A DNA stretch of 64,000 bases from Leptolyngbya sp. Heron Island J. GTDB lineage: Bacteria > Cyanobacteriota > Cyanobacteriia > Phormidesmidales > Phormidesmidaceae. The translations under genes were made by a program, and so were the position numbers. Where the stretch lies: the NCBI RefSeq assembly GCF_000482245.1, contig NZ_AWNH01000043.1, positions 115,768 through 179,767 on the forward strand, given 5' to 3'. How positions within the stretch are numbered: position 1 is the stretch's first letter; each line of letters opens with the position of its first letter. Under the pieces are notes generated by a model that saw only the letters and a list, made by a program, of their open reading frames with translations, had not been told where the DNA came from and ran no database searches. Below, piece after piece: positions 1 to 64,000 of this stretch.

Positions 1-1260
1 ATTGGCCTCATGTTTTGGAGTGTGGCAGAACCGATATATCACTTCCAAGACCCGCCAGCATTAATTGGCGCAATTGAGCCACTCTCTCAGGATGCAGCTC
101 AGCAGGCACTGGGGATCACCTTTTTTCACTGGGGACTCCACGCCTGGGGCATCTATGCCATCGTGGGTCTGTCCCTCGGATTTTTTGCCTATAACTGGGG
201 ATTGCCACTAACGATTCGCTCCGTGTTTTATCCCATTTTGGGCGATCGCATTTATGGCTGGGCCGGTAACGCCATCGATATTTTAGCGGTTGCCTCTACC
301 CTATTTGGTTTAGCCACATCCTTAGGATTTGGCGTTCAGCAGGTCAACGCCGGGTTTAATTTTCTTCTAGGTCTACCCATTAGCACCCCGATCCAGATTG
401 GTCTGATTGCCATCATTACCGGGTTTGCCACCGCATCAGTTGTCTCTGGATTAGATGCGGGTGTCCGTCGTCTGAGTGAACTCAACATGATTTTGGCGGC
501 CCTCTTTATGACCTTTGTGCTATTGGTGGGGCCAACATTGTTTATCCTAGGTTCTTTTGTCCAGGTGGTTGGCTACTATGCCGCTTCTCTACCCACCCTC
601 AGTTTCTGGACCGAAACCTTTGAAGGAACAGCATGGCAGAACAGCTGGACTGTGTTCTACTGGGGCTGGTGGATTTCCTGGTCTCCCTTTGTCGGTATTT
701 TTATCGCCCGTGTTTCTAAAGGACGAACCGTTCGCGAATTTCTTTTAGGGGTACTGCTACTGCCGACGATGCTGACATTTTTGTGGATGTCCGTGTTTGG
801 CGGCACCGCCATGTCCATGGAACTGGGTGGCCTATCTGGTGTGATCAGTGATGCCGTCAGTGAGAATGTGGCCACAGCTTTATTTGTGATGTTGCAAGAG
901 CTACCGCTGACCGCCATTACGTCATTTGTGGGCATTGTGCTGGTAGTGGTTTTCTTTGTCACATCATCGGATTCTGGCTCTTTAGTAGTAGACAGTTTAA
1001 CCTCAGGCGGCAAGATGGATTCGCCAGTGCCCCAGAGAGTATTTTGGGCCGTTACAGAAGGCGTAGTTGCAGCGGTATTGCTGCTAGGCGGCGGCTTGCA
1101 GGCATTACAGACCGCGTCGATTGCCACAGGACTACCGTTTGCAATTGTGTTGTTGGTGATGTGCTATAGCCTCTATAGAGGATTAAGCCAGGAATTGGCC
1201 ATGCTCGAAGGGAAAGAAATGCAGATGGCTGAAAGGGCTGTTGAAAAAGTCGTTTCGTAG
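1..1260 (+). CDS. BCCT family betaine/choline/carnitine transporter, 5' partial
   Basis: C-terminal about 420 residues of a secondary transporter of the betaine-carnitine-choline family, which imports quaternary ammonium compounds with Na+ or H+ across the inner membrane. The frame is open to base 1 (reading I-G-L before the first Met), so the start lies upstream of the window. The first residues MFWSVAEP are the conserved BCCT segment; the TVFYWGWWISWSPFVGIFIAR stretch carries the Trp-rich TM8 substrate-binding signature and SDSGSLVVD is the late conserved loop. About eight membrane segments remain. The gene sits 148 bases before a sarcosine-oxidase-like gene and a GntR regulator on the same strand, suggesting uptake of a betaine-type compound for catabolism or osmoprotection. 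The family is clear; the substrate is inferred from the neighbours. Confidence 0.93.
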   Translation: MGLMFWSVAEPIYHFQDPPALIGAIEPLSQDAAQQALGITFFHWGLHAWGIYAIVGLSLGFFAYNWGLPLTIRSVFYPILGDRIYGWAGNAIDILAVASTLFGLATSLGFGVQQVNAGFNFLLGLPISTPIQIGLIAIITGFATASVVSGLDAGVRRLSELNMILAALFMTFVLLVGPTLFILGSFVQVVGYYAASLPTLSFWTETFEGTAWQNSWTVFYWGWWISWSPFVGIFIARVSKGRTVREFLLGVLLLPTMLTFLWMSVFGGTAMSMELGGLSGVISDAVSENVATALFVMLQELPLTAITSFVGIVLVVVFFVTSSDSGSLVVDSLTSGGKMDSPVPQRVFWAVTEGVVAAVLLLGGGLQALQTASIATGLPFAIVLLVMCYSLYRGLSQELAMLEGKEMQMAERAVEKVVS

Positions 1261-1408
1261 GGCTTGGTTTTGCCTTTGGCTTTGGTAGTGCTGATCGGTT
1301 CTTTTGCCGTTGTAGTTCTAGGGGTGGGCTGATGGTGAGGAGGGCTGCTCAGGGCTTTCCTCCCTGTAACCCTCCTTGTCTTTAAAGCAAACAAGGAGAC
1401 ATTTACCT

Positions 1409-2566
1409 ATGGCCCAACATTTTGATGCGATTGTCATCGGCGCAGGCGGTGTCGGCAGTGCGGCTGCTTACTATTTAGCCAAAGCAGGCCAGCGCGTTTT
1501 ACTCTTAGAACAATTTGAGCTGAACCACCAAAACGGTAGCTCTTACGGCTACTCTCGCGTTATCCGCTATACCTATGACAATCCCATTTACATTAACCTG
1601 ATGCGGGATGCCTACCCGCTGTGGTTTGACCTGCAAGCACAAGCGGGGGAGCAGCTCTATGTCAAAACCGGTGGTTTAGACTTTGGCTTTCCTGATACCG
1701 ACACGTTCCAAAAACTCAAGACCAGTATGGACACAGCCCAGCTGGACTATGAGCACCTGAACCGGGCGGAGATCCAGAAGCGCTATCCTCAGTTTGTGCT
1801 CAAAGAAGGCATGGAGGGATTGTTTCAATCTGAGTCTGGATTGTTGCGCACCTCCCGCTGCCTGTTGGCCCATGTTCGTTTGGCTCAGCAGCACGGAGCG
1901 GAGATGATGGACCAAACGCCCGTGGTTAAAGTGATTCCTGGAACCCATGGGGTGGAGGTGCATACGGCAAAGGAGGTGTTTAGCTGCGATCGCATTGTTC
2001 TCACGGTCGGCAGCTGGGCCAAATCCCTCCTAGCCGCACAGGGCATCGAGCTACCTCTCAAAATCATGCCCTGTCAGCTCGGTTTCTACCAGCCTAATAA
2101 CACGGCAGACTTTACCCCCGGCACCTTCCCCGTCTTCTTTGCCCACATGAACGGCATCTATGGTGAAATGCCCTACGGCATCCCCCATATGGACTCCAGC
2201 CTCGGTGTTAAAATCACCACATTTTATGGCTGGGAGACCGTCAGTACACCTGACGACGTCGACTATACCCCCAGTCAAACCTGGACTGAACATATCCGCG
2301 ACTGGGCCAGGGAGTATATTCCCGGTACTGCGGGTTCCTTACTCAGCACCCGCCGCTGTCTCTATACCCTCACCCTCGACAAAGATTTTATTGTGGATCA
2401 ACACCCTGACTATCCCCATGTAATCATCGGTGCAGGCTTTTCTGGTCACGGCTTTAAGTTCACCACCTTGTTAGGCAAGATGCTGGCGGACCTGGCAATC
2501 GATAGTCACACTCCCCACGACACCAGCCTGTTCAAAATTAGTCGATTTCAATCAATCGCCACCTAA
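1409..2566 (+). CDS. Monomeric sarcosine oxidase / N-methyl amino acid oxidase family (FAD)
   Basis: A 385-residue flavoprotein of the MSOX/MTOX family, which oxidatively demethylates N-methyl amino acids such as sarcosine, giving the amino acid, formaldehyde and H2O2. The N-terminus has the dinucleotide-binding motif AIVIGAGGVGSAAAYYL followed by an acidic strand end (LLLEQF). Near the C-terminus, RRCLYTLTLDKDFIVDQHP matches the segment holding the Cys that covalently binds FAD in MSOX, and IIGAGFSGHGFK is the second FAD contact. The start at 1409 is chosen because AAGGAG lies about 10 bases upstream and the length then equals the family's 385-390 residues; an in-frame ATG at 1376 adds 11 unconserved residues. 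It follows a BCCT transporter and precedes a GntR regulator, which fits use of glycine betaine or sarcosine. Substrate is not proven. Confidence 0.88.
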   Translation: MAQHFDAIVIGAGGVGSAAAYYLAKAGQRVLLLEQFELNHQNGSSYGYSRVIRYTYDNPIYINLMRDAYPLWFDLQAQAGEQLYVKTGGLDFGFPDTDTFQKLKTSMDTAQLDYEHLNRAEIQKRYPQFVLKEGMEGLFQSESGLLRTSRCLLAHVRLAQQHGAEMMDQTPVVKVIPGTHGVEVHTAKEVFSCDRIVLTVGSWAKSLLAAQGIELPLKIMPCQLGFYQPNNTADFTPGTFPVFFAHMNGIYGEMPYGIPHMDSSLGVKITTFYGWETVSTPDDVDYTPSQTWTEHIRDWAREYIPGTAGSLLSTRRCLYTLTLDKDFIVDQHPDYPHVIIGAGFSGHGFKFTTLLGKMLADLAIDSHTPHDTSLFKISRFQSIAT

Positions 2567-2631
2567 GCCCCTCCTTACCTATCACCGCCTACTCCTTTTT
2601 TCCGCTAGGATATCTGGAGTAGCCTCTGGAC

Positions 2632-3414
2632 ATGCCTTCATACCCCATGGTTCCAAGTGAGCCGTGTGCAGATAAACAACCGCTGCACATTGTTATTTCG
2701 GAGCAACTAAAACAAAAAATTGAAGCGGGTCACTATGAGCCGGGACAGCGTCTACCCAGTGAATTTGACCTGGGAGAACTCTTTGGCGTTAGTCGAACTA
2801 CCATACGTAAAGCTATCTCAAATCTGATTCAGCAGGGGTTGGTCAGTAGTCAGCAGGGTAAAGGCAGTTTTGTCAGCGGTCATCACAAGATCAGCATTTC
2901 CATCTCTAACCCCATGACCCACTTCGATGTTGCCCTGCAAGAACAGGGCTATGTGGGCCAGATTCAATCACTAAATTTCTATCGTATTCAGGCATCCTCT
3001 GAAGTGGCGCGGACTCTCTCCGTATCTCCAGCCGCTATCGTGTATCAGCAAGAAAAAATTATTTATGCAGATCATATTCCCATCGCCTTAGAAATTGACT
3101 ATTTCCCCGAGTCCATTGGCGCAGGGTTAACAGACTCATTACAACAAGGATTTACCTACAGCACGCTCAAAGCAAACGGCATTTATCTCAATGCTGGCAA
3201 AGTGAATTTAGGGTGTATACCGGCCACCTATGACTTGACCAAACACTTAACTATTCCCTTGGGGATGCCGCTACTGGTGCTCGACTTTGTTGCCTATGCA
3301 GACAATAGTCTGCCAGCTGTGTGTGGCAAAGTATTGTCGCGTTCCGACTGGATCTGCTACACATCCGAGATCACCGATCTCAATTCTGGGGATTTGAGGC
3401 ACACTGGACTGTAA
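2632..3414 (+). CDS. GntR/HutC-family transcriptional regulator (UTRA domain)
   Basis: A 260-residue regulator. Residues about 20-85 form the GntR winged helix: YEPGQRLPSEFDLGELFGVS, then RTTIRKAISNLIQQGLV and QGKGSFV are the classic recognition-helix and wing sequences. The rest resembles the UTRA ligand-binding domain of the HutC subfamily (YQQEKIIYADHIPIALEIDYFP). Such proteins usually repress nearby catabolic or uptake genes and release DNA when a small molecule binds. It lies 65 bases after the sarcosine-oxidase-like gene on the same strand, so it probably controls that gene and the BCCT transporter. A weak GGAG precedes the ATG. The ligand cannot be read from the sequence. Confidence 0.9.
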   Translation: MPSYPMVPSEPCADKQPLHIVISEQLKQKIEAGHYEPGQRLPSEFDLGELFGVSRTTIRKAISNLIQQGLVSSQQGKGSFVSGHHKISISISNPMTHFDVALQEQGYVGQIQSLNFYRIQASSEVARTLSVSPAAIVYQQEKIIYADHIPIALEIDYFPESIGAGLTDSLQQGFTYSTLKANGIYLNAGKVNLGCIPATYDLTKHLTIPLGMPLLVLDFVAYADNSLPAVCGKVLSRSDWICYTSEITDLNSGDLRHTGL

Positions 3415-3452
3415 ATACTAGTCAAAGAGTATTAGCTGCTTAATAGTCAGCA

Positions 3453-5486
3453 ATGCCGTTCTTGCACGTTCTTATGGTCACACCTCGAGCAGCCAATGCT
3501 AACTCGTCAATGGTCGGCAGCCTTGATGCACTCACCCACCGGCGGCAGCAAGCTGCCCAGGCATTAAGTCAGATTGCGATCGCAATGGACCGGGCCGAAA
3601 CCACTGAACAGTCTGGCCAGCTAGGGTTAACCCGCCACATCCGTCCGCTGCAAAGCACGGCTGAGCAGCTGCACCAGGGCAAGTATCGCATCGTTGTCTT
3701 AGGGGAAATGAAGCGGGGTAAAAGCACGCTGATCAATGCCCTGGTGGGTGAGTCGCTGCTGCCCAGTGATGTCAGCCCCTGCACCGCCTTGCTGAGCCTG
3801 CTGCGCCATGGCCCAGAGCCACGGGTCATCCTGCACTACAACAATGGCACATCCCCTCAAACCATTGATTTCGAGACCTTCCGAGCCGATTACACCATTC
3901 CGGCCGATGAAGCGCGTCAGCTGGAGACCAATGCATTTCCCGACATCAGCCACGTCGTGATTGAGTGCCCCATACCATTGTTAGCATCGGGGCTAGAAAT
4001 TGTTGATACCCCTGGTCTCAACGATACTGAAACCCGCAATCAGCAGGTACTCAACTATCTCAGCGAAGCCCAGGCAGTTTTGTTTGTGTTGGATGCACTG
4101 CAGCCAATTACCCTAGATGAGCGCCGCTATCTACAAAACTATGTTCAAAGCCGTGATCTGGAGTGCTTCTATGTCGTCAATGGCTGGGACCGGATTAAGC
4201 GAGGGCTGGTAAACCCGGCAGATGAGACGGCGCTAGCCGAGGCAGAACAACGTCAGCGTCAGGTATTTGCCCAGGGTCTACCCACCCATTGGTTTGAGGT
4301 ATCGGCTCTCAGCGCCCTCCGACAGCGACGTCAGGGAGACTCCCTGGCCGGTAGTGGGGTGGATCAGCTGCTGACTGCGCTGGAGACTTTTTTGACCCAA
4401 GAGCGGGGGCAGGCCGAAATTCAGCAGGCCGCTAAGCTGGCACAGCGAGCCTACAGTGCCGTACAAGCAGCCGTGGAGCGACGGATTCCGCTGTTAGACG
4501 CAGACCTGAGTGAACTGCAGCGACGGTTAGCCTCGGTGGAAGATGAGTTTGGCAAGCTAGAAAAGATTCGGGATAACTATCGGCAGTTGATCAGACAACG
4601 GTGCGATCGCACCGCCCAAGCCATTGCCAATTCCTTCAAAACCTATATCCTCAGTCTAGAAAAAACCTTTGACACCGACTTTGTCGCCTCCCAGCCAGAT
4701 CTCGACTTCCTTAATTTTCTAGACGAAAACCAGCGGAATAACTTTTACAAAGAATTTAAGCGAGCCTTTGAACGCTACATCAACGATCAGCTGACCAAAT
4801 GGGAATTGACCGCCACGCAAACGATCAGTGAGGTGTTTGCAGAGCTAAGCGAAAGCGCTATCGATTACCAAGCGGCCTATACCCAAGTCGTTGAAGAGAT
4901 CCAAAAGAAAATGACGGGACCCAAGTTTTATGTCCCCGCAACCGGAGCCGCTGATGATATACGTCCCTGGATTGACGATATTCGCGATCTCTTTGATGCA
5001 GTACCCGACACACTCAACAATTCGGTACAACCGCTGAATCGGTTTTGGAAATCTGTTCTACAAATGACCATTAGCTCTGTTTGTGTGGCCATTATTCTAC
5101 AGTCGTTAGGGCTAATCTTTACTAGCCTATTTTTGAATATTGTTGGTGTGATTGCGGCCTTAGGCGGGATTTTGGCAGTCCAAGCAGAGTTCGTGCGGCA
5201 GGAATTTATCCGGGCAACCCGCAAAGAGTTTGTCAAACATTTACCCCAGATTGCTGCAGACCAGTGGCAGTCGATCTACAAAGCGGTAACAGACTGTTTT
5301 TACGCTTACGAAGAGCAGACAGTTGAGCAAATTAGCGCTGATATTGCCGCCCGGCATTTGGAGTTAAGCAGTCTAATAGAGAAAAAACAACAAAATGAAA
5401 TTAACCGAGAGCAAGCAGTGGCACGCTTGCAGACATTGGAAGAGACTATTCAGCAGGAATTAGAAATATTGCAAGTGATGATTTAG
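3453..5486 (+). CDS. Dynamin-like GTPase with C-terminal membrane segment
   Basis: A 677-residue bacterial dynamin-like protein. The G domain (about 75-330) has P-loop GEMKRGKST (84-92), switch motif DTPGLND, and a degenerate NGWD in place of N/TKxD. Long helical and coiled-coil regions follow, with a hydrophobic hairpin (QMTISSVCVAIILQSLGLIF and the following 35 residues, about 530-580) that should insert into membrane, then a C-terminal coiled coil. Family members bind and remodel membranes; cyanobacterial BDLP and IM30-like remodelling are the closest known roles, but sequence alone does not assign one. No Shine-Dalgarno is obvious and in-frame ATGs at 3474 and 3510 are alternative starts. 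It stands 38 bases after the GntR gene with no functional link evident. Confidence 0.87.
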   Translation: MPFLHVLMVTPRAANANSSMVGSLDALTHRRQQAAQALSQIAIAMDRAETTEQSGQLGLTRHIRPLQSTAEQLHQGKYRIVVLGEMKRGKSTLINALVGESLLPSDVSPCTALLSLLRHGPEPRVILHYNNGTSPQTIDFETFRADYTIPADEARQLETNAFPDISHVVIECPIPLLASGLEIVDTPGLNDTETRNQQVLNYLSEAQAVLFVLDALQPITLDERRYLQNYVQSRDLECFYVVNGWDRIKRGLVNPADETALAEAEQRQRQVFAQGLPTHWFEVSALSALRQRRQGDSLAGSGVDQLLTALETFLTQERGQAEIQQAAKLAQRAYSAVQAAVERRIPLLDADLSELQRRLASVEDEFGKLEKIRDNYRQLIRQRCDRTAQAIANSFKTYILSLEKTFDTDFVASQPDLDFLNFLDENQRNNFYKEFKRAFERYINDQLTKWELTATQTISEVFAELSESAIDYQAAYTQVVEEIQKKMTGPKFYVPATGAADDIRPWIDDIRDLFDAVPDTLNNSVQPLNRFWKSVLQMTISSVCVAIILQSLGLIFTSLFLNIVGVIAALGGILAVQAEFVRQEFIRATRKEFVKHLPQIAADQWQSIYKAVTDCFYAYEEQTVEQISADIAARHLELSSLIEKKQQNEINREQAVARLQTLEETIQQELEILQVMI

Positions 5487-5556
5487 GCGGGCGGGCAGTG
5501 CCCACTCTTCGGGGTGATGAGACCTAGATAAAACATGGTAATAAGACACGGTAGCG

Positions 5557-6081
5557 TTACCTGTAAAGCCATCTTCTCAAATCACGCCAGGATAGAAGAG
5601 TCCCAAGGAATACTAAAACTAGCCCTAGCGTATAGATGATTGCGATCACAAGGTAGATGCTAAAGGACATATTTGACGAAAAACCTGACATAATCTCTGA
5701 CGTGGACGATGCAATTACGTCAGGGGCATAGGTATAGGCATCAGCTGTAACCACCAGCTGTGTCAGTACTACTCCACCCAAAAATAAAAGCGAGAACCAT
5801 AGATAAGTTATTGAATTAAGCCACCCTTTTCGAGTTATGAGACTTTGATGCATTAACATCGAAATAGCAATAAAGATAGAGGCTGAAACTATCAGAATAT
5901 GAATATTAGGGACCGAAACAATGAGGTTCTGAGGCAGTAGAGTCAATATACTACCAAGCTGAAAGACACACATTAGAATCAGATAACAGCTAGTCACCTG
6001 AATAATCCTGGGTAAAACAGTTTGTCTCCCTGGAGGAACAATCCCCAAAGCATAGAAAAGTTCTCTAATAGATAGAACCAT
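5557..6081 (-). CDS. Hypothetical four-helix membrane protein
   Basis: A 174-residue protein I do not recognise. It begins with a short amphipathic segment (ELFYALGIVPPGRQTVLPRI), then four hydrophobic stretches at about 24-50, 56-78, 88-112 and 138-162, ending in a basic tail (WRDLRRWLYR) that should face the cytoplasm. A polar loop rich in Ser and Thr lies between helices three and four. It is convergent with the dynamin-like gene, with only 70 bases between their ends, and is divergent from the HAD gene. The coding frame is intact and the hydropathy pattern is regular, so it is probably real. No function is proposed. Confidence 0.65.
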   Translation of the reverse strand: MVLSIRELFYALGIVPPGRQTVLPRIIQVTSCYLILMCVFQLGSILTLLPQNLIVSVPNIHILIVSASIFIAISMLMHQSLITRKGWLNSITYLWFSLLFLGGVVLTQLVVTADAYTYAPDVIASSTSEIMSGFSSNMSFSIYLVIAIIYTLGLVLVFLGTLLSWRDLRRWLYR

Positions 6082-6237
6082 GGTGAGCCAGAAAGATTTC
6101 GTACGGTGCTAGTCATCTCCAAAGATCAAACTGCCATCGCTTTATAATTGGAGATCGCTATTGGAGATCGCTCCATTTGTATATTTCCCCTGGTTTGAAG
6201 CTGCCTCAACCTGAACAAGTAGCCCCTATCGGTTTTG

Positions 6238-7218
6238 ATGACCATGGCAACAGCTGAACGGTCAAATCCAAACCTGGCTGACCAATGTTCCTATGCTCAA
6301 ACTCCGAGCCTCACTGCGCGAAGACTCTCAGCTCACCGTCAACTTCCTGGTTTTGCCTCAAAATCACCTATGCCCACACTGTATGTTTCGGATCTCGATG
6401 GCACTTTACTCACCCCCACAGCCACCTTATCAAATTACACACGAGATACCCTAAATCGCTTACTCGCCTCTGGTTTGCCGTTTACCGTGGCCACATCCCG
6501 CAGTATCAGTTCTGTCGGTCCCATTTTTCAGGGTGTCTCATTACCATTGCCAGTAATTGAGCTAAATGGAGCCTATATTACTGATCTAGCGACAGGAGAG
6601 CATTTAATTGTTAATGACATTGCCATTGACCTGGCGGCTGAGATTCTGGCGCTGGCACAATCCCACGGTATCAAACCGTTAATTTCTAGCTACAACGGTC
6701 AAGATGACCATGTATACTTCACCACAGACGTTAATCCTGGCATTCAGTGGTATATCGATGATGCCGAGGCCAATGAAGATGGTCGCTGGTCCTGCCGTGG
6801 TGATCTAACCGAAATTTTTGACGAACAGGTGATGCGATTTACGCTGATTGACACCCAAGCCCGGTTGACAGTCCTGGCGCAAGCATTAAAGCAACACTTT
6901 CCTGAACGTCTCGATATGCATCTGTTTGAAAATCTCTATCAGCCGGACTGGTACTGGCTAACACTGCAGGATAAGTCGGCCACCAAAGCCAATGGCATTC
7001 GCGAGCTGCAAATGCTGCATGAACTGCAGGATCACAATTTGACCGTGTTTGGGGATCATAACAACGATATCTCCATGTTCCAGCTGGCAGATGTGGCAGT
7101 AGCAACGGCCAATGCGACGTCAGAACTGCAACGGCATGCAACCGAAATTATTGGTCATCATGGTGAAGATAGCGTAGTGAAGTATTTAGAATCCCGTTGG
7201 TCCATGGTGAATGTCTGA
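6238..7218 (+). CDS. HAD-superfamily (Cof-type) phosphatase
   Basis: A Cof/IIB-type haloacid dehalogenase hydrolase acting on a phosphorylated metabolite, probably a sugar phosphate. Motif I is VSDLDGTLL, motif II is ATSRS, and the C-terminal FGDHNNDISMF with VATANAT is motif IV plus the usual tail; the central insert is the C2 cap. Start choice is uncertain: the ATG at 6238 gives 326 residues, but the first 44 are low-complexity and unconserved in appearance, and an ATG at 6370 directly before TLYVSDLDG gives 282, nearer the family norm. Neither has a good ribosome site. The 3' end overlaps the next gene by 8 bases, so the two are translationally coupled and perhaps act on related sugar compounds. 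Confidence 0.88.
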   Translation: MTMATAERSNPNLADQCSYAQTPSLTARRLSAHRQLPGFASKSPMPTLYVSDLDGTLLTPTATLSNYTRDTLNRLLASGLPFTVATSRSISSVGPIFQGVSLPLPVIELNGAYITDLATGEHLIVNDIAIDLAAEILALAQSHGIKPLISSYNGQDDHVYFTTDVNPGIQWYIDDAEANEDGRWSCRGDLTEIFDEQVMRFTLIDTQARLTVLAQALKQHFPERLDMHLFENLYQPDWYWLTLQDKSATKANGIRELQMLHELQDHNLTVFGDHNNDISMFQLADVAVATANATSELQRHATEIIGHHGEDSVVKYLESRWSMVNV

Positions 7219-8503
7219 CGCTAATCCCTCTTCTTCTGGTAAATCCTCGGATACATTATCTAAGCGCCGTTTACTCCGGGCTAAATTGGCCCGGCGCAAA
7301 CGGCGACGCTATCTGGCACTGTGGATTGCAGTGGTGTGGCTAGTGCTGGCCAGCTGGCAGGCTCCGGCTGTCAAGCTGACCACCAGCAGCCAAATCCGGG
7401 GTGTCTGGATGACGAATGTGGCGGCGGCCATTAATTACTACAGCTTTCGTTTAGATGATGCGATCGCAAATCTGGCGGAACATCGGATCAATACCCTGTA
7501 TCCCAGTGTTTGGAATCAGGGCTATACCCTGTATCCCAATCAGGTGACTGAGCAGGCAGGCGGCCAGTGTTGCGATCGCATCGCCAATGTCCCCCTCTAT
7601 CCCTTTGACGACATTCTCCACAGTCTTACCCGCCAGGCCCATCGCCACAATATGCGGCTGATTCCCTGGTTTGAATATGGTCTGATGATACCGGCAACAT
7701 CACCCATCGCCAGAGCCCATCCCGAGTGGTTAACCACCAACCGAGCTGGAGACATAATCCCAGCACCGCTGTCAGCCCATCCTTTGCTGCCCCAGCCCCT
7801 CAAAAATTTTCAGATGGAGATTAGCGGTGGCAACATTGCCTGGCTCAATCCCATGCATCCAGAAGTGCGTCAGTTTCTCACCGATCTGATTGTCGATGTT
7901 GTTAAGCGCTACCCGGTGGATGGCATTCAGCTAGACGACCACTTTAGCCTGCCGATTTCCATGGGCTATGATCCCTATTCGGTGCAGCTTTACCAGGACA
8001 GCCATGGCGGTGCGCTCCCTCCCGACGATCCCAGCGCCCCTGGCTGGATAGCCTGGCGGGCCCATGCCATTACCACACTACTCACCGACATTACCCAGGC
8101 GGTAAAACAGGTACGACCCGAAGCAATTGTCTCTGTATCCCCTAACCCTCCTGGCTTTGCCTATCGCAAGTATCTGCAAGACTGGGTCCAGTGGGTCAAC
8201 CTGGGCATTGTGGATGAAGTGGTCGTCCAGCTTTACCGGGATGACCTCAACATTTTTGAACAAGACTTATACAACAGCGGCTTTCACAATCTGCGCACCC
8301 AAATTCCCATTGCCATTGGGCTTTACACAGGACCGTTAAAATCAGCCAAGGAGTTTAACCGCACAGTAGATGAGATTTCAGCGGTACAACAGGCTGGCTA
8401 TCAAGGTGTCTCATTTTTCTCTTGGGAGACAACCTTTTGGTTTCTCAAAAAAGCATCCGATTTAGAAGTTAAACAAACACTCCTGAGATTGTTTCCAGCC
8501 TGA
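7211..8503 (+). CDS. GHL10 / DUF187 glycoside-hydrolase-like protein, membrane anchored
   Basis: A 430-residue protein of the glycosyl-hydrolase-like 10 family, a TIM-barrel group common in cyanobacteria. A very basic N-terminus (RRLLRAKLARRKRRRYLALW) leads into one hydrophobic segment (about 35-52), likely an uncleaved signal anchor that places the barrel outside the inner membrane. Characteristic strands are QIRGVWMTNVA, NTLYPSVWNQGYTLYPN, GNIAWLNPMHPEVRQFL, PVDGIQLDDHF and GVSFFSWETTFWF; the acidic DD and the E of the last motif are plausible catalytic positions. It overlaps the HAD gene by 8 bases. The family is thought to act on cell-wall or extracellular glycans, but the substrate is unknown. 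Confidence 0.88.
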   Translation: MSDANPSSSGKSSDTLSKRRLLRAKLARRKRRRYLALWIAVVWLVLASWQAPAVKLTTSSQIRGVWMTNVAAAINYYSFRLDDAIANLAEHRINTLYPSVWNQGYTLYPNQVTEQAGGQCCDRIANVPLYPFDDILHSLTRQAHRHNMRLIPWFEYGLMIPATSPIARAHPEWLTTNRAGDIIPAPLSAHPLLPQPLKNFQMEISGGNIAWLNPMHPEVRQFLTDLIVDVVKRYPVDGIQLDDHFSLPISMGYDPYSVQLYQDSHGGALPPDDPSAPGWIAWRAHAITTLLTDITQAVKQVRPEAIVSVSPNPPGFAYRKYLQDWVQWVNLGIVDEVVVQLYRDDLNIFEQDLYNSGFHNLRTQIPIAIGLYTGPLKSAKEFNRTVDEISAVQQAGYQGVSFFSWETTFWFLKKASDLEVKQTLLRLFPA

Positions 8504-8517
8504 TGCTGAGTAGTTGG

Positions 8518-8562
8518 CCTATCTGAGGCGAACTATGATGTCATCTGCTCCCCTCAGATAGG
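8518..8562 (+). terminator. Long perfect inverted repeat, probable terminator or mRNA 3' hairpin
   Basis: CCTATCTGAGG (8518-8528) and its exact complement CCTCAGATAGG (8552-8562) can form an 11-bp stem with a 23-base loop, 15 bases after the GHL10 stop codon. There is no T tract, so termination is not certain; it may stabilise the transcript end. Confidence 0.5.
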
Positions 8563-8751
8563 AAGTGATGATGTGGCAACAGTGGTTGGGGTGCGCTGTA
8601 TGAGAAGGACTTATGGAATAACTGATGAACGCTAATTATTAGTTCAGCAAACTCTCAGGTTCAAGGGAGGGCTTGATGCCAATATAGCTGTGGCGCTGCC
8701 AACCTACTGCTGCCAACGTACTAATCTCTAGCTTCTAGGAATATTAGATCC

Positions 8752-9492
8752 ATGAAAATTAAGTATTTTTCTACACTTGTTGCGGCTTCGATTGTCAGTT
8801 TTACAGCCTTAGTAGGTCCCACACCATACACCACAGCTCAGGCTAATCCCTGCGCAGCAGAGGCTGTGAATCCCTGCGCGGCCAATCCTTGCGCGGCCAA
8901 TCCTTGTGCAGCGAACCCTTGTGCGGCTGATCCTTGTGCAGCGGCAGCTGATCCTTGCGCGGCTGATCCTTGTGCGGCCAATCCCTGTGCAGCTGATCCT
9001 TGCGCGGCTGACCCCTGCGCCGCTGCGGCCGATCCTTGCGCGGCAGCGGCGGCAGCTGATATTCCTACCGTCTTTTCTGATCCCCAGGCAAATGATAATC
9101 TTGCCATCCGAGGGTATGACCCCGTAGCGTACTTTACCGTTGGTGCGCCGGTTGAAGGCAGTAGTGACTATGAGTATGAGTGGAACGGTGCGACCTGGCG
9201 TTTTTCTAGTGCGGCCCACAAAGACATGTTTGCCAGCAACCCGGAGGCCTATGCCCCCCAGTATGGTGGTTACTGTGCCAAGGCGCTGAGTGAAGGCAAC
9301 CTGGCGTCAACAGTCCCTGAGGCATGGGAAGTGGTTGATGGCAAACTGTATCTCAACTACAGTCTGGATGTGCAAAAACAGTGGCAAGAAGATGTCCCTG
9401 GCAACATTACTAAAGCCGATGCACAGTGGCCTAGTATTTTAGACACATCTGATGTTGTTTTTTACGACACCGTTGGTGCTGTCTATTTTTAG
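8752..9492 (+). CDS. Secreted YHS-domain protein with twelve (N/D)PCAA repeats
   Basis: A 246-residue exported protein. Residues 1-31 are a signal peptide (MKIKYFSTLVAASIVSFTAL, cleavage near TAQA). Residues about 32-101 are an unusual low-complexity tract with twelve Cys in repeats NPCAA or DPCAA, some lengthened by extra alanines. Residues about 105-175 form a YHS domain (AIRGYDPVAYF, WRFSSAAHKDMFASNPEAYAPQYGGYCAKA), a fold associated with binding metals, especially copper or haem environments. The tail LYLNYSLDVQKQW is usual in YHS proteins. The evenly spaced Cys suggest metal storage or sensing in the periplasm; that is inference. A hairpin after the stop separates it from the convergent threonine aldolase gene. 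Confidence 0.85.
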   Translation: MKIKYFSTLVAASIVSFTALVGPTPYTTAQANPCAAEAVNPCAANPCAANPCAANPCAADPCAAAADPCAADPCAANPCAADPCAADPCAAAADPCAAAAAADIPTVFSDPQANDNLAIRGYDPVAYFTVGAPVEGSSDYEYEWNGATWRFSSAAHKDMFASNPEAYAPQYGGYCAKALSEGNLASTVPEAWEVVDGKLYLNYSLDVQKQWQEDVPGNITKADAQWPSILDTSDVVFYDTVGAVYF

Positions 9493-9516
9493 GCTGAGAT
9501 TGTTGTGTAATTCCAG

Positions 9517-9536
9517 GGGCGCACATGAGTGCGCCC
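9517..9536. terminator. Bidirectional terminator-like hairpin
   Basis: GGGCGCAC (9517-9524), a 4-base ATGA loop and the exact complement GTGCGCCC (9529-9536) lie between two convergent stop codons (YHS gene and threonine aldolase). The strong GC stem in this place fits a shared terminator. Confidence 0.7.
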
Positions 9537-9538
9537 GC

Positions 9539-10567
9539 CTAAGTCTCGATGAGAGCTAGTTCTACTAGATGGGGAACTTGTTGAATCTGTTCTGCTGACA
9601 CCATCAGATTAGTGACAGCTCGAATAGATTTTGGTCCTACGGCCAATACGTAAACGCCTTTTTGTTTTAATCGCTCGACAAGGGTTTGGGCTGACAATGA
9701 GGCAGTTTGAAAGACAACAATGTTGGTTTCTACTGTCTTTGGCTCAATGACAATGCCTGGAATTGACTGCAGGCCTTTAGCCAGGTTTTGGGCATTACTG
9801 TGGTCTGCTTGTAGGCGGGGGCGATGGTGTTTGAGGGCATAGAGGGCTCCGGCGGCAATCATGCCAGCCTGACGCATACCGCCCCCAAACATTTTGCGAA
9901 ACCGCCGGGCTCGTTGGATAAATTCGTTTGACCCGGCCAGGGCTGAACCAATGGGGGCACCGAGACCTTTGGAAAAGCAAACGCTGACGGAATCAAATGC
10001 TTTCACATAATCGGCTGCGGTGATGTCAGTGGCGATGCATGCATTCCACAGTCGGGCTCCGTCAAGGTGAAGTTTAAGCTGATGCTGCTGACACAGTTGT
10101 GCAATCGCATCAATCTCCACCAGGGGATAAATTTTGCCGCCGCCGCGATTATGGGTATTTTCGAGACAGACTAGCTTTGTGTGAGGAAAGTGAACATTGC
10201 TGGGGCGCAACACCTGGGCTAAATCGGTGGCCCTAAAAACGCCGCGATCGCCATTGATCAAACGACACGTCACCCCTGAGAGAGCCGCTGGCCCACCCCC
10301 TTCGTAGTAATAAATGTGGGCCTGAGACTCTAAGATCACCTCGTCACCCGGCTCTGTGTGGGTGCGCAGCGCTACCTGGTTGGTCATGGTACCAGACGGC
10401 ATAAAGACAGCGGCTTCTTTGCCCAAAAGACCGGCCACATAACGTTCTAATTGTTGAACAGTGGGGTCATCGCCCAGGACATCGTCACCTACCACCGCCT
10501 TGGCAATGGCTTCTCTCATACCCAGGGTAGGCTGGGTAATAGTATCGCTTCTCAGATCAATGGGCAT
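9539..10567 (-). CDS. ltaE: Low-specificity L-threonine aldolase (PLP)
   Basis: A 342-residue PLP enzyme of aspartate aminotransferase fold type I that cleaves L-threonine or L-allo-threonine to glycine and acetaldehyde. Signatures: [11 protein letters not shown] at the N-terminus, DDPTVQQLE, the [13 protein letters not shown] loop, [11 protein letters not shown] (Asp contacting the pyridine nitrogen), and [14 protein letters not shown] with the Schiff-base Lys. Length matches the family. The start is 17 bases after the DCC-protein stop on the same strand, so they are probably co-transcribed, with glcF further upstream; glycine and glycolate are linked by photorespiration, though co-regulation is only inferred. 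Confidence 0.92.
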
Positions 10568-10584
10568 CGGTTTACGTGTGTGTG

Positions 10585-11010
10585 CTACAACCGACAGACT
10601 TCGTCAGGCTGACAGCGCTGATTACGCTGGGCAATAATTGTAGCCAAATCGGGCCGACCTGTAAGCTTTAAACGCCAGTCAGCCCAAATATCGTAAAGTT
10701 TATCCACCAAAGGACCGAGCACAGGCCATTGAGTTGGTGCATACATCCAGCCGATCCCCAGCACTGCATAGACTTGGCGAAAGACTTCAACATTTTGGAT
10801 CACACTGCCATCGGGTAAAACAGCATGAATCCGGGCCATGGCAGTTTCAAAAGAGACACCGCCGTTGTCAGCGGGATCGTAATCGTCAGCGGCAATGTCT
10901 GTAAAGGCGACTAGCCCGCGACCGTTGTCTTTTGTTTGCAAGAAGTTGACCTCGCGTAGACACAGGGGGCAGTCACCGTCGTAAAGCAGTTTAATTTTCC
11001 AGTCGGCCAT
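10585..11010 (-). CDS. DCC-family thiol-disulfide oxidoreductase-like protein (DUF393)
   Basis: A 141-residue member of the DUF393/DCC family. The N-terminal [19 protein letters not shown] holds the defining YDGxCPLC motif, a thioredoxin-like CxxC. Further family marks are [38 protein letters not shown] and the mid-protein hydrophobic Trp-rich segment; a Cys-rich tail [13 protein letters not shown] ends the protein. Family members are presumed redox proteins but most have no known substrate. It lies between glcF (81 bases upstream) and the threonine aldolase gene (17 bases downstream) on the same strand. Confidence 0.87.
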
Positions 11011-11091
11011 AGATGCGAGGATCGATACTATTGTCTCCTCTGGTAGTCTAAATTGATTTTCTATTTCTTGCCGGGCAGAGGTAGCTGGGAT

Positions 11092-12471
11092 CTAAGACAA
11101 TTTCTCACCACTAATTGATCGATCCAATAGCTCGACAGGATGCATCAGCGGTACGGTTTTTCCCTGGCGCTCCAGATGTTTTTGAATCTGGAGGGCACAG
11201 CCGGGATTGGAAGAGGCAATCAGGGTGGCACCAGTATTGAGCAGATTTGTGACCTTCATTTGACCTAGCTCATCGGCCACCTGGGGCTGCAGCATGTTGT
11301 ACACACCCGCACTACCACAGCAGAGTTCGGCATCGATGGGATCAAACACACTCACCTGAGGAATTTGTTTCAGCAACTGACGCGGTGGCTGGGTAATTTT
11401 CTGACCATGGCGCAGATGGCAGGCATCTTGATAGACCAGATTGAGGGGTTCATCCGTCAGGGCAGAGAGTTTGGCCGTGAGGCCGACCTCGACCAAAAAT
11501 TCCTGAATATCACGGACTTGATTGCTAAAGGCAACGGCGCGATCGCAATAGTCAGGATCGTCTTTAAGAATATGACCGTAGTCCTTGAGGGTATGGCCAC
11601 AGCCCGCAGCGTTGATGATGATGTAATCGACATTCGTGTCGGCAAAACTGTCGATCATCTGGCGGGCCAGGGCCTGAGCCTGATCGGTTTCTCCCTGGTG
11701 GGCAGGCAGCGCTGAACAACAGCCCTGACTTTTGGGAATCACCACCTCACAGCCATTGGCGCTGAGCACCCGAGCGGTGGCTTCGTTCACATCTGAGAAA
11801 AAGACCCGCTGGACACAGCCAAGAATCATCCCAACTCGATAGCGTTTTTCTCCCTGGGCGGGCACAGTCTCCGGCAAATTATCCTGAAAACACTGGGGGG
11901 TAACTGCCGGTAAGTTAGACTCCATGGCTGCCAGCTGAGGCATGATGCGCTCTAGCAACCCAGTGCTGCGGATGAGCTTAGAAATTCCCGACCATTGATA
12001 AAGAGCCAGGGGACCGAGCAACAGACGAATCCGGTCGGGATAAGGGAATAGGGAGAAAATCAGCTGGCGTAGCAGCCGGATCGGTAAAGGTCGCTCATGG
12101 TTACGGTTGACTTGCGATCGCACCGACTCAATCAACCGGTCATACTGCACACCAGACGGACAGGACGTCGTACAAGCCAGACACCCCAAGCAAGATTCAA
12201 AATGACTGGCCGACGCCGCAGATAGGGGGGCCTCGCCCTTATTGATGGCATCCATTAAATAAATCCGCCCGCGCGGCGAGTCGGTTTCCTTACCGATGAC
12301 TCGATAGCTAGGGCAGGTGGTCAAACAAAAGCCACAGTGGACACAGGCATCAATTAATGATTGATCAGGGGGCTCATGGGCATCAAACCCCTCTGTATTA
12401 GAGTTCAAACTGGTATCCAGTTTCAGGGAAGATGCGGTAGGGGATTCCGAAGTCTGCATGCGAAGGAGCAA
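11092..12471 (-). CDS. glcF: Glycolate dehydrogenase iron-sulfur subunit
   Basis: A 459-residue iron-sulfur protein of the GlcF/LutA type. Two 4Fe-4S motifs are visible: CVHCGFCLTTCP (43-54) and CLGCLACTTSCP (94-105). Two CCG domains follow, with MILGCVQRVFF, KSQGCCSALPAHQGE, QDACHLRHGQ and DAELCCGSAG. In the glycolate dehydrogenase complex this subunit passes electrons from the FAD subunits GlcD/GlcE toward the respiratory chain; cyanobacteria use it in photorespiratory glycolate oxidation. glcD and glcE are not in the window. The first 20 residues are unconserved, so translation may begin at the second Met (MQTSESP). It is divergent from the desaturase gene, with a 263-base shared upstream region. 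Confidence 0.9.
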   Translation of the reverse strand: MLLRMQTSESPTASSLKLDTSLNSNTEGFDAHEPPDQSLIDACVHCGFCLTTCPSYRVIGKETDSPRGRIYLMDAINKGEAPLSAASASHFESCLGCLACTTSCPSGVQYDRLIESVRSQVNRNHERPLPIRLLRQLIFSLFPYPDRIRLLLGPLALYQWSGISKLIRSTGLLERIMPQLAAMESNLPAVTPQCFQDNLPETVPAQGEKRYRVGMILGCVQRVFFSDVNEATARVLSANGCEVVIPKSQGCCSALPAHQGETDQAQALARQMIDSFADTNVDYIIINAAGCGHTLKDYGHILKDDPDYCDRAVAFSNQVRDIQEFLVEVGLTAKLSALTDEPLNLVYQDACHLRHGQKITQPPRQLLKQIPQVSVFDPIDAELCCGSAGVYNMLQPQVADELGQMKVTNLLNTGATLIASSNPGCALQIQKHLERQGKTVPLMHPVELLDRSISGEKLS

Positions 12472-12734
12472 GAGGCGATACCTTAACTAGCTTATCGCTT
12501 TCAATCTGCTGCTACGGGCGAAAACCGCCCTGGTCCGATTGAATAAGCCAATGGAGCAGATAAAGATCCCCAGATTCTCAAATCAAGCCATATACCCAAG
12601 TCAATACTTCTAGCCAAGACAATCTCTCCCCCGTTCCACCGGAGAATTTGCCACACACAGCACTATTTAAGATGAATAATGCTAGTCTGCCTTATGGGTA
12701 CATGCCCTTAATAGTTCTTATTAGGTAGTAATCC

Positions 12735-13547
12735 TTGGTTAATACAGCAGCTCTGCCCACCCCCCGGCTACGCTGGACGGTGGTGATATCGACAGTTATT
12801 CTTCACGTACTAGCCCTCCTGGCGCTGCTGCCAAGCAATTTCAGTTGGGGAGCGATTGGCGTCGCTCTGGGTTTACATGCGCTGACCCAAGGTCTTGGTA
12901 TTTCCCTTGGGTTTCATCGCCTGGCCAGCCATCGCAGTTTGCGGGTACCGCTGTGGCTAGAACACTTTTTTATTCTGTTGGGCACCCTGGCCTTTCAGGG
13001 CGGTGTCTATGGCTGGGTTGGCTATCATCGGTTGCATCATAAACACACCGATCAAGAACTCGATCCCCACAGTGCCAGCAAAGGATTTTGGTGGAGTCAT
13101 ATCAACTGGCTGATGCATACAGTCCCCACCCACTCCCAGCTACCTCGGATGACCCAGGATATCCGCGACGATAAGTTCTATCAGTTTTGCCATAATCACT
13201 ACATCGGTTTGCAAGTGGCGTTAGGAGTGTTGCTCTATCTAGCCGGTGGTATGCCGTTTCTGGTTTGGGGCGTATTTGTACGACTATTGATCAGCTTCCA
13301 TGGCACCTGCTTTGTCAACAGCGCCTGTCATCAGTTTGGCTATCGTCCTACTGATACCAACGATATGTCTACCAACTGCTGGTGGGTGGCAGTGCTGACC
13401 TATGGCGAAGGGTGGCACAACAATCACCACGCCTGTCAGTCCTCTGCCTGTTTTCAAAAAAGCTGGTGGGAAATTGATCTGGTTTGGCAGGTGATTCGCT
13501 TGCTGCGGGCGGTTGGATTAGCGGAAAAGGTGAAGGTCGCCAGTTAA
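12735..13547 (+). CDS. Fatty acid desaturase, DesC / acyl-CoA delta-9 type
   Basis: A 270-residue membrane di-iron desaturase. All three His boxes are present: HRLASHRS, HRLHHKHTD and EGWHNNHH; hydrophobic pairs flank them (SFHGTCFVNSACHQFG and FILLGTLAFQGGVYGWVGYH). In cyanobacteria DesC introduces the first (delta-9) double bond into lipid-linked acyl chains in the membranes, important for growth in the cold. The only in-frame start before the first helix appears to be TTG at 12735, as a TAA lies two codons upstream; GTG at 12780 would cut into the first helix. No clear ribosome site was seen. It is divergent from glcF. Confidence 0.9.
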   Translation: MVNTAALPTPRLRWTVVISTVILHVLALLALLPSNFSWGAIGVALGLHALTQGLGISLGFHRLASHRSLRVPLWLEHFFILLGTLAFQGGVYGWVGYHRLHHKHTDQELDPHSASKGFWWSHINWLMHTVPTHSQLPRMTQDIRDDKFYQFCHNHYIGLQVALGVLLYLAGGMPFLVWGVFVRLLISFHGTCFVNSACHQFGYRPTDTNDMSTNCWWVAVLTYGEGWHNNHHACQSSACFQKSWWEIDLVWQVIRLLRAVGLAEKVKVAS

Positions 13548-13583
13548 ACATGGCCTATGTCTGTGCGCGCCTACAAAGATGAT

Positions 13584-13628
13584 TTGATCGGTCATTGGTG
13601 CGACTTGGGGAATCCTATGACCGATTAA
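13584..13628 (+). terminator. Inverted repeat after the desaturase gene
   Basis: TTGATCGGTCAT (13584-13595) can pair with ATGACCGATTAA (13617-13628), eleven Watson-Crick pairs and one G-T, 36 bases after the desaturase stop. It lacks a T tract, so it is a candidate terminator or 3' processing hairpin only. Confidence 0.4.
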
Positions 13629-13800
13629 GGGCCGGTTAGCCCCTCGGGCGGGTATCTACTCGCTGAGGGTTGCCCATTGCCCCCTTAATTTGGAGATGAT
13701 TCTTTCATCATAGGTTCAAATCCTGATCTGCTCTCCGGTAAGTGCCTTTAATGCAGCTTAGCTCTGCAGGTTAAGTCCTCCGCTAAGTTGCTGTGGTGGT

Positions 13801-14274
13801 TTGCCGGGGAGTTCTAAGCATTCCATGTTTCCCAAGGCAATCTACCTAACGGTGCAAAACGGGTTGCGATCGCTAATCAGCACCGTGGCCATGGACGACC
13901 TGCTGGGTAATCGCGAACTAAATCAACAGCTGCTAGACATCACCGCTAGCCAGGTAACTCCCCTGGGGCTAAGGCTCATAAACCTCAGCATGCGCGACCT
14001 AATGCTGCCAGGAGAACTTAAAAAGCTCTATGCCCAAATTGTCCAAGCCCGTCAGGAAGGACTGGCCCAACTGGAACGCACTCGGGGTGAAACCGCCGCT
14101 TTAAGAAACTTGGCCAATGCCGCTCGGCTGACCCACAAAAATCCCACCTTGTTACAGCTAAGACTGTTGCAGGCCCTGGAGCAATCAACCGGCAATACCT
14201 TTCACATAGAGCTAAGCAGGCAAGATACTTCTGATCAAGATAATTCTCAAGATAATTCTGATGACAAGGCGTAG
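13801..14274 (+). pseudogene. Truncated slipin / SPFH (Band 7) protein, C-terminal part
   Basis: A 157-residue reading frame whose core (YLTVQNGLRSLIS, then MDDLLGNRELNQQLLDITAS, PLGLRLINLSMRDLMLPGEL and the long helix with QIVQARQEGLAQLERTRGE) matches the second half of slipin/Band-7 domains and the following helix. The membrane anchor and the first half of the SPFH domain, about 130 residues in intact slipins, are absent, and the frame opens with an unconvincing TTG or the ATG at 13825. It is therefore probably a 5'-deleted relic, although a short functional product cannot be excluded. The acidic Asp-Asn-rich tail is low complexity. Just upstream (13690-13737) lies a tRNA-3'-end-like sequence, perhaps a junction scar. 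Confidence 0.6.
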
Positions 14275-14352
14275 AGATTTTCTAAGCAATCTCCACGGGC
14301 CAGGATCGATACGATAGCCTAAGATTGACTTCTTGGAATCGGGGGGCATCCC

Positions 14353-15300
14353 ATGAAACCTCAAGCAACATTAGCTGTTGCTTATGTTTCCCAGCGACCT
14401 GCTCAAGAGCAATCTCAGCATGTGGGAAACTATGCCCATCAGGCTATTAAAAAATACGTTAATCATATTCGCCAGCAAGAAAAGGGAGTCCTCGCCCATC
14501 GCGATCCTGAGTTTTTACATCAGATGCGGGTGGGACTACGCCGTTTGCGTACCGTCTGTGCGGCCTTTGATTTTGCTATTGATTTACCCAAGGCAGTTAG
14601 CGATCGCGCCCTTAAGCGTTTAGGTAAAACCCTAGGTAACGTACGCGATCTAGACGTATTGCAATACTGGCTCAAACAGTACAGCCGCCAGGCAAAGCCA
14701 AAAAAGTCAGAAGCCAAAGTACTGCGTCGCCTCAATCGCCAGCTAGAAAAACAGCGGCAAAAGTATGTCGTCCAGACGGACAAACTACTCCGCAGTAACG
14801 CCTATAAACGGATCTTTAAGGCAATCAAACACTGGCTTAAGCACCCCCAATACCAGCCCGTCTCCAGTCTGCCACTAGCCGTTGCCCTACCGGATCTACA
14901 GCTACCGATGGTTGCGCAGCTGTTACTCCATCCTGGCTGGCTGGTCACCAACGATACTAACCACAAAGAGCTAGAACAAGTCCACGCACTGCGCAAACAG
15001 GTCAAAGGCGTACGCTATCAGATGGCCCTATTCCGAGAGTTCTACGGAGAGGACTACAGAGCCCAGGTCAACACCTTTAAACAAATGCAGGATGTATTAG
15101 GAGAACTGCAGGATGAAGTCGTACTGCAATCGTATTTAAAGAAAACGCTAGGCGCTAAATGGACCAAAAAACTGCCCAGCTTAAACCGCTATTTTCGACA
15201 GCAGCATCGGCAACTGTGGCAGCAATGGCTAGAACTACGGCAGCCCTATCTTTCCTTAGCAGGGCGCAATGCCCTACATCGGCTATTTTTAGCAGCATAA
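14353..15300 (+). CDS. CHAD domain protein
   Basis: A 315-residue protein made almost wholly of a CHAD domain, a basic alpha-helical fold with conserved His and Arg. The signature is FLHQMRVGLRRLRTVCAAFDF, then LGNVRDLDVLQYWL and, later, LHALRKQVKGVRYQMALF-like helices and QMQDVLGELQDEVV. CHAD domains bind inorganic polyphosphate, often next to CYTH/triphosphate-tunnel enzymes; no CYTH gene is adjacent here. The protein is very rich in Lys, Arg and Gln, as expected. The ATG at 14353 is preceded by a G-rich stretch that is a poor ribosome site. Confidence 0.88.
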   Translation: MKPQATLAVAYVSQRPAQEQSQHVGNYAHQAIKKYVNHIRQQEKGVLAHRDPEFLHQMRVGLRRLRTVCAAFDFAIDLPKAVSDRALKRLGKTLGNVRDLDVLQYWLKQYSRQAKPKKSEAKVLRRLNRQLEKQRQKYVVQTDKLLRSNAYKRIFKAIKHWLKHPQYQPVSSLPLAVALPDLQLPMVAQLLLHPGWLVTNDTNHKELEQVHALRKQVKGVRYQMALFREFYGEDYRAQVNTFKQMQDVLGELQDEVVLQSYLKKTLGAKWTKKLPSLNRYFRQQHRQLWQQWLELRQPYLSLAGRNALHRLFLAA

Positions 15301-15383
15301 GCACGACAAGGCCGCTGGCTCCCTCATAAGATCTTCAACTTTGTGAAGTATCACAGTGATAGCACCAAAGTTGGGAAACGATT

Positions 15384-15587
15384 ATGAGTTACTGCATTTG
15401 TTGCAACAGTTCGTTACTGCGCCATATTCGCCATGGTGAGATTTATTGGTATTGTCCTGATTGTCGTCAAGACATGCCAGAGGCAGATAGCAGTGGAGTT
15501 ACTCAGTCGGAGCCTTCTGCATTAAACACGATTTTATTTAGACCGTTGGTATTGTCAGGTAGCCAGGGAGATGTTTGTACCGCCTAG
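15384..15587 (+). CDS. Small zinc-ribbon-like protein
   Basis: A 67-residue protein whose first 35 residues hold two knuckles, CICC and CPDC, separated by 21 residues with aromatic positions (HIRHGEIYWYCPDCRQDMP), the layout of a zinc ribbon. The remainder is Ser-rich and unstructured. Short proteins of this kind are conserved in cyanobacteria; I know no assigned function. The start codon is 84 bases after the CHAD stop. The frame stops just before a dispersed repeat block. Confidence 0.6.
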   Translation: MSYCICCNSSLLRHIRHGEIYWYCPDCRQDMPEADSSGVTQSEPSALNTILFRPLVLSGSQGDVCTA

Positions 15588-15627
15588 AACATGGCAGAAG
15601 TATGACAACGAGAATCAACAACCTTGT

Positions 15628-15710
15628 AGGGGCAGGCCTTGTGCCTGCCCTTAGGTTATTTGTATTGGTTGATAAGTGGCCGAGTGGGGTGCTCAGGGCT
15701 TTTCCCCCTG
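15628..15710. repeat. Dispersed repeat block with perfect hairpin
   Basis: GGGCAGGC and GCCTGCCC (15630-15651) form a perfect 8-bp hairpin; a near copy stands at 50132-50155. About 35 bases on, GTGGGGTGCTCAGGGCTTTT (from 15684) shares its core TGCTCAGGGCTTT with a second dispersed element at 1338-1366. These are noncoding cyanobacterial intergenic repeats. Confidence 0.55.
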
Positions 15711-15740
15711 AAACTTGCCTGCTCGTAGGGGCCTCGACAT

Positions 15741-16274
15741 CTAATGGGCTCCCCAGGATACCCACCGATGGGTCTTACCGTTTGAGCCATTCATCACGGG
15801 CGTTCTCAGATGACAGAGGTTAGCACCATCGTGATCAACCTCTGCTAAGCCAGTCTCATCAAGACAGGCCGCATTCAAATTGGCATTGCAGAAGTTAGCA
15901 CCGCTGACAACGGCCCCAGTCAGGTTAGCCCCACTCAGATCGGCTCCTTCCAGATTGGCCATTCTTAAATCAGCTTGGCTCAGATCGGCCCCCACCAGAC
16001 TTGCTCCTGACAGGTCAGCCCCGATAAAGTTAGCTCCCATCAACTTCGCACCGCTCAGATCGGCTTTGGTCAGGTCGGCATCGGTTAAGTTAGCACTGTT
16101 AAGGTCACTGCGACTCAGATCAGCATTGCTGAGATCGGCACCGCTGAGGTCACATTGACTAAAGTCCACACCGCTGAGGTGAATATGCCTTAAATTAGCA
16201 TTGTGGAGGCTGATGCCAGAGAAATCTCGGTAGCCTTGATTGTATTCGTGGCATAGTTGTTGAATGTCAATCAT
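15741..16274 (-). CDS. Pentapeptide-repeat protein
   Basis: A 177-residue protein built from about 22 tandem A(D/N)LxX pentapeptides (ADLSNADLSRSDLNSANLTD and similar, residues about 25-160), which fold as a right-handed quadrilateral beta-helix. The N-terminal 20 residues (MIDIQQLCHEYNQGYRDFSG) cap the helix. No signal peptide or second domain is present, so it is probably cytoplasmic; pentapeptide proteins have varied roles and none can be assigned. TAGGAGA lies 8 bases before the ATG, supporting the start. The last 12 residues read into dispersed repeat DNA, so the original C-terminus may have been changed by a repeat insertion. Confidence 0.88.
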   Translation of the reverse strand: MIDIQQLCHEYNQGYRDFSGISLHNANLRHIHLSGVDFSQCDLSGADLSNADLSRSDLNSANLTDADLTKADLSGAKLMGANFIGADLSGASLVGADLSQADLRMANLEGADLSGANLTGAVVSGANFCNANLNAACLDETGLAEVDHDGANLCHLRTPVMNGSNGKTHRWVSWGAH

Positions 16275-16728
16275 GGTCTGTCTCCTATAGGGGCCTTGTA
16301 TGTCTGGGCTGGAGGTAATCTCCGGCTAATAAGAAACAGCTTGGCGCTATGGACGGAATACCGATGACAGAACGTTGATGTGCCCTATATATGCTTCTCG
16401 ATTGAGATGAATACATACTGACCTAGCAGGTCAGTGGGCAATAATAAGACTGTATTCAATGCCCATGGAAATCGCTACAGATACGAGCTGTAGACCAATA
16501 TGTCGTGAAAATATTCACAACACATCCAAAGTGATTATTCGCCAGTTCGTCAACACTGTTTCGAACGGTACCCTTATCTTGGCGTATTTTGTCAAAAGCG
16601 ACACAGGATGTTAATGGAATGCAATGGATGTGCAGATCATGCCTGTAGCTACTCACTGGCTACAGAGCTTGCGACACAGGATATACAGCACTTCATAGAT
16701 ATCTATTCCTCTGATTTCAGGAGATATC
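16275..16728. other. Intergenic region with one perfect hairpin
   Basis: Between the pentapeptide gene and the peptidase gene (both minus strand) I see no convincing gene. ACTGACCT-AGC-AGGTCAGT (16417-16435) is a perfect 8-bp hairpin with a 3-base loop, 294 bases after the peptidase stop codon on the minus strand. It could be a terminator of the STAND-peptidase operon or a regulatory site. Confidence 0.4.
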
Positions 16729-19692
16729 TCAGGAGCCACCAGATTGTTTGCCATTGATTAAAGGTCTACCCCCAATATCTCGAAAGCCACCTAGGCCAAA
16801 TCGCCCTGTTTTTAGCCATTCTGCTTTGATCAACGACCACCAATCCGATGTCAGGCCATTTAGCACATAATCATAGGGTAACCAACCATAGCCCCCAATC
16901 CCCCATTCTGGCCCCCAGGAATTGCGAATCAAGATCGCCCCTTGGGAATACCCACTGCCTCCGGATCGAGGGACTCGCTTATCGTTATGATAACCAACGG
17001 CAACAACAGCATGACCACCAACGGCTTTGGCCAAGGGATTAACGCTTTGGCTATCCTGATTCGGATAGGGAATAAAACCTCGCCGAGCATTAAAGTCTTC
17101 ATAGATTGACTCATAAAGGGTAAAACCGAACATACAAGGAAACCCGGCTGCCAGAACAATCTTAATGCGAGTTAATAAATCATCCCTGGGTACGTCAGGA
17201 TGATCGATGCGGAAATAGCTTAGCGTCTGATAATTTTGGGCAATTGAATAGGAAAACGTGGGAGGATCGGTGTCAAAGTTTGCATCATCCACAGTCCAGA
17301 AACGAGCAGGAGGAATGCCGACAGACACCATGGTCCGCATGGTGTCTCTGGGGGATGCGCCGACATTCCCTGAACAATTAGATAGACTACGCGTTACTTT
17401 ATATAGAAAGGGAATTGAAAGCGCCTCCAACTCATTGGCATACTGCCTGGCAAAATATTCAACCAGGGCAACACCGGCGTGGGCTGTGCAGGCGTTGAGA
17501 GCACCTTGATCAGATACGGGAGAACACCAGTAGGTTAAGTCAACGGCATGGGGGAGATTCGCAAAATAACCGTGTTGTTTATTCTGAGGTGAAGTATTGT
17601 GCGTATTAGATTCTTGTTGACTGGTTTTTACCTTGTTTTTTTCTTTGTAAAAATTACGAGTAAGATTAGTGCCAACTGGAATCTGATAGGTTGCAGTCGA
17701 CTGAAAAATAGATAGTGGTTCCTCATAGCTATTTTTATAAGCCTGTCTTTTATGAATATTGTTTGTCTGATCTTCTGTACTAGTTGAGTGATCATCTTCA
17801 CAAACAGTTGGACGATTAACTTCACCAATTAATTCAATAATGGTTGGCTTAGGCTCAAACAAGTTAAACAGTTTTTGTTCGACAAGGTGTTTTTCCATCG
17901 CATAGAGAAAGAGATCAACCTTGTCATTTAGGCTTTCTCCTTTTAACTGAGCGAGCGCTTCTAAAGCATGATCTTCTTTTCCTGCTTCCCTTAAAATCTC
18001 GATATCTAGGAGGATATCTTGCTGAATATCATCCTGAGTCTTTCCAATAATTTTAAGGCCTAAATTGATAATAACTTCTTCTACCAGCCCTTTAGTATTA
18101 GCATGGCTTTGATTCCCCCGTAAAAGCAAGCTTAACTCTTGTTCCAGTGACTGATCTGGATTATTTTCTTGAGCTAAATACCCATTGGTCGGATCTGACT
18201 GAAACTCTTGCTTAAATCGGTTTATAAATTGATAAATTGCCCAGTATGAGATTTGCTGTAACCATCTAAGATTTTCAACTTCTTTAAGCAATTCCAGCCT
18301 GAAGTTGTCCGGCAGTTTTTCCGTCGATCCTAAAATTTGCAGATCAACAGTGGTCATTAGGTCCTCAAGTCCTGCCAGATTCAGAGTATCTTGCAAATTA
18401 TTTTGTGAGAACTGACTGGCGTTGATTTTATTTTTTAATTGATCGAGAAGAGCTTCCAGATCTTTGGTACTGGGAATCCTGCTTTTAGCATTGTGACTCT
18501 GAGAACTTAATTTAAGCTGATCGATCTGCTCTTGGATACCATCTATTAAAGCTTCTATTTTCTTCTCAAGATCAAAGCTTTGCTGGTCCTTTTTAACTTG
18601 AAACTGGACATGGTTAACAATGTTCTCTAGCCTTTCACAGTCCAGATTAATAATAAAGCTAAATTGTGATGCCGCCATTTTTATAGCATAGTTTAAATCT
18701 TTATAGGCCCCAATTGCGCCTAGAAATTGTAATACGACAAGAATTAAAGGCTCTATCAGCAAGTAATATTTTCTTGCAATAAAATCGACTAACTGGTCAA
18801 AGCGATAATCAATATATTTTTGGCATTGCGCTTTATGATATGGATCGTTAAGTAACTCATCTCTTAATGGTTCACTTCTAATGGCAACACCCATCATGTT
18901 GCTGATAAAATCTGCTTTATATTGTCTTTTCAAACTAGCCAACGTCTCCAGTGGAACTAAGCTAGCCAAAACGAGAGATAATACCTCTGAAGGAAGTGGA
19001 GATGGAAAGGGTACAGGTGACATTATGCGATAGTTTTTTAGATCTTTGACACCATTGTTTAGCCAGTGGGTTAAGGCTTTAAAGGTGTCAATTCCTATAA
19101 CTCCGTCTACTTCGACCTTTTGCTCATTTTCCTGGTTCTGGCTAACAAAAATCTGAAAAAGCTTAACAATTTTAGTAAGATATTCGTCGTAGTATTTGCT
19201 GCTCATCCATTGCAGTAAATTCTTGTGACCAGACTCATGGATATCACCTTCAATATCTTTATTGAGTTCTTTGTTCAGCTCATCCCAACTAGTTCCCATC
19301 GATTCTTGAATTGAATTTTTAAGGTTATGAACTTCTGTTGTGCGTCCTTGTCTGATGTGCTCTAAGAAACGGTAGAGATAGGGTTTGACATCCTTGACTT
19401 TCGGATCAGAAACTTGAGGTTTGAGTACATCAAAATAACGAACAGAGAATATAGAGTATTTTTCTGATTCAAACTCCAGGTAATTGATCAGATGATCTAT
19501 TTTATCTGTGCCAGCACTTGACTTAAGTTCTTTCAAAATCTCAGTCACAACTGCTAGATTTTGTTGCTCTTTGGTGGGTTCCAAAGTATCCAAAAAACCA
19601 TCATCTAATCTATAGTCTCTCAGGTCTGGATTGTCGGCTATCCAACCTAACCCTTTTTCTCTAAAATTGTTGTTTCCGCGTGGGGTAAGCAT
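16729..19692 (-). CDS. Large protein with C-terminal papain-like (C1) peptidase domain
   Basis: A 987-residue protein, third gene of a probable STAND operon. The C-terminal about 270 residues are a C1 peptidase: SDQGALNACTAHA keeps the oxyanion Gln (729) and nucleophile Cys735 with the papain Q+6=C spacing, GGHAVVAVGYH gives His894 and IRNSWGPEWG gives Asn924. The start resembles other cyanobacterial C1 proteins (GLGWIADNPDLRDY). Residues 193-212 resemble a peptidoglycan-binding-1 repeat (VEVDGVIGIDTFKALTHWL). Residues 260-650 are helical, Gln/Lys-rich, with two hydrophobic stretches near 260-340. No signal peptide is evident. AAGAGGG lies just upstream of the ATG. The gap to the STAND gene is 39 bases, so this peptidase may be the effector that the STAND protein switches on; that role is inference. 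Confidence 0.85.
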   Translation of the reverse strand: MLTPRGNNNFREKGLGWIADNPDLRDYRLDDGFLDTLEPTKEQQNLAVVTEILKELKSSAGTDKIDHLINYLEFESEKYSIFSVRYFDVLKPQVSDPKVKDVKPYLYRFLEHIRQGRTTEVHNLKNSIQESMGTSWDELNKELNKDIEGDIHESGHKNLLQWMSSKYYDEYLTKIVKLFQIFVSQNQENEQKVEVDGVIGIDTFKALTHWLNNGVKDLKNYRIMSPVPFPSPLPSEVLSLVLASLVPLETLASLKRQYKADFISNMMGVAIRSEPLRDELLNDPYHKAQCQKYIDYRFDQLVDFIARKYYLLIEPLILVVLQFLGAIGAYKDLNYAIKMAASQFSFIINLDCERLENIVNHVQFQVKKDQQSFDLEKKIEALIDGIQEQIDQLKLSSQSHNAKSRIPSTKDLEALLDQLKNKINASQFSQNNLQDTLNLAGLEDLMTTVDLQILGSTEKLPDNFRLELLKEVENLRWLQQISYWAIYQFINRFKQEFQSDPTNGYLAQENNPDQSLEQELSLLLRGNQSHANTKGLVEEVIINLGLKIIGKTQDDIQQDILLDIEILREAGKEDHALEALAQLKGESLNDKVDLFLYAMEKHLVEQKLFNLFEPKPTIIELIGEVNRPTVCEDDHSTSTEDQTNNIHKRQAYKNSYEEPLSIFQSTATYQIPVGTNLTRNFYKEKNKVKTSQQESNTHNTSPQNKQHGYFANLPHAVDLTYWCSPVSDQGALNACTAHAGVALVEYFARQYANELEALSIPFLYKVTRSLSNCSGNVGASPRDTMRTMVSVGIPPARFWTVDDANFDTDPPTFSYSIAQNYQTLSYFRIDHPDVPRDDLLTRIKIVLAAGFPCMFGFTLYESIYEDFNARRGFIPYPNQDSQSVNPLAKAVGGHAVVAVGYHNDKRVPRSGGSGYSQGAILIRNSWGPEWGIGGYGWLPYDYVLNGLTSDWWSLIKAEWLKTGRFGLGGFRDIGGRPLINGKQSGGS

Positions 19693-19731
19693 AATAATTC
19701 CCTCTTAGATATGGGTGTTTACAGTATTCCA

Positions 19732-22700
19732 TTAGGGCAATGATGTCGGACAAAGTTGTTGAACTTTATGATTCAGATTATGTTGGCTATGGGTTAACCA
19801 ATCACATCCCTGCTGCAGAAATGCCTGAAGCGAAAGATCTTCTACATTCCATAGGATAACGGTGTCATCAGCACTGCCCGTCGCCAGCCAGCGACGGTCG
19901 GAACTAAAGCTAACCGTGTTTACGGCTTCTTGATGACCCATAAGTTGTAAGAGGTGCTTGCCTTTCATGGTCCAGATAATGGCAGTTGCATCGTCACTGC
20001 CAGAGGCAATCAATTGATTATCTGCGCTGATATCCAACCCCCAAATACCAGCACCATGCCCCCTGAGTTTCTGTTCCTGCTGTAATTCATCCTTTAGATC
20101 CCAGAGTTTAACAGTCGCATCTTCGCCAGCAGTGACAAGGGTTTGCCCATCTGGGCTGAATAGAGCCTGATACACGGATTGTTCATGGGCAATGAGCTGT
20201 AACTGCTGAGTTTCTAGCTGCCAAATGTTGACAGTAGTATTATCATTGGCAGTAGCTAACAAATTAATATCTTGATGCCAGCTTAGAGCATAGATTCCAG
20301 TCAAATTTTGATCATCGTTCTGGAGCGTGTCCTGCAAAGTTCCATCTGCGACCCGCCAAAATCGAACAGCTGCATCGTAGCCTGAAGAGATAAGAGTTTG
20401 AGAATCATCACTAAACTGGACATCGGATACCGCCTTATCTCCATGAGCTGGAATAATCAGTGGTTCCATTTGATTGTTGTTATCTATATCAAGAGACCAG
20501 AGTTTTACGGTACCGTCCTCAAGTGCTCCTGCTAAATATTGACTGTTGGGACTAATCGCAACATTGTAGACATCGTTACCAGCCTGTAGCACCTGGGGAG
20601 ATGTATCGTAGGGAGTCATGGCATCCCACACCAGGACTCTGTCGTCGGTACTGGCTGTTGCCAGCAGTGTATTGTCTGAGCTGAAGTTGACACTGAAAAT
20701 GGTGCTGGAATGACCGCTCAGGATACGTTGCGCAGGAGAGTTGAGATTCCAGAGTTTTACCGTATTATCGTTACTAGCCGTGGCTAGCATTGTGCCTGTA
20801 GCATTAAAGTCGAGTCCATTGATGCGACCGTCATGGCCTTCTAAGGCATATACCTCTTTGCCAAAACGGTTCCAGATTTTTGCAGTGCCATCGACGCTGG
20901 CAGTGGCAATCAAGGTGCCGTTGGGACTGAACTGCACAGCGGTTACTCCGGCAGTATGACCGCTGAGAGTAATCGCGGGTTCTAGGATGATCGCCCCGTC
21001 AGGATCAAACGGGTGAATTTGGACGGTGCCATCATCCATTGCGATCGCTAACCAATCTCCCTCAGTCAGCCACTGTCCACCTTGACTAAAATCCAGAGAC
21101 AAAACGGCACTGGGAAGATTCTCGATAGTTTGGAGTCGATTGCCGTCACTATCCCAAAGAATAACTGTTTGATCAATTCCTCCGGTGACTAAAAATCTGC
21201 CATCAGGACTATAGGCAACGGCATCAACCGCAGCCTGATGTTCATCCAATGAGTTGAGCTGTTGACCATTAAAATCCCAAATTTTGACACTACCATCATC
21301 ACCAACAGTGGCAAGGCGCGGCTCGGTTGGATGAAAGCTCACTTCTCGCACAGCCTGCTGATGCCCATTGCCCAGGGGCTGCAGTGAATCATCCTGTCGG
21401 GACCACAGCGTTACCTTGCCATCATAATCTGCTATGGCTAGTCTGGAACCATCAGGGCTAAACCGCACAAAGGAGAAGTGCTGTTCTTGCTTCATCAGGG
21501 TTTGCAGCTCTTCCCCCTGGAGGGTCCACAGCCGCACCGTACCGTCTCTGCCTGCAGTGGCAATTCTTTGGTCTATTGTTGACTCGTCAGGGCTAACCGC
21601 GACGCTTTCTACAGTATAACTGTGGCCAGATAATACACCCTGCTCTTTAACCCAATAAACCGCCTGGGAAACAACCTGAAGCGTTTTCGCTTGAAGGTCG
21701 CTGTCATTTCTAAACCAGAAGGATTTTTGCAGACGATCTCCTGCCTCCAGTGCCGTAACCAAAGTATTGGAAGAGTGGCGGTTGTCACTAAAACTAGCAT
21801 CGGCAGCCGTGATCAGTGCTTCAATTTCCCGAAGTTGTGCCCTCCACCCTAAAGTGACAGCTATTGCTAGAAGAACTAGGACACCGCTAGCAAGGACTGA
21901 GCTGATTCCTGTAATTCGATAAAGACGCAGTTCTTGCTGACGGCGTTTTTCCTGTTCGTGGTGTTGGCGATCGCGCTCCGTCAATGCGGCATCGACAAAT
22001 TCATCTTCGGCAGCTTCCAAGCCCCCAAACAGCATCTCAAACCGCCCCTCTTGCCGGAGTTCCTCGACCCGCTCCAACTTAGCCCCCCGCCAAAGTTCAT
22101 CTGTAGCCTGGGCGGGGCTTTTCTGGGCTAGCTCATGCCATTGCCTCGCTTCATCAGAAAGGCGATGTCTAAGGTTGATAATTTCCTGGTTTTCCTCCAA
22201 CCAGTTTTGTAATAATGGCCAGGAGCGGATCAGGGTTTCATGGGCCAGCTCAACAGTGGCGCGACGGGACAAAGCCCCATCCGCCAAAACATCTGGAACA
22301 GCTGTCTGCCCTTGGATATCACGCTCTTGTGGCTGCCAGTTACTCACCAGCAGATTGGCATCAATCAGGTAGCGCAGTACTCGCCGAGTTTCTGCATCGG
22401 TGAACTGAGAGATATAAGCTCGCCGACTGACGGCTTTACTAGATCCCTCTGGATGATCGCGATTGACAGACGTGTCCACCAGGCTTAGAAAAATCTGGCG
22501 GGCATGGGTTTGGTCGGCTGGAGGTAGCTGATTGTAAATCTCATTGACATGCTGACGCAGTGCCCCTTGCACGCCTTCAATCGTCCAATAGGCGTCACAG
22601 CAGATTAGCCGATTGTCCAGGTTAGCCCGTTTCCAGAGCAAATCTAGCATGTACTGCAGCAGAGGAAGTTCTCCCGGTTGATCTTGCAAATCGTTGAGAA

Positions 22701-23574
22701 TTTCCTTTAATAGGCCGTCCTGATAGGCGACACCGTTTAGATTAGCAGGGTTTGCGATCGCTCGTTTCAAGTCCTCACGGGTCATGTTGGTGATAAAGCG
22801 CATATAGCGCTCAGTCAACTGTCCCAAATCTCGATAGGGAGCAAACTGATCGAGAAAATCAGCCCGCATGGCCAGGATCAAATAGAGCGATCGGCCATTA
22901 CCGCCTGTAGTATGTTGCTCCTGGATCATCAGACGCTGCAGGTTGACCAGGCTAGCAACAAACGCTTCTCGTTTTTGAGGCTGAGTAATACTAAACAGTT
23001 CCTCGAACTGATCCACAAAGATGACCCAGGGGGTGTCTGGTGATTGTAGTTGCAAAACAACTTGGGTCAGGGTATTGGCATCAACCTGACGGGCTAATCT
23101 CGCATCAGCCTGTTTGAAATGGCCTAACAAACTAGCATAGAACGCATCAAAGGGATCTTCGTCAGGAGTAAACGTCAGATCGATTAAATTCGTTCCCCGT
23201 TCTTCTTCTAGTTTTGGAATAATTCCAGCCCGCACCAGCGATGATTTACCACTGCCGGAGGCTCCCAGCAAAATTAAACAACGATGGGCAGCTAGGTATC
23301 TGAGCAGGTCAGCAACCAGGGATTCTCGACCAAAAAATCGTTGATGATCGGTAGCCTCAAACTTTTTCAACCCCTTGTAAGGGGAAGTGGTAATCAGGGG
23401 ACGGGATTGTACTGCCTCCACGGAGGTTTGCTGGATAATTTGAGTTTCAATGTGGGTCTGGGAAAAGTCCACCTGATGTCCCGTTCCTTCCACACGGAAA
23501 TCATGGCCAATTTGTACATGCTGGGATTGGCTACTCTCTGAACCTGACGGACGCGGGGGAGGATCTTCAGTCAT
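19732..23574 (-). CDS. nSTAND1-type NTPase with WD40 sensor repeats
   Basis: A 1280-residue signal-transduction ATPase. Order: a short N-terminal region with a glycine-rich motif at 20-40 (VQIGHDFRVEGTG...DFSQT) that is repeated in the neighbouring small protein; the linker SPYKGLKKFEATDHQRFFGR (64-83) typical of nSTAND1; Walker A GASGSGKSS (104-112); Walker B VIFVDQFEELFS (184-195); helical winged region to about 530; one transmembrane helix at 555-577; then about 14 WD40 repeats to the end (for example SPDGRFLVTGGIDQTVILWD). WD40 arrays in STAND proteins act as sensors that release NTP-driven oligomerisation. Its ATG overlaps the upstream stop (ATGA), so it is co-translated with the small protein. 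Role in conflict or cell-death signalling is inferred from family. Confidence 0.9.
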   Translation of the reverse strand: MTEDPPPRPSGSESSQSQHVQIGHDFRVEGTGHQVDFSQTHIETQIIQQTSVEAVQSRPLITTSPYKGLKKFEATDHQRFFGRESLVADLLRYLAAHRCLILLGASGSGKSSLVRAGIIPKLEEERGTNLIDLTFTPDEDPFDAFYASLLGHFKQADARLARQVDANTLTQVVLQLQSPDTPWVIFVDQFEELFSITQPQKREAFVASLVNLQRLMIQEQHTTGGNGRSLYLILAMRADFLDQFAPYRDLGQLTERYMRFITNMTREDLKRAIANPANLNGVAYQDGLLKEILNDLQDQPGELPLLQYMLDLLWKRANLDNRLICCDAYWTIEGVQGALRQHVNEIYNQLPPADQTHARQIFLSLVDTSVNRDHPEGSSKAVSRRAYISQFTDAETRRVLRYLIDANLLVSNWQPQERDIQGQTAVPDVLADGALSRRATVELAHETLIRSWPLLQNWLEENQEIINLRHRLSDEARQWHELAQKSPAQATDELWRGAKLERVEELRQEGRFEMLFGGLEAAEDEFVDAALTERDRQHHEQEKRRQQELRLYRITGISSVLASGVLVLLAIAVTLGWRAQLREIEALITAADASFSDNRHSSNTLVTALEAGDRLQKSFWFRNDSDLQAKTLQVVSQAVYWVKEQGVLSGHSYTVESVAVSPDESTIDQRIATAGRDGTVRLWTLQGEELQTLMKQEQHFSFVRFSPDGSRLAIADYDGKVTLWSRQDDSLQPLGNGHQQAVREVSFHPTEPRLATVGDDGSVKIWDFNGQQLNSLDEHQAAVDAVAYSPDGRFLVTGGIDQTVILWDSDGNRLQTIENLPSAVLSLDFSQGGQWLTEGDWLAIAMDDGTVQIHPFDPDGAIILEPAITLSGHTAGVTAVQFSPNGTLIATASVDGTAKIWNRFGKEVYALEGHDGRINGLDFNATGTMLATASNDNTVKLWNLNSPAQRILSGHSSTIFSVNFSSDNTLLATASTDDRVLVWDAMTPYDTSPQVLQAGNDVYNVAISPNSQYLAGALEDGTVKLWSLDIDNNNQMEPLIIPAHGDKAVSDVQFSDDSQTLISSGYDAAVRFWRVADGTLQDTLQNDDQNLTGIYALSWHQDINLLATANDNTTVNIWQLETQQLQLIAHEQSVYQALFSPDGQTLVTAGEDATVKLWDLKDELQQEQKLRGHGAGIWGLDISADNQLIASGSDDATAIIWTMKGKHLLQLMGHQEAVNTVSFSSDRRWLATGSADDTVILWNVEDLSLQAFLQQGCDWLTHSQHNLNHKVQQLCPTSLP

Positions 23575-24140
23575 AGGACAAACCAGGCTTTTGCTATTAG
23601 GGATGACACATTCATGACGGGTTCAGCTAAGGTCTGCACACCGTCCAGTCCTTTCTTCAATGTGGCGATTGCTTGGTCAACGAGTCCCTTATCAGGTTCT
23701 GATTGGTTTAGTTCTCGGGTTAGGGCCTCTAGGGGAACAGCAGCAGTTTGCTTTTCTACCGGATTCAATTCTGCACTGGACGCAATTGCCTGCTTGAGGT
23801 CGGCGATTGCGGTAGAAATAGCCTGTAAATTCTGAGCTGTGGCCACTGAATCGCGTAAGGGATTCCCACCTGTTGCTCCAGCAGTCAGAGTTTGACTAAA
23901 ATCAGCGGTCACCCCGTCTCCCTGGATCTGAAAATCTCGACCTACAGAAAAGGACTGGGTCTGGACAGCAGACTGTCCTAGCCCAGACTCAGAGGCAGCT
24001 AATAGATCAGGGAGTTTAGATTTCAGCTCTTCTTTCTCCTCTGCTGACAATGCTTCAATACTGGCAAGAATCTGCTCAACGGTTAACTTAAACATAGTTT
24101 TGCAAACGGTTGACAGGGTAGGATTTTGCAGGGAGACCAT
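23571..24140 (-). CDS. Small helical protein sharing a motif with the STAND NTPase
   Basis: A protein of 189 residues, or 174 if it starts at the better-looking Met at 24095 (MFKLTVEQILASIEALSAEE). First part: one or two amphipathic helices (about 16-48). Middle, residues 64-84: FSVGRDFQIQGDG...DFSQT, which aligns without gaps to residues 20-40 of the STAND protein (10 of 21 identical). Last part: a helical region with KQTAAVPLEALTRELNQSEP and a C-terminal hydrophobic stretch EPVMNVSSLIAKAWFVL that could touch membrane. Its stop overlaps the STAND start by 4 bases. I do not know the family; the context and shared motif suggest an adaptor or effector that co-assembles with the STAND protein. 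Confidence 0.75.
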   Translation of the reverse strand: MVSLQNPTLSTVCKTMFKLTVEQILASIEALSAEEKEELKSKLPDLLAASESGLGQSAVQTQSFSVGRDFQIQGDGVTADFSQTLTAGATGGNPLRDSVATAQNLQAISTAIADLKQAIASSAELNPVEKQTAAVPLEALTRELNQSEPDKGLVDQAIATLKKGLDGVQTLAEPVMNVSSLIAKAWFVL

Positions 24141-24855
24141 TAAAGCAAACTAGCATCCCCCCACTTGAGGTAGGTGAGCATTTATTATCCAACCGATGGC
24201 TAGTTTTCCTAGAGAATGAAGGAATAAGGGCTTTATGCTCCCTACAACAATTGAAGCGTACCTAACATTCATAGAGCATAAAATCAAATGATTTTGTTGC
24301 CTTTTTTAACCCAATGACACTCAATAGAACTCCGGCACTAAATTATGAAATATCCTGGCAACGTTCAGATAGTACCCCTGAGGGTACTTTTCTGCCTACC
24401 CCACCTGCACCTGGCCTGGCATACAAGCTGGTGTAATCTAACTAAAGCTTTTACCGAGGATAATAATTCTCTTATCATCGCCGCTGTAGCATCAGACTTA
24501 GAGAACTGTTTCACGGTTAGCATTCTTCCAATTACACAGATCTAAGCCCCGCGTGCTTAAATAATTCCCCCGTTACCCCATCACTCATCCACCCATCCAC
24601 CCATCCACAGCCTCAACCTGGGACTCTATTTTTGTGCAAACCCCCAACCACGCCAAGATTGATAGCATCCAGAGTCTCAGAGCGATTGAAAGTTGTTAGC
24701 CATGGTAGACACAGAACGATCAGCAGCTTTTAGCCATACAACAAGATAGCATCCTCTGGCATAGCTGCTCCCAAGCAAGAGAGTCTCCCTTTAAATCCCT
24801 TTCACCGGAGTCATTTAAAGAGCGAGCTGCTAGAGACAAATAAGTAGGTTGACTG

Positions 24856-25072
24856 AGATCTTGCACCTGGCAAGGAAGCATTAACCCGCCTTGGACTCAA
24901 AGTCGAAAGGCTAACTGGCTCAAAACCGCTCAAGCGGTTAAAGAATCCCTAAAAGCTCTAAATATAGAGCTGCCCAGTCAATCTTGTCCCTTTAGTGGAC
25001 AGCCCTCAATTAGCGTTGGGTTCAAAACCCAACGTGGGTTTGAGCTTCACGACCGACCTTAGTGCAAGATCT
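24856..25072. mobile_element. Possible MITE with 11-bp terminal inverted repeats
   Basis: AGATCTTGCAC at 24856-24866 and its exact complement GTGCAAGATCT at 25062-25072 bound 217 bases. Homology continues imperfectly outside (GACTG versus GAGT). The interior has several small hairpins and no transposase frame, as in a miniature inverted-repeat element or a heavily deleted insertion sequence. No target duplication could be fixed by eye. Confidence 0.4.
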
Positions 25073-25315
25073 GAGTTGCCCCAATTAGCTATCAGATATC
25101 GAGCCCCCCTTTTATGGAAGTATTGGCGTTCTCCCAATTAGGCATTCTGGGGTTTAGGGGCAAAATCTACGAAGTTAAACAGCTTGTTCGTTAGTTCGTA
25201 TCTTATAGAAGATTGAGTTCACCCACTTAATAAGATATAGACGTACAGATAGCAAATAATCATGAGTATGTTTAAAGCGCCGTTGCTGATACGGCCAAGA
25301 ACTTCGACTAAAGTC

Positions 25316-25457
25316 GAACATGTCTTTGGCTAGATACTCAATGAGATGAGCAGGAAAGTTGAGAATCTGTTGCCATTCTAAAGATAGAACATGTCTTTAG
25401 TCGAATAATCAATGAGATTGTCGGAAAAGTCGGGGATCCGTTGCCATTCCATTCAAC
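25316..25457. repeat. Imperfect 71-bp tandem repeat
   Basis: Two copies begin at 25316 and 25387. Shared blocks include GAACATGTCTTT, AATGAGAT, GGAAAAGT-like and CTGTTGCCATTC/CCGTTGCCATTC. They lie 70-210 bases upstream of the sulfotransferase start, so they may hold promoter or regulator sites, but nothing else is visible. Confidence 0.5.
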
Positions 25458-25527
25458 TGTTATATAATTTTTGACAATGGTGCATCGACACGTTTAAGCC
25501 CCAAAAAAGTCTTGCGGTAAATCTTAA

Positions 25528-26544
25528 ATGTCATCTCCTATTTTGCTCGTTGGGCTTCCTCGTAGCGGCTCAACGCTGGTGTCTCGTATCCTAAACGACA
25601 GTTTAAATTGCTTCGTTATCAACGACTTTTACTATCTTCAATATGTTGAAAGTGTTGATGGCTATAGTCAAACTGCTAAAAGCACTAAAGAATCACTTGT
25701 TGATTTCATTGTTGATCAAGTTAGAAACCGAACCAAACCAAAAGAACTCAAGGATGAAGTTTGGTTTGGTCTACCTTTCTCAGAAGCAGAGTTAGAAAAA
25801 ATCAGTGACTTTGCAAATTCCTACAAATCAGATGGTGAGACCAAAAACTGGGCTCAAATCTTACAGGACATGATGCAATTTTTGGCTGATTTGGCAGGCA
25901 AGCCAATTTGGGGATACAACACTCCTCAGGACTATTTGAACTTTAATGTTATCTCTGATGCATTTCCAGAGGCTAAATTTATCTTTCTTCTGCGTTCACC
26001 TGTAGCAACGCTGCTGTCCTATAAGTACTATTGGACTGTGGCTCCTAAATTTCAGGAGGATCGAGGGCGTTACCATCCTGTGATTCAGTCCTTAGCATGG
26101 AAAACCTGTGTCAACACTTACTTTGATCTCAAAGAGAAATACGGTCAAACTCGCTGCATGTTAATCAAATTTGAGGAGGTTCTAAACAATACTGATCAGG
26201 TTTTAGCAGAAATTAACCAGTTTTCAGGAATCGAATTTCCTCAGATAGATCTGACGTCTTTCGGTCATAATTCCTCACTGTCTAAGAATACCTCAGACAG
26301 ACAGCCTAAGCGCATTACAGGGCTTGAGGCAAAGATCTGTTATCTTGTCACCAAACAAGAGCTATATAAGCTTGGTTATGATGATTTCTCAAGTCAGAAA
26401 ATAGGGTTGCTAGACTTCTTCAATTTACTCATGACTACGTTGAGAAATTCCATCTATTATTTTCGTCAGATTATTTTTTCTCGTAATGTTCGCAAGCGAG
26501 TCTTTAAGTTTGTGAATCAAGTGACGTTACAAACTGGCCAGTAG
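25528..26544 (+). CDS. PAPS-dependent sulfotransferase family protein
   Basis: A 338-residue enzyme that would transfer sulfate from PAPS to a hydroxyl or amine. The 5'-phosphosulfate loop is ILLVGLPRSGSTLVSRIL (5-22) and the 3'-phosphate contact is FIFLLRSPVATLLSYKYYW with the conserved R-S/P pair. The acceptor domain is divergent, so the substrate (glycan, lipid or peptide) cannot be told. No signal peptide or membrane anchor is seen. A second, unrelated-looking sulfotransferase is at 38785-39636. Codons appear more AT-rich than flanking genes and repeats lie immediately upstream, which hints at acquisition by transfer. Confidence 0.83.
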   Translation: MSSPILLVGLPRSGSTLVSRILNDSLNCFVINDFYYLQYVESVDGYSQTAKSTKESLVDFIVDQVRNRTKPKELKDEVWFGLPFSEAELEKISDFANSYKSDGETKNWAQILQDMMQFLADLAGKPIWGYNTPQDYLNFNVISDAFPEAKFIFLLRSPVATLLSYKYYWTVAPKFQEDRGRYHPVIQSLAWKTCVNTYFDLKEKYGQTRCMLIKFEEVLNNTDQVLAEINQFSGIEFPQIDLTSFGHNSSLSKNTSDRQPKRITGLEAKICYLVTKQELYKLGYDDFSSQKIGLLDFFNLLMTTLRNSIYYFRQIIFSRNVRKRVFKFVNQVTLQTGQ

Positions 26545-26580
26545 GTGGTGGTGGCATGTCATTAGTTACCTCTGCTGCTA

Positions 26581-27369
26581 CTACAGCTTTATAGCTGGAA
26601 CAAACTGATGCTGGTCAAGTAGGCGATAAAGACTTGTGTTCGTTTCCAACAAGCAGGCGTGGCCACTGCGCTCCAGGGTAATCATCTGAGCGTTCCTGAG
26701 TAATGCCGCTAGCCTATTAGCTTCGGAGACTGACGGCAATAGCTGATCAAGCACTGAAGCGACTAGCAACGTGGGTGTCTGCAACTGTCTTAGGGACATT
26801 TCATTTAGCTGAAACTCGTTGAGCAATGATAGCCGCCAGGCCGATGCGTCTGGGGTTACCTGTTGCATAGCCTGCAGCAAAGCCTGTCGATTATCCTCAG
26901 AGACTCGTTCAAATGAGATTAAAAAAGGTAGTAGTCCTACTGCTCCAAACCGATATATGGCACCTGGCATTCGTTGAACTACGAACGCTCCCAATGCGCT
27001 CCAAATTTGACGGTTAAACGAGGAAGCTGGATTAATCAAAATCAGTCGCTCAAACAGATCAGGAGAATGACAAACTGTCTTTAGTGCTAAACAACCTCCA
27101 AACGATTCACCGCAGAGATATATCGATCGATGGGGCCGAGATGCTTTCTCGATAGAAACTAACTCTACTAGGTGAGTCACCAAACCGTGCCAGTCAGTTT
27201 TATCATCACCTGGAAGACAAAAACAGCGCACATCAAACGTATCCTTAAGCTCATTCAACTGTTGCCGCAGTGATACATCACTGCCATCCATACCAGGCAA
27301 AAAAATCAGCAGTGGCAAATGTTGCCGGTCTGTGGCCATTGTCAAAAGTTGAATACGTTGAGTTAGCAT
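26581..27369 (-). CDS. Alpha/beta hydrolase
   Basis: A 262-residue alpha/beta hydrolase. FLPGMDGSD is the oxyanion-loop region, IYLCGESFGGCLAL holds the nucleophile Ser in GxSxG, VASVLDQLLPSVSEANRL carries the acid Asp and ERSGHACLLE the His, completing the triad. An upstream in-frame ATG at 27420 would overlap an acyltransferase relic, so the start is placed at 27369 (MLTQRIQLL), 11 bases after that relic's stop; another Met lies at 27339. Paired acyltransferase and hydrolase domains occur in plant and cyanobacterial phytyl-ester/acylglycerol synthases, so the hydrolase may act on acyl or phytyl esters; this is inferred. Confidence 0.83.
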   Translation of the reverse strand: MLTQRIQLLTMATDRQHLPLLIFLPGMDGSDVSLRQQLNELKDTFDVRCFCLPGDDKTDWHGLVTHLVELVSIEKASRPHRSIYLCGESFGGCLALKTVCHSPDLFERLILINPASSFNRQIWSALGAFVVQRMPGAIYRFGAVGLLPFLISFERVSEDNRQALLQAMQQVTPDASAWRLSLLNEFQLNEMSLRQLQTPTLLVASVLDQLLPSVSEANRLAALLRNAQMITLERSGHACLLETNTSLYRLLDQHQFVPAIKL

Positions 27370-27379
27370 TGTGCAAACA

Positions 27380-27541
27380 TTAAGGGAAGCCCTGCTCCAA
27401 CAGCTGAGAGATTTCAGCATAGCAAGATTGGGTTAGCTCTCTAGCTAAATGACCGGCTTGTTTACTATGGTACTGCCCTTTATGAGCTGCCGTAATCTGA
27501 ATTGGGGTGCCAATGGATAAGGTGACTCGCCGATAGTATTA
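27380..27541 (-). pseudogene. C-terminal relic of a lysophospholipid-type acyltransferase
   Basis: Minus-strand translation reads YRRVTLSIGTPIQITAAHKG then QYHSKQAGHLARELTQSCYA and EISQLLEQGFP, ending at a TAA at 27380-27382. The pattern of a basic strand, IGTPI and a C-terminal helix fits the tail of a PlsC-like acyltransferase. A stop codon lies immediately upstream in frame and the catalytic HX4D part is absent, so only about 50 codons remain. The hydrolase gene begins 11 bases on, as in an intact acyltransferase-hydrolase pair. Confidence 0.5.
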
Positions 27542-27728
27542 GTACGGGCACCTGATTCATATAGTAGTAGCAGGCAAATCGCACTGAGCACCCCAGGGCT
27601 GGACTGCGGCGGTCGAGCGCTCAGTCAAATGCACAAGGCACAACCCTGACGAGATTATCACTGTGGAATCGGGGTGAAGGCATTTGGAGCATTCGTCCTC
27701 AAGTAACGGCAAACAACCTACCGTCTAC

Positions 27729-29333
27729 TCACACACTCGCTGCAATCATTTGGATGGCTTTGGGCATGGCTGGATCAAACCCACTAAAGTCCCAGGAGTA
27801 AGGATCTTGTGGATCTACTAGACTCACTTTATAAGGAGCCAGAGTGATATAGACAGCTTTTGCCTGAGGATTCACCTGGCGGCGATAGTCAGCCAGACGC
27901 TGACTGGGATGAGACTTACCAGCCCAACTTTCACAATCAGTCCAGAAACAGAACACATCCACCTGGACACGGTGGCGAATTGCCCAGTCATAGGCCACCG
28001 CCGCATCAGTCCCCCCAAAGTTTTGGCTGGAGGCCTTGGTCAGGGCTGAACTAAAGCTATCGCGAGCCGTAATTTTAAGGTCGCGAAAATCGGTTGCAAA
28101 CCCGCGAATGATATAGTTGCGCTCGGCCTTGGCTGTTGCCAGGGCCAGCGTAGTGGCAATCTCGCAACAGGTTAAACCAACAGAGCTAACAGTATAGTAA
28201 GACATGGAACCAGACACATCGACAGCATGTAAAAATGTTTTGCCCGTCGGCTGCACCACATCAAAGCAGCGCTCTAAAGCTGTTTCTAAAATGTCTAACA
28301 CACGCGGAATCGGCTGCCAGATTTTCTGACTACGCCCCAGCTTGCCTCCAGACTGGTAGGTCTTCAACGCTTTGAGGATATCAATGGGGTGAATGCGGGC
28401 TTTACGCAACTGCTTTTTGCTCTGCAGGCGCTCTGCCAAATGCTTCAGATTTTTATGCTTGTGGGGCTGCAAAACTTCCAAGTGGGTCAGCGAGCCCAAA
28501 TTACGCAACAATGCACCCATGGGCATATCTTGAAATAACAACTGCCAGGCATGCTGATCCATTTGACCCACGGGGGCAATCATTTCATGAGTCAATCGTC
28601 CCTGACGAATTGCTTCCAGGGTTAAGGATGGGTCACGCTTGACCCGCTCATACCACCAAATTTGTGCCAGGGCTGCACTGGGTGGTGTCTCAGGTACCGT
28701 GTTCCACCCCTGGGTTGCCCACTGGTAAAGTGCCTGGTGCTCAGGTGTCTCGGGCTTTACGTGGAATAGCCGCAACGCATCGCGATGGGTATAGCCGTGG
28801 CGCTGCTGATACTTCAACAACTGATAGGCCAGCGCCGTAGCATCAGGATTTGCCAGCCAGGTCTGGCCACAGGTGCGAATCAGCTTACCAAAGCCCCGCA
28901 GGCTACGGGTATAGTTCAGCCATTCATAGAAATGACTGCCGGTACGCACTACTTTCAAGAAGATCTCCTGGAATGCCTGCTTAGCCGCTGGGGTGTCTCC
29001 CATGGACAATAATACCAGGGCAAACAGGGGAGCACTGTTATTGATGGCATGACCATTGCTGGCATAGACAATCTCTTTTGCGGCCCGACCCGGATCTATC
29101 GTCACCGCTTGAGTCACGACATTGACAAATTCATCAGTCAGCTCATACTTATTGGCATAAAAGCTGCCCTGGGCTGTACCCAACAACAAACAACGACGCA
29201 GCTGTTGCCACAGATCGATTTTGAACTGATAGCCACCGGAACGCCCCTGCACCATATCTGTCTGACGACCCGGAATCGGCTGGGTTTGAGGGGTGCGGTT
29301 TGCGTTTGTAAAAAAGGAATAGCTTGATTTCAT
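27729..29333 (-). CDS. rsr: TROVE-domain Ro60 homologue (Rsr), RNA-binding ring protein
   Basis: A 534-residue bacterial Ro60 orthologue. The first 340 residues are the HEAT-like TROVE ring that binds Y RNA and 3' ends of damaged RNA: QTDMVQGRSGGYQFKIDLWQ, FYANKYELTDEFVNVV, GRAAKEIVYASNGHAINNSA, LRGFGKLIR, HRDALRLFHVKP and RARIHP-like RKARIHPIDILKALKTYQSG are all recognisable. The C-terminal vWA domain has the MIDAS motif DVSGSM with a later Thr/Asp (NFGGTDAAVAYDWA). In Deinococcus and Salmonella, Rsr works with Y RNA and PNPase in RNA decay and stress survival. A candidate Y RNA lies 82 bases upstream on the same strand. No RtcB ligase gene is adjacent. Confidence 0.93.
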   Translation of the reverse strand: MKSSYSFFTNANRTPQTQPIPGRQTDMVQGRSGGYQFKIDLWQQLRRCLLLGTAQGSFYANKYELTDEFVNVVTQAVTIDPGRAAKEIVYASNGHAINNSAPLFALVLLSMGDTPAAKQAFQEIFLKVVRTGSHFYEWLNYTRSLRGFGKLIRTCGQTWLANPDATALAYQLLKYQQRHGYTHRDALRLFHVKPETPEHQALYQWATQGWNTVPETPPSAALAQIWWYERVKRDPSLTLEAIRQGRLTHEMIAPVGQMDQHAWQLLFQDMPMGALLRNLGSLTHLEVLQPHKHKNLKHLAERLQSKKQLRKARIHPIDILKALKTYQSGGKLGRSQKIWQPIPRVLDILETALERCFDVVQPTGKTFLHAVDVSGSMSYYTVSSVGLTCCEIATTLALATAKAERNYIIRGFATDFRDLKITARDSFSSALTKASSQNFGGTDAAVAYDWAIRHRVQVDVFCFWTDCESWAGKSHPSQRLADYRRQVNPQAKAVYITLAPYKVSLVDPQDPYSWDFSGFDPAMPKAIQMIAASV

Positions 29334-29415
29334 CTATCGGCCCTCCTGGGCAATTGCCATGATCCGTTGGACAAGGGAGTAGAGCGGGAGTTGCACCCGC
29401 AGTTCGGTGTGAAGT

Positions 29416-29538
29416 GTGATAGGGGGGAATCGAACCCCCGACCTCCCGCTCCGAAGGCGATAACCCTAATTCGTCGACCCTTGCGGATAAGTGGTGAAAA
29501 AGGGAGTTTAGGCGCTCTGTCCACTGAGCTACTATCAC
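29416..29538 (-). ncRNA. Candidate Y RNA with tRNA-like module (YrlA type)
   Basis: Read on the minus strand, 29538-29532 (GTGATAG) pairs with 29422-29416 (CTATCAC) as a 7-bp acceptor stem. TA and a D arm GCTC-AGTGGACA-GAGC follow, and near the 3' end is a perfect T arm GGGGG-TTCGATT-CCCCC. Where a 17-base anticodon arm should be there are about 70 bases, so the whole is 123 rather than 72 bases. This insert can form CTCCC/GGGAG (29502-29506 with 29443-29447) and, inside it, CCG(C)AAGG/CCTTCGG with a bulged C (29479-29486 with 29451-29457). Bacterial YrlA RNAs mimic tRNA in this way and are encoded beside rsr, which starts 82 bases downstream. A tRNA-Arg-like gene with an insertion (CTTCGGA would be a UCG loop) is the alternative. 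Confidence 0.75.
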
Positions 29539-29672
29539 CGGATGTCAATCAGCAGGAACATCTGTTCCGTTTGCCTTTCGACATGTTTAGAATAGGCAAA
29601 CGATTTACCCCTAAGCGAATGCCAGCTCAAACCGGCTAAAGGCTTGAATAGCAGGCGTTTTACAATTAGGGG

Positions 29673-32495
29673 GTGCTGGTTAGTCAGGGGGGGACCTCAA
29701 CTTTGCCCAAAATCAGTTACGGCCCCGTGGCTAAACAGCGAACATTAGTACTACTAATGGCTCTGGTGGACTTTGGCAATGATGAACTGGATATGGAGGA
29801 TGAAACGGCCATTGAGGGACTGCGATCGCAACTTACTTTCCATTGGGCTACAGATCGGCAGCTCATCGTCCGTACCAAAATCCGCTATCTTGAAGCTCTG
29901 ACCCAGCTAGCGGCTGGCGAGCAGTCCCTCACCAAGGCTCAAATTAAAACGGCGCTGCATCACTTGGAACATCACGTAGCAGTGCTAGAAGATAACCGCA
30001 TCAGCCGTCGGGGCTCAGAAGTCTGGCATTTTACCCTAACCCTGTGGCATCACCGTCGCGATCGCCCTGCTTTATTGAAAACCTTTGATCACATTTGGGA
30101 ACAGCGTAGATGCGATCGCTCACCCCCCTCAGAAAGTACCCCACCCACAGACAGTCGCCGCTGGCAACAATACTGTCAACACGCTCTTTCATCGACCCTG
30201 CAAACAGGCCTAAACTCTAACCTGCTGGGCCGTGTGGACCCACCGCAACTGCCCCTCGCTTTAGTAGAACACATCATAGAATCATCTGCTCAACAAACAT
30301 CAGACATTGACACCATTGACACCTCTGAACTGCTAAATTATCTGCAGCACAATACCATTCAAAACCTGGCGATTGTCGGTGAACCTGGTGCCGGTAAAAC
30401 CACGCTCCTGCAACAGCTAGCCCAGGAGATTCTCCAGCAAACTGCCGATTTAGCAATTGTGGTTTCCCTGGCCCAACTGGGCACCCAATCACTCGAAGAC
30501 TACATATTACAAGACTGGCTCAAACTAGCTCTCAACCAGCGCACGGTGACCCCTGAACAACAAAAAGAGCTGGCTGACTCCATTGAACAGGGACACAGTT
30601 GGCTACTGCTGGATGCGGTCGATGAAATGGAGCTGTCCGGCAGTTTAGCCATCACTCAGCTAGCCCATCAGCTGCAGGGTTGGCTCAGTAATGGACGCAT
30701 TATTATCACCTGTCGTCTCAACCTTTGGGATGCAGGTAAAAATATCCTCAGCCACTGGCCCACCTACCGTCTGCTAGGTTACGAGAATTACCGACAACAA
30801 ATTCAGCCTTTTATTCGTCGATGGTTTGCACATCAACCTGAGCAGGGAAAAGCCCTGTGTCAGCAACTCTCACTGCCAGAGCATAAACGCCTGCGCAACA
30901 ATCTACGCAATCCCCTACGGCTGGCTTTATTTTGCCGGTTGGGTAGCGGTGGACAACTTGCCAAGACCCAACATCAGCTCTACCAGCAGTTTGTCACAGC
31001 CCTTTATGACTGGCAGCAGGATACGCTCCCAACCACCCTGCTGGAACAACACCAAATCAACCAAGTGCTCTCTCAGCTGGCCCTGGTTACGCTCAATGTC
31101 TCGACCACTCAGTTGAGCCTCTCTCGGGTAACGCAACACCTGACACCGGCAGACCTGCCCTGGTTTGAACGCGCCATTCAGCTCGGTTGGCTGACGCCGC
31201 TGGCCACATCCACGGGTGAAAAGGTCTATAGCTTTCTACACGGTACATTTCGTGATTATTTTGCAGCCCAGGCCATTGATCGGTGGCAACACTTTACAAC
31301 TCTCCACCACAAGCAGCTCCCAATGGTGATGCTAGGCTGGCAGGCCGTTATATTGCTCTGGTTAGGCCGCAGTGATATTCCCAACGCCGAAAAGAACAGC
31401 TTAGTAAACGCACTGATTGAGTTTAAAGATGACTGTGGTGGCTTTTTTGAGCATCGTACCTGGCTATTTGCGGGTCGCGCCCTGGGGGAATATCCCGAGT
31501 TTCCGAAGGCGGATATCATCATTCAACAACTAGTAGAGTGGCGCTTTAACTTCAACCGAAAAACCCCATCCATCTTAATCGAAGCGGCTAAAGCGGCATT
31601 AGCGGAGTCGGACTTGAATCGGGTGACTCAGGTGCTCACTCAGCTGACTCAAGATCCCAGTCAAGATTTCTTTGATCGCTGGATGGCTGCTTACAGCCTC
31701 GGTCGTAGCTATGCTCCCCAAAGCCAGGTCGCAGTAGAAACCCTGGTATCATTGTTGCCCACGATGCGTAGTGACTATCTAAAAATGGATATGGCTCGTC
31801 ACTTAGGCACCCTTTCACCAGGCCATTCTTTAGCGATTACAACACTAGTTGAGATTATCAACGCCAGCCCACAACCACTGACACAACGAAAAGCGTCCCT
31901 ACGTTTAGCAAAGGTTGCCCCCAATCATCCGTTGCCCATAACTACCTTAGAACAATTGCTAGTAGATAATCCCCAGGATAAAGCGACCCTAAACGCCCTG
32001 GCCACCCTTGCCCCCAACCATCCCATGGTTGTAGAGATAGGAACGTCTGCAAAGTCTCGCCGCGTCAGCTCCCGACGTCGCGTCAACAGAAAACCCCATC
32101 GGTCACCTGATAGGGCTAAACAAATCGATAGTTTAGTGGCTCGGTTGAGCGATCGCAACCGGCTACGACTGGCCCAAAAGCTCAGCCAGCTGCAGCCTGG
32201 GCATCCCGTCGCCATTGAAACCCTGTGGCAGTGTCTGATCGCCAGTGAGAATAAGACGAAACAAAAGCAGGCGGGCCATGCCTTACAAATTGCTGCCACC
32301 GATAACCAAATCCCTGAGCTGGTTGCCAAACTACGCCCTATTTACGAACAAGCCTGCATAGACCAACCCAAAGCACAACTGTTAGCGTTCTTCAAACTCT
32401 TCTGGACCTGGGCAGATACGTTGGGGTATCCAGCCTTTGTGACGGCCTGGCAAAACGCTGGAGCAAAAAACAGAAGCATGAGAACAGAGGAATGA
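29673..32495 (+). CDS. NACHT-type STAND NTPase with C-terminal HEAT-like repeats
   Basis: A 940-residue NTPase. Residues about 14-150 form a helical domain seen before several cyanobacterial NACHT proteins (LVLLMALVDFGNDELD, TDRQLIVRTKIRYLEALT, RRGSEVWHFTLTLWHHR). The NTPase has Walker A GEPGAGKTT (236-244), Walker B SWLLLDAVDE and the NACHT tail FLHGTFRDYFAAQAI. From about 640 on, repeats such as LGTLSPGHSLAITTLVEII and LAKVAPNHPLPITTLEQLL are HEAT-like and probably sense a ligand. The start is GTG at 29673 with AGGGG just upstream; no ATG precedes the conserved part. It is divergent from the rsr/Y RNA unit by about 135 bases. No effector domain is evident. NACHT proteins often act in antiphage defence; this is inferred here. 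Confidence 0.88.
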   Translation: MLVSQGGTSTLPKISYGPVAKQRTLVLLMALVDFGNDELDMEDETAIEGLRSQLTFHWATDRQLIVRTKIRYLEALTQLAAGEQSLTKAQIKTALHHLEHHVAVLEDNRISRRGSEVWHFTLTLWHHRRDRPALLKTFDHIWEQRRCDRSPPSESTPPTDSRRWQQYCQHALSSTLQTGLNSNLLGRVDPPQLPLALVEHIIESSAQQTSDIDTIDTSELLNYLQHNTIQNLAIVGEPGAGKTTLLQQLAQEILQQTADLAIVVSLAQLGTQSLEDYILQDWLKLALNQRTVTPEQQKELADSIEQGHSWLLLDAVDEMELSGSLAITQLAHQLQGWLSNGRIIITCRLNLWDAGKNILSHWPTYRLLGYENYRQQIQPFIRRWFAHQPEQGKALCQQLSLPEHKRLRNNLRNPLRLALFCRLGSGGQLAKTQHQLYQQFVTALYDWQQDTLPTTLLEQHQINQVLSQLALVTLNVSTTQLSLSRVTQHLTPADLPWFERAIQLGWLTPLATSTGEKVYSFLHGTFRDYFAAQAIDRWQHFTTLHHKQLPMVMLGWQAVILLWLGRSDIPNAEKNSLVNALIEFKDDCGGFFEHRTWLFAGRALGEYPEFPKADIIIQQLVEWRFNFNRKTPSILIEAAKAALAESDLNRVTQVLTQLTQDPSQDFFDRWMAAYSLGRSYAPQSQVAVETLVSLLPTMRSDYLKMDMARHLGTLSPGHSLAITTLVEIINASPQPLTQRKASLRLAKVAPNHPLPITTLEQLLVDNPQDKATLNALATLAPNHPMVVEIGTSAKSRRVSSRRRVNRKPHRSPDRAKQIDSLVARLSDRNRLRLAQKLSQLQPGHPVAIETLWQCLIASENKTKQKQAGHALQIAATDNQIPELVAKLRPIYEQACIDQPKAQLLAFFKLFWTWADTLGYPAFVTAWQNAGAKNRSMRTEE

Positions 32496-32918
32496 GAATC
32501 CAGTGCAATTAGCCCAGACTAGCTAGCCGCAATCATACTAAACAGACAGAAAAGCCTACATGGGCAAGAGGAAAAATCCAGGCGTTGATGACACCTAACC
32601 AATGTAGAGCGACAGGGCTATAGTCAAACCCAAAGGGAACGAGAACAATCAGGCTTGAACGACCGTAGAGTGTTCACTCCAAAGAGCCCCTGTGTTTTAT
32701 GAAGTCATTTTTCGAAAGGTTACAATTTCATCGACTATGTAGCGTAAATGACTAAATTTAGGGATGTAGATTCAAAAAACTACAGCCGTAGCCAGGCTGG
32801 GCTCATACCAAAGATTTGCTGCAGAGGAACGTGTCTTCACTCTGCTACTTTAGGTTATCTACTCGACAATTTAATCCAACAATTTACTGATCTAACAAGT
32901 AAAAAGGTGGTCAGAAAT

Positions 32919-34526
32919 ATGTCTTTTTTTCCCATTCTTAAGCTTGATGATTTTATCGCTTCCCTGGCTGACGATGTCAAAGCAGACATCTTGGCCTGGC
33001 GGCTGAATAAGAAAAAGGCGGCACTGCGGCTGCGTGAGGCGCTGCCCACGCTGTTTGATTTATCCTATGTTGAAAATGCCATTCTTCCCGCCATCGTTAC
33101 CAGTGTCTTTCAGGGAGAACGCCACGATCTTCCCATGATTGACCTCAAGTTTACCAAGGAAGAAGCCCTACCATTTTTCTTTTGGGGCATGCTCTATGAC
33201 AGCTGGGAACCTGAACTAGAAAAAGGACTATCGGTCTTTATCCAAGGGTATGAGAATCGCGGCGAAGAGAATCGTCGAAAAAGACTTTATGCATCAGCCC
33301 TGACTCCCGATCTCTATCGGCCCATGTATGGGGAGAAAGTCGTCGACTTTTTTGATCAGCTGCTGTCTACAAGTAATGCGAATCGGCCTTTGATGGCTAG
33401 CTATTATGATACGTATTTTGACCTTTATTGGGATCTGCATTTGGGTGTGAAAGGCGAGGCTATCCCTGACGAAGTCAGACAGGTTGGGGAGAGTTTTAAT
33501 ACGGTACTAGCCTACGTTAATCCAATTCTCGACATTGTTCATGACAACTATGTGCGGGTCCGAACTCTGCGGAAAATACTGGAAGATTGGGTTGATGCCA
33601 GAATTGAAGACATGCTTCAAGGTAAAATCCCCAATCCTGAAAAGACATTTGTTTATTACTGGCTCAAAAATGGTGAACAGGGACCTGATTTTCGCCGTGA
33701 GGATGTGGTCTTTGAATGTTTCCATAATTTTGTCGCCTTGAGCCAGTGGGGTAATACCATTTATCAAATTGTTTCCAGGTTAAGAACAGACGATCAAGGG
33801 GACCCAATCATAGGAGAATGGTTCAAACGCACCATGGAAAGTGATTTTGATCAGCCTCCTACCTCTGCGACTCCAAGCAACCCATTAGAGGAATGGTTAA
33901 AGAAGCTCTTTGGCCATGGCAGTGATTCATTAAAATCCCCAGTATCGCCGTTTACACCGCTTGACCGCTTTGTCATGGAGCTGTTCCGCACCATATCCCC
34001 CAATGACGGTAGTATCTCTCTGATTGAAGAAACGGGAAATCTGACGCCGCTATATCAGCGTTATGGATACATTATTAACCCCCACAGCGAGACCAGTCGC
34101 GATCCTCGCCACTGGCTCGACCCTAATGAGTTCAACCCAGACCGTTATCTGACGACTCCCACCAGTGACCAAATTGATGAGGCTAGAGCTAAAGAAATCG
34201 GATTTGCTCGCTGTCCGTTCCACAAAATTAGCCTGGCGGTTAAAGACGGTCGCAACGCTATATTAACCAATAGCGCCTTTGGTACTGTCTTTGGTGTGAA
34301 TGAGAATCAAAGTTTTCCTGTCTGTGACTATGCCGGCTATGCCCCATTTGGGTTTGGCTATCGTCGCTGCCCTGGAGAGTTATTGACCATTGAATTTGTC
34401 AAGGACTTTCTCCGCAAGGTGTGGAGTGACAAGGTTGAGTTTAAGACCCTTGATATTGATAATCCAGAACGAGTGCCCGTAGGGCCAACGGCGGTTGTAG
34501 ATGACAATATTGGGTTTGTCAGATAG
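32919..34526 (+). CDS. Divergent cytochrome P450
   Basis: A 535-residue haem monooxygenase-like protein. The Cys-ligand loop APFGFGYRRCPGELLTIEF (Cys484), the K-helix ELFR (ExxR), and the meander DPNEFNPDRYL are clear. The N-terminal 350 residues are hard to relate to common bacterial P450s, and the loop between meander and Cys contains an insertion, including ARCPFHKISLAV. Start 32919 has AAGGTGG ten bases upstream; an ATG at 32748 adds 57 residues that look noncoding. It may be peroxide-using or a member of a plant/fungal-like clan; there is no ferredoxin or reductase nearby. The 423 bases before it, after the NACHT gene, show no other gene. Confidence 0.83.
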   Translation: MSFFPILKLDDFIASLADDVKADILAWRLNKKKAALRLREALPTLFDLSYVENAILPAIVTSVFQGERHDLPMIDLKFTKEEALPFFFWGMLYDSWEPELEKGLSVFIQGYENRGEENRRKRLYASALTPDLYRPMYGEKVVDFFDQLLSTSNANRPLMASYYDTYFDLYWDLHLGVKGEAIPDEVRQVGESFNTVLAYVNPILDIVHDNYVRVRTLRKILEDWVDARIEDMLQGKIPNPEKTFVYYWLKNGEQGPDFRREDVVFECFHNFVALSQWGNTIYQIVSRLRTDDQGDPIIGEWFKRTMESDFDQPPTSATPSNPLEEWLKKLFGHGSDSLKSPVSPFTPLDRFVMELFRTISPNDGSISLIEETGNLTPLYQRYGYIINPHSETSRDPRHWLDPNEFNPDRYLTTPTSDQIDEARAKEIGFARCPFHKISLAVKDGRNAILTNSAFGTVFGVNENQSFPVCDYAGYAPFGFGYRRCPGELLTIEFVKDFLRKVWSDKVEFKTLDIDNPERVPVGPTAVVDDNIGFVR

Positions 34527-34773
34527 TCTTTCCGGTAGCGTTTCTTTGAATCAACGGTGTAGTAAATAGTGCCGATTGCTCACTACACTTGTGGGTAGCA
34601 TAGTGGAGTGGAATAATTTTTACCATGTTTTCTCACACTCTGCGATCGCTGATTTAGGGGATGGACCAGTCTGGAGCTGTTGCTATTGGGCTGCATCTTA
34701 CTACTAAAGCCATCCCGAGGATCAGCAATGTCCTCACACAGTATCTAAGCTCTATCCAGCCTATCTACTACAA

Positions 34774-36750
34774 ATGTTTGCTATTTTTCCTATAGTCAGT
34801 CTGATCCTATTAGTACTGATCGGCTCAAAGCTTTTTCAGCATAAACGAGAGGCGCTACTGGGAGCCTTGATGGCTTGGGCTGTTATTGTCACCGTTTTAA
34901 CTGAGGGGCTAAGCCTAATCCGAGGGTTTAATCCGGTATTGTTAACCTTGACCTGGTTTTTGATCACAGCAGGGCTCGGAGTTTTTCTGTGGCAAGCCTA
35001 CGGTCCCAGGCTAATTAAGGCTGCGCCTGGCTATTGGTTGAATCCGGCTCCATTTATTAATTTACCAGTGACCCTCAAGCTATCGACGGTGGGGATGACC
35101 ATTGCTTTATTGGCAATCGGCGTCACAGCGGTGATGGCGGCTCCTAATCACTCCGATTCGATGGAGTACCATCTCAGTCGGATTATGCACTGGATTCAAA
35201 ATGGGACGGTAGCGCACTATCCCAGTCATAATATTTTTCAGCTGTATCAAAACCCCTGGTCGGAGTTTGCGATCGCACATCTGCAAATCCTCAGCAATGG
35301 CGACTATCTCAGCAACTCTGTGCAATGGGTCAGCATGATCGGCTCGATGTTTGGCATATCGCTAATTGCCAAAGAGCTCGGTGCAGGCCGCAACGGTCAA
35401 ATTTTAGCCGCGATCTTTGCTGGCACCATGCCCATGGCCGTGTTACAAGGGTCCAGCACCAACAATGACCATGTGGTTACCCTGTGGATGGTCTGTTTTG
35501 TCTACTTTGCCCTGGTTACCATGGGGCAGGGGTTGAACCCCATCCGGCTAGTGTGTTTAGGTACCAGTCTGGGGCTGGCAATTTTGACTAAAGGCACAGC
35601 CTATATTTACGCCTTTCCCTTTTGCATCTGGCTGCTGATTTGGGGCATTCGCCGTTTGAAGTGGCGCATGGTCAAACCCATGGTCGGGATTCTGGCCATT
35701 GCCATCGTTATCAATGCTGGCCATTATTTCCGCAACTATGCCCTATTTGGTACTCCCCTGGGCTCACCGGGGGATGAAACCGGCACAGCCGTTGGTCTTA
35801 CCTATCTGATGTCCAACGTCGTTAGAAATCTAGCTCTCCATGCCGACATTGTGAGAAACCTGCATCTAGATGGCTTGATGACGCCCACCACAGGGCTGAC
35901 AGAAAAGGCGATTACTATTTTTCACAACATCATTGGTGTAGACGTCAGTGACCCGGCCATTACCAGTGCGAAAGAGTCGAGATTTTATGTCCCCAGCATT
36001 TCGTTTAATGAAGATAAAGCGGGTAATCCGTTGCATCTAGCCATCATTCTGATCTCATCTGGGTTACTGCTGATCAACAGTCGGCTACAACAGCGGCGAC
36101 GGTTATTTATCTACTGGTTAACCACAACAGCCACCTTTCTCCTCTTTTGTCAGCTGCTGACCTGGTCCTCGTCTCGCTGTCGGCTACACTTACCCATTTT
36201 TGTTCTCTTTGCAGCCCTAGTGGGCACCGTGATTGGCCATTCACTCAATCGTAGAGTGGTTAATATTCTGACAATCTTTCTAGTGTTGCTGTCATTGCAG
36301 TGGGTGTTCAACAACGATATCCGACCCCTGACCGGAGAGAACAACATTTTTGCTAGCCCGCGTTCAAGGGAATATTTTAATACCCAGCCCGCATTAGAAG
36401 GGATTTACACCAATGCGGCCAGCGAGATCAATAATCAAAGCTGTACCAATATTGGCATGGTGTTTGAAAATATCTCCTTTGAATATCCCCAATGGTTGTT
36501 ACTGAATGCACCCCGCCGTGGCTTTCAGATTCAGCATGTGAATCTTGACAATGAATCGGAGCCCCTATCGAGCCAGCCGCGCTATAGCCGATTTGAACCT
36601 TGTTTAATCATGAAAACAGCCTCTCGGGATGTTGATGCTCCCTTAGAGGCAGAACTGCAGGTTGATGGCAAACGCTATCGAGAGATCTGGCAACAGACTG
36701 AAGAGGCGAGAAACTCCCAGAAGTCAGTACAGCTATTTGCCACCAACTAA
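34774..36750 (+). CDS. GT-C family membrane glycosyltransferase (ArnT/PMT-like)
   Basis: A 658-residue protein with about 11-12 hydrophobic helices in the first 500 residues and a soluble C-terminal domain. The first extracytoplasmic loop has SDSMEYHLSRIMHWIQNG, the acidic residue pair expected for a GT-C lipid-linked sugar transferase, then HYPSHNIFQLYQNPWSEFAI. Such enzymes use polyprenyl-phosphate sugars to modify lipids, proteins or glycans on the outer face of the inner membrane. Acceptor and sugar are unknown. No ribosome site is obvious before the ATG. It follows the P450 by 247 bases with no clear operon link. Confidence 0.8.
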   Translation: MFAIFPIVSLILLVLIGSKLFQHKREALLGALMAWAVIVTVLTEGLSLIRGFNPVLLTLTWFLITAGLGVFLWQAYGPRLIKAAPGYWLNPAPFINLPVTLKLSTVGMTIALLAIGVTAVMAAPNHSDSMEYHLSRIMHWIQNGTVAHYPSHNIFQLYQNPWSEFAIAHLQILSNGDYLSNSVQWVSMIGSMFGISLIAKELGAGRNGQILAAIFAGTMPMAVLQGSSTNNDHVVTLWMVCFVYFALVTMGQGLNPIRLVCLGTSLGLAILTKGTAYIYAFPFCIWLLIWGIRRLKWRMVKPMVGILAIAIVINAGHYFRNYALFGTPLGSPGDETGTAVGLTYLMSNVVRNLALHADIVRNLHLDGLMTPTTGLTEKAITIFHNIIGVDVSDPAITSAKESRFYVPSISFNEDKAGNPLHLAIILISSGLLLINSRLQQRRRLFIYWLTTTATFLLFCQLLTWSSSRCRLHLPIFVLFAALVGTVIGHSLNRRVVNILTIFLVLLSLQWVFNNDIRPLTGENNIFASPRSREYFNTQPALEGIYTNAASEINNQSCTNIGMVFENISFEYPQWLLLNAPRRGFQIQHVNLDNESEPLSSQPRYSRFEPCLIMKTASRDVDAPLEAELQVDGKRYREIWQQTEEARNSQKSVQLFATN

Positions 36751-36757
36751 GGAATAA

Positions 36758-36892
36758 CGACTTTTAATTGAAGGAAAACTCACGATCGCCGCTATTGCGC
36801 TAGAGGTTGGATTTGCCCATCAAAGCTATTTGAATTGCCACTTTAAGCGATGGGTGGGTGCCACACCCAAAGCCTTGATCAATAGTCAGTGA
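36758..36892 (+). pseudogene. C-terminal relic of an AraC-family regulator
   Basis: The open segment ends [20 protein letters not shown] then [18 protein letters not shown] and TGA at 36890. This is the second helix-turn-helix of AraC proteins (IAxxVGFxxQSYFxxxFKRxxGxTPxxL). A stop codon lies directly upstream (36755) and the rest of the gene is missing. Confidence 0.75.
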
Positions 36893-36991
36893 GAATGTGC
36901 AAAAAATCAGGAGAAGCTGCAAGAGCCTAAGACCTCATTAGCTGGATACTTCATTTATTCATCCAACTCCTGATTTAGGAAACGCCTGCAA

Positions 36992-37175
36992 ATGTCGCAT
37001 ATTCTATATCTAGACTCTAGCCCAAGAGGGAGTCGTTCGATTTCGCGTACTTTAACAAAGGAATTTGTATCAAGCTGGATGCAGCATTCCAGCAAACCTT
37101 AAAGCCTACATCGACCAAATTGTGCGCGTAAACAAGACCTTTACTCTGGATTGGGAGGGTTTGTTAACCCAAAGC
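36992..37175 (+). pseudogene. FMN-dependent azoreductase (AzoR) relic, frameshifted and deleted
   Basis: ATG at 36992 reads MSHILYLDSSPRGSRSISRT then LTKEFVSSWMQHSSKP and stops at 37100; this is the AzoR N-terminus. In another frame from about 37096, LKAYIDQIVRVNKTFTLDWEG matches the middle of AzoR. About 60 residues between the two parts and the whole second half are gone, so the gene is dead. AraC-type regulators commonly stand beside azoR, so both relics are probably one decayed locus. Confidence 0.75.
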
Positions 37176-37181
37176 TTTGCA

Positions 37182-38597
37182 ATGACTTCTCACGCTGAAT
37201 TAAATTTGCCTGCGGCAAGAGTTGACTCACAGGGAAAACGTCGTGTGGACTATCGACGTATCTTACTGCTGGCATTTCCGCTATTTCTTAGCAATGGAGT
37301 TCAAGCAGTATTAAATCTTACGGACGCTTGGTTTATCGGACGTCTCTCGACTGATGCGATCGCTGCGATGGGAGCACTGTACTTTCTCATTACGGTGCTG
37401 TTTATTCTATTTGGTGGGGTGGGTATGTACGTGCAAACCTTGGTAGCCCAGGCATACGGAAAGGGTCAGCCATTCCAAGCGTCGCAGGCAGTGAGTCTCG
37501 GATGTTGGAGTGCTTTATTGCTTACACCGCTATTTATTTTTCTGGCTTTTCCGGGGGGCAAATTGCTCTCGCTGTTTCAGCTTTCTCCAGCAGTTGAACA
37601 GTTAGCCATTAGTTATTGGACGCCGCGACTCCTGGGATTAGGAATTGCAATTGCCAATTTGGGCTTGGCTGGCTTCTTCAATGGTATTGGTAAGACCAGA
37701 ATTACTCTGTGGATATGGATCTCCATTGGCCTCATAAATGTCGTTCTGAACGAGGGATTGATGTTTCAGTTAGGCATGGGTATGGCAGGGGCAGCATGGG
37801 CAACGACGCTCTCGCTCACGATAGGTACAGTGCTTTTCCTAATGGTTTTTCTGAGCGGTAAGATTCACCAAGACTTTCATTCGCGTAGAGTTTGGCCACC
37901 TCACTGGCAAATGATCCGTTGTTTGGTTTCTATGGGATTGCCACTGGGATTTCTCATGACTGCTGATTTAATGGGAATTTCCCTGTTTCAAATCATGCAG
38001 GTTAAGCTCGGTGTTGTTCCGGGGGCGGCTACTCAAGTTGTGATGATGTTGACGTCTACGGCATACATGCCAACATTGGGCATCGCTCAAGCAGGCACTA
38101 CCTTAGTTGGACAGTCAATTGGGGCAGGTCATCGTCCCTGGGCAAAACGGTTAGGCAACATTGCGATCACCCTGTCTGTACTCTACTCAGTTTCAGTGAA
38201 TGCTTTGCTTGCATGGAACGGACGGTGGCTAGTACCGATATTCGTCACAACAACTGACGGCCAAGTTGAAGCTGTTATTCAACTGAGCCAAACATTACTC
38301 TGGTTGGCTGTGGTCTACAACGCTTTCAATGCCTTGAATATTGGCAGTGCTTTTTGTCTTCAGGGTACTGGTGATATCAGGATGCCTAGCCTGCTCGCCA
38401 TTCTCTTAACCTGGTTAGGTTTTGTGCCCTTTACCCATATTCTGACGTTCGCTCAGGGCGAAGGACTGGTCAATTTTCTACCGCAGTTAGGGATCGGCGT
38501 TTTTGGCGGGTGGATTGCCGCAATTCTGTTTACTCTGGTGCTGAGTGCATGTCTATTGTGGCGATGGCGGTCAGGCGACTGGCAAAAAGCAGGTTGA
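37182..38597 (+). CDS. MATE family multidrug/toxin exporter
   Basis: A 471-residue exporter with 12 predicted membrane helices that would expel organic cations or drugs in exchange for Na+ or H+. Family marks include LLLAFPLFLSNGVQAVLNLT-DAWFIGRLSTDAIAAMG near the N-terminus, PRLLGLGIAIANLGLAGFFNGIGKTR, and the second-half repeat GIAQAGTTLVGQSIGAG. An in-frame ATG at 37065 gives a longer product, but its first 39 codons are azoreductase relic, so the start is set at 37182. The exporter may have lain downstream of the dead AraC-AzoR genes and shared their control. Confidence 0.88.
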   Translation: MTSHAELNLPAARVDSQGKRRVDYRRILLLAFPLFLSNGVQAVLNLTDAWFIGRLSTDAIAAMGALYFLITVLFILFGGVGMYVQTLVAQAYGKGQPFQASQAVSLGCWSALLLTPLFIFLAFPGGKLLSLFQLSPAVEQLAISYWTPRLLGLGIAIANLGLAGFFNGIGKTRITLWIWISIGLINVVLNEGLMFQLGMGMAGAAWATTLSLTIGTVLFLMVFLSGKIHQDFHSRRVWPPHWQMIRCLVSMGLPLGFLMTADLMGISLFQIMQVKLGVVPGAATQVVMMLTSTAYMPTLGIAQAGTTLVGQSIGAGHRPWAKRLGNIAITLSVLYSVSVNALLAWNGRWLVPIFVTTTDGQVEAVIQLSQTLLWLAVVYNAFNALNIGSAFCLQGTGDIRMPSLLAILLTWLGFVPFTHILTFAQGEGLVNFLPQLGIGVFGGWIAAILFTLVLSACLLWRWRSGDWQKAG

Positions 38598-38648
38598 ATC
38601 AAACTAGCTGAAGGCAAGGGCATGCCCGTGAGAGCAGATCTGAAGGCC

Positions 38649-38673
38649 ACCAATTCTGGGGGGCTTACAGGGA
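38649..38673. repeat. Dispersed REP-like element
   Basis: CCACCAATTCTGGGGGGCTT matches the CCCCCAATCCTGGGGGGCTT element at 62526-62545. The CCNCCAAT..TGGGGGG form is partly self-complementary. It lies after the MATE stop codon. Confidence 0.45.
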
Positions 38674-38784
38674 GGTATCGACAGTAAGTGCTATCGACGA
38701 CCGAACCCCCTCCGTCTACGGCACCCTTGGTAAGGAGAGGAAATTCAACAACACAATCTCACGCTGGTTTTTCCTACTTAGCCC

Positions 38785-39636
38785 CTAAGCAACCGACTGA
38801 CATAGGTCCATTAACGCGGTCTGACAGTCACTATGGGCCTGTTGAGCCCGCTCAACTAGCTCCGGTGGAAATGACTGAGTGAGCTGCCGTTGCGATCGCA
38901 CAATCTTACCGGCCTTAATCTTGCCCTTAGAATCACCGACTCCTTTCATGCCAGTAGTTTTGAGCACTGTATACTCTTCTGTAAACGGGGTTCGGGTCTG
39001 CAAAAACTGTTGGAGGGTGGTGAGCACCTGTGGCGTTTGATCCAGCAGCTGCTCATAGGTCACCACCAGCATCCGAGCTGGGTCATTAATCAGCTGCGCA
39101 TAGGTCACCAACATGGCCATGCGCTCAGCATAGTACTCAATCGTATCCTGCTGATTCCAGTGGGGTTTGAGGTCGGCAATACTGGCCAGACTCCGCTGTG
39201 GCTCTCGCAACAAAAAGATGGCATAAACCTGCTCAGACTCCAGAAAGTCATGGTTCAAGAACTTTTTGTTATGCAGCACCTTATCCATGACGTACTGATG
39301 ATTCATGCGCAAGTTACGCACATCCCCCAGGGTGCGAAAGTCCTGGGCTTGCCAGTACACCTTTTTGAGCAACCCTTTAAAGTCATTGGCATCAGCATAA
39401 TTAGTATGGGTTTCCCCATAGCCAATCACCTCTGGATTGGTGGTTAACAAGTGGGTTAACAACGATGAGCCCGACCGCATATGGCTAAGCAGCAGCAAAA
39501 ATCGATAGGGCTGAGGGCGAAACGCGACTGTATAGGGACGATTGACTGCCTCAATCCGATAGTTGAAATAGGTCTGCACCAGATCATTTTTATACTCGCG
39601 AATCCGCTGCCGCCACTGACCTAATGTTGATGCCAT
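38785..39636 (-). CDS. Sulfotransferase family protein (second in window)
   Basis: A 283-residue PAPS-type sulfotransferase. The 5'-phosphosulfate loop is FLLLLSHMRSGSSLLTHLLT (46-65), followed by NPEVIGYGETHTNY; the 3'-phosphate site is AIFLLREPQRSLASIADL. The N-terminal 40 residues are basic and helical (RQRIREYKNDLVQTYFNYRI). C-terminal KTTGMKGVGDSKGKIKAG is an ordered loop typical of Stf0-like or glycan-sulfating enzymes. It is convergent with the MATE gene and stands 54 bases after the CheA-hybrid start side on the same strand, but a shared transcript with chemotaxis genes is doubtful. Confidence 0.83.
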   Translation of the reverse strand: MASTLGQWRQRIREYKNDLVQTYFNYRIEAVNRPYTVAFRPQPYRFLLLLSHMRSGSSLLTHLLTTNPEVIGYGETHTNYADANDFKGLLKKVYWQAQDFRTLGDVRNLRMNHQYVMDKVLHNKKFLNHDFLESEQVYAIFLLREPQRSLASIADLKPHWNQQDTIEYYAERMAMLVTYAQLINDPARMLVVTYEQLLDQTPQVLTTLQQFLQTRTPFTEEYTVLKTTGMKGVGDSKGKIKAGKIVRSQRQLTQSFPPELVERAQQAHSDCQTALMDLCQSVA

Positions 39637-39689
39637 AGGGTTTCCTGAATGGGCCTAAGGGTGAGCAAGCTAAATGCTCTAGGTATACG

Positions 39690-42600
39690 TTACCCGATTG
39701 CACCCATCAGCTTTTCATTAACCGTCAGCGCTTTTAATTCCTTCAGCAGCTCTTGCTCGTTATAGGGTTTTGAAAAGTAGGCGGTTGCCCCTAGGTTCAT
39801 CGCTAACTTGCGGTGTTTTTCACTACTCCGCGAGGTGAGCATCAAAATCGGTAACTCCTCATATTCCGGCTGCTCCCTCAGCTCTTCAAGCACACCGTAA
39901 CCATCAAGTCGCGGCATTTCAATATCACAGATCACCGCCGCCACCGTCAGACCGTTGATCAGCTTATCCACGGCTTCGCGACCGTCTTTAGCCTGTTCCA
40001 CCAAATAGCCGGAGCGTTCTAGCGTAGTGGCCATATAGCGTCGCGCATGAATGGAGTCATCAACTACCAATATCCGGGTGCCCTGGGACTGGATAGCCAT
40101 GCTTGGGAGCGCAGGCTGCACGGGTTCGGGTTCATCGGCCAGCCATTCCATCAAACGAATGGGATCAACCAGCGGAATGACTCGGCCATCGCCTAATACC
40201 GTGACTCCGCTAAACCCGGTAGGCAAGGGCAAGGGACTGGCCACTGGACGGATGGCTACTTCCAATTCCTGCCAGAAGCGGTCAATATTCAGGCCGTAGC
40301 AGTTTTGCTTTTCTCCGACCACAACTACCATGGGACAATTAATCAGCGGTTGACCACTCATCTCTGGCGATCTAGACCGCATCACCCAGTACTCTTCTAA
40401 TCGAATTAGCGGAATGGAGCCTTCTTTCCAGGGTATGGATGACTCGGTCATCTCGATAGCTGGCGTTCTGATCACTTCTTGCACCGTATCAACGGGAACG
40501 GCAAAAATAGAGCCGTTACGCTCCAGCAGCATGACCCGCACAATCGAGAGGGAGAGCGGAATGTTGATGCTAAACGTAGTGCCTTGCCCCAGCTCTGTGG
40601 TCACCTGGATATCGCCCTTTAAGTCTTGCAAGTTGGTGCGGACCACATCCATACCATAGCCACGCCCTGATAGCTCAGTTACCTGGTCGTTAGTACTAAA
40701 GCCTGGCTCAAAGATAAAGGACAGCAGTTCCTGACGACTCATGGCATCAATTTGAGCAGTGGGAAGACCGTATTGATGAATGCGATCGCGAACACGATCT
40801 AGATTAATCCCGCCGCCGTCATCGCTCAGAACAATCACCACTCGGTTACCACGATTCACCGCCCGCAACGAAATCTTGCCGACAGCAGGCTTTTGTTGGG
40901 CAACACGGTGTTCAGAGCTTTCAATCCCATGGTCAAAGGCGTTGCGTAATAGATGCATGAGCGGATCGCTCAGCTGATCCAACGCAAATTGCTCAATCAG
41001 GGTACTGCCACCTTCAATCTCAAGCTCCACAGTTTTCCCATACTGCACCGACCAGTCTCGTACCGCTCGGGGGAAACGTCCGACAATCGACTCAAACGGA
41101 CGCATCTGGGTCTGAGTAATCCGGTTTTTGAGCAAACGACTGGTGTAGTTAAGTCCGCCAACTGCCTGGCCCATTTCATTCAGACCCAGTTCAATATCGT
41201 GACTAACCTCCTCAAGTTTCACAATCGTCTCCATATGCTCTTGAGCTAGCAAATGGAGCTGGGAGTAGCGATCAAATTCTAGGGCATCTAAATCTTCGGG
41301 CGCTGCCACCTCAAAAGCCTGAGGCTTAGTCTGATCGGTACCATTCATGCCGATACGATTGCCAGCAGGAGCCGCCATGCCTCCATTTTCGACCATCGCC
41401 CCAAGAGGGCCTTCCATGGACGCCTGGTCATACCATTGCCGGAGCTTAGTATTAAAGGCGGCCAGGGCAGTCATCCGTTCTTGCATCAACTCACTAAATA
41501 CCTGGAGCTGATCTAGTTTGAGATTAACCGCATTTCGATTCAGAATCAGCGCCTCAAAGTTAGTGTTAATGCGCTTGAGTTGTTCAACCGAAACCCGCAC
41601 CGTGGACATTTTTTGCCCCCTCGGAGCAGCACTGGGCGGCGGCGCACTGAGAGGGATAGGTGAGACAACGGCTGGACTCACTGTGGCTTTAATCGGTGCC
41701 ACAGGTGGCTGCTCCGGCTGATGGTCAGCCGGAACTGGCTGATCAACGATGTCTGGATCGGGTTCTAGAGACAGTTTTGCAAACTCCGCCTGCAATGCCT
41801 CTAGATCAACTGACTGATCAATGGGATTTTGACTGACCAGTTCACTCTCTCCGGGCTCAGAGTCTGGTAAAAGCTCAATGCCTTCTAAGGACACTAGCGG
41901 ATCCTGTGACAACTCAAGCTCACTCTCCGCAGTTGGCAGCTTCACCAAAAGCTCTGGCAAAGAAAATTCACCTAAGTCACTGGGATCTGCATTCGCAATA
42001 TCGGCAGATACTTTTAATTGGTCAGGCAGTCGTTCTGTACGCCCCAAAAGCACCAGTGAGTGACTCCGTCGCCAATTTTTCATCGCTTGATGTGCGATCG
42101 CATCGACCAACTCAGTTTGAGCAGACAGACAATGCTCCTGGACAGAACTGCATAGGGATACAAATGGCTCCAATTGAGCCATCATGCCAAACTCAGACAT
42201 CCGTTGAGCCATGGCAACCGTGGCTTGTCTGAGGTCATCTCCCTTGAGCTGGGATAGCTCATCTTGAAATTCTTCGAGACAATCTTCAACACTTGTGGTG
42301 AAGATCACTACATCAAGATTTTCATCATTGTCTTCCGACAAGAGACGGGCTTCGTCTTCCGGGGTAAGATCGCCTAAATACTGGTTTAGCTGAGTAAAGA
42401 CAGGTTCAATATCAGTGGCTAACCACGTCGGGTCGATAGTCTCCTGCATCTGATAATGCAGACGCACTGACCGCAAACAGTCCACCCCTTTTAACAGCAA
42501 ACTTTCTAAAGAGGTATCTACCGATAATCGTCGGGCTCGCAGAATTTTAAACGCATCCTCTAGCTGGTGAGCAACCTGACTCAGCTCAACAAACCCCATC

Positions 42601-42770
42601 ATGCCAGCAGTTCCCTTAACAGAGTGAGCGGCCCGCATGGCAATATTGATTTGACCCAAGCGATCATCTGCTGTTTTTAGCCCCAGCAAGACGGTTTCAA
42701 CTTCCTCAAAATATGTTTCTGCTTCTGCCAGAAAGGTCAGTCGAGCTTGTTGCTCCTTATCTAATTCCAT
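39690..42770 (-). CDS. CheA-type hybrid histidine kinase (Pix/Hmp/Pil-like)
   Basis: A 1026-residue chemotaxis kinase. Order: Hpt/P1 domain with phospho-His49 (MRAAHSVKGTAGM); a second helical Hpt-like region (150-270) without the HSxKG motif; a Pro-rich linker (330-390); dimerisation helices; HATPase with LRNAFDHGIESSEH (N box), LSDDGGGINL (G1) and GRGYGMDVVR (G2); a CheW-like domain (about 745-885); and a C-terminal receiver RILVVDDSIHARRYM with phospho-Asp in ICDIEMPRLDGYG. Such CheA-REC hybrids drive type IV pilus twitching, phototaxis or hormogonium motility in cyanobacteria. The start codon overlaps the MCP stop (TAATG), so translation is coupled. Confidence 0.92.
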   Translation of the reverse strand: MELDKEQQARLTFLAEAETYFEEVETVLLGLKTADDRLGQINIAMRAAHSVKGTAGMMGFVELSQVAHQLEDAFKILRARRLSVDTSLESLLLKGVDCLRSVRLHYQMQETIDPTWLATDIEPVFTQLNQYLGDLTPEDEARLLSEDNDENLDVVIFTTSVEDCLEEFQDELSQLKGDDLRQATVAMAQRMSEFGMMAQLEPFVSLCSSVQEHCLSAQTELVDAIAHQAMKNWRRSHSLVLLGRTERLPDQLKVSADIANADPSDLGEFSLPELLVKLPTAESELELSQDPLVSLEGIELLPDSEPGESELVSQNPIDQSVDLEALQAEFAKLSLEPDPDIVDQPVPADHQPEQPPVAPIKATVSPAVVSPIPLSAPPPSAAPRGQKMSTVRVSVEQLKRINTNFEALILNRNAVNLKLDQLQVFSELMQERMTALAAFNTKLRQWYDQASMEGPLGAMVENGGMAAPAGNRIGMNGTDQTKPQAFEVAAPEDLDALEFDRYSQLHLLAQEHMETIVKLEEVSHDIELGLNEMGQAVGGLNYTSRLLKNRITQTQMRPFESIVGRFPRAVRDWSVQYGKTVELEIEGGSTLIEQFALDQLSDPLMHLLRNAFDHGIESSEHRVAQQKPAVGKISLRAVNRGNRVVIVLSDDGGGINLDRVRDRIHQYGLPTAQIDAMSRQELLSFIFEPGFSTNDQVTELSGRGYGMDVVRTNLQDLKGDIQVTTELGQGTTFSINIPLSLSIVRVMLLERNGSIFAVPVDTVQEVIRTPAIEMTESSIPWKEGSIPLIRLEEYWVMRSRSPEMSGQPLINCPMVVVVGEKQNCYGLNIDRFWQELEVAIRPVASPLPLPTGFSGVTVLGDGRVIPLVDPIRLMEWLADEPEPVQPALPSMAIQSQGTRILVVDDSIHARRYMATTLERSGYLVEQAKDGREAVDKLINGLTVAAVICDIEMPRLDGYGVLEELREQPEYEELPILMLTSRSSEKHRKLAMNLGATAYFSKPYNEQELLKELKALTVNEKLMGAIG

Positions 42771-45166
42771 TATTCTACTTCAACCTTAAATTGCTCAACA
42801 GACGCTTGTAGTGATTGGGCTACTTGGGCAGTGCTTTGAATCGCTTGGGCCATCTGAGCAGATTCTTGCGATCGCTGTTCAGAAGACTGAGCAGATTTTT
42901 GGATCAGCTCAGTCACAGCCACAGATGCTTGAGTTTGGCTAACCGTGGACTCTGAAATATCCTGCATCAGTCGGTTGATTTGTTCAGATTTAGCCAGCAC
43001 CTGCTCCAACTGTTGCTGGGTCATTTTAACCAGGCTGCTACTATCAACCACCTGGGCAGTACCTGTTTCAATAGCTGTGACTACCTCCTGGGTCTCCGTT
43101 TGAATATCAGCCACAATTTGAGCAATGGCCTTAGTCGCATTGGCCGATTGTTCCGCCAGGGAGCCAACCTGTTCCGCTACAGCAGTAAAGCCCTGTCCCA
43201 ACTCTCCAGCCCGAGATGCCTCAACACTGGCATTGACCGCCAGCAAGTTAGTTTTTAGGGCAATCTCATCAATCAGACTGACCGACTGAGCAATCTTCTG
43301 GGCAGATTCCCCTAATCGCTTAATCTTTTTCGCAGTTTCACCAACCGTTGAGCGCAGATCTAGAATACTATCTGCTGTTTTTTCCATGGATTGCGCACCT
43401 GCTTGAACCGTTACATAGGTGTCATTCGTCAAGTTAGAAGCTTGACTAGCGTTTTGGGCAACCGTCTGAATGGATTGACCCATCTCTTGAACCGCTACCA
43501 TGGTGCTCTGCATAGAACTGGCCTCTTCCACGGCCTGATCAACCAAGCTAAGAATTTGTTGCTCGTTAGTCAGCAATGAGCCACTCACCTGACCGGTTGA
43601 TTGTTTTACATTGACAGCAATATCTCGCAGGTTTTCAATAATCGCGTTGAACAAGTCAGCCACAATACCCACGTCTCCAGCAGACAGCTTGGCCCGCACC
43701 GAGAGATCACCGTTTGCCGCATCACCCACTTCTTCCATCAGCTGGGTAATGTCCTGTTCTAGTTTTTCCCTTTCTCGCTTTTGCTCATTGGCAAATTCTT
43801 TTTGCTGCTTAAGCGACCCCTGCAGCTGTTCTAAAAGGTTGTTAAACCCTCGACCTAGAATCTGAGTTTCAAAGGTTCCCTCAACACGGGCACGGGCATC
43901 TAGATCTCCTCCTGCTGCTTGCTGGGCCACCTCAGTGAGTGTTTGCAATGGTTGAGAAAGCCTACGGGCTAGCGATAGGAGTAAACCACCCGAGGCCGTA
44001 CCCAAGATGATGGCAGTGATAACAAAGACCAGCAGCAAGGTCAGTCCCGCCTGGTCAAGCACAACAGCGTCCTCTGACGAAACCGCCACCCAGGGTAGAT
44101 CGGTGACTGTGGCGAAACTATAGTTTCTGCCTTCAAAGGATACAACAGCCTCTAAGACTTCTTGCTCTAGTCCCGGTACTCGGCTGACTTCAATGATGTT
44201 AGCAGCTGTTGCTTCCTGTAATTCCTGGACAAAAACTTGGGGACTATCCGACTCACGTCCGAGTTTTGATGACAAGGCCTGGGCAAACTGGGCAATGATT
44301 TCACCGCCAACTACCTCTGCACCACCCTCTAATTCTTCGATGACCGGTACCGTTGCCAACGCCAGGCCGCTGCGGACATCGACAATTTGTACACTCTGGG
44401 TGTCACCAAGCGAATTACTCAAATAGGTTGCAATTCGATTACTTAATACCTGCTGAGATAGAACCGCTCTAACGACTCCGACGATTTCTTCAGCTGATGT
44501 CGGGAAGATTGCCCGAGAAAGCGATACACTCGCCACATTTGCAGATTCATCAAATTTTACAGGTTCAATATACTCGCCAAATTGCGTAGACTGCAGCCAC
44601 CAGTCCTCATCGCTTTGCACAAAGTCAGTAATTGGGTTACTAATACCGACTGTGAGGCCATTTTGTTCGGTAATAAATATCTCATCCAGTTCTTCAGCGG
44701 CGACTACATCTGCTAGATACTGATTGACTGCTGCATTGGGCTCTAGTAACCTCGTCTGAGCAAACTGTTGCTCTAGCTCCTCAACCGATCTATCAATCAG
44801 TTCATCTTCTTCAGCCTTAGCATTAGCTTGAGCCAGTGTTGTTTGAATAGACGGGCTAATTACTAATTTCTCTAAAACTTTAAAGCTATCCTCTACAAAG
44901 AAGCTGGCTGCTTCACTCGCCAGAAAGGCTTCTTGTTTGAGAGCAAAGATCACATCCGCATTCTCAGCCCGCTTGGTGACAATAATCCCCAAGCCACTGG
45001 CTACTGCAAGGGGCATCAAGGTCACAGGCAACAGCGTTTGTAGCAGCTGTCTACTAAGCGGTCGTCCCCCTTGCTTTTCTGCCTTAGAAATTCGGGGAAG
45101 TTGTTTCTGAACCGAAGTAGCCCGTTGAATCTGATCGTTATTTAATGAATAGTCCTGCGCAGTCAT
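42770..45166 (-). CDS. Methyl-accepting chemotaxis protein (PilJ/HmpD-like)
   Basis: A 798-residue receptor. TM1 lies at about 48-68 (LLPVTLMPLAVASGLGIIVT), a periplasmic dCache-like sensor at 70-370 (VAAEELDEIFITEQNGLTVG, then ISNPITDFVQSDEDWWLQS), TM2 at about 376-400, HAMP at 400-455 and a second HAMP-like segment at 470-530, then the signalling helices with the hairpin tip EIALKTNLLAVNASVEASRA and GFTAVAEQVGSLAEQSANAT. No GAF or phytochrome domain is present, so unlike PixJ it is not an obvious photoreceptor; an extracellular small-molecule or redox signal is more likely. It is the fourth gene of the operon, next to its kinase. Confidence 0.92.
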   Translation of the reverse strand: MTAQDYSLNNDQIQRATSVQKQLPRISKAEKQGGRPLSRQLLQTLLPVTLMPLAVASGLGIIVTKRAENADVIFALKQEAFLASEAASFFVEDSFKVLEKLVISPSIQTTLAQANAKAEEDELIDRSVEELEQQFAQTRLLEPNAAVNQYLADVVAAEELDEIFITEQNGLTVGISNPITDFVQSDEDWWLQSTQFGEYIEPVKFDESANVASVSLSRAIFPTSAEEIVGVVRAVLSQQVLSNRIATYLSNSLGDTQSVQIVDVRSGLALATVPVIEELEGGAEVVGGEIIAQFAQALSSKLGRESDSPQVFVQELQEATAANIIEVSRVPGLEQEVLEAVVSFEGRNYSFATVTDLPWVAVSSEDAVVLDQAGLTLLLVFVITAIILGTASGGLLLSLARRLSQPLQTLTEVAQQAAGGDLDARARVEGTFETQILGRGFNNLLEQLQGSLKQQKEFANEQKREREKLEQDITQLMEEVGDAANGDLSVRAKLSAGDVGIVADLFNAIIENLRDIAVNVKQSTGQVSGSLLTNEQQILSLVDQAVEEASSMQSTMVAVQEMGQSIQTVAQNASQASNLTNDTYVTVQAGAQSMEKTADSILDLRSTVGETAKKIKRLGESAQKIAQSVSLIDEIALKTNLLAVNASVEASRAGELGQGFTAVAEQVGSLAEQSANATKAIAQIVADIQTETQEVVTAIETGTAQVVDSSSLVKMTQQQLEQVLAKSEQINRLMQDISESTVSQTQASVAVTELIQKSAQSSEQRSQESAQMAQAIQSTAQVAQSLQASVEQFKVEVE

Positions 45167-45211
45167 GGTGGTGTCCTAGTTCGCTACGTTAACCAAAAAA
45201 GATATCTAACT

Positions 45212-45805
45212 CTAAAACTCAACTGATGTTAGTGATCGAGCCGCCCCAATCGCTTCAGCACTTAGGACAAGAATGACTTCATCATCAATAACAACCTGAC
45301 CACTTAAGTAGGGGTGGAAACTAGCATCTACTTCGTCGACAGGGGAGATAATATCTTCTTGTAATAAGCGGACAGAACTTCTGATTTTAGGGACAACCAG
45401 TCCTAAATAAAGCTCTTCATCTGTACTGGCATCAAGTCTCTCTATATTAGAGTCGGTTGGCAAAGCCCGAATGACCACTACTTCATAGGATTGAGAAGGT
45501 TCTAGAACGATAGGTAACTCTAACAATTGGGCTAGATTAATTGCCCAAAAAACCTGATCTTTTGAGCTCATTAACCCCAACACCGATGACGGCATATTAG
45601 GCATCGGTGTTACGAGCTGAGTTGGGATCAACAGACTCTCTTCAACCCAACTTAACGCTAAAGCAATAGTTAAATCAGGGGTCAGCTGCACTCTCAAAAA
45701 CTGTTCACCGCCAACAGTTTTTGGATTAAATACATCAGGTAAAAGCTGTTGAAGACGATTCGCAGTCTTTAACGTCTGAGTTGAGGGGGTAGAAGAAATT
45801 TGCAT
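45212..45805 (-). CDS. CheW-like chemotaxis coupling protein
   Basis: A 197-residue CheW/PilI-type scaffold that would link the receptor to the CheA hybrid. Core strands are FLRVQLTPDLTIALALSWVE, VTPMPNMPSSVLGLMSSKDQ-VFWAINLAQLLELP and YLGLVVPKIRSSVRL; the ring ends with LSGQVVIDDEVILVLSAEAI. The N-terminus starts MQISSTPSTQTLKTAN; the DNA for these first codons is tandemly duplicated upstream (45816-45876), so a second out-of-frame start codon precedes the real one. It lies between cheY (95 bases) and the MCP gene (45 bases) on one strand. Confidence 0.88.
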   Translation of the reverse strand: MQISSTPSTQTLKTANRLQQLLPDVFNPKTVGGEQFLRVQLTPDLTIALALSWVEESLLIPTQLVTPMPNMPSSVLGLMSSKDQVFWAINLAQLLELPIVLEPSQSYEVVVIRALPTDSNIERLDASTDEELYLGLVVPKIRSSVRLLQEDIISPVDEVDASFHPYLSGQVVIDDEVILVLSAEAIGAARSLTSVEF

Positions 45806-45876
45806 GGGGGAATGAGTTGAAGACGATTCGCAGTCTTTAACGTCTGAGTTGAGGAGGTAGACGAAATTTGCATGGG
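45748..45876. repeat. 68-bp tandem duplication over the cheW start
   Basis: The segment beginning GTTGAAGACGATTCGCAGTC occurs at 45748-45809 and again at 45816-45876 with two base changes. The period of 68 is not a multiple of three. The outer copy repeats the first about 19 codons and start codon of cheW, ahead of the true gene and out of frame with it. Confidence 0.8.
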
Positions 45877-45900
45877 GAATGATGCGCTGTTTTACGTAAA

Positions 45901-46266
45901 TTACAAAACTGCAAATCGGACAGCGTCAGCTAATTGCTGAGCAGTGCAAGGTTTGACTACATATCCAGCAACACCCTGCTTTTTAGCCCAACTTTGATCC
46001 ATCTTGCGACTTTTTGTGGTGCAGGCAATAATCGGAATGTTAGCTGTGTCCGGATCTTTCTTGAGCTTCCGACAGAGTTCTAAGCCAGTCACTTCAGGCA
46101 TTACCAAATCTGTCACAATTGCATCTGGACGGTCAAACGCAATTTTTTCCAGTGCTTCCGAACCGCTTGCAGCTGTTGTTACAGTGTAGCCAGCCTCTTC
46201 AAGATAATGGCTAAGCAAATCCAGTTCGGATTTAACATCATCAATGACCAATACTTTTTTTGCCAT
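45901..46266 (-). CDS. CheY-type response regulator (PixH/HmpB/PilH-like)
   Basis: A 121-residue single receiver domain. VLVIDDVKSELDLL supplies the acidic pair, DAIVTDLVMPEVTGLELCRK the phospho-Asp, IIACTTKSRKMD the Thr, and YVVKPCTAQQLADAV the Lys. There is no output domain, so it acts by protein contact, as the shuttle or phosphate sink of the pilus chemotaxis system. It is the second gene of the operon, 142 bases after the PatA-like gene and 95 before cheW. Confidence 0.92.
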   Translation of the reverse strand: MAKKVLVIDDVKSELDLLSHYLEEAGYTVTTAASGSEALEKIAFDRPDAIVTDLVMPEVTGLELCRKLKKDPDTANIPIIACTTKSRKMDQSWAKKQGVAGYVVKPCTAQQLADAVRFAVL

Positions 46267-46408
46267 GTCTTCAATGCCCTATTACTTACAGTTATAATTT
46301 TTATCTTGAGTTGCCGTTTATATCGTTTTATCTGGAAAGAGATTCATAGTTAATTTATTGCTGCATGCACAATATAAAGTGATTATGGCGCTTGACCTGA
46401 TGTTCAAA

Positions 46409-47818
46409 TTATTCCATCCTGTTAATTTTAAACTTCAGATGGGTGTCTAATAAGTCCATCAGTTGTGATTTTGAAAATGGTTTTTCTAAATAGCCAGCTG
46501 CGCCTGAAACCTGAGACTTTGCTTTGTTTAAGGCCCCTGTATTGCTACTGATCATAATAATTGGGACATCTTTGAACATATAGCTTCGCTTTAAAATCGA
46601 ACATAGAGAATTGCCGCTTATACTTGGCATTGAGATATCCATTAAGACTAAACTAGGCTTCCTGGTGCAGATTTGAGAGATAGCTTTTACTGGATCTAAG
46701 ATAGTTTGAAGCTCAAAATGAGCTGGATCAAGATAGCTTTCTATCTTTTCCAGCATGGCCTGACTGTCATCAATACAGATGATTAAATGTCTTGGCCTAA
46801 CTATGCCTGAGTTATTGTTTTGAAAAGTGCTACTTTTTAATTCGTTAGAGTTCGACTTATCTTGATTTGAACTCCAGGTATTAGCAGTAGAGCCATTCTT
46901 CTGCACAATGCTATTACCCACAGCAACAGACTCAGCAGGAATCGGCTCAGAAGGAATTGGCTCAGAAGACTTATTGATAACCGGGGTATCTGAGTCTTTA
47001 ACCGTATTGGAGACAAACTCAGACGACTGTTGTTGCTTAGTTGGCAACCAGGGCAAGCGATTTAAAGGAGGTAATGGCGGCCATAGCTTGATCGTTTGCT
47101 GCGCAATATAGGGATAAAGTAACTGCGCCAGCTTAGTTTCATCCTGTTTGATAGTTTGAGCTAGTTGACGAATACTGGCTCCCTGCATTAAGCGAACTAA
47201 GGACTCTAACATTTTTTGTGAGAGTCCTCCTTGGGGCACAGACTTATCCAGATCATCCAGGCTTTCGCAGTAGGGACGCTGGTGAGGAGAACAAATGCGA
47301 TCGCTAATAGACTGCCATACTTTAAGTCTTTCAGACAAATGATTAATTAAGGCAGTGAGTTCTATCCCCTGACTTGTTGCATGCCACAGCTCCTGAGGAA
47401 AAGGGTACCAAACAACAGTAGCGCTTTCTAGACCCACGAGGGCTTCAACAGCATCTTTAGCTAATTTAGCCAGGATTTCTCCCGCTTGCTCTACTTCGAG
47501 AAAATTATACTGAACAAACGCACCGACAACCTTACTAGTCCAGTTGAGAGCTTGCAAACCTGTCTGTTCGGCCTGGCGTCTATACACCTTCAACTTGGTC
47601 AATTGCCAGTAAACAGGCAGCAAGGCTTCATAGCCTAAACCCGGCAGTGTTGTCTCTACAGTATTTAAGTATTGCAGTGAATGTGCCGCAAATATCAACT
47701 TGCCATCAATGATATCCAGGCACCACTCAACATCTTCACTAATGATATGCACTCGTCCAGTTTGACGAGATTCAAGTGTCTTACTTAAAAAAGATATTGC
47801 CTCAAACGACTCATACAT
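46409..47818 (-). CDS. PatA/PixG-like response regulator (PATAN + receiver)
   Basis: A 469-residue regulator, first gene of the operon. Residues 1-200 form the N-terminal PATAN/DUF4388-like domain (FEAISFLSKTLESRQTGRVH, then CLDIIDGKLIFAAHSLQYL), a helical region (200-260, RLMQGASIRQLAQTIKQDET) follows, then a low-complexity Ser/Asn linker (275-345) and a C-terminal receiver HLIICIDDSQAMLEKIESYL with phospho-Asp in LVLMDISMPSISGNSL and Lys in YLEKPFSKSQL. PatA, PixG and HmpA of other cyanobacteria have this layout and sit at the head of similar operons. Proteins of this group bind PilB/PilT-type motors or other pilus parts; that is by analogy. Confidence 0.88.
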   Translation of the reverse strand: MYESFEAISFLSKTLESRQTGRVHIISEDVEWCLDIIDGKLIFAAHSLQYLNTVETTLPGLGYEALLPVYWQLTKLKVYRRQAEQTGLQALNWTSKVVGAFVQYNFLEVEQAGEILAKLAKDAVEALVGLESATVVWYPFPQELWHATSQGIELTALINHLSERLKVWQSISDRICSPHQRPYCESLDDLDKSVPQGGLSQKMLESLVRLMQGASIRQLAQTIKQDETKLAQLLYPYIAQQTIKLWPPLPPLNRLPWLPTKQQQSSEFVSNTVKDSDTPVINKSSEPIPSEPIPAESVAVGNSIVQKNGSTANTWSSNQDKSNSNELKSSTFQNNNSGIVRPRHLIICIDDSQAMLEKIESYLDPAHFELQTILDPVKAISQICTRKPSLVLMDISMPSISGNSLCSILKRSYMFKDVPIIMISSNTGALNKAKSQVSGAAGYLEKPFSKSQLMDLLDTHLKFKINRME

Positions 47819-47992
47819 GGTGATCTAAGAAAATCAATATTGTCATAAACCCAATCACGTTTTATATCTTCTCAGGTTACTATCAGAGCATCCTGGTGCA
47901 GTTCTGCAACAAATCAGACGTCCCCTCTAGAGAAGAGCAACAGTAATTTATATGCTGCGGTCACAAATATAATTAAGGTAATAAGGACTAGG

Positions 47993-48247
47993 ATGACTGG
48001 CACTAAATTTCGCCCAATTAATATTAATTACTATCTAAGACTTCTGCAATCAGTAACTCTAAAAGACTTTAAAGAAAAACACCAGCCAGTTTCTAAAGAT
48101 AGAGGCATCAACCTTCAAGTTTTACTGTGGAGAATCAAGCACCCGCAGAAAGAACAGTTGAGACTTGCCCTAAAATCTCGACCACAACACAATGAATTCA
48201 GATCATCCGTACGGTGGCAACCTACGACCCTGCGGCCCTCATTATAG
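47993..48247 (+). CDS. Uncertain small basic protein
   Basis: An 84-codon frame with AAGGA six bases before the ATG. The product is basic (MTGTKFRPININYYLRLLQS, LLWRIKHPQKEQLRLALKSR) and matches nothing I know. It lies alone in the 641-base gap between the divergent PatA-like and solute-binding genes. It could be a small peptide gene or leader noise; the rest of the gap shows only AT-rich DNA. Confidence 0.25.
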   Translation: MTGTKFRPININYYLRLLQSVTLKDFKEKHQPVSKDRGINLQVLLWRIKHPQKEQLRLALKSRPQHNEFRSSVRWQPTTLRPSL

Positions 48248-48459
48248 ACATTCGTGAATAGTATCTCATATATTTTTGAAATCAAGAGTGCACACATCAA
48301 GATTAACTTTATATGAACGCTAACCTTTTTTGATACCTATGATTGGCAAACATCAAAAACACAACAAAATAAAATTCTTGTAATCGATCCTGACATTCAT
48401 AACACCCTTAGAATACATTCATAGCGAAAGAGGTTAACCCCCACCAACAGAAGTTTGCT

Positions 48460-50070
48460 ATGATGTCACCTCTCAGTCAGTCTCGCTCGTTAGACCATTT
48501 ATTATACCCTCAGGAAACAAGCAGCAGGATCTCTTTACGCTGTGATGTCTGTGGAACTTTTCATTCCACTCAAGATCACTGGAATGTAATGGCAGATATA
48601 GAGATGCCTCAGAATCCAGCTGATCTGATTGATGACCTGGTGAAGATGCGGGTTTATCAGCCAACTGCTATGGAAGCAGCTGATTCGATCACCCAGGCAG
48701 AGCTGCGAACAGCTTTGTTTATTAGCATGGTTGGTCAAGGTAAACCAAAACGAGAGCGGCTAGTAAGAGATTTAATTAAATTAGCTGGCGGTCTTGACCA
48801 GGCATTTAGTGCAGCCTTTGGTCCGAAAGCTGGTGAGTTTTTCAATGATGCTAAACGTACGAGTCAGGTGACTCGACGCAAGTTTTTACAAAATATTGCT
48901 GTGGGGGCTGCCCTTGTCACTTTAGCCAATTGTGGCTCGGCCTCAGAGCTAGCAGAAGAGACTGCTGGTGAGGCTCCAGACGTTGGAAATCTAGAAAAAA
49001 CTAATCTAAAGGTCGCTTTTCTGCCGATTACGTGTTCAACCCCTATTATTATGTCGGAGCCGTTGGGCTTCTATGATAAATATGGTCTCGATGTAGAATT
49101 AATTAAGTATTTTAGTTGGTCAGTTGTGAGAGATGCGGCCATTGCCGGTGACCTGGATGCTTATCACATGCTAGCGCCTATGCCTATCGCCATGTCTCTT
49201 GGACTAGGTTCAGCGCCTTTTCCGGTGAGGTTAGCGAGTATTGAAAACAATAATGGTCAAGGCATTGCTGTTGCTAAGAAACACCTAGGCAACATCAATG
49301 GTCCGGAAGATTTTAGGGGCATGAGCATTGGTATTCCCTATGATTACTCTAACCACAATCTGCTGATACGCTATTATCTGGCATCTGGGGGATTAGATCC
49401 TGACAAAGATGTTAATCTGTTTATCTTGCCGCCACCGGATGCGATCGCACAAATGGCCGCGGGCCAAATCGACGCCTTTATCCTGCCCGATAACTTTGCC
49501 CAGCGAGTAGTCCAAGACGACATCGGCTTTATTCACATGTTATCCAAAGATTTATGGGAAGGTCATCCCTGTTGCGCCTTCGTTGCTACCCAAAATTGGA
49601 TTAACAGTAATCCCCAAACGTTTCGCGCCTTGAATAAAGCCATCATTGATGGAGCCAACTACGCTAACGACCCTGCCAACCGCAAAGAAATTGCGGCAGC
49701 CATTGCCCCACAACAATATCTCAATCAACCTCTAGCCGTGCTTGAGGCCGTCATGACCGGCCAGTTTGACGATGGACAGGGGAACACATTTGATGTGCCA
49801 GATCGCATTTACTTTGATCCGTATCCTTGGAAAAGTTTTGCCAGCTGGATTACCACTCAGCTAGTGCGTTGGAATTATATGCCCCCGGATAAAGCTACTA
49901 ATGGGGGAGAAGACTTTTTCCTAACAGAGCTAGCAAGAGAACTAGCAATAGAGCTAGGTGTTGATGCACCCCAGGAGCTATCTCGGATCGAGAAAATGCA
50001 ATTTGGTGATTTTGACCCCAATCAAGCAGAAAAATATTTGCAGGATCAAATCAACCAGTTTGGAGTGTAA
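48460..50070 (+). CDS. NrtA/TauA-like solute-binding lipoprotein with N-terminal extension
   Basis: A 536-residue substrate-binding protein of the nitrate/bicarbonate/taurine (NMT1) ABC class. Residues 165-480 are the periplasmic binding fold (LKVAFLPITCSTPIIMSEPL-GFYDKYGLDVELIKY, ASIENNNGQGIAVAKKH, MAAGQIDAFILPDNFAQRVV). The export signal is internal: twin Arg in TRRKFLQNIAVGAALV (139-140) and a lipobox LANC with Cys158. Before it are about 135 residues with a CDVCG knuckle (28-32) and a helical domain that reads like a conserved folded unit. No permease or ATPase gene is nearby, so it is an orphan or a sensor. If the extension stays cytoplasmic, the usual Tat-lipoprotein route would be blocked, or an internal start would be used. 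Confidence 0.82.
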   Translation: MMSPLSQSRSLDHLLYPQETSSRISLRCDVCGTFHSTQDHWNVMADIEMPQNPADLIDDLVKMRVYQPTAMEAADSITQAELRTALFISMVGQGKPKRERLVRDLIKLAGGLDQAFSAAFGPKAGEFFNDAKRTSQVTRRKFLQNIAVGAALVTLANCGSASELAEETAGEAPDVGNLEKTNLKVAFLPITCSTPIIMSEPLGFYDKYGLDVELIKYFSWSVVRDAAIAGDLDAYHMLAPMPIAMSLGLGSAPFPVRLASIENNNGQGIAVAKKHLGNINGPEDFRGMSIGIPYDYSNHNLLIRYYLASGGLDPDKDVNLFILPPPDAIAQMAAGQIDAFILPDNFAQRVVQDDIGFIHMLSKDLWEGHPCCAFVATQNWINSNPQTFRALNKAIIDGANYANDPANRKEIAAAIAPQQYLNQPLAVLEAVMTGQFDDGQGNTFDVPDRIYFDPYPWKSFASWITTQLVRWNYMPPDKATNGGEDFFLTELARELAIELGVDAPQELSRIEKMQFGDFDPNQAEKYLQDQINQFGV

Positions 50071-50131
50071 ACACTAGTTCCCATACCAAATCCAAGTTGG
50101 GTAAACCCGGCTTAAAAGTGAACAATTCTGC

Positions 50132-50155
50132 AGGGGTAGGCCTTGTTCCTGCCCT
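50132..50155. repeat. Dispersed hairpin repeat, second copy
   Basis: AGGGGTAGG, CCTTGTT, CCTGCCCT form the same hairpin as at 15628-15652. It lies 62 bases after the solute-binding gene stop and before a convergent gene, and may serve as terminator. Confidence 0.5.
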
Positions 50156-50206
50156 AAGCTATCGCGTTCTACTCTCAGTCCGTACTTCACTAAACACCAG
50201 GCCTCT

Positions 50207-52075
50207 CTATTCCTTGAGATACTGGGCATAGGCTTTTTCCAGATGACTTGTTTCTCCTAGCCAATAAGCTGTCAGGGCATGTCCCAAGGCCCAGGCAGCC
50301 TGCGCTGGCGGTGCGTCATTGTCCAGCAATGTCGGCCACAGCGTCAGCAAATCAAAGGTACTCTCTTCTTTAGCTAATAGATTAAACAAATCATAGGCCA
50401 GCTGCAGCTTACCGATGACAACTGGAGCCTGCTCCACCGGAATTTTTTCCATCAACGCCGCTGCCAACAGATCCGACCCCGTCATCATCCGCGAGATGTA
50501 ACGTAAAATTGGGCTTTTGAGCAGTTCGGCTACCCCCTGGGTAGTTGTCATTTGAAAACTGTACTGCTCAATTAGTTTGGCAGCAGCCTGAGCCAGGGCC
50601 GTTTGATTAGTGAGAAACCGTGCCAGACGATATTGTTTTGCCTGTCCCAGGGTCTCCACTAACTGCAGAGCCAGGCTGTCATCATTCCAAGGGTTTCTAT
50701 TGTTGTCATAGGTGACTAGCGGCATCACCCTATCTGGTGACACATCAAGGCTATCCACGCGATAGGCAACAGCATCACGAATCGCCTTTTCTTTAGGACG
50801 CTGTCCTGTTTGCCAGTCATAGGGCGGTTGCCATTCGCGTACAGGTCGTAATCGATCCACCTGGGTAAGCACCACCACCATGGGCGGCTGCGGCTCGGTC
50901 GCCTTGAGATCTTGCAAAAAAGTTTTATCGCTTTGCAAGGCAGGATCTAACGCCGGTGTTGCTAGCACCAATAAGTCTGCCTTAGCAGCCTGGTCAAGCA
51001 CTAAATCACGGAAATCACCTCGTTCAATTTGTTCATAGCCAGGTGAATCAATCAGATTTAAAACTTCTCCAGTATCCAGCTGCCAGCTATATTGACAAAC
51101 TTGCTCCGTACTGGGCAGCACATCCACCTCAGCCAAATCAGTTTTGAACAGGGTATTAATCAGACTGCTTTTACCAGCCCCTGTTCGCCCCACCAACATT
51201 AAAGAAACCGGTTTTTGTTCAACAGTTTCAGTAGGATTAGCCGTTTCTAAGATTGTCTGCAGCGTTGCAGTTTTAGCCTCCCCGTCTAATGTCTTAGAGG
51301 TGTCAGTTCCAAAGATCTCCGGTAGGGTATCACCACCATAGAGGGCCGCGGTTTGCTGAGCCAGATTTCGCAACGCCGTTTCCCGTAGCAGCTGGCTAAG
51401 ATTTACCAACAGCTGCTGATTAGCCTGGGTTGTACTTTTTTGGCTAGCCATTTTTGCCGCCGCCGCTGCTGGATTAAGCAACCACTGAGCCCAGTTCCAC
51501 ACCCGCCACAGTTTACCCATGGAGGGTTCAAGTTTACGATAGATTTCATAGGCTTCATAGGCTTGTCCCACAGTCACCTGATTCAATACCGGGGCCAGCT
51601 GGGTCATCGCCCGGTCCATATCATCTACCGTACCGCGAATTAAACCATAGGCCTGGGGCACATATATATTGAGTAGCGGATACTTAACCTCCGGGTGATA
51701 GTGGTGAGCAACAGTGGCAACAACGCTCTGACATCGCTGCCAGAAGGCAGGCCAATCATCCCAAACAGGTGGGTCCTCTCGGGCTGCTGTCACAATGGGC
51801 TGCAGGGAGGTTTCTAAAACTTGATTATCTTCAAGATTAGCAGTTACCGAAGTTAGCTCTGATTTGACAGCAGTAATGATGCGTTCAATTTCACGGGGTT
51901 TTGTCCAGTAAACTAGTAGCCAGCGCCAGCCAACAAATACGAGTAAAATAACGGCCCAAATCCAGGTCAACCCCCAAGCACGTAGCTGTATACCTGCGGT
52001 AATCATGACAAAGGTTACAACCATCACCAGCGGCAACGCCAGGATAATCCACTGCCATCGTTTGAGCTCTACCAT
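50207..52075 (-). CDS. Membrane-anchored Era/YeeP-like GTPase
   Basis: A 622-residue protein. Two N-terminal membrane helices (8-29 and 33-53; KRWQWIILALPLVMVVTFVM) anchor a long helical region and then a G domain at about 290-480: P-loop LMLVGRTGAGKSSLINTLF, G3 LIDSPGYEQ, G4 VLTQVDRL (TQVD in place of NKxD). The last 130 residues are helical, including LLKSPILRYISRMMTGSDLLAAAL. Similar proteins are frequent in cyanobacteria; function is unknown, perhaps membrane or stress related like DUF697/YcjX-type GTPases. It is convergent with the solute-binding gene and 181 bases from the MocR gene on the same strand. Confidence 0.83.
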   Translation of the reverse strand: MVELKRWQWIILALPLVMVVTFVMITAGIQLRAWGLTWIWAVILLVFVGWRWLLVYWTKPREIERIITAVKSELTSVTANLEDNQVLETSLQPIVTAAREDPPVWDDWPAFWQRCQSVVATVAHHYHPEVKYPLLNIYVPQAYGLIRGTVDDMDRAMTQLAPVLNQVTVGQAYEAYEIYRKLEPSMGKLWRVWNWAQWLLNPAAAAAKMASQKSTTQANQQLLVNLSQLLRETALRNLAQQTAALYGGDTLPEIFGTDTSKTLDGEAKTATLQTILETANPTETVEQKPVSLMLVGRTGAGKSSLINTLFKTDLAEVDVLPSTEQVCQYSWQLDTGEVLNLIDSPGYEQIERGDFRDLVLDQAAKADLLVLATPALDPALQSDKTFLQDLKATEPQPPMVVVLTQVDRLRPVREWQPPYDWQTGQRPKEKAIRDAVAYRVDSLDVSPDRVMPLVTYDNNRNPWNDDSLALQLVETLGQAKQYRLARFLTNQTALAQAAAKLIEQYSFQMTTTQGVAELLKSPILRYISRMMTGSDLLAAALMEKIPVEQAPVVIGKLQLAYDLFNLLAKEESTFDLLTLWPTLLDNDAPPAQAAWALGHALTAYWLGETSHLEKAYAQYLKE

Positions 52076-52256
52076 CGTTACTTACCCATCCGCTTTCTCT
52101 CAGTTTAAGCAAGCGGCTAAAACAGTAAAAGGGGAAACATCCGAACTTTTAAGCTGACAACGGCAGAATTTTATAGATTGTAGTACCCAGACTCCGGCTG
52201 GGCACTAGAATGGGCTCTACGTTACTCGTGTGAAATTGACGTCATTCTGCTCATGC

Positions 52257-53714
52257 TCAGAGCTGCTTCAATTGACTAAAGGCCTGGTGAATTTGCGATT
52301 CAGTCACTCTGCCAAATCCGAGAATTAAATGGTCTCTTTCCTGTTTACAATCAGATGGGTAATAATGATGGCCAGAAAAAACCTTTACACCCAGGGTGAG
52401 ACATTGTTGGACCACCTTTAGGGCAGATTGTTCCGGTGGTAATTTAATCCAAAACTGTAAGCCGCCAGTGGGTGATTGCCATTGCCAGTGAGGAAAATCT
52501 CGTTGTAAATATTGAGCAATTAGATCGCGCTTTTTACGATGATGGACGCGCATACGGCGCAAATGATGATCGACGGTGCCAGACTTAAGTAATTCGGCTA
52601 ACCAAAGCTGCAGGATCAGACTGGTTCCCCCATCCATTTGCCAACGTAAATCCATCAATTGCTGAATTATTTCCGGATGAGCAACGATGTACCCCACCCG
52701 TAAACCATTAAATAACGTTTTGGAGAATGTCCCTAAATAGATAACTCGCTCATTGTATTCAGCCGCTTTTAATGCCGGCAATGGGTGGCGGTTAAAATAA
52801 AATTCACTATCATAATCATCTTCAATAATTAATGCATCTTGTTGACTCGCAAGCTGCAACAGAAGTCCTCTGCGCTCAGGTGATAGTGTTACACCGGTGG
52901 GAAAATGATGTTCCGGCATCACGTAATGAAATCGGGCTGATTGGGCGGCCTCAGTGAGACAAATTCCGTCTGAGTCGACGGCACAAGGAATGCCTTGAAG
53001 CCCTTTTTTTATAAGATTTTGAGAAATTGGTAGATATCCTGGAACACCATAACTGAGGCTACCACCATGGGGGGCAAACAACTCAGCCAATAGACATGAA
53101 GATTGTAACGAACCATTGGTAATGAGTATCTGATCGGGAGAGGTCGTTATACCTCGGTTGGGTAAAACATGATGACAAATAGCATCTAGTAGTTCGGGAT
53201 GACCGTTATTTTTTTCGTACCCTTGTAAATGGGTGGATGCCGTTTGCATCACCACTTGAAATGCCTTTTGCATAGCTTTCAGGGGCAGTAGATTTGTTTG
53301 AGCCAGACTGGGTGTAAAGCAAATCAAGGGTTGTTGAGGGGAGATGCTCTTGTCATTCAGGGTGGGTTGCCGCTCACCCTCAGGAGCAACTGACTTAGGG
53401 GTTGCCCCCATGAGCCATTGAGGTAATCCAGTGGTTGTTATTTGTTCCAAGGGAACGGCATGCAGCGACTCGACATCAGCAACGCTGGTACCTTTACCCA
53501 CCTGGCCCTCACAATATCCCTGGGCGCATAGCTCTTCATAGGCTAGAACAACGGTACGTCGGGCAATACCGAGTTCTATGGCAAGTTGTCGACTGGGGGG
53601 CAATTGAAAGCCCCTGGGTAAATGCCCCGAAAGAATAGCCCCACGAATTTGCTCCATAATTTGCAGGTAATAGGGATGATGGGAGCGCTGTCGATCAAGC
53701 TGAAGGTGCAACAT
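52257..53714 (-). CDS. MocR/PdxR-type transcriptional regulator with aminotransferase domain
   Basis: A 485-residue regulator. The GntR winged helix (1-80) reads LPPSRQLAIELGIARRTVVL-AYEELCAQGYCEGQVGKGTSV; the rest is a fold-type-I aminotransferase domain: NGSLQSSCLLAELFAPHGG, LIIEDDYDSEFYF (Asp facing PLP N1) and YLGTFSKTLFNGLRVGYIV with the PLP Lys, plus a C-terminal Arg motif LILGFGRV. MocR proteins sense PLP or amino compounds and commonly control a divergent gene. Here the divergent gene is the M24 peptidase, with a shared 154-base region that holds a candidate operator. Confidence 0.9.
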   Translation of the reverse strand: MLHLQLDRQRSHHPYYLQIMEQIRGAILSGHLPRGFQLPPSRQLAIELGIARRTVVLAYEELCAQGYCEGQVGKGTSVADVESLHAVPLEQITTTGLPQWLMGATPKSVAPEGERQPTLNDKSISPQQPLICFTPSLAQTNLLPLKAMQKAFQVVMQTASTHLQGYEKNNGHPELLDAICHHVLPNRGITTSPDQILITNGSLQSSCLLAELFAPHGGSLSYGVPGYLPISQNLIKKGLQGIPCAVDSDGICLTEAAQSARFHYVMPEHHFPTGVTLSPERRGLLLQLASQQDALIIEDDYDSEFYFNRHPLPALKAAEYNERVIYLGTFSKTLFNGLRVGYIVAHPEIIQQLMDLRWQMDGGTSLILQLWLAELLKSGTVDHHLRRMRVHHRKKRDLIAQYLQRDFPHWQWQSPTGGLQFWIKLPPEQSALKVVQQCLTLGVKVFSGHHYYPSDCKQERDHLILGFGRVTESQIHQAFSQLKQL

Positions 53715-53739
53715 AATTGGTACACTATTTTTTCTTTGA

Positions 53740-53763
53740 ATTGGTCCATTACATTAGTCCAAT
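53740..53763. promoter_or_regulatory. Candidate MocR operator
   Basis: ATTGG, 14 bases (TCCATTACATTAGT), CCAAT form an inverted repeat, with an additional ATTGGTA-like half-site at 53716-53722. GntR-MocR proteins often bind ATTGGNCC-like repeats in the intergenic region beside their own gene. It lies 26-49 bases before the MocR start and about 105 bases before the M24 gene, fitting control of both. Confidence 0.4.
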
Positions 53764-53868
53764 CTTTTTATAGGATGTAATGTGTCATTCAGCAATCGTT
53801 TGTAAGCCCATAAGCTTGAGAGACTTAAGGGTTCATAAACTACGTTTCAAGATTAGGACTGTCATTTT

Positions 53869-54537
53869 ATGCACACCTTAGAACAACAGGTACTTGAAAG
53901 AACCCACGCTAATTTTTCTGAGGATCTATTCTTTGCAAGTCGTGACCGTTCGTTTGAGGCAGTCAGACGGATTTCTCAGCAAATTCAGGTTGGTATGCTA
54001 GAAGAAGAAGCCAATGCCATCGCGATCGCAACCCTGCAGGATATGGGCGCTCGCCAAAACTGGCATCAGCCCTATGTGCGCTTTGGCCCCAACACAATCA
54101 AAACAATTGGGGCAGCTTCAGCATCTGGCATTCGCCTGGGAGAAGATGATATCTACTTCATTGATGTGGGTCCAGTTTGGGGAAACTATGAAGGGGCTGC
54201 AGGAGATACCTTTGTCACAGGGGAGAATCTGATACTACGGCGCTGTGCTGACGATGTAAAACACATCTTTCAAACAGTATCAGACAAGTGGAAAATAGAT
54301 GCCCTGGGGGGTAATAGCCTCTATAAATTTGCACAAGACACGGCCCGTCAGATGGGTTGGGTGTTGAATATGGATTTAAGTGGTCATCGCCTAGGTGACT
54401 TTCCCCATGATGTTTACTATAAAGGTGGTCTTGCAGATATCTCCTTTTGTCCGTCATCTAAGTTGTGGGTACTAGAGATTCAAATTCGTCACCCCCACAG
54501 GGCATTTGGTGCATTTTATGAAGATCTTCTCATTTGA
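53869..54537 (+). CDS. M24-family metallopeptidase-like protein
   Basis: A 222-residue pita-bread-fold protein related to Xaa-Pro aminopeptidase and creatinase, without the N-terminal creatinase domain. Metal ligands can be placed: Asp in YFIDVGPVWGNYEGAAGDTF (two Asp), His in LSGHRLGDFPHDVYYKGG, Glu in LEIQIRHPHRAFGAFYED. The ligand set appears complete, though the spacing in the last pair is unusual. Some family members cleave proline peptides, others bind metals or act on amidino compounds. It is divergent from a MocR regulator and followed by a MOSC gene 44 bases on, so the pair is likely MocR-controlled. Confidence 0.82.
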   Translation: MHTLEQQVLERTHANFSEDLFFASRDRSFEAVRRISQQIQVGMLEEEANAIAIATLQDMGARQNWHQPYVRFGPNTIKTIGAASASGIRLGEDDIYFIDVGPVWGNYEGAAGDTFVTGENLILRRCADDVKHIFQTVSDKWKIDALGGNSLYKFAQDTARQMGWVLNMDLSGHRLGDFPHDVYYKGGLADISFCPSSKLWVLEIQIRHPHRAFGAFYEDLLI

Positions 54538-54581
54538 CACCATTAGTGCCGTCGTCAAATAATCTATTTACCGAAAGACCT

Positions 54582-55301
54582 ATGAGCTTAGTAGAGACGC
54601 CTTACCTGACGTCAATACAGGTAGGTTTGGTTAAAAATTTAGGGGTTAAAAATGCACCTGACCCCATGGATCGGCCCTGGTCAACTGGCTTCTTTAAAGA
54701 ACCGGTTGATACATCCATTTGGTTAGGTAAAACCAATTTAGAGGGAGACAGACAGGCTGACTTACGTCACCATGGTGGCCCTGAAAAGGCAGTTTTGGCC
54801 TATGCAGCTGAGCATTATCCTGATTGGCGACAACAGTTGATGAATCCAGCATTGCCCTATGGGGCATTCGGAGAGAATTTTACAGTGATTGGCCAAACAG
54901 AATCATCGGTGTGTATTGGTGATACCTATGGGGTAGGAGACGCTATTGTGCAGGTCTCTCAACCGCGTCAACCCTGTTGGAAACTGTCACGGCGATGGCA
55001 CATTAAAGATCTTGCCCTGCAGGTACAACGCACAGGTAAAACGGGCTGGTATTTTCGAGTCTTACAAGAGGGGTATGTGACTCCTAATCAGCCGCTTATC
55101 TTAATCAATCGTCCCTATCCTCAATGGACCGTGATGCGGGCTAATGAAACGATGCATCACCGTACTACTAGTCGTGACTTGATGGCTGAACTGGCTGAAC
55201 TGCCACTGCTGGCTCCAAACTGGCAGCGGACTCTGGCCAATCGTGTTAGCCAAGGCGTTAGGCTGGATGCAACACCTCGGTTAATCGGTGAAAATGAGTA
55301 G
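54582..55301 (+). CDS. MOSC-domain protein (YiiM-like)
   Basis: A 239-residue protein with a MOSC domain (about 20-180), the Mo-cofactor sulfurase C-terminal fold. DRQADLRHHGGPEKAVLAYA is the YiiM signature and QVSQPRQPCWKLSRRW contains the conserved Cys that binds sulfur or Mo cofactor; the C-terminal helical part is the 3-alpha domain (QRTLANRVSQGVRLD). YiiM reduces N-hydroxylated compounds in Escherichia coli. A TTG at 54534 overlapping the M24 stop is an alternative start; 54582 (MSLVETPYL) has a GAAAGA upstream and better homology. It is co-directional with the M24 gene. Confidence 0.85.
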   Translation: MSLVETPYLTSIQVGLVKNLGVKNAPDPMDRPWSTGFFKEPVDTSIWLGKTNLEGDRQADLRHHGGPEKAVLAYAAEHYPDWRQQLMNPALPYGAFGENFTVIGQTESSVCIGDTYGVGDAIVQVSQPRQPCWKLSRRWHIKDLALQVQRTGKTGWYFRVLQEGYVTPNQPLILINRPYPQWTVMRANETMHHRTTSRDLMAELAELPLLAPNWQRTLANRVSQGVRLDATPRLIGENE

Positions 55302-55710
55302 TAGGCGGTGGGATGCGATCGCATGGTTGATAATGGCTACTTGATCGTTTAAGACAACGTGAGTGCGGCGTTAAAGGATAGCCAATATCGAGCGGTCACG
55401 GGTTCAAATCCTGTTATTGGCTTTTAAGCACCGTTGTCGAATAACCCTTTATTTGTCATTGTTTTATCTCTATGAGAACCATGGCTGCTGTGCATTGCTA
55501 GCTGCCATTGCACCCCTCACCTGTATAGGGCATCCGTAAATATTGAGAGAGTTTTGCCATGCCACGTGATTTTAGACAGCGTAAACGCCTAGTTGGTCAG
55601 CCAGGGCGATGACAACTGGATGAAATCGCGCTAAGAGGGAATCAAGTATGATGACAAGCTCTCTTCGAGACTGTATGTCATGAAAGCTGGCCAGCAGCAA
55701 TGAAGTCTTG
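55302..55710. other. Intergenic region holding a tRNA-like hairpin
   Basis: Between the MOSC gene and a convergent small secreted-protein gene I see no further reading frame. It holds the mini tRNA-like sequence at 55381-55422 and a HIP1 octamer near 55315. Confidence 0.5.
55381..55422 (+). other. Mini tRNA-like element (acceptor stem + T arm only)
   Basis: GCCAATA (55381-55387) pairs perfectly with TATTGGC (55415-55421). Between them lie TCGAGCGGTC, which resembles a Ser/Leu-type D-loop piece, and a full T arm ACGGG-TTCAAAT-CCTGT (55398-55414). D arm and anticodon arm are missing. It is probably the scar of a tRNA with an internal deletion, or an attachment-site fragment. It is not a functional tRNA. 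Confidence 0.45.
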
Positions 55711-56022
55711 TTATTCGTCTTCAAATTGTTCTAGGACTTCTGGTTTGATCGTGAGCTGTGGTTCAGTCTCAGCATCTTCTGCTGTCAGGCGTCGAATTTC
55801 TTCTTCAAACTGGGCATTGCCTGCTTCAAAGAAACGTTGAGCGCTATTAGGATAGGCCAAATCGGCGGCAAGCCTAGTTAGGCTGACTTGATCAAGTGTT
55901 GACACATGGGGAGCAGGCACCGTTTGGGCCAAGGCAGGCGTAGCGCAGGCTAAAAAAGTGACCGTACTGGCAACTGCTAATTTGTTTAAATCTGGGATAG
56001 GTACAGAAAATTGTTGCATCAA
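55711..56022 (-). CDS. Small secreted hypothetical protein
   Basis: A 103-residue protein with a signal peptide (residues 1-33; KLAVASTVTFLACATPALAQ, cleavage after ALA). The mature part is acidic and helical (LAADLAYPNSAQRFFEAGNA-QFEEEIRRLTAEDAE), without Cys or known domain. Similar short periplasmic proteins occur in cyanobacteria without assigned function. The upstream side (230 bases) is shared with the divergent response regulator gene. Confidence 0.7.
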   Translation of the reverse strand: MMQQFSVPIPDLNKLAVASTVTFLACATPALAQTVPAPHVSTLDQVSLTRLAADLAYPNSAQRFFEAGNAQFEEEIRRLTAEDAETEPQLTIKPEVLEQFEDE

Positions 56023-56251
56023 TCCCTCCTGCTAACGGTAAATAGGGGAATATTTTAAGCACCGTCATCTCTATTCTAGAAAATTCCAGATAGTATGTGG
56101 GTAAATAGGGTTTAGTAAAACTAATAGAGTCATTTACTCTCCTTAAGGTAAATAATTTTTATAAAATGTTGTTAAAGTACAAGGGTTTCCGACTTACATA
56201 GATAAGTAGGGCTTCTGAAGCAAAGAAAAGAAAGTACTCTATCTCGGTGCG

Positions 56252-58054
56252 ATGCGCATATTGTTGGTAGACGATGATGAAGTGTTGATGGACACGCTGG
56301 CCAATCACTTGATTCATCAGCGCTATGCGGTAGATATTGCCACGGGTGGTGAAAGTGCCCAGGGATACCTGGATATGTTTAGCTATGACCTGGTGGTGCT
56401 CGATCTTAACCTGCCTGATGGTAGTGGGATTGAATTTTGTAAGGCCTTTCGTGGCAACGGTTACGAGCAACCGATTCTGATGTTATCGGCGACTAACACG
56501 CCTGCCCATAAGGTGAAGGCGTTGGATGCAGGGGCTGATGACTATGTGGTTAAACCCTTTGATTTAGATGAGTTGGGCGCTCGGATTCGAGCGCTGCTGC
56601 GACGGGAGCAGGTGGGGCTGCCTACAGTGCTGCAGCTGGGGGGGATTAACCTGGACCCAAGTACCTGTGAAACCAACTACAACGGTGAACCAGTCCATCT
56701 GACGCCTAAGGAATTTGCGCTGCTGGAGTTGTTTTTACGCCGACCCAATCGGGTTTATAGCCTGGATGCCATCATTGATGATTTGTGGGCCTTTGAAAAT
56801 CCACCGAGTGAAGATGCGGTACGGACTCATATTAAGGGGCTCCGACAAAAGTTGAGTATGGTGGGGGCTCCTAAGAATTTAATTAAAACAGTCTATGGGT
56901 TGGGGTATCGGCTAAATGTTAGTGAGGTGCCAGAGCCAGTAACCCCTCGGTCAACGACAACCGTGGCGGTAGAGCAAGCCTGGAAGAAATATCAGGGGGT
57001 AATGCAGGAACGGGTGGAGGTATTGGAACGAGCTGCGATCGCAATCGAACAAGGTACCCTGGGACGCGAACTGTATCAAACCAGCCAAATGACAGCCCAC
57101 AAGCTAGTGGGTGCTCTAGGGAGTTTTGGTTTTCCCATGGGTTCCACCCTGGCCCAGCGACTAGAAAAGTTATTACAAATCACACCATCCACCGATATTC
57201 CAGCCGCCCAGTTTCATCAATTGGTCCAACAGCTACGCCATGAGATCAATGAAACGTCAGTGGAAGACGCGACTGAAACCGTAACAGCCGGGGCTCCTTT
57301 GCTATTGGTGATTAGCCCCGATGGCAAGCTAGTAGAACAACTTAGCCTGGCGGCCACGCAACAATCCCTACAGGTGCGTCAGGCCAATACCCTGATCCAC
57401 GCCCAGCGGTTATTGCAACAGATTAAACCCCAAATCGTTATTTGTGATCTGCTCGCCTCAACCCAAACTAATGAATCATCGGACCAGCTGCCGGACCAGC
57501 TCCTGAAGGATATTTCCAGTTTTACTAAACAATTTCGCGGGCCGTTTCTACTGCTGTTGCCCACGCTACCTACCGCCGTCCGGTTGCAGTTAGTGCAAAA
57601 AGGTGCAAGTCAGCTATTAGACCGCACCAGTCCGCCTCATCAGCTGATTACAGAGGCCTTAGAGGTGATGCGGTCCACCACCACCGCCGCCAAAATTGTC
57701 ATTGTGGATGACGATCCGCAGATTCTAAAACTATTACAGGTAAGTCTGACCCCTTGGAATTTTGACGTGACTCCCCTGACCAACGGCAAACAGCTTTGGG
57801 ACACCCTGGCAACGGTTAACCCCGATGCCCTGGTGCTGGATGTAACGATGCCAGAGATGAGCGGGTTTGAAATTTGTCAGCTACTGCGGGCCGATCCACG
57901 CTGGCGGAATTTGCCAATTGTATTTCTTACCGTACATGAAGCCGAAACTACCCGAGGTCGAGCCTTTCGCTTTGGGGCCGATGACTTTATTAATAAGTCC
58001 GTCGCCACCTCTGAGCTGGCTGTGCGCATTCTGAATCAAATCAACCGCCCATAG
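56252..58054 (+). CDS. OmpR-type response regulator with Hpt and two further receiver domains
   Basis: A 600-residue regulator. Order: receiver 1 (1-115; VVLDLNLPDGSGIEF has the phospho-Asp, VVKPFDLDEL the Lys); OmpR winged helix (125-225; LTPKEFALLELFLRRPNRVY, IKTVYGLGYRLNV); an Hpt-like four-helix part (245-335; QMTAHKLVGALGSFGFPMGS has HKLxG, phospho-His plausible); receiver 2 (345-470), degenerate, with ICDLLASTQ replacing the usual D-loop; and receiver 3 (475-597; LVLDVTMPEMSGFEI). It can bind DNA and also relay phosphate internally. It precedes a PAS kinase and receiver pair at 58.8 kb, which may be its partners. Confidence 0.9.
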   Translation: MRILLVDDDEVLMDTLANHLIHQRYAVDIATGGESAQGYLDMFSYDLVVLDLNLPDGSGIEFCKAFRGNGYEQPILMLSATNTPAHKVKALDAGADDYVVKPFDLDELGARIRALLRREQVGLPTVLQLGGINLDPSTCETNYNGEPVHLTPKEFALLELFLRRPNRVYSLDAIIDDLWAFENPPSEDAVRTHIKGLRQKLSMVGAPKNLIKTVYGLGYRLNVSEVPEPVTPRSTTTVAVEQAWKKYQGVMQERVEVLERAAIAIEQGTLGRELYQTSQMTAHKLVGALGSFGFPMGSTLAQRLEKLLQITPSTDIPAAQFHQLVQQLRHEINETSVEDATETVTAGAPLLLVISPDGKLVEQLSLAATQQSLQVRQANTLIHAQRLLQQIKPQIVICDLLASTQTNESSDQLPDQLLKDISSFTKQFRGPFLLLLPTLPTAVRLQLVQKGASQLLDRTSPPHQLITEALEVMRSTTTAAKIVIVDDDPQILKLLQVSLTPWNFDVTPLTNGKQLWDTLATVNPDALVLDVTMPEMSGFEICQLLRADPRWRNLPIVFLTVHEAETTRGRAFRFGADDFINKSVATSELAVRILNQINRP

Positions 58055-58097
58055 ATAGACCATAGAAGTCCATAAGACAGTATGCTGACGACCTGTC

Positions 58098-58487
58098 TTA
58101 TACCAGACTGGGCGGATAGTAGCCTAACCCTTCGACAAAGCGAGTGCAAAACTCATGGAGCTCATTGGGATCGGGGGCTCCGTGGGACACGACTACCACT
58201 TGATATTCGTTCATTACCTGGGTGGGTGTCTGTCCCTGGTCCAGGGCTCTGAGCGTATGCCGTAACTGCATTGATGGCTCATGGGGCATGCCATTTTCCT
58301 TCAGAAAAGCGATTAAATCTTCCTCTGCATCTATGTCCAGGGGATTGCTCAGCTTTAAACGCATCACCCAGCGATCCACTAAATAGATCACCGTCAGGGA
58401 TTCTAACGATAGATGAACCATCTGAGATACGCGGTCCATCACCCTGAGGATCAGACTCACATTTGCAAAGCTGTAGAGATATTGCAT
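58098..58487 (-). CDS. Hypothetical protein
   Basis: A 129-residue protein I do not recognise, or 113 residues if it starts at the Met at 58439 (MDRVSQMVHLSLESLTVIYL). The N-terminal part is beta-rich, the middle acidic and helical (DIDAEEDLIAFLKENGMP), and the C-terminus has an aromatic FCTRFVEGLGYYPP. No signal peptide or membrane helix. It is convergent with the multi-receiver gene (44 bases between stops). About 320 bases of featureless DNA follow before the PAS kinase gene. Confidence 0.55.
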   Translation of the reverse strand: MQYLYSFANVSLILRVMDRVSQMVHLSLESLTVIYLVDRWVMRLKLSNPLDIDAEEDLIAFLKENGMPHEPSMQLRHTLRALDQGQTPTQVMNEYQVVVVSHGAPDPNELHEFCTRFVEGLGYYPPSLV

Positions 58488-58806
58488 TTACCTTGCCTCC
58501 TAACATTTCTAACCTACGGGAAGAATCTGAAGAAAATGTGAGGATTGAGGCTGTCAATAGGCTTTTCTCAAAGAAATAAATCGTGTCCGTGGGCTATAAC
58601 TGCTAGCTTTTCTCATGGTCTGTAAAACCCTGTCAAGCTCTGAGCTAGGGTACAAATACTGACCCTAGGACCACTCGGATAAAACAGCCCAGGGTGGCTG
58701 CTGCTACCTTGCTGCTCTGTGGGTTTCTAAAAGATGAGGATCTGTTACCGTTATCCATAGATTTGACGAACGGCTGTATTGGATTTTCAATTTAGGGTAG
58801 TGAGCT
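58488..58806. other. Intergenic region, nothing evident
   Basis: I see no gene, repeat or strong hairpin here. It should hold the divergent promoters of the hypothetical gene and the PAS kinase, but no site could be picked with confidence. Confidence 0.4.
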
Positions 58807-58812
58807 TTGCCT

Positions 58813-60738
58813 ATGGTTGGCTCTGAGCAGGAGCAAGTTAATCCATCATTGATTGAGCAAGACTTAGAGCTATTTTTGGCGATCACTCCAGGCTTGCTCT
58901 GCATCCTTGATTTTGATGGCTGCTTTAAGCGGATTATGCCTCAGGCTGCTAAGCTGCTTGGCTATGATGTGGCGACGTTAATCGCGCAGCCATTTGTTGA
59001 CTTGGTGCATCCAGACGATCGGCAAGAGAGTCAGGATGCGATCGCACAGCTCACGCAGCAAACCAGCCCGGTTAGCTTTGAAAATCGCTATCGCTGTGCC
59101 AACGGCGGCTATCGTCATTTAGTCTGGAATGCCCGTACCCATGACAATGTAATCTATGCAGCGGCGACCGATATCACCGAACAACGGCAGGCCGAACAAT
59201 CATTACGCCAGGAACGGGAATTTTCAAAATCACTGCTGAATACGGTCAATGTCCTCAACGAACGCATTCAAACCGAATTTGCCCTGCTGACCAACCAGCA
59301 GACCCTGGCCAATATTTTTGACCTGGCTGGGGAAGCAATTATCTGCATTGATCAGCAACAACAGATTCGGCTCTATAACCAGGCGGCTGAAAATATATTT
59401 GGTTACACCGCCGCCGAAGCCGTTGGTCAACCCTTGGATTTGCTATTGCCAGAAACGGCGCGGATGGTTCACCATCAGCATGTTAACAAATTTAGCAAAT
59501 CGTCTGTCCCCGCCCGCCGCATGGGAGAACACCGAGGTCAGGTACACGGTCGGCGTAAAAATGGCGAGATTTTTCCGGCCGAGGCATCCATTTCTAAAAG
59601 TAAAACCAGAGAAGGTCTGTGGTTTACGGTCATGCTCCAGGATGTGACCGAACGGCTACAGGCAGAAGCTGCGATTCGGCGCAGTGAAGAACAGCTGCGG
59701 ACCACCACCAATGCACTGCCGGTGCTGATTGCCTATATCGATGCCAATGAACACTATCGGTTTAATAATTATGCCTATGAAGCCTGGTTAGGGGTGCCCT
59801 ACAAATCCCTGGAAGGACAGTCGTTGGAAAAGGCCCTGGGGCCAGACATTTACAATACTATTCAGCCCTATTTACAACAGGCCCTGGCCGGTCAGAGCGT
59901 TGCTTTTGAAGCGGAATTCCCCGATATGGATCGTCCGTATCACTGGGTTAGCGTTAGCTATCAGCCCGATATTCAAAATGGTAAAGTCTGTGGTTGCTTT
60001 GCCCTGACCCAGGATATTAGCGCCCACAAGGCGACCGACCAACTAAAAAATGAATTTGTTTCGGTGGTTAGCCACGAGTTGCGGACGCCGCTCACATCAA
60101 TCCATGGGGCACTCAAGCTATTGACTACCGGACAGCTGGGGCAGCTGGTTCCCCAGGGGCAGGAGCTATTAGAAATTGCCCTAAAAAATACGGAGCGGCT
60201 AACTCGGTTGATCAATGATGTACTCGATTTAGAGCGGATCGAGTCCGGTCGGATCAAAATGATCAAGGTGCGCTGTCAGGTGGCTGATTTACTAGAGCAG
60301 GCGGCTCAGGCGATGATGCCCATGGCCCAGACCCATGGGGTCAAGGTCGAGATCGCGCCGACTGATGCTTATATTTATGCGGACCCAGATCATATTGAAC
60401 AGACGCTGACCAATCTGTTGAGCAATGCGATTAAATTTTCTCCCGGTGGGGAAACGGTATTGCTCAGGGCCGTAGAACAGCCTCACCAGGTATTGTTTAA
60501 GGTAATTGACCATGGTCGGGGGATTCCTGAAGATAAGCTGGAGACTATTTTTGAGCGGTTTCAGCAGGTGGATGCGTCGGATACTCGCAAACATGGTGGC
60601 ACTGGCCTAGGTCTGGCGATCTGTCGTGAAATTGTGCAACACCATGAGGGTCGAATCTGGGTGACTAGTATTCATGGTCAGGGCAGTACATTTTGTTTTA
60701 CGTTACCTAAGACGCCGATTCAAGATGTGCCATCATGA
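58813..60738 (+). CDS. PAS-domain sensor histidine kinase
   Basis: A 641-residue cytoplasmic kinase; no membrane helix is seen. Three PAS domains: about 20-125 (GLLCILDFDGCFKRIMPQAA), 165-285 (NIFDLAGEAIICIDQQQQIR, QPLDLLLPETARMVHHQH) and 290-405 (NALPVLIAYIDANEHYRFNN). HisKA has phospho-His in FVSVVSHELRTPLTSIHGAL; HATPase has NLLSNAIKFSPGG (N box), DHGRGIPEDKLE (G1) and GGTGLGLAICREIV (G2). The second PAS, with ARRMGEHR and KNGEIFPAEASI, is FixL-like in sequence, but haem binding is not shown. Its stop overlaps the receiver gene start (ATGA), so the two are co-translated. An upstream TTG at 58807 is less likely as start. Confidence 0.92.
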   Translation: MVGSEQEQVNPSLIEQDLELFLAITPGLLCILDFDGCFKRIMPQAAKLLGYDVATLIAQPFVDLVHPDDRQESQDAIAQLTQQTSPVSFENRYRCANGGYRHLVWNARTHDNVIYAAATDITEQRQAEQSLRQEREFSKSLLNTVNVLNERIQTEFALLTNQQTLANIFDLAGEAIICIDQQQQIRLYNQAAENIFGYTAAEAVGQPLDLLLPETARMVHHQHVNKFSKSSVPARRMGEHRGQVHGRRKNGEIFPAEASISKSKTREGLWFTVMLQDVTERLQAEAAIRRSEEQLRTTTNALPVLIAYIDANEHYRFNNYAYEAWLGVPYKSLEGQSLEKALGPDIYNTIQPYLQQALAGQSVAFEAEFPDMDRPYHWVSVSYQPDIQNGKVCGCFALTQDISAHKATDQLKNEFVSVVSHELRTPLTSIHGALKLLTTGQLGQLVPQGQELLEIALKNTERLTRLINDVLDLERIESGRIKMIKVRCQVADLLEQAAQAMMPMAQTHGVKVEIAPTDAYIYADPDHIEQTLTNLLSNAIKFSPGGETVLLRAVEQPHQVLFKVIDHGRGIPEDKLETIFERFQQVDASDTRKHGGTGLGLAICREIVQHHEGRIWVTSIHGQGSTFCFTLPKTPIQDVPS

Positions 60739-61115
60739 CTTGCCGACAGATTTTATTGATCGATGATGAGACGGATATTCAAACTGTTGCCAAAATTGGC
60801 CTGACTCTAAATACTGACTGGCAAATTATGACGGCGAATTCGGGTGAGGCAGGGTTGGAAGCTGCGATCGCAAACCCACCGGATGCGATTTTGTTAGATG
60901 TAGCGATGCCAGGAATGGATGGGTTAGCCACCATTGCTGCTTTAAAGCAAAATCCGGTCACCGCCAGAGTACCGATTATTTTCCTTACCGCCAAAGCTCA
61001 GGCCTCCGACCGTCGACGATTATATGAAGCGGGAGCATCGGGGGTGATTACAAAACCCTTTGACCCGACGACGTTGGCGAGTCAGGTGGCTGGATTCTTA
61101 GCCTGGCAGTTATAA
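60735..61115 (+). CDS. Single-domain response regulator
   Basis: A 126-residue receiver: ILLIDDETDIQTVAKIGLTL, phospho-Asp in DAILLDVAMPGMDGLAT, Thr in IIFLTAKAQ, Lys in VITKPFDPTTL. It overlaps the PAS kinase stop by 4 bases, so it is that kinase's cognate receiver. No output domain is present. Confidence 0.93.
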   Translation: MTCRQILLIDDETDIQTVAKIGLTLNTDWQIMTANSGEAGLEAAIANPPDAILLDVAMPGMDGLATIAALKQNPVTARVPIIFLTAKAQASDRRRLYEAGASGVITKPFDPTTLASQVAGFLAWQL

Positions 61116-61161
61116 AAGCGACTAGCGTAAAATTAATGCAGCCGCCAGGAGATCCGTTGCG

Positions 61162-61734
61162 ATGGTACAGGCCAAACTTAAACTCCAAACCTTTGATGAC
61201 TACCTCGCGTATACCGATGGTACAGAGGCCTACTATGAGCTGACTAATGGGGAACTGATTGCAATGCCACCAGAGTCAGATGACAATCTTTACCGAGCCA
61301 TGAAGCTCTATGAAGCTCTCAAGGAGTTGATTGGTATGCGTCAGATCCGCTTACAAGGCTTAGCGTTAGCCATGCCAGGTCAACCTAAAAATCGATATCC
61401 TGATCTGACAGTCTTGCAACCAGAGCATCCTGAGCTGATGAGGGAGCTGGGACAGGCAGCGATTACTCTAGACATGCATCCGCCAATGTTGGTGGTGGAG
61501 GTGGTCAGTCCTGGAGCAGAAAATCATCGGCGAGATTATGTTGATAAGCGTAATCAGTATGAATGGCGGGGGATTCCGGAATATTGGATTGTGGACCCGG
61601 TAAAACAACAGGTAACGGTATTGTCGTTAACGGCAGAGGGCTATGAGGAAGCTATTTTTGTTGAGGATGAGATAATCGTATCTCCGACGTTTACTGACTG
61701 GTCGTTGACGGCGGCGGCCATGTTGTTGGTGTAA
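61162..61734 (+). CDS. Uma2-family (DUF820) endonuclease-like protein
   Basis: A 190-residue member of the large cyanobacterial Uma2/DUF820 group with a PD-(D/E)XK nuclease-like fold. Visible motifs: YYELTNGELIAMPPESDDN, RYPDLTVLQPEHP, MLVVEVVSPGAENHRRDYVD (E-V-V-S-P followed by RDY..K) and GIPEYWIVDP. Cyanobacteria have dozens of copies; their role is unsettled. AGGAG lies about ten bases before the ATG. Gene density and spacing suggest it is separate from the kinase operon. Confidence 0.9.
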   Translation: MVQAKLKLQTFDDYLAYTDGTEAYYELTNGELIAMPPESDDNLYRAMKLYEALKELIGMRQIRLQGLALAMPGQPKNRYPDLTVLQPEHPELMRELGQAAITLDMHPPMLVVEVVSPGAENHRRDYVDKRNQYEWRGIPEYWIVDPVKQQVTVLSLTAEGYEEAIFVEDEIIVSPTFTDWSLTAAAMLLV

Positions 61735-61782
61735 GGCTGAATGCCAGGGGGGCTGAACTCCCCCGGTCATATTGATTTCAAG

Positions 61783-62139
61783 CTAAACGGCAACGGTGGT
61801 ACGACGATTGGGGCGTTTGCGATCGCTCTTTTTAACGCCACCGGCCATTTCGTATTCGTCGCTGTCTTTGCCAAATTTGACGGCCAAACCCAACAACATT
61901 TGTTCAGAGTAAGCAGCTAGTTCGCGTTCGGCTTCTAGCATTTGGTTATGGAGAGCATCTAGATTTGATAGGGCTGTATTGTAGGCGCTAATCTTTTGAC
62001 GCAGGTCGTCGATATTGTTGCCGTAGGTTTGGACGGTGAGTCCGTTGCTGAGTTCGAGTTTGGTGTTAATGGATAGCATACCGGCGAGGCGGCGCTGGGC
62101 TTTGTCAAGGGTGCGAGAGCTGCGTTTGGGTCGGGCCAT
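61783..62139 (-). CDS. Conserved-looking hypothetical protein with coiled coil
   Basis: A 118-residue protein: basic N-terminus (MARPKRSSRTLDKAQRRLAG), a helical coiled-coil middle (DDLRQKISAYNTALSNLDAL-HNQMLEAERELAAYSEQML) and a basic tail (GGVKKSDRKRPNRRTTVAV). Proteins of this type recur in cyanobacteria, often in several copies; their function is not known to me. A GTTCCAC-TGT-GTGGAAC palindrome (62166-62182) lies just upstream of the start and may be an operator or hairpin. Confidence 0.65.
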   Translation of the reverse strand: MARPKRSSRTLDKAQRRLAGMLSINTKLELSNGLTVQTYGNNIDDLRQKISAYNTALSNLDALHNQMLEAERELAAYSEQMLLGLAVKFGKDSDEYEMAGGVKKSDRKRPNRRTTVAV

Positions 62140-62525
62140 TGTGGTTTTGTTTTGTAGACTGCACGTTCCACTGTGTGGAACAGGCTTAGTATGTGCATTT
62201 TTTGACGTGAGGCTCTAGGTAATTGTGGGGATTTTTTATAGCAGCTGAACAATCGGGCTACGTGGTTTTTGGGGTAAGGAGCAATTGACAACATAATTTC
62301 TACGTAAGCGGCCCCTGAGCGGAGTCGTTGGCATTGCCGCCCCAGAGGGGCTAGAGCGTGCTGACTGGGGAAGTTGGCTGAGCGGAGTCGAAGCCAACGA
62401 TTATATGGGACGGTTACATTTCTATGAAGAGAGGTTATTTTACTGATGTTATTTCTAGGATCTGTTCTCTTTAAGTGTGCGAACTATTTTGTGAGATAAC
62501 AAGCCTCCTGGAAGCCCTCAAACCC

Positions 62526-62607
62526 CCAATCCTGGGGGGCTTCAGAAACTATTCCCTCAAAAGACTTGTAGGAGAGTGGGAACTCAAAGTCCCCCAGGAT
62601 TGGGGGA
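62526..62607. repeat. Inverted REP-like pair
   Basis: CCCCCAATCCTGGGGGG (62526-62542) and CCCCCAGGATTGGGGG (62591-62606) are inverted copies of one another, and each is itself nearly palindromic. The 38649 element is a third copy. Such GC-rich elements are dispersed in cyanobacterial genomes. Confidence 0.6.
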
Positions 62608-62972
62608 TTTAGGGGGCCTGGACAACGGTTGCCTCATCGACAATATTGCTAAGGAATGAGGATTCAATTAGGTCCTATCTTTTACCCTACAGGTGTTCCA
62701 TGGAACGCCTCTGCAGATAACATTTTTGGATCTGATAAAATCCTGATCCCTAAACATTGAATTAGCCAGCAGTATCTTCTAAAAGGGAGAAAACTCCCAA
62801 ACTCTATTGCCTCCAGAAAAAAATCATCCCAAAATACAATCTCAAGACAGAGATTCCACGTACCCGTTACTCCCAAACTTGCTCTGAGCAACGCCAACCA
62901 GGAAACCGATCAAGTCGAGCCCCTAGACAAATGCCTTAACCAATAAGACGATATCGACAAACGTCTTCCTGG

Positions 62973-63103
62973 TCGGGCCGACACGACAAGCTGTATCAAG
63001 ATCCATGTATTGTGTCAAGCCGACACGACAAGCTGTATCAAGATTCATTTATCGTGTCGGGCTTCCACGGCAAGCTGTATCAAGATCCGTTTGTTGTGTA
63101 AGC
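62973..63103. repeat. Three 42-bp tandem repeats
   Basis: Three copies spaced by exactly 42 bases share CACGACAAGCTGTATCAAGA (third copy CACGGCAAGCTG...). Copies 1 and 2 carry GACACGA and a TTGTGTC/TCGTGTC complement, so each can fold into a hairpin. There are no variable spacers, so this is not a CRISPR array. Confidence 0.65.
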
Positions 63104-63195
63104 TTTAATGTTTTGACTGCATCAATAAACGTTTACCCTGACAGCCTGACAGCCTTCTCTGAAGCAGTTTTTGTTGATGAGGTGGGAAGAAACAC

Positions 63196-63626
63196 TTACT
63201 CGATGTCGTCCGGGGCATCGCGATCAATGGCTCCCATCAGTTTGAGGGCGGTGCGTTGGGCCTCAGTTAGTCCAATTGTCCCGGTAATATCAAGATCAAC
63301 ACACAGGTCGTCTTTGATGATCAGCAAACATTCACCCGTTGCCACATCCCACAATCGAATTGTCCTGTCCTCACTGCTCGAGGCTAACGTTTTCCCATCT
63401 GGACTATACGTCAATGACAAGATAGTCAATTGATGGCCTTCGAGCGTTTTCAGACACTCCCCTAACTCTACAGACCACAGTTTGATACTATTGTCAAAAC
63501 TGCCTGAGGCCAGCGTTTTTCCATCCGGGTTATACACCACTGACACGACCATCGCATGATGACTTTCAAGCGTTTTCAGACACTCCCCTAACTCCACAGA
63601 CTACAGCTTCACACTATTAGACTTAA
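63196..63626 (-). pseudogene. C-terminal relic of a WD40-repeat protein, cut by an IS
   Basis: Minus-strand translation gives two and a half WD40 blades (SVVYNPDGKTLASGSFDNSI, then KLWSVELGECLKTLEGHQLT and SPDGKTLASSSEDRTIRLWD), then a C-terminal tail ending DRDAPDDIE. At the 5' side the preceding blade reads NSVKL-stop-SVELGECL, where a TAG replaces the Trp codon, and homology ends at about 63626 where IS-like DNA begins. The 134-codon frame from Met at 63597 is thus a leftover, not a whole gene. The parent was probably a STAND-WD40 protein. Confidence 0.75.
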
Positions 63627-63684
63627 TCGGAAATAAGGTCATTTGCTAGAATAACTGCTCGTATCCCCCCTCAGGTTAGGTCAG

Positions 63685-64000
63685 ATGAGAATGCAATATG
63701 CAACTCTGAAAAATAAACCTCGTACGCTTCGCAGCTTAACGGGTTTCAACCCATCTGAGTTTGAGGCATTGCTGCCGAGTTTCAGTGTGGCTTGGGAGCG
63801 TTTTGTCTCAGAGACGTTCAAGCGTTCAGGGCGCAAGCGTGCCTACGGAGCAGGTCGCAAAGCCCATCTGAAACAACTAGAAGACAAGTTACTCTTTATC
63901 TTGGTGTACTTCCGGATATACCCGACGCAGGAAGTTCACGGCTACTTGTTTGGTATGAGTCAAGGGCAAGCGAATGAATGGATCCATCGGCTTACAGGGG
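63685..64000 (+). mobile_element. IS5-like transposase, 3' partial
   Basis: Open frame from ATG at 63685 to the window end, reading MRMQYATLKNKPRTLRSLTG and, later, AYGAGRKAHLKQLEDKLLFI, LVYFRIYPTQEVHGYLFGMS and QGQANEWIHRLTG. This is the N-terminal helix-turn-helix part of the cyanobacterial IS5-group transposase with the LFxLxYxKxYPxQ and MSQxQAxxWI signatures; the DDE core lies beyond the window. The left end of the element should lie around 63627-63650, since the WD40 relic stops there. No terminal repeat could be paired because the right end is missing. Confidence 0.82.

Follow-up and report, generated by a model that had tools for sequence, protein, structure and literature searches.

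A locus on the minus strand of the window, by which we mean the whole 64,000-nucleotide stretch analyzed here, encodes with a probability of about 80% a Y RNA in which a tRNA cloverleaf carries, on its anticodon stem, a 51-base module resembling a Ro60 site; the RNA is predicted to be bound by the neighboring Rsr. A tRNA-mimicking Y RNA beside its Rsr, as the earlier note had proposed, is the best reading, supported by rsr-linked conservation, by its being found, in two genome samples, only in genomes with an rsr match, and by the match between the module and the core of other Y RNAs. It most likely represents a second topology of the tRNA-mimic kind, with its parts in tRNA order, and would by analogy work as YrlA does.

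The perfect acceptor stem, D arm and T arm described in the earlier note were recovered, as was a stem with a bulged C inside the insert (see the table). The anticodon arm, which had been thought to be replaced by about 70 bases, is in fact kept: the 68 bases from the D arm to the variable region consist of the insert and an otherwise intact arm, CC/CGC-CUUCGGA-GCGGG, where the slash marks the point of insertion. The unit was the sole DNA match in its own genome, where the search found no second copy, and no match for it was found in the window with Rfam at gathering scores. The TROVE protein gene that it directly precedes on the same strand encodes a Ro60 orthologue whose best solved relatives are 2nvo (Rsr) and 1yvp (Ro60); the distance to the rsr start is 81 bases rather than the 82 given earlier. 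On the other side, a divergent gene (29673-32495, plus strand) encodes a 940-amino-acid EAD4-NACHT STAND protein, and similar sequence was seen by eye at the same place in loci L002 to L004. This gene beside rsr is a possible conflict or defense system.

Table. Predicted features of the Y RNA locus and the adjacent rsr gene (window coordinates)
Feature	Position	Strand	Basis
rsr, Ro60 orthologue, 534 aa, TROVE + vWA_Ro60	27729..29333	-	Domain matches; solved relatives
rsr leader hairpin UUGCCC-AGGA-GGGC-C-GA, candidate Rsr operator	29337..29353	-	Holds Shine-Dalgarno-like AGGAGG in loop and stem
Remnant of second, decayed unit: T arm, acceptor 3' strand	29375..29401	-	By eye
Predicted tRNA-order Y RNA, 124 nt	29415..29538	-	Model R1, 120.1 bits across whole model (not independent: the unit is 1 of the 32 rows behind R1)
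Acceptor stem, 3' strand	29416..29422	-	Sequence; discriminator A at 29415; CCA not encoded
T arm	29423..29439	-	5/5 pairs; 100% paired in 32 aligned units
Anticodon arm, positions 29-43, loop CUUCGGA	29445..29459	-	Helices 3 and 7 covary; positions 27-28 = 29511-29512
Conserved UUAGGGUUAUCG element	29458..29469	-	Sequence and alignment of units
Inserted Y module, 51 nt	29460..29510	-	Sits between tRNA positions 28 and 29
Ro60-site-like hairpin UU-AUCC-GCAA-GGGU-C-GA, bulged C	29474..29490	-	Stem covaries (helix 6); pattern count
D arm	29514..29529	-	4/4 pairs
Acceptor stem, 5' strand	29532..29538	-	7/7 pairs with 29416-29422; compensatory changes at all 7 across units

The earlier note had looked to the upstream regions of rsr in related cyanobacteria for confirmation. 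We took the rsr loci of the best 80 of 106 relatives of the window Rsr from cyanobacterial genomes and scanned as much as 1.5 kb of sequence ahead of rsr for the word GGTTAT enclosed in a tRNA shell, a search that units lacking this word would escape. It recovered 211 units, present in 79 of these 80 loci and in the window, with 1 to 7 per locus; in the exception, L046, only the 3' half of a unit is kept, as judged by eye. These sorted into 162 units of type I (the window's form), in which the long Y-stem strand lies before the hairpin, 44 of type II, in which it lies after the hairpin, and 5 unsorted; type II is defined by length and includes a few degenerate units. By the same length sorting, both types occurred together in 40 of the loci from the best 80 of 106 relatives. 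A single recognizable unit was found in 11 of the 81 sequences, the window included, a count in which the sequence ahead of rsr is limited to 236 bases in one locus (L028) and decayed units may have escaped the search. In the window, a decayed second unit that has lost its 5' half lies between the RNA and rsr, and its remnant resembles the 3' end of the rsr-nearest type II unit in loci L005 and L081; comparable remnants were seen by eye in L002 to L004. In L002 and L003 (2785-2925), the module of one unit has about 18 extra nucleotides that look like a near-duplicate of the Ro hairpin. Picosynechococcus PCC 7002 (L083) carries rsr and three units on plasmid pAQ7, beside phosphonate and siderophore uptake genes; the gene table of this locus contains no RNA genes of any kind. 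Leptolyngbya PCC 7375 has one unit.

The link between RNA and rsr was then followed through whole genomes with R1, a model whose E-values are rough. In a same-phylum census of 244 genomes, evidently one draw for both the Rsr and the RNA searches, 30 genomes had an Rsr match and 22 had the RNA at E <= 1e-8, all 22 lying within the 30; all 47 RNA matches were on the contig of rsr, on its strand and within 2.5 kb of it. The RNA was not found in the 214 genomes without an rsr match, where 14 candidates per genome were scored under stricter filters and absences are not exhaustive. Eight genomes had an Rsr match without the RNA at this limit: in G085 the match is a fragment with a stop, G130 has a 58-bit unit on closer look, and in G074, G077, G087, G091, G094 and G177 the Rsr matches are divergent or partial. 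In a second sample of 59 relatives, every genome matched at E 0.001 because R1 also matches ordinary tRNAs (about 46 to 56 bits); counting only matches above 75 bits and longer than 100 nucleotides, the RNA was present in 11, all of them belonging to the 12 genomes in which rsr was matched. In the remaining one, G045, only a C-terminal piece of rsr was seen.

The proposed fold was examined in an alignment of 32 of the 58 nonredundant type I units, the 26 dropped having mainly long or irregular inserts. A 34-pair structure drawn from the window sequence was paired in 97.3% of cells across the 32 units, compared with a shuffled mean of 84.8% (0 of 500 shuffles reached the observed value) and at most 52.1% for slid versions of the structure. 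Changes on both sides were seen at 19 pairs (reached by 1 of 500 shuffles), and there were 48 further pair types (reached by 11 of 500). Compensatory changes fell in the Ro hairpin, in the acceptor stem and the D and T arms, and in each half of the anticodon stem (27-28/42-43 and 29-31/39-41). The outer Y stem of the module, made up of helices 4 and 5, showed no double-sided changes in the 32 units. Since each half of the anticodon stem covaries, this arm is supported as a helix from whose 5' strand the module branches. RNAalifold recovered most of the drawn helices, minus pairs 27-28/42-43 and the GA:UU pairs, and the single-sequence minimum free energy fold departs partly from the drawn structure, with a different inner fold. 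The GGUUAUCG element was invariant across the 32 aligned units, which had themselves been searched for with GGTTAT.

Anticodon arms were counted with the cut fixed after GGUUAU, in place of a first parse with a free cut point, which was ambiguous. Among the type I units, 159 carried GGTTATC; 85 of these had all five anticodon-stem pairs, and 84 of the 85 had U33. When positions 27-28 were dealt among units, the share of 5/5 stems fell from 53% to 30% (maximum of 500 deals, 36%); in the nonredundant set, 22 of 57 units (39%) had 5/5 stems, compared with 20% after dealing and a maximum of 32%.

This arm invites the reading of the locus as a gene for tRNA-Arg(UCG) whose anticodon stem is interrupted by a 51-base intron; splicing would then yield a working tRNA and discard the insert. 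With the insert removed and the flanks joined, ARAGORN returns a standard tRNA-Arg(tcg) with a perfect 5-bp anticodon stem; the U33 in 84 of the 85 units with 5/5 stems and an RtcB ligase encoded elsewhere in the genome also suit an intron. The earlier note had regarded a covariance score as an ordinary insert-bearing tRNA as evidence against a Y RNA, and here the outcome was divided: the window unit is not among the matches of the Rfam tRNA model RF00005 (cut-off, 29), whereas nine sister units, spread over four of the five cyanobacterial loci scanned, score 37 to 57 bits as insert-bearing tRNAs. Its expectation that a gene finder would call a broken or intron-containing tRNA-Arg was partly correct, in that the intron modes of ARAGORN call a tRNA, but the identity is tRNA-Val or tRNA-Gly, and default ARAGORN called no tRNA in the 64-kb window. 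On the relatives, the intron modes gave inconsistent identities, and these calls were set aside as evidence. Against the intron, however, the insert is better conserved than the anticodon and matches the Ro60-site cores of other Y RNAs, and in most of 23 nonredundant type II units, inspected by eye, removal of the module restores no anticodon arm. The restriction of the RNA to rsr-bearing genomes in the 244-genome census (14 candidates scored in each of the 214 others) likewise speaks against an intron-bearing tRNA gene. The genome also has insert-free tRNA-Arg genes (acg, ccg, cct and tct), and under wobble rules a separate UCG tRNA is not needed. Its 54 Rfam tRNA matches do not include the window unit, and ARAGORN names 53 tRNAs in the genome stretches scanned. 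A 2.4-kb contig of the same genome (C115, locus L142) holds a dense array of 15 tRNA matches, two of them weak (29.9 and 40.4 bits). We consider the intron reading very unlikely. The features that also suit a tRNA role, namely the tRNA scores of the nine sister units, the intact anticodon loops in 85 of 159 units and a CCA directly after 28 of 205 units, nevertheless leave room for tRNA-like processing, even charging, of the units.

The Y RNA reading draws most directly on the module. Scanning of 206 units for UU, four base pairs, a 4-base loop, one bulged base, G and then A, G or C found the pattern in 166; the bulge was a C in 161 of these and a U in the other 5. The order within the cyanobacterial module is UUGCC, tetraloop, GGC-C-GA and then GGGUUAUCG; with the bulged-C hairpin first and GGGUUAUCG after it, this looks like the Ro60 site of other Y RNAs. 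As described in a review (PMC4726728), the vertebrate site has a helix of seven pairs in which one C bulges out and three bases bulge on the opposite strand, and a UUAUC motif is common to nematode sbRNAs and vertebrate Y RNAs. The window site has four pairs, the bulged C, two pairs and then a five-against-one loop, and does not reproduce the vertebrate numbers exactly; with this loop beside the bulged C, the match to the vertebrate site is inexact. A counterpart was found in a deep-branching relative (G094, L115), which has two 66-nucleotide RNAs of ordinary Y topology on the minus strand just before its divergent rsr (631-696 and 771-836). The nematode family RF01656 (gathering, 38) scores the two RNAs at 37.4 and 31.3 bits, and their sequence reads GGGC-C-GGAG, GGGUUAUC, UUGCCC; the cyanobacterial module consists of these pieces in a rotated order. 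The module matches the Ro60-site core of Y RNAs that precede rsr in phages as well as in this relative. A Y RNA near rsr in a Gordonia phage (L085, 1319-1446) scores 31.8 bits with RF01656 (gathering, 38). These near-gathering scores contrast with the statement, in the same review, that bacterial and vertebrate Y RNAs are not homologous (PMC4726728).

The earlier note had placed the RNA with the YrlA type, which the strand order does not bear out. In the Rfam YrlA family (RF02553), the order is Y stem, T arm, an acceptor closed by a short loop, D arm and Y stem; the window unit runs acceptor, D arm, module, anticodon arm, T arm and acceptor, with open acceptor ends. RF02553 gave no match in 29250-29700 up to E 10, and the unit is not a member of that family as it is defined. 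According to a review, the ends of YrlA pair into a large stem that tethers Rsr, and its tRNA-like domain binds PNPase (PMC8394870); in another report, ARTEMIS superposes YrlA (6CU1) on tRNAs through a circular permutation (PMC11472068). We built a second model, R2, from 32 units rotated in silico by opening the loop of the Ro hairpin and closing the acceptor; its E-values, too, are rough. R2 matched over its full length the YrlA RNAs of two actinophages, mycobacteriophage Dandelion (L084, 70.8 bits) and the Gordonia phage L085 (69.0 and 50.3 bits), and it also matched at full length in a Streptomyces phage (L086, 50.7 bits), G177 (L116, 60.5 bits) and G097 (L121, 52.1 bits). Unrotated R1 reached at most 27.9 (L084), 35.0 (L085) and 20.3 (L086) bits at the phage places. 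The phage YrlA RNAs themselves fall below the RF02553 cut-off of 69, at 42.2 and 36.1 bits. R2 matched the Bosea YrlA (L087) only in part, at 30.8 bits, and neighboring ordinary tRNAs in part, at no more than 33.4 bits. Because the rotated model matches phage YrlA at full length and the unrotated model scores lower, the family likely is a circular permutation of YrlA, with the same elements in the same circular order.

Among viral rsr loci (best 80 of 392), the full R2 model reached at least 45 bits in 58, in two of which R1 was higher. By strand order, 56 of these best 80 of 392 loci had YrlA order, 6 (L214, L218, L227, L236, L237 and L238; R1 above 55 bits and above R2) had tRNA order and 18 had neither, some of the last having little sequence before rsr. 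Among the genomes looked at, tRNA order tracks the close cyanobacterial Rsr clade, and YrlA order is seen in G177, a cyanobacterium whose Rsr is 32% identical. G097 apparently has both orders 3' of rsr, with two tRNA-order units and one YrlA-order unit among ordinary tRNA genes. In the divergent lineages L121, L124, L116 and L120, rsr or a weak relative adjoins runs of ordinary tRNA genes; such runs may be the birthplace of tRNA-bodied Y RNAs.

In tandem arrays, the same letters could be read in the other frame: the RNA made would have YrlA order, starting in one unit's module, passing through the acceptor and ending in the module of the following unit, and tRNA order would be only an appearance of the array. 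The YrlA model indeed gave six matches on cyanobacterial arrays (24 to 32 bits; gathering, 69), all spanning one unit's module to the next, and R2 matches in that frame with up to 81 bits. In the 11 of 81 sequences with a single recognizable unit, however, the window among them, no second full module was seen. R2 scores of 32 to 58 bits in single-unit cyanobacterial loci and the window were attributed to the half that the two models share and were not counted as YrlA. Acceptor strands pair at 6.2 of 7 positions within units compared with 4.2 across units, the within-unit value being biased because units were picked with at least 6 pairs, and the best R1 score exceeded the best R2 score in 9 of 9 cyanobacterial sources compared, several of which supplied rows to both models. 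A YrlA-order product of the arrays is very unlikely, marginally the least probable of the rival readings.

The position of the unit raises the further alternative of a tRNA-like rsr mRNA leader that acts in cis, as punctuation or a regulatory element, and is cut out by RNase P with no role in trans. The unit does lie on the same strand 81 bases before rsr, and a promoter scan found no sigma-70-like promoter in 29200-29800 that would make it a separate transcript. Yet an array can hold as many as seven units, in G126 units stand 1.4 to 1.6 kb ahead of rsr and in G097 2.5 kb behind it, and the leader has a similar site in a separate hairpin of its own; we regard a purely cis-acting leader as highly improbable. 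That hairpin lies at the rsr ribosome-binding site, and the Ro-like pattern was found there in 66 of 81 leaders (the window and the best 80 of 106 relatives), a proportion that overstates independence because the leaders come mostly from related Nostocales. Shuffled leaders averaged 3.7 and never exceeded 8, and other upstream windows gave 1 to 6. The typical form is UUGCCC-N4-GGGC-C/U-GR; a strict form (4 bp, 4-base loop) was present in 65 leaders as 23 different sequences, in which two pairs switch from C-G to U-A, and one leader 17-mer is identical to a unit hairpin. By script, the pattern was absent from the leaders of PCC 7002 and of seven divergent rsr genes; the leaders of PCC 7002 (L083) and phage L086 are near misses by eye. 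The occurrence of this hairpin suggests self-control by Rsr.

For the tRNA-mimicking Y RNA, we propose that the transcript would be trimmed like a tRNA, by RNase P, 3' exonucleases and perhaps CCA addition. Rsr would hold the module, and an effector, for example PNPase, would meet the tRNA-shaped face of the tRNA body. Rsr left unbound would attach to the similar leader hairpin of its own mRNA and block the ribosome-binding site; through this binding by free Rsr, the supply of Y RNA would set the supply of Rsr. A bolder scheme, which we regard as speculative and rather unlikely as a whole, holds that bacterial Y RNAs come in two reciprocal circular permutations that interconvert via tandem arrays. 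In it, the tRNA-order form would be a genuine chimera of tRNA and Y RNA that undergoes processing, CCA tailing and possibly charging, its intact anticodon loop would serve as an anticodon-nuclease decoy or sensor on a handle gripped by Rsr, and Rsr would throttle its own translation via the copy of the Y site in the mRNA leader. With free acceptor ends and many intact anticodon loops, the family makes ideas on the purpose of tRNA mimicry (effector docking, nuclease decoy, tRNA repair) directly testable, through whether the RNAs are trimmed, tailed, charged or cut as tRNAs are; the leader hairpin adds a testable feedback circuit. Many cyanobacteria, including the laboratory strain Picosynechococcus PCC 7002, gain a predicted RNA partner for Ro60.

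Likely Y RNAs near Ro60 were reportedly noted by Chen et al. in 2014 in over 250 bacterial and phage species, and that set may already include cyanobacteria. Among the papers listed by our literature searches, none was recognized as dealing with cyanobacterial Y RNAs; whether tRNA-order Y RNAs are new in print is uncertain. Among known systems, intron-bearing tRNA genes share with the window unit a full tRNA once the insert is removed, but here conservation and linkage to rsr lie with the insert, which matches Y RNAs. tmRNA is likewise a tRNA-like body interrupted by another functional module; unlike it, the window unit matches the tmRNA model only in the T arm, and its likely partner is Rsr, not SmpB. 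The nematode stem-bulge RNA/Y RNA (RF01656, ceN72-3_ceN74-2) has the core GGUC-C-GG, GGGUUAUC, CUUGACC in common with the unit, but has no tRNA body and is of ordinary topology. YrlA (RF02553; 6CU1) resembles the unit in that it also adjoins rsr, has a tRNA D arm, T arm and acceptor, places a Ro60-site stem where the anticodon arm points, and contains an ACUUG-type strand. It differs in that, according to the review cited above (PMC8394870), YrlA ends in the Y/Rsr stem and its acceptor is closed by a loop, whereas the window unit is predicted to end at the acceptor and its Y stem is closed by a tetraloop. The comparison suggests that evolution has conserved the shape of bacterial Y RNAs, in which a stem that binds Rsr sits on a tRNA-like body, rather than their strand order.
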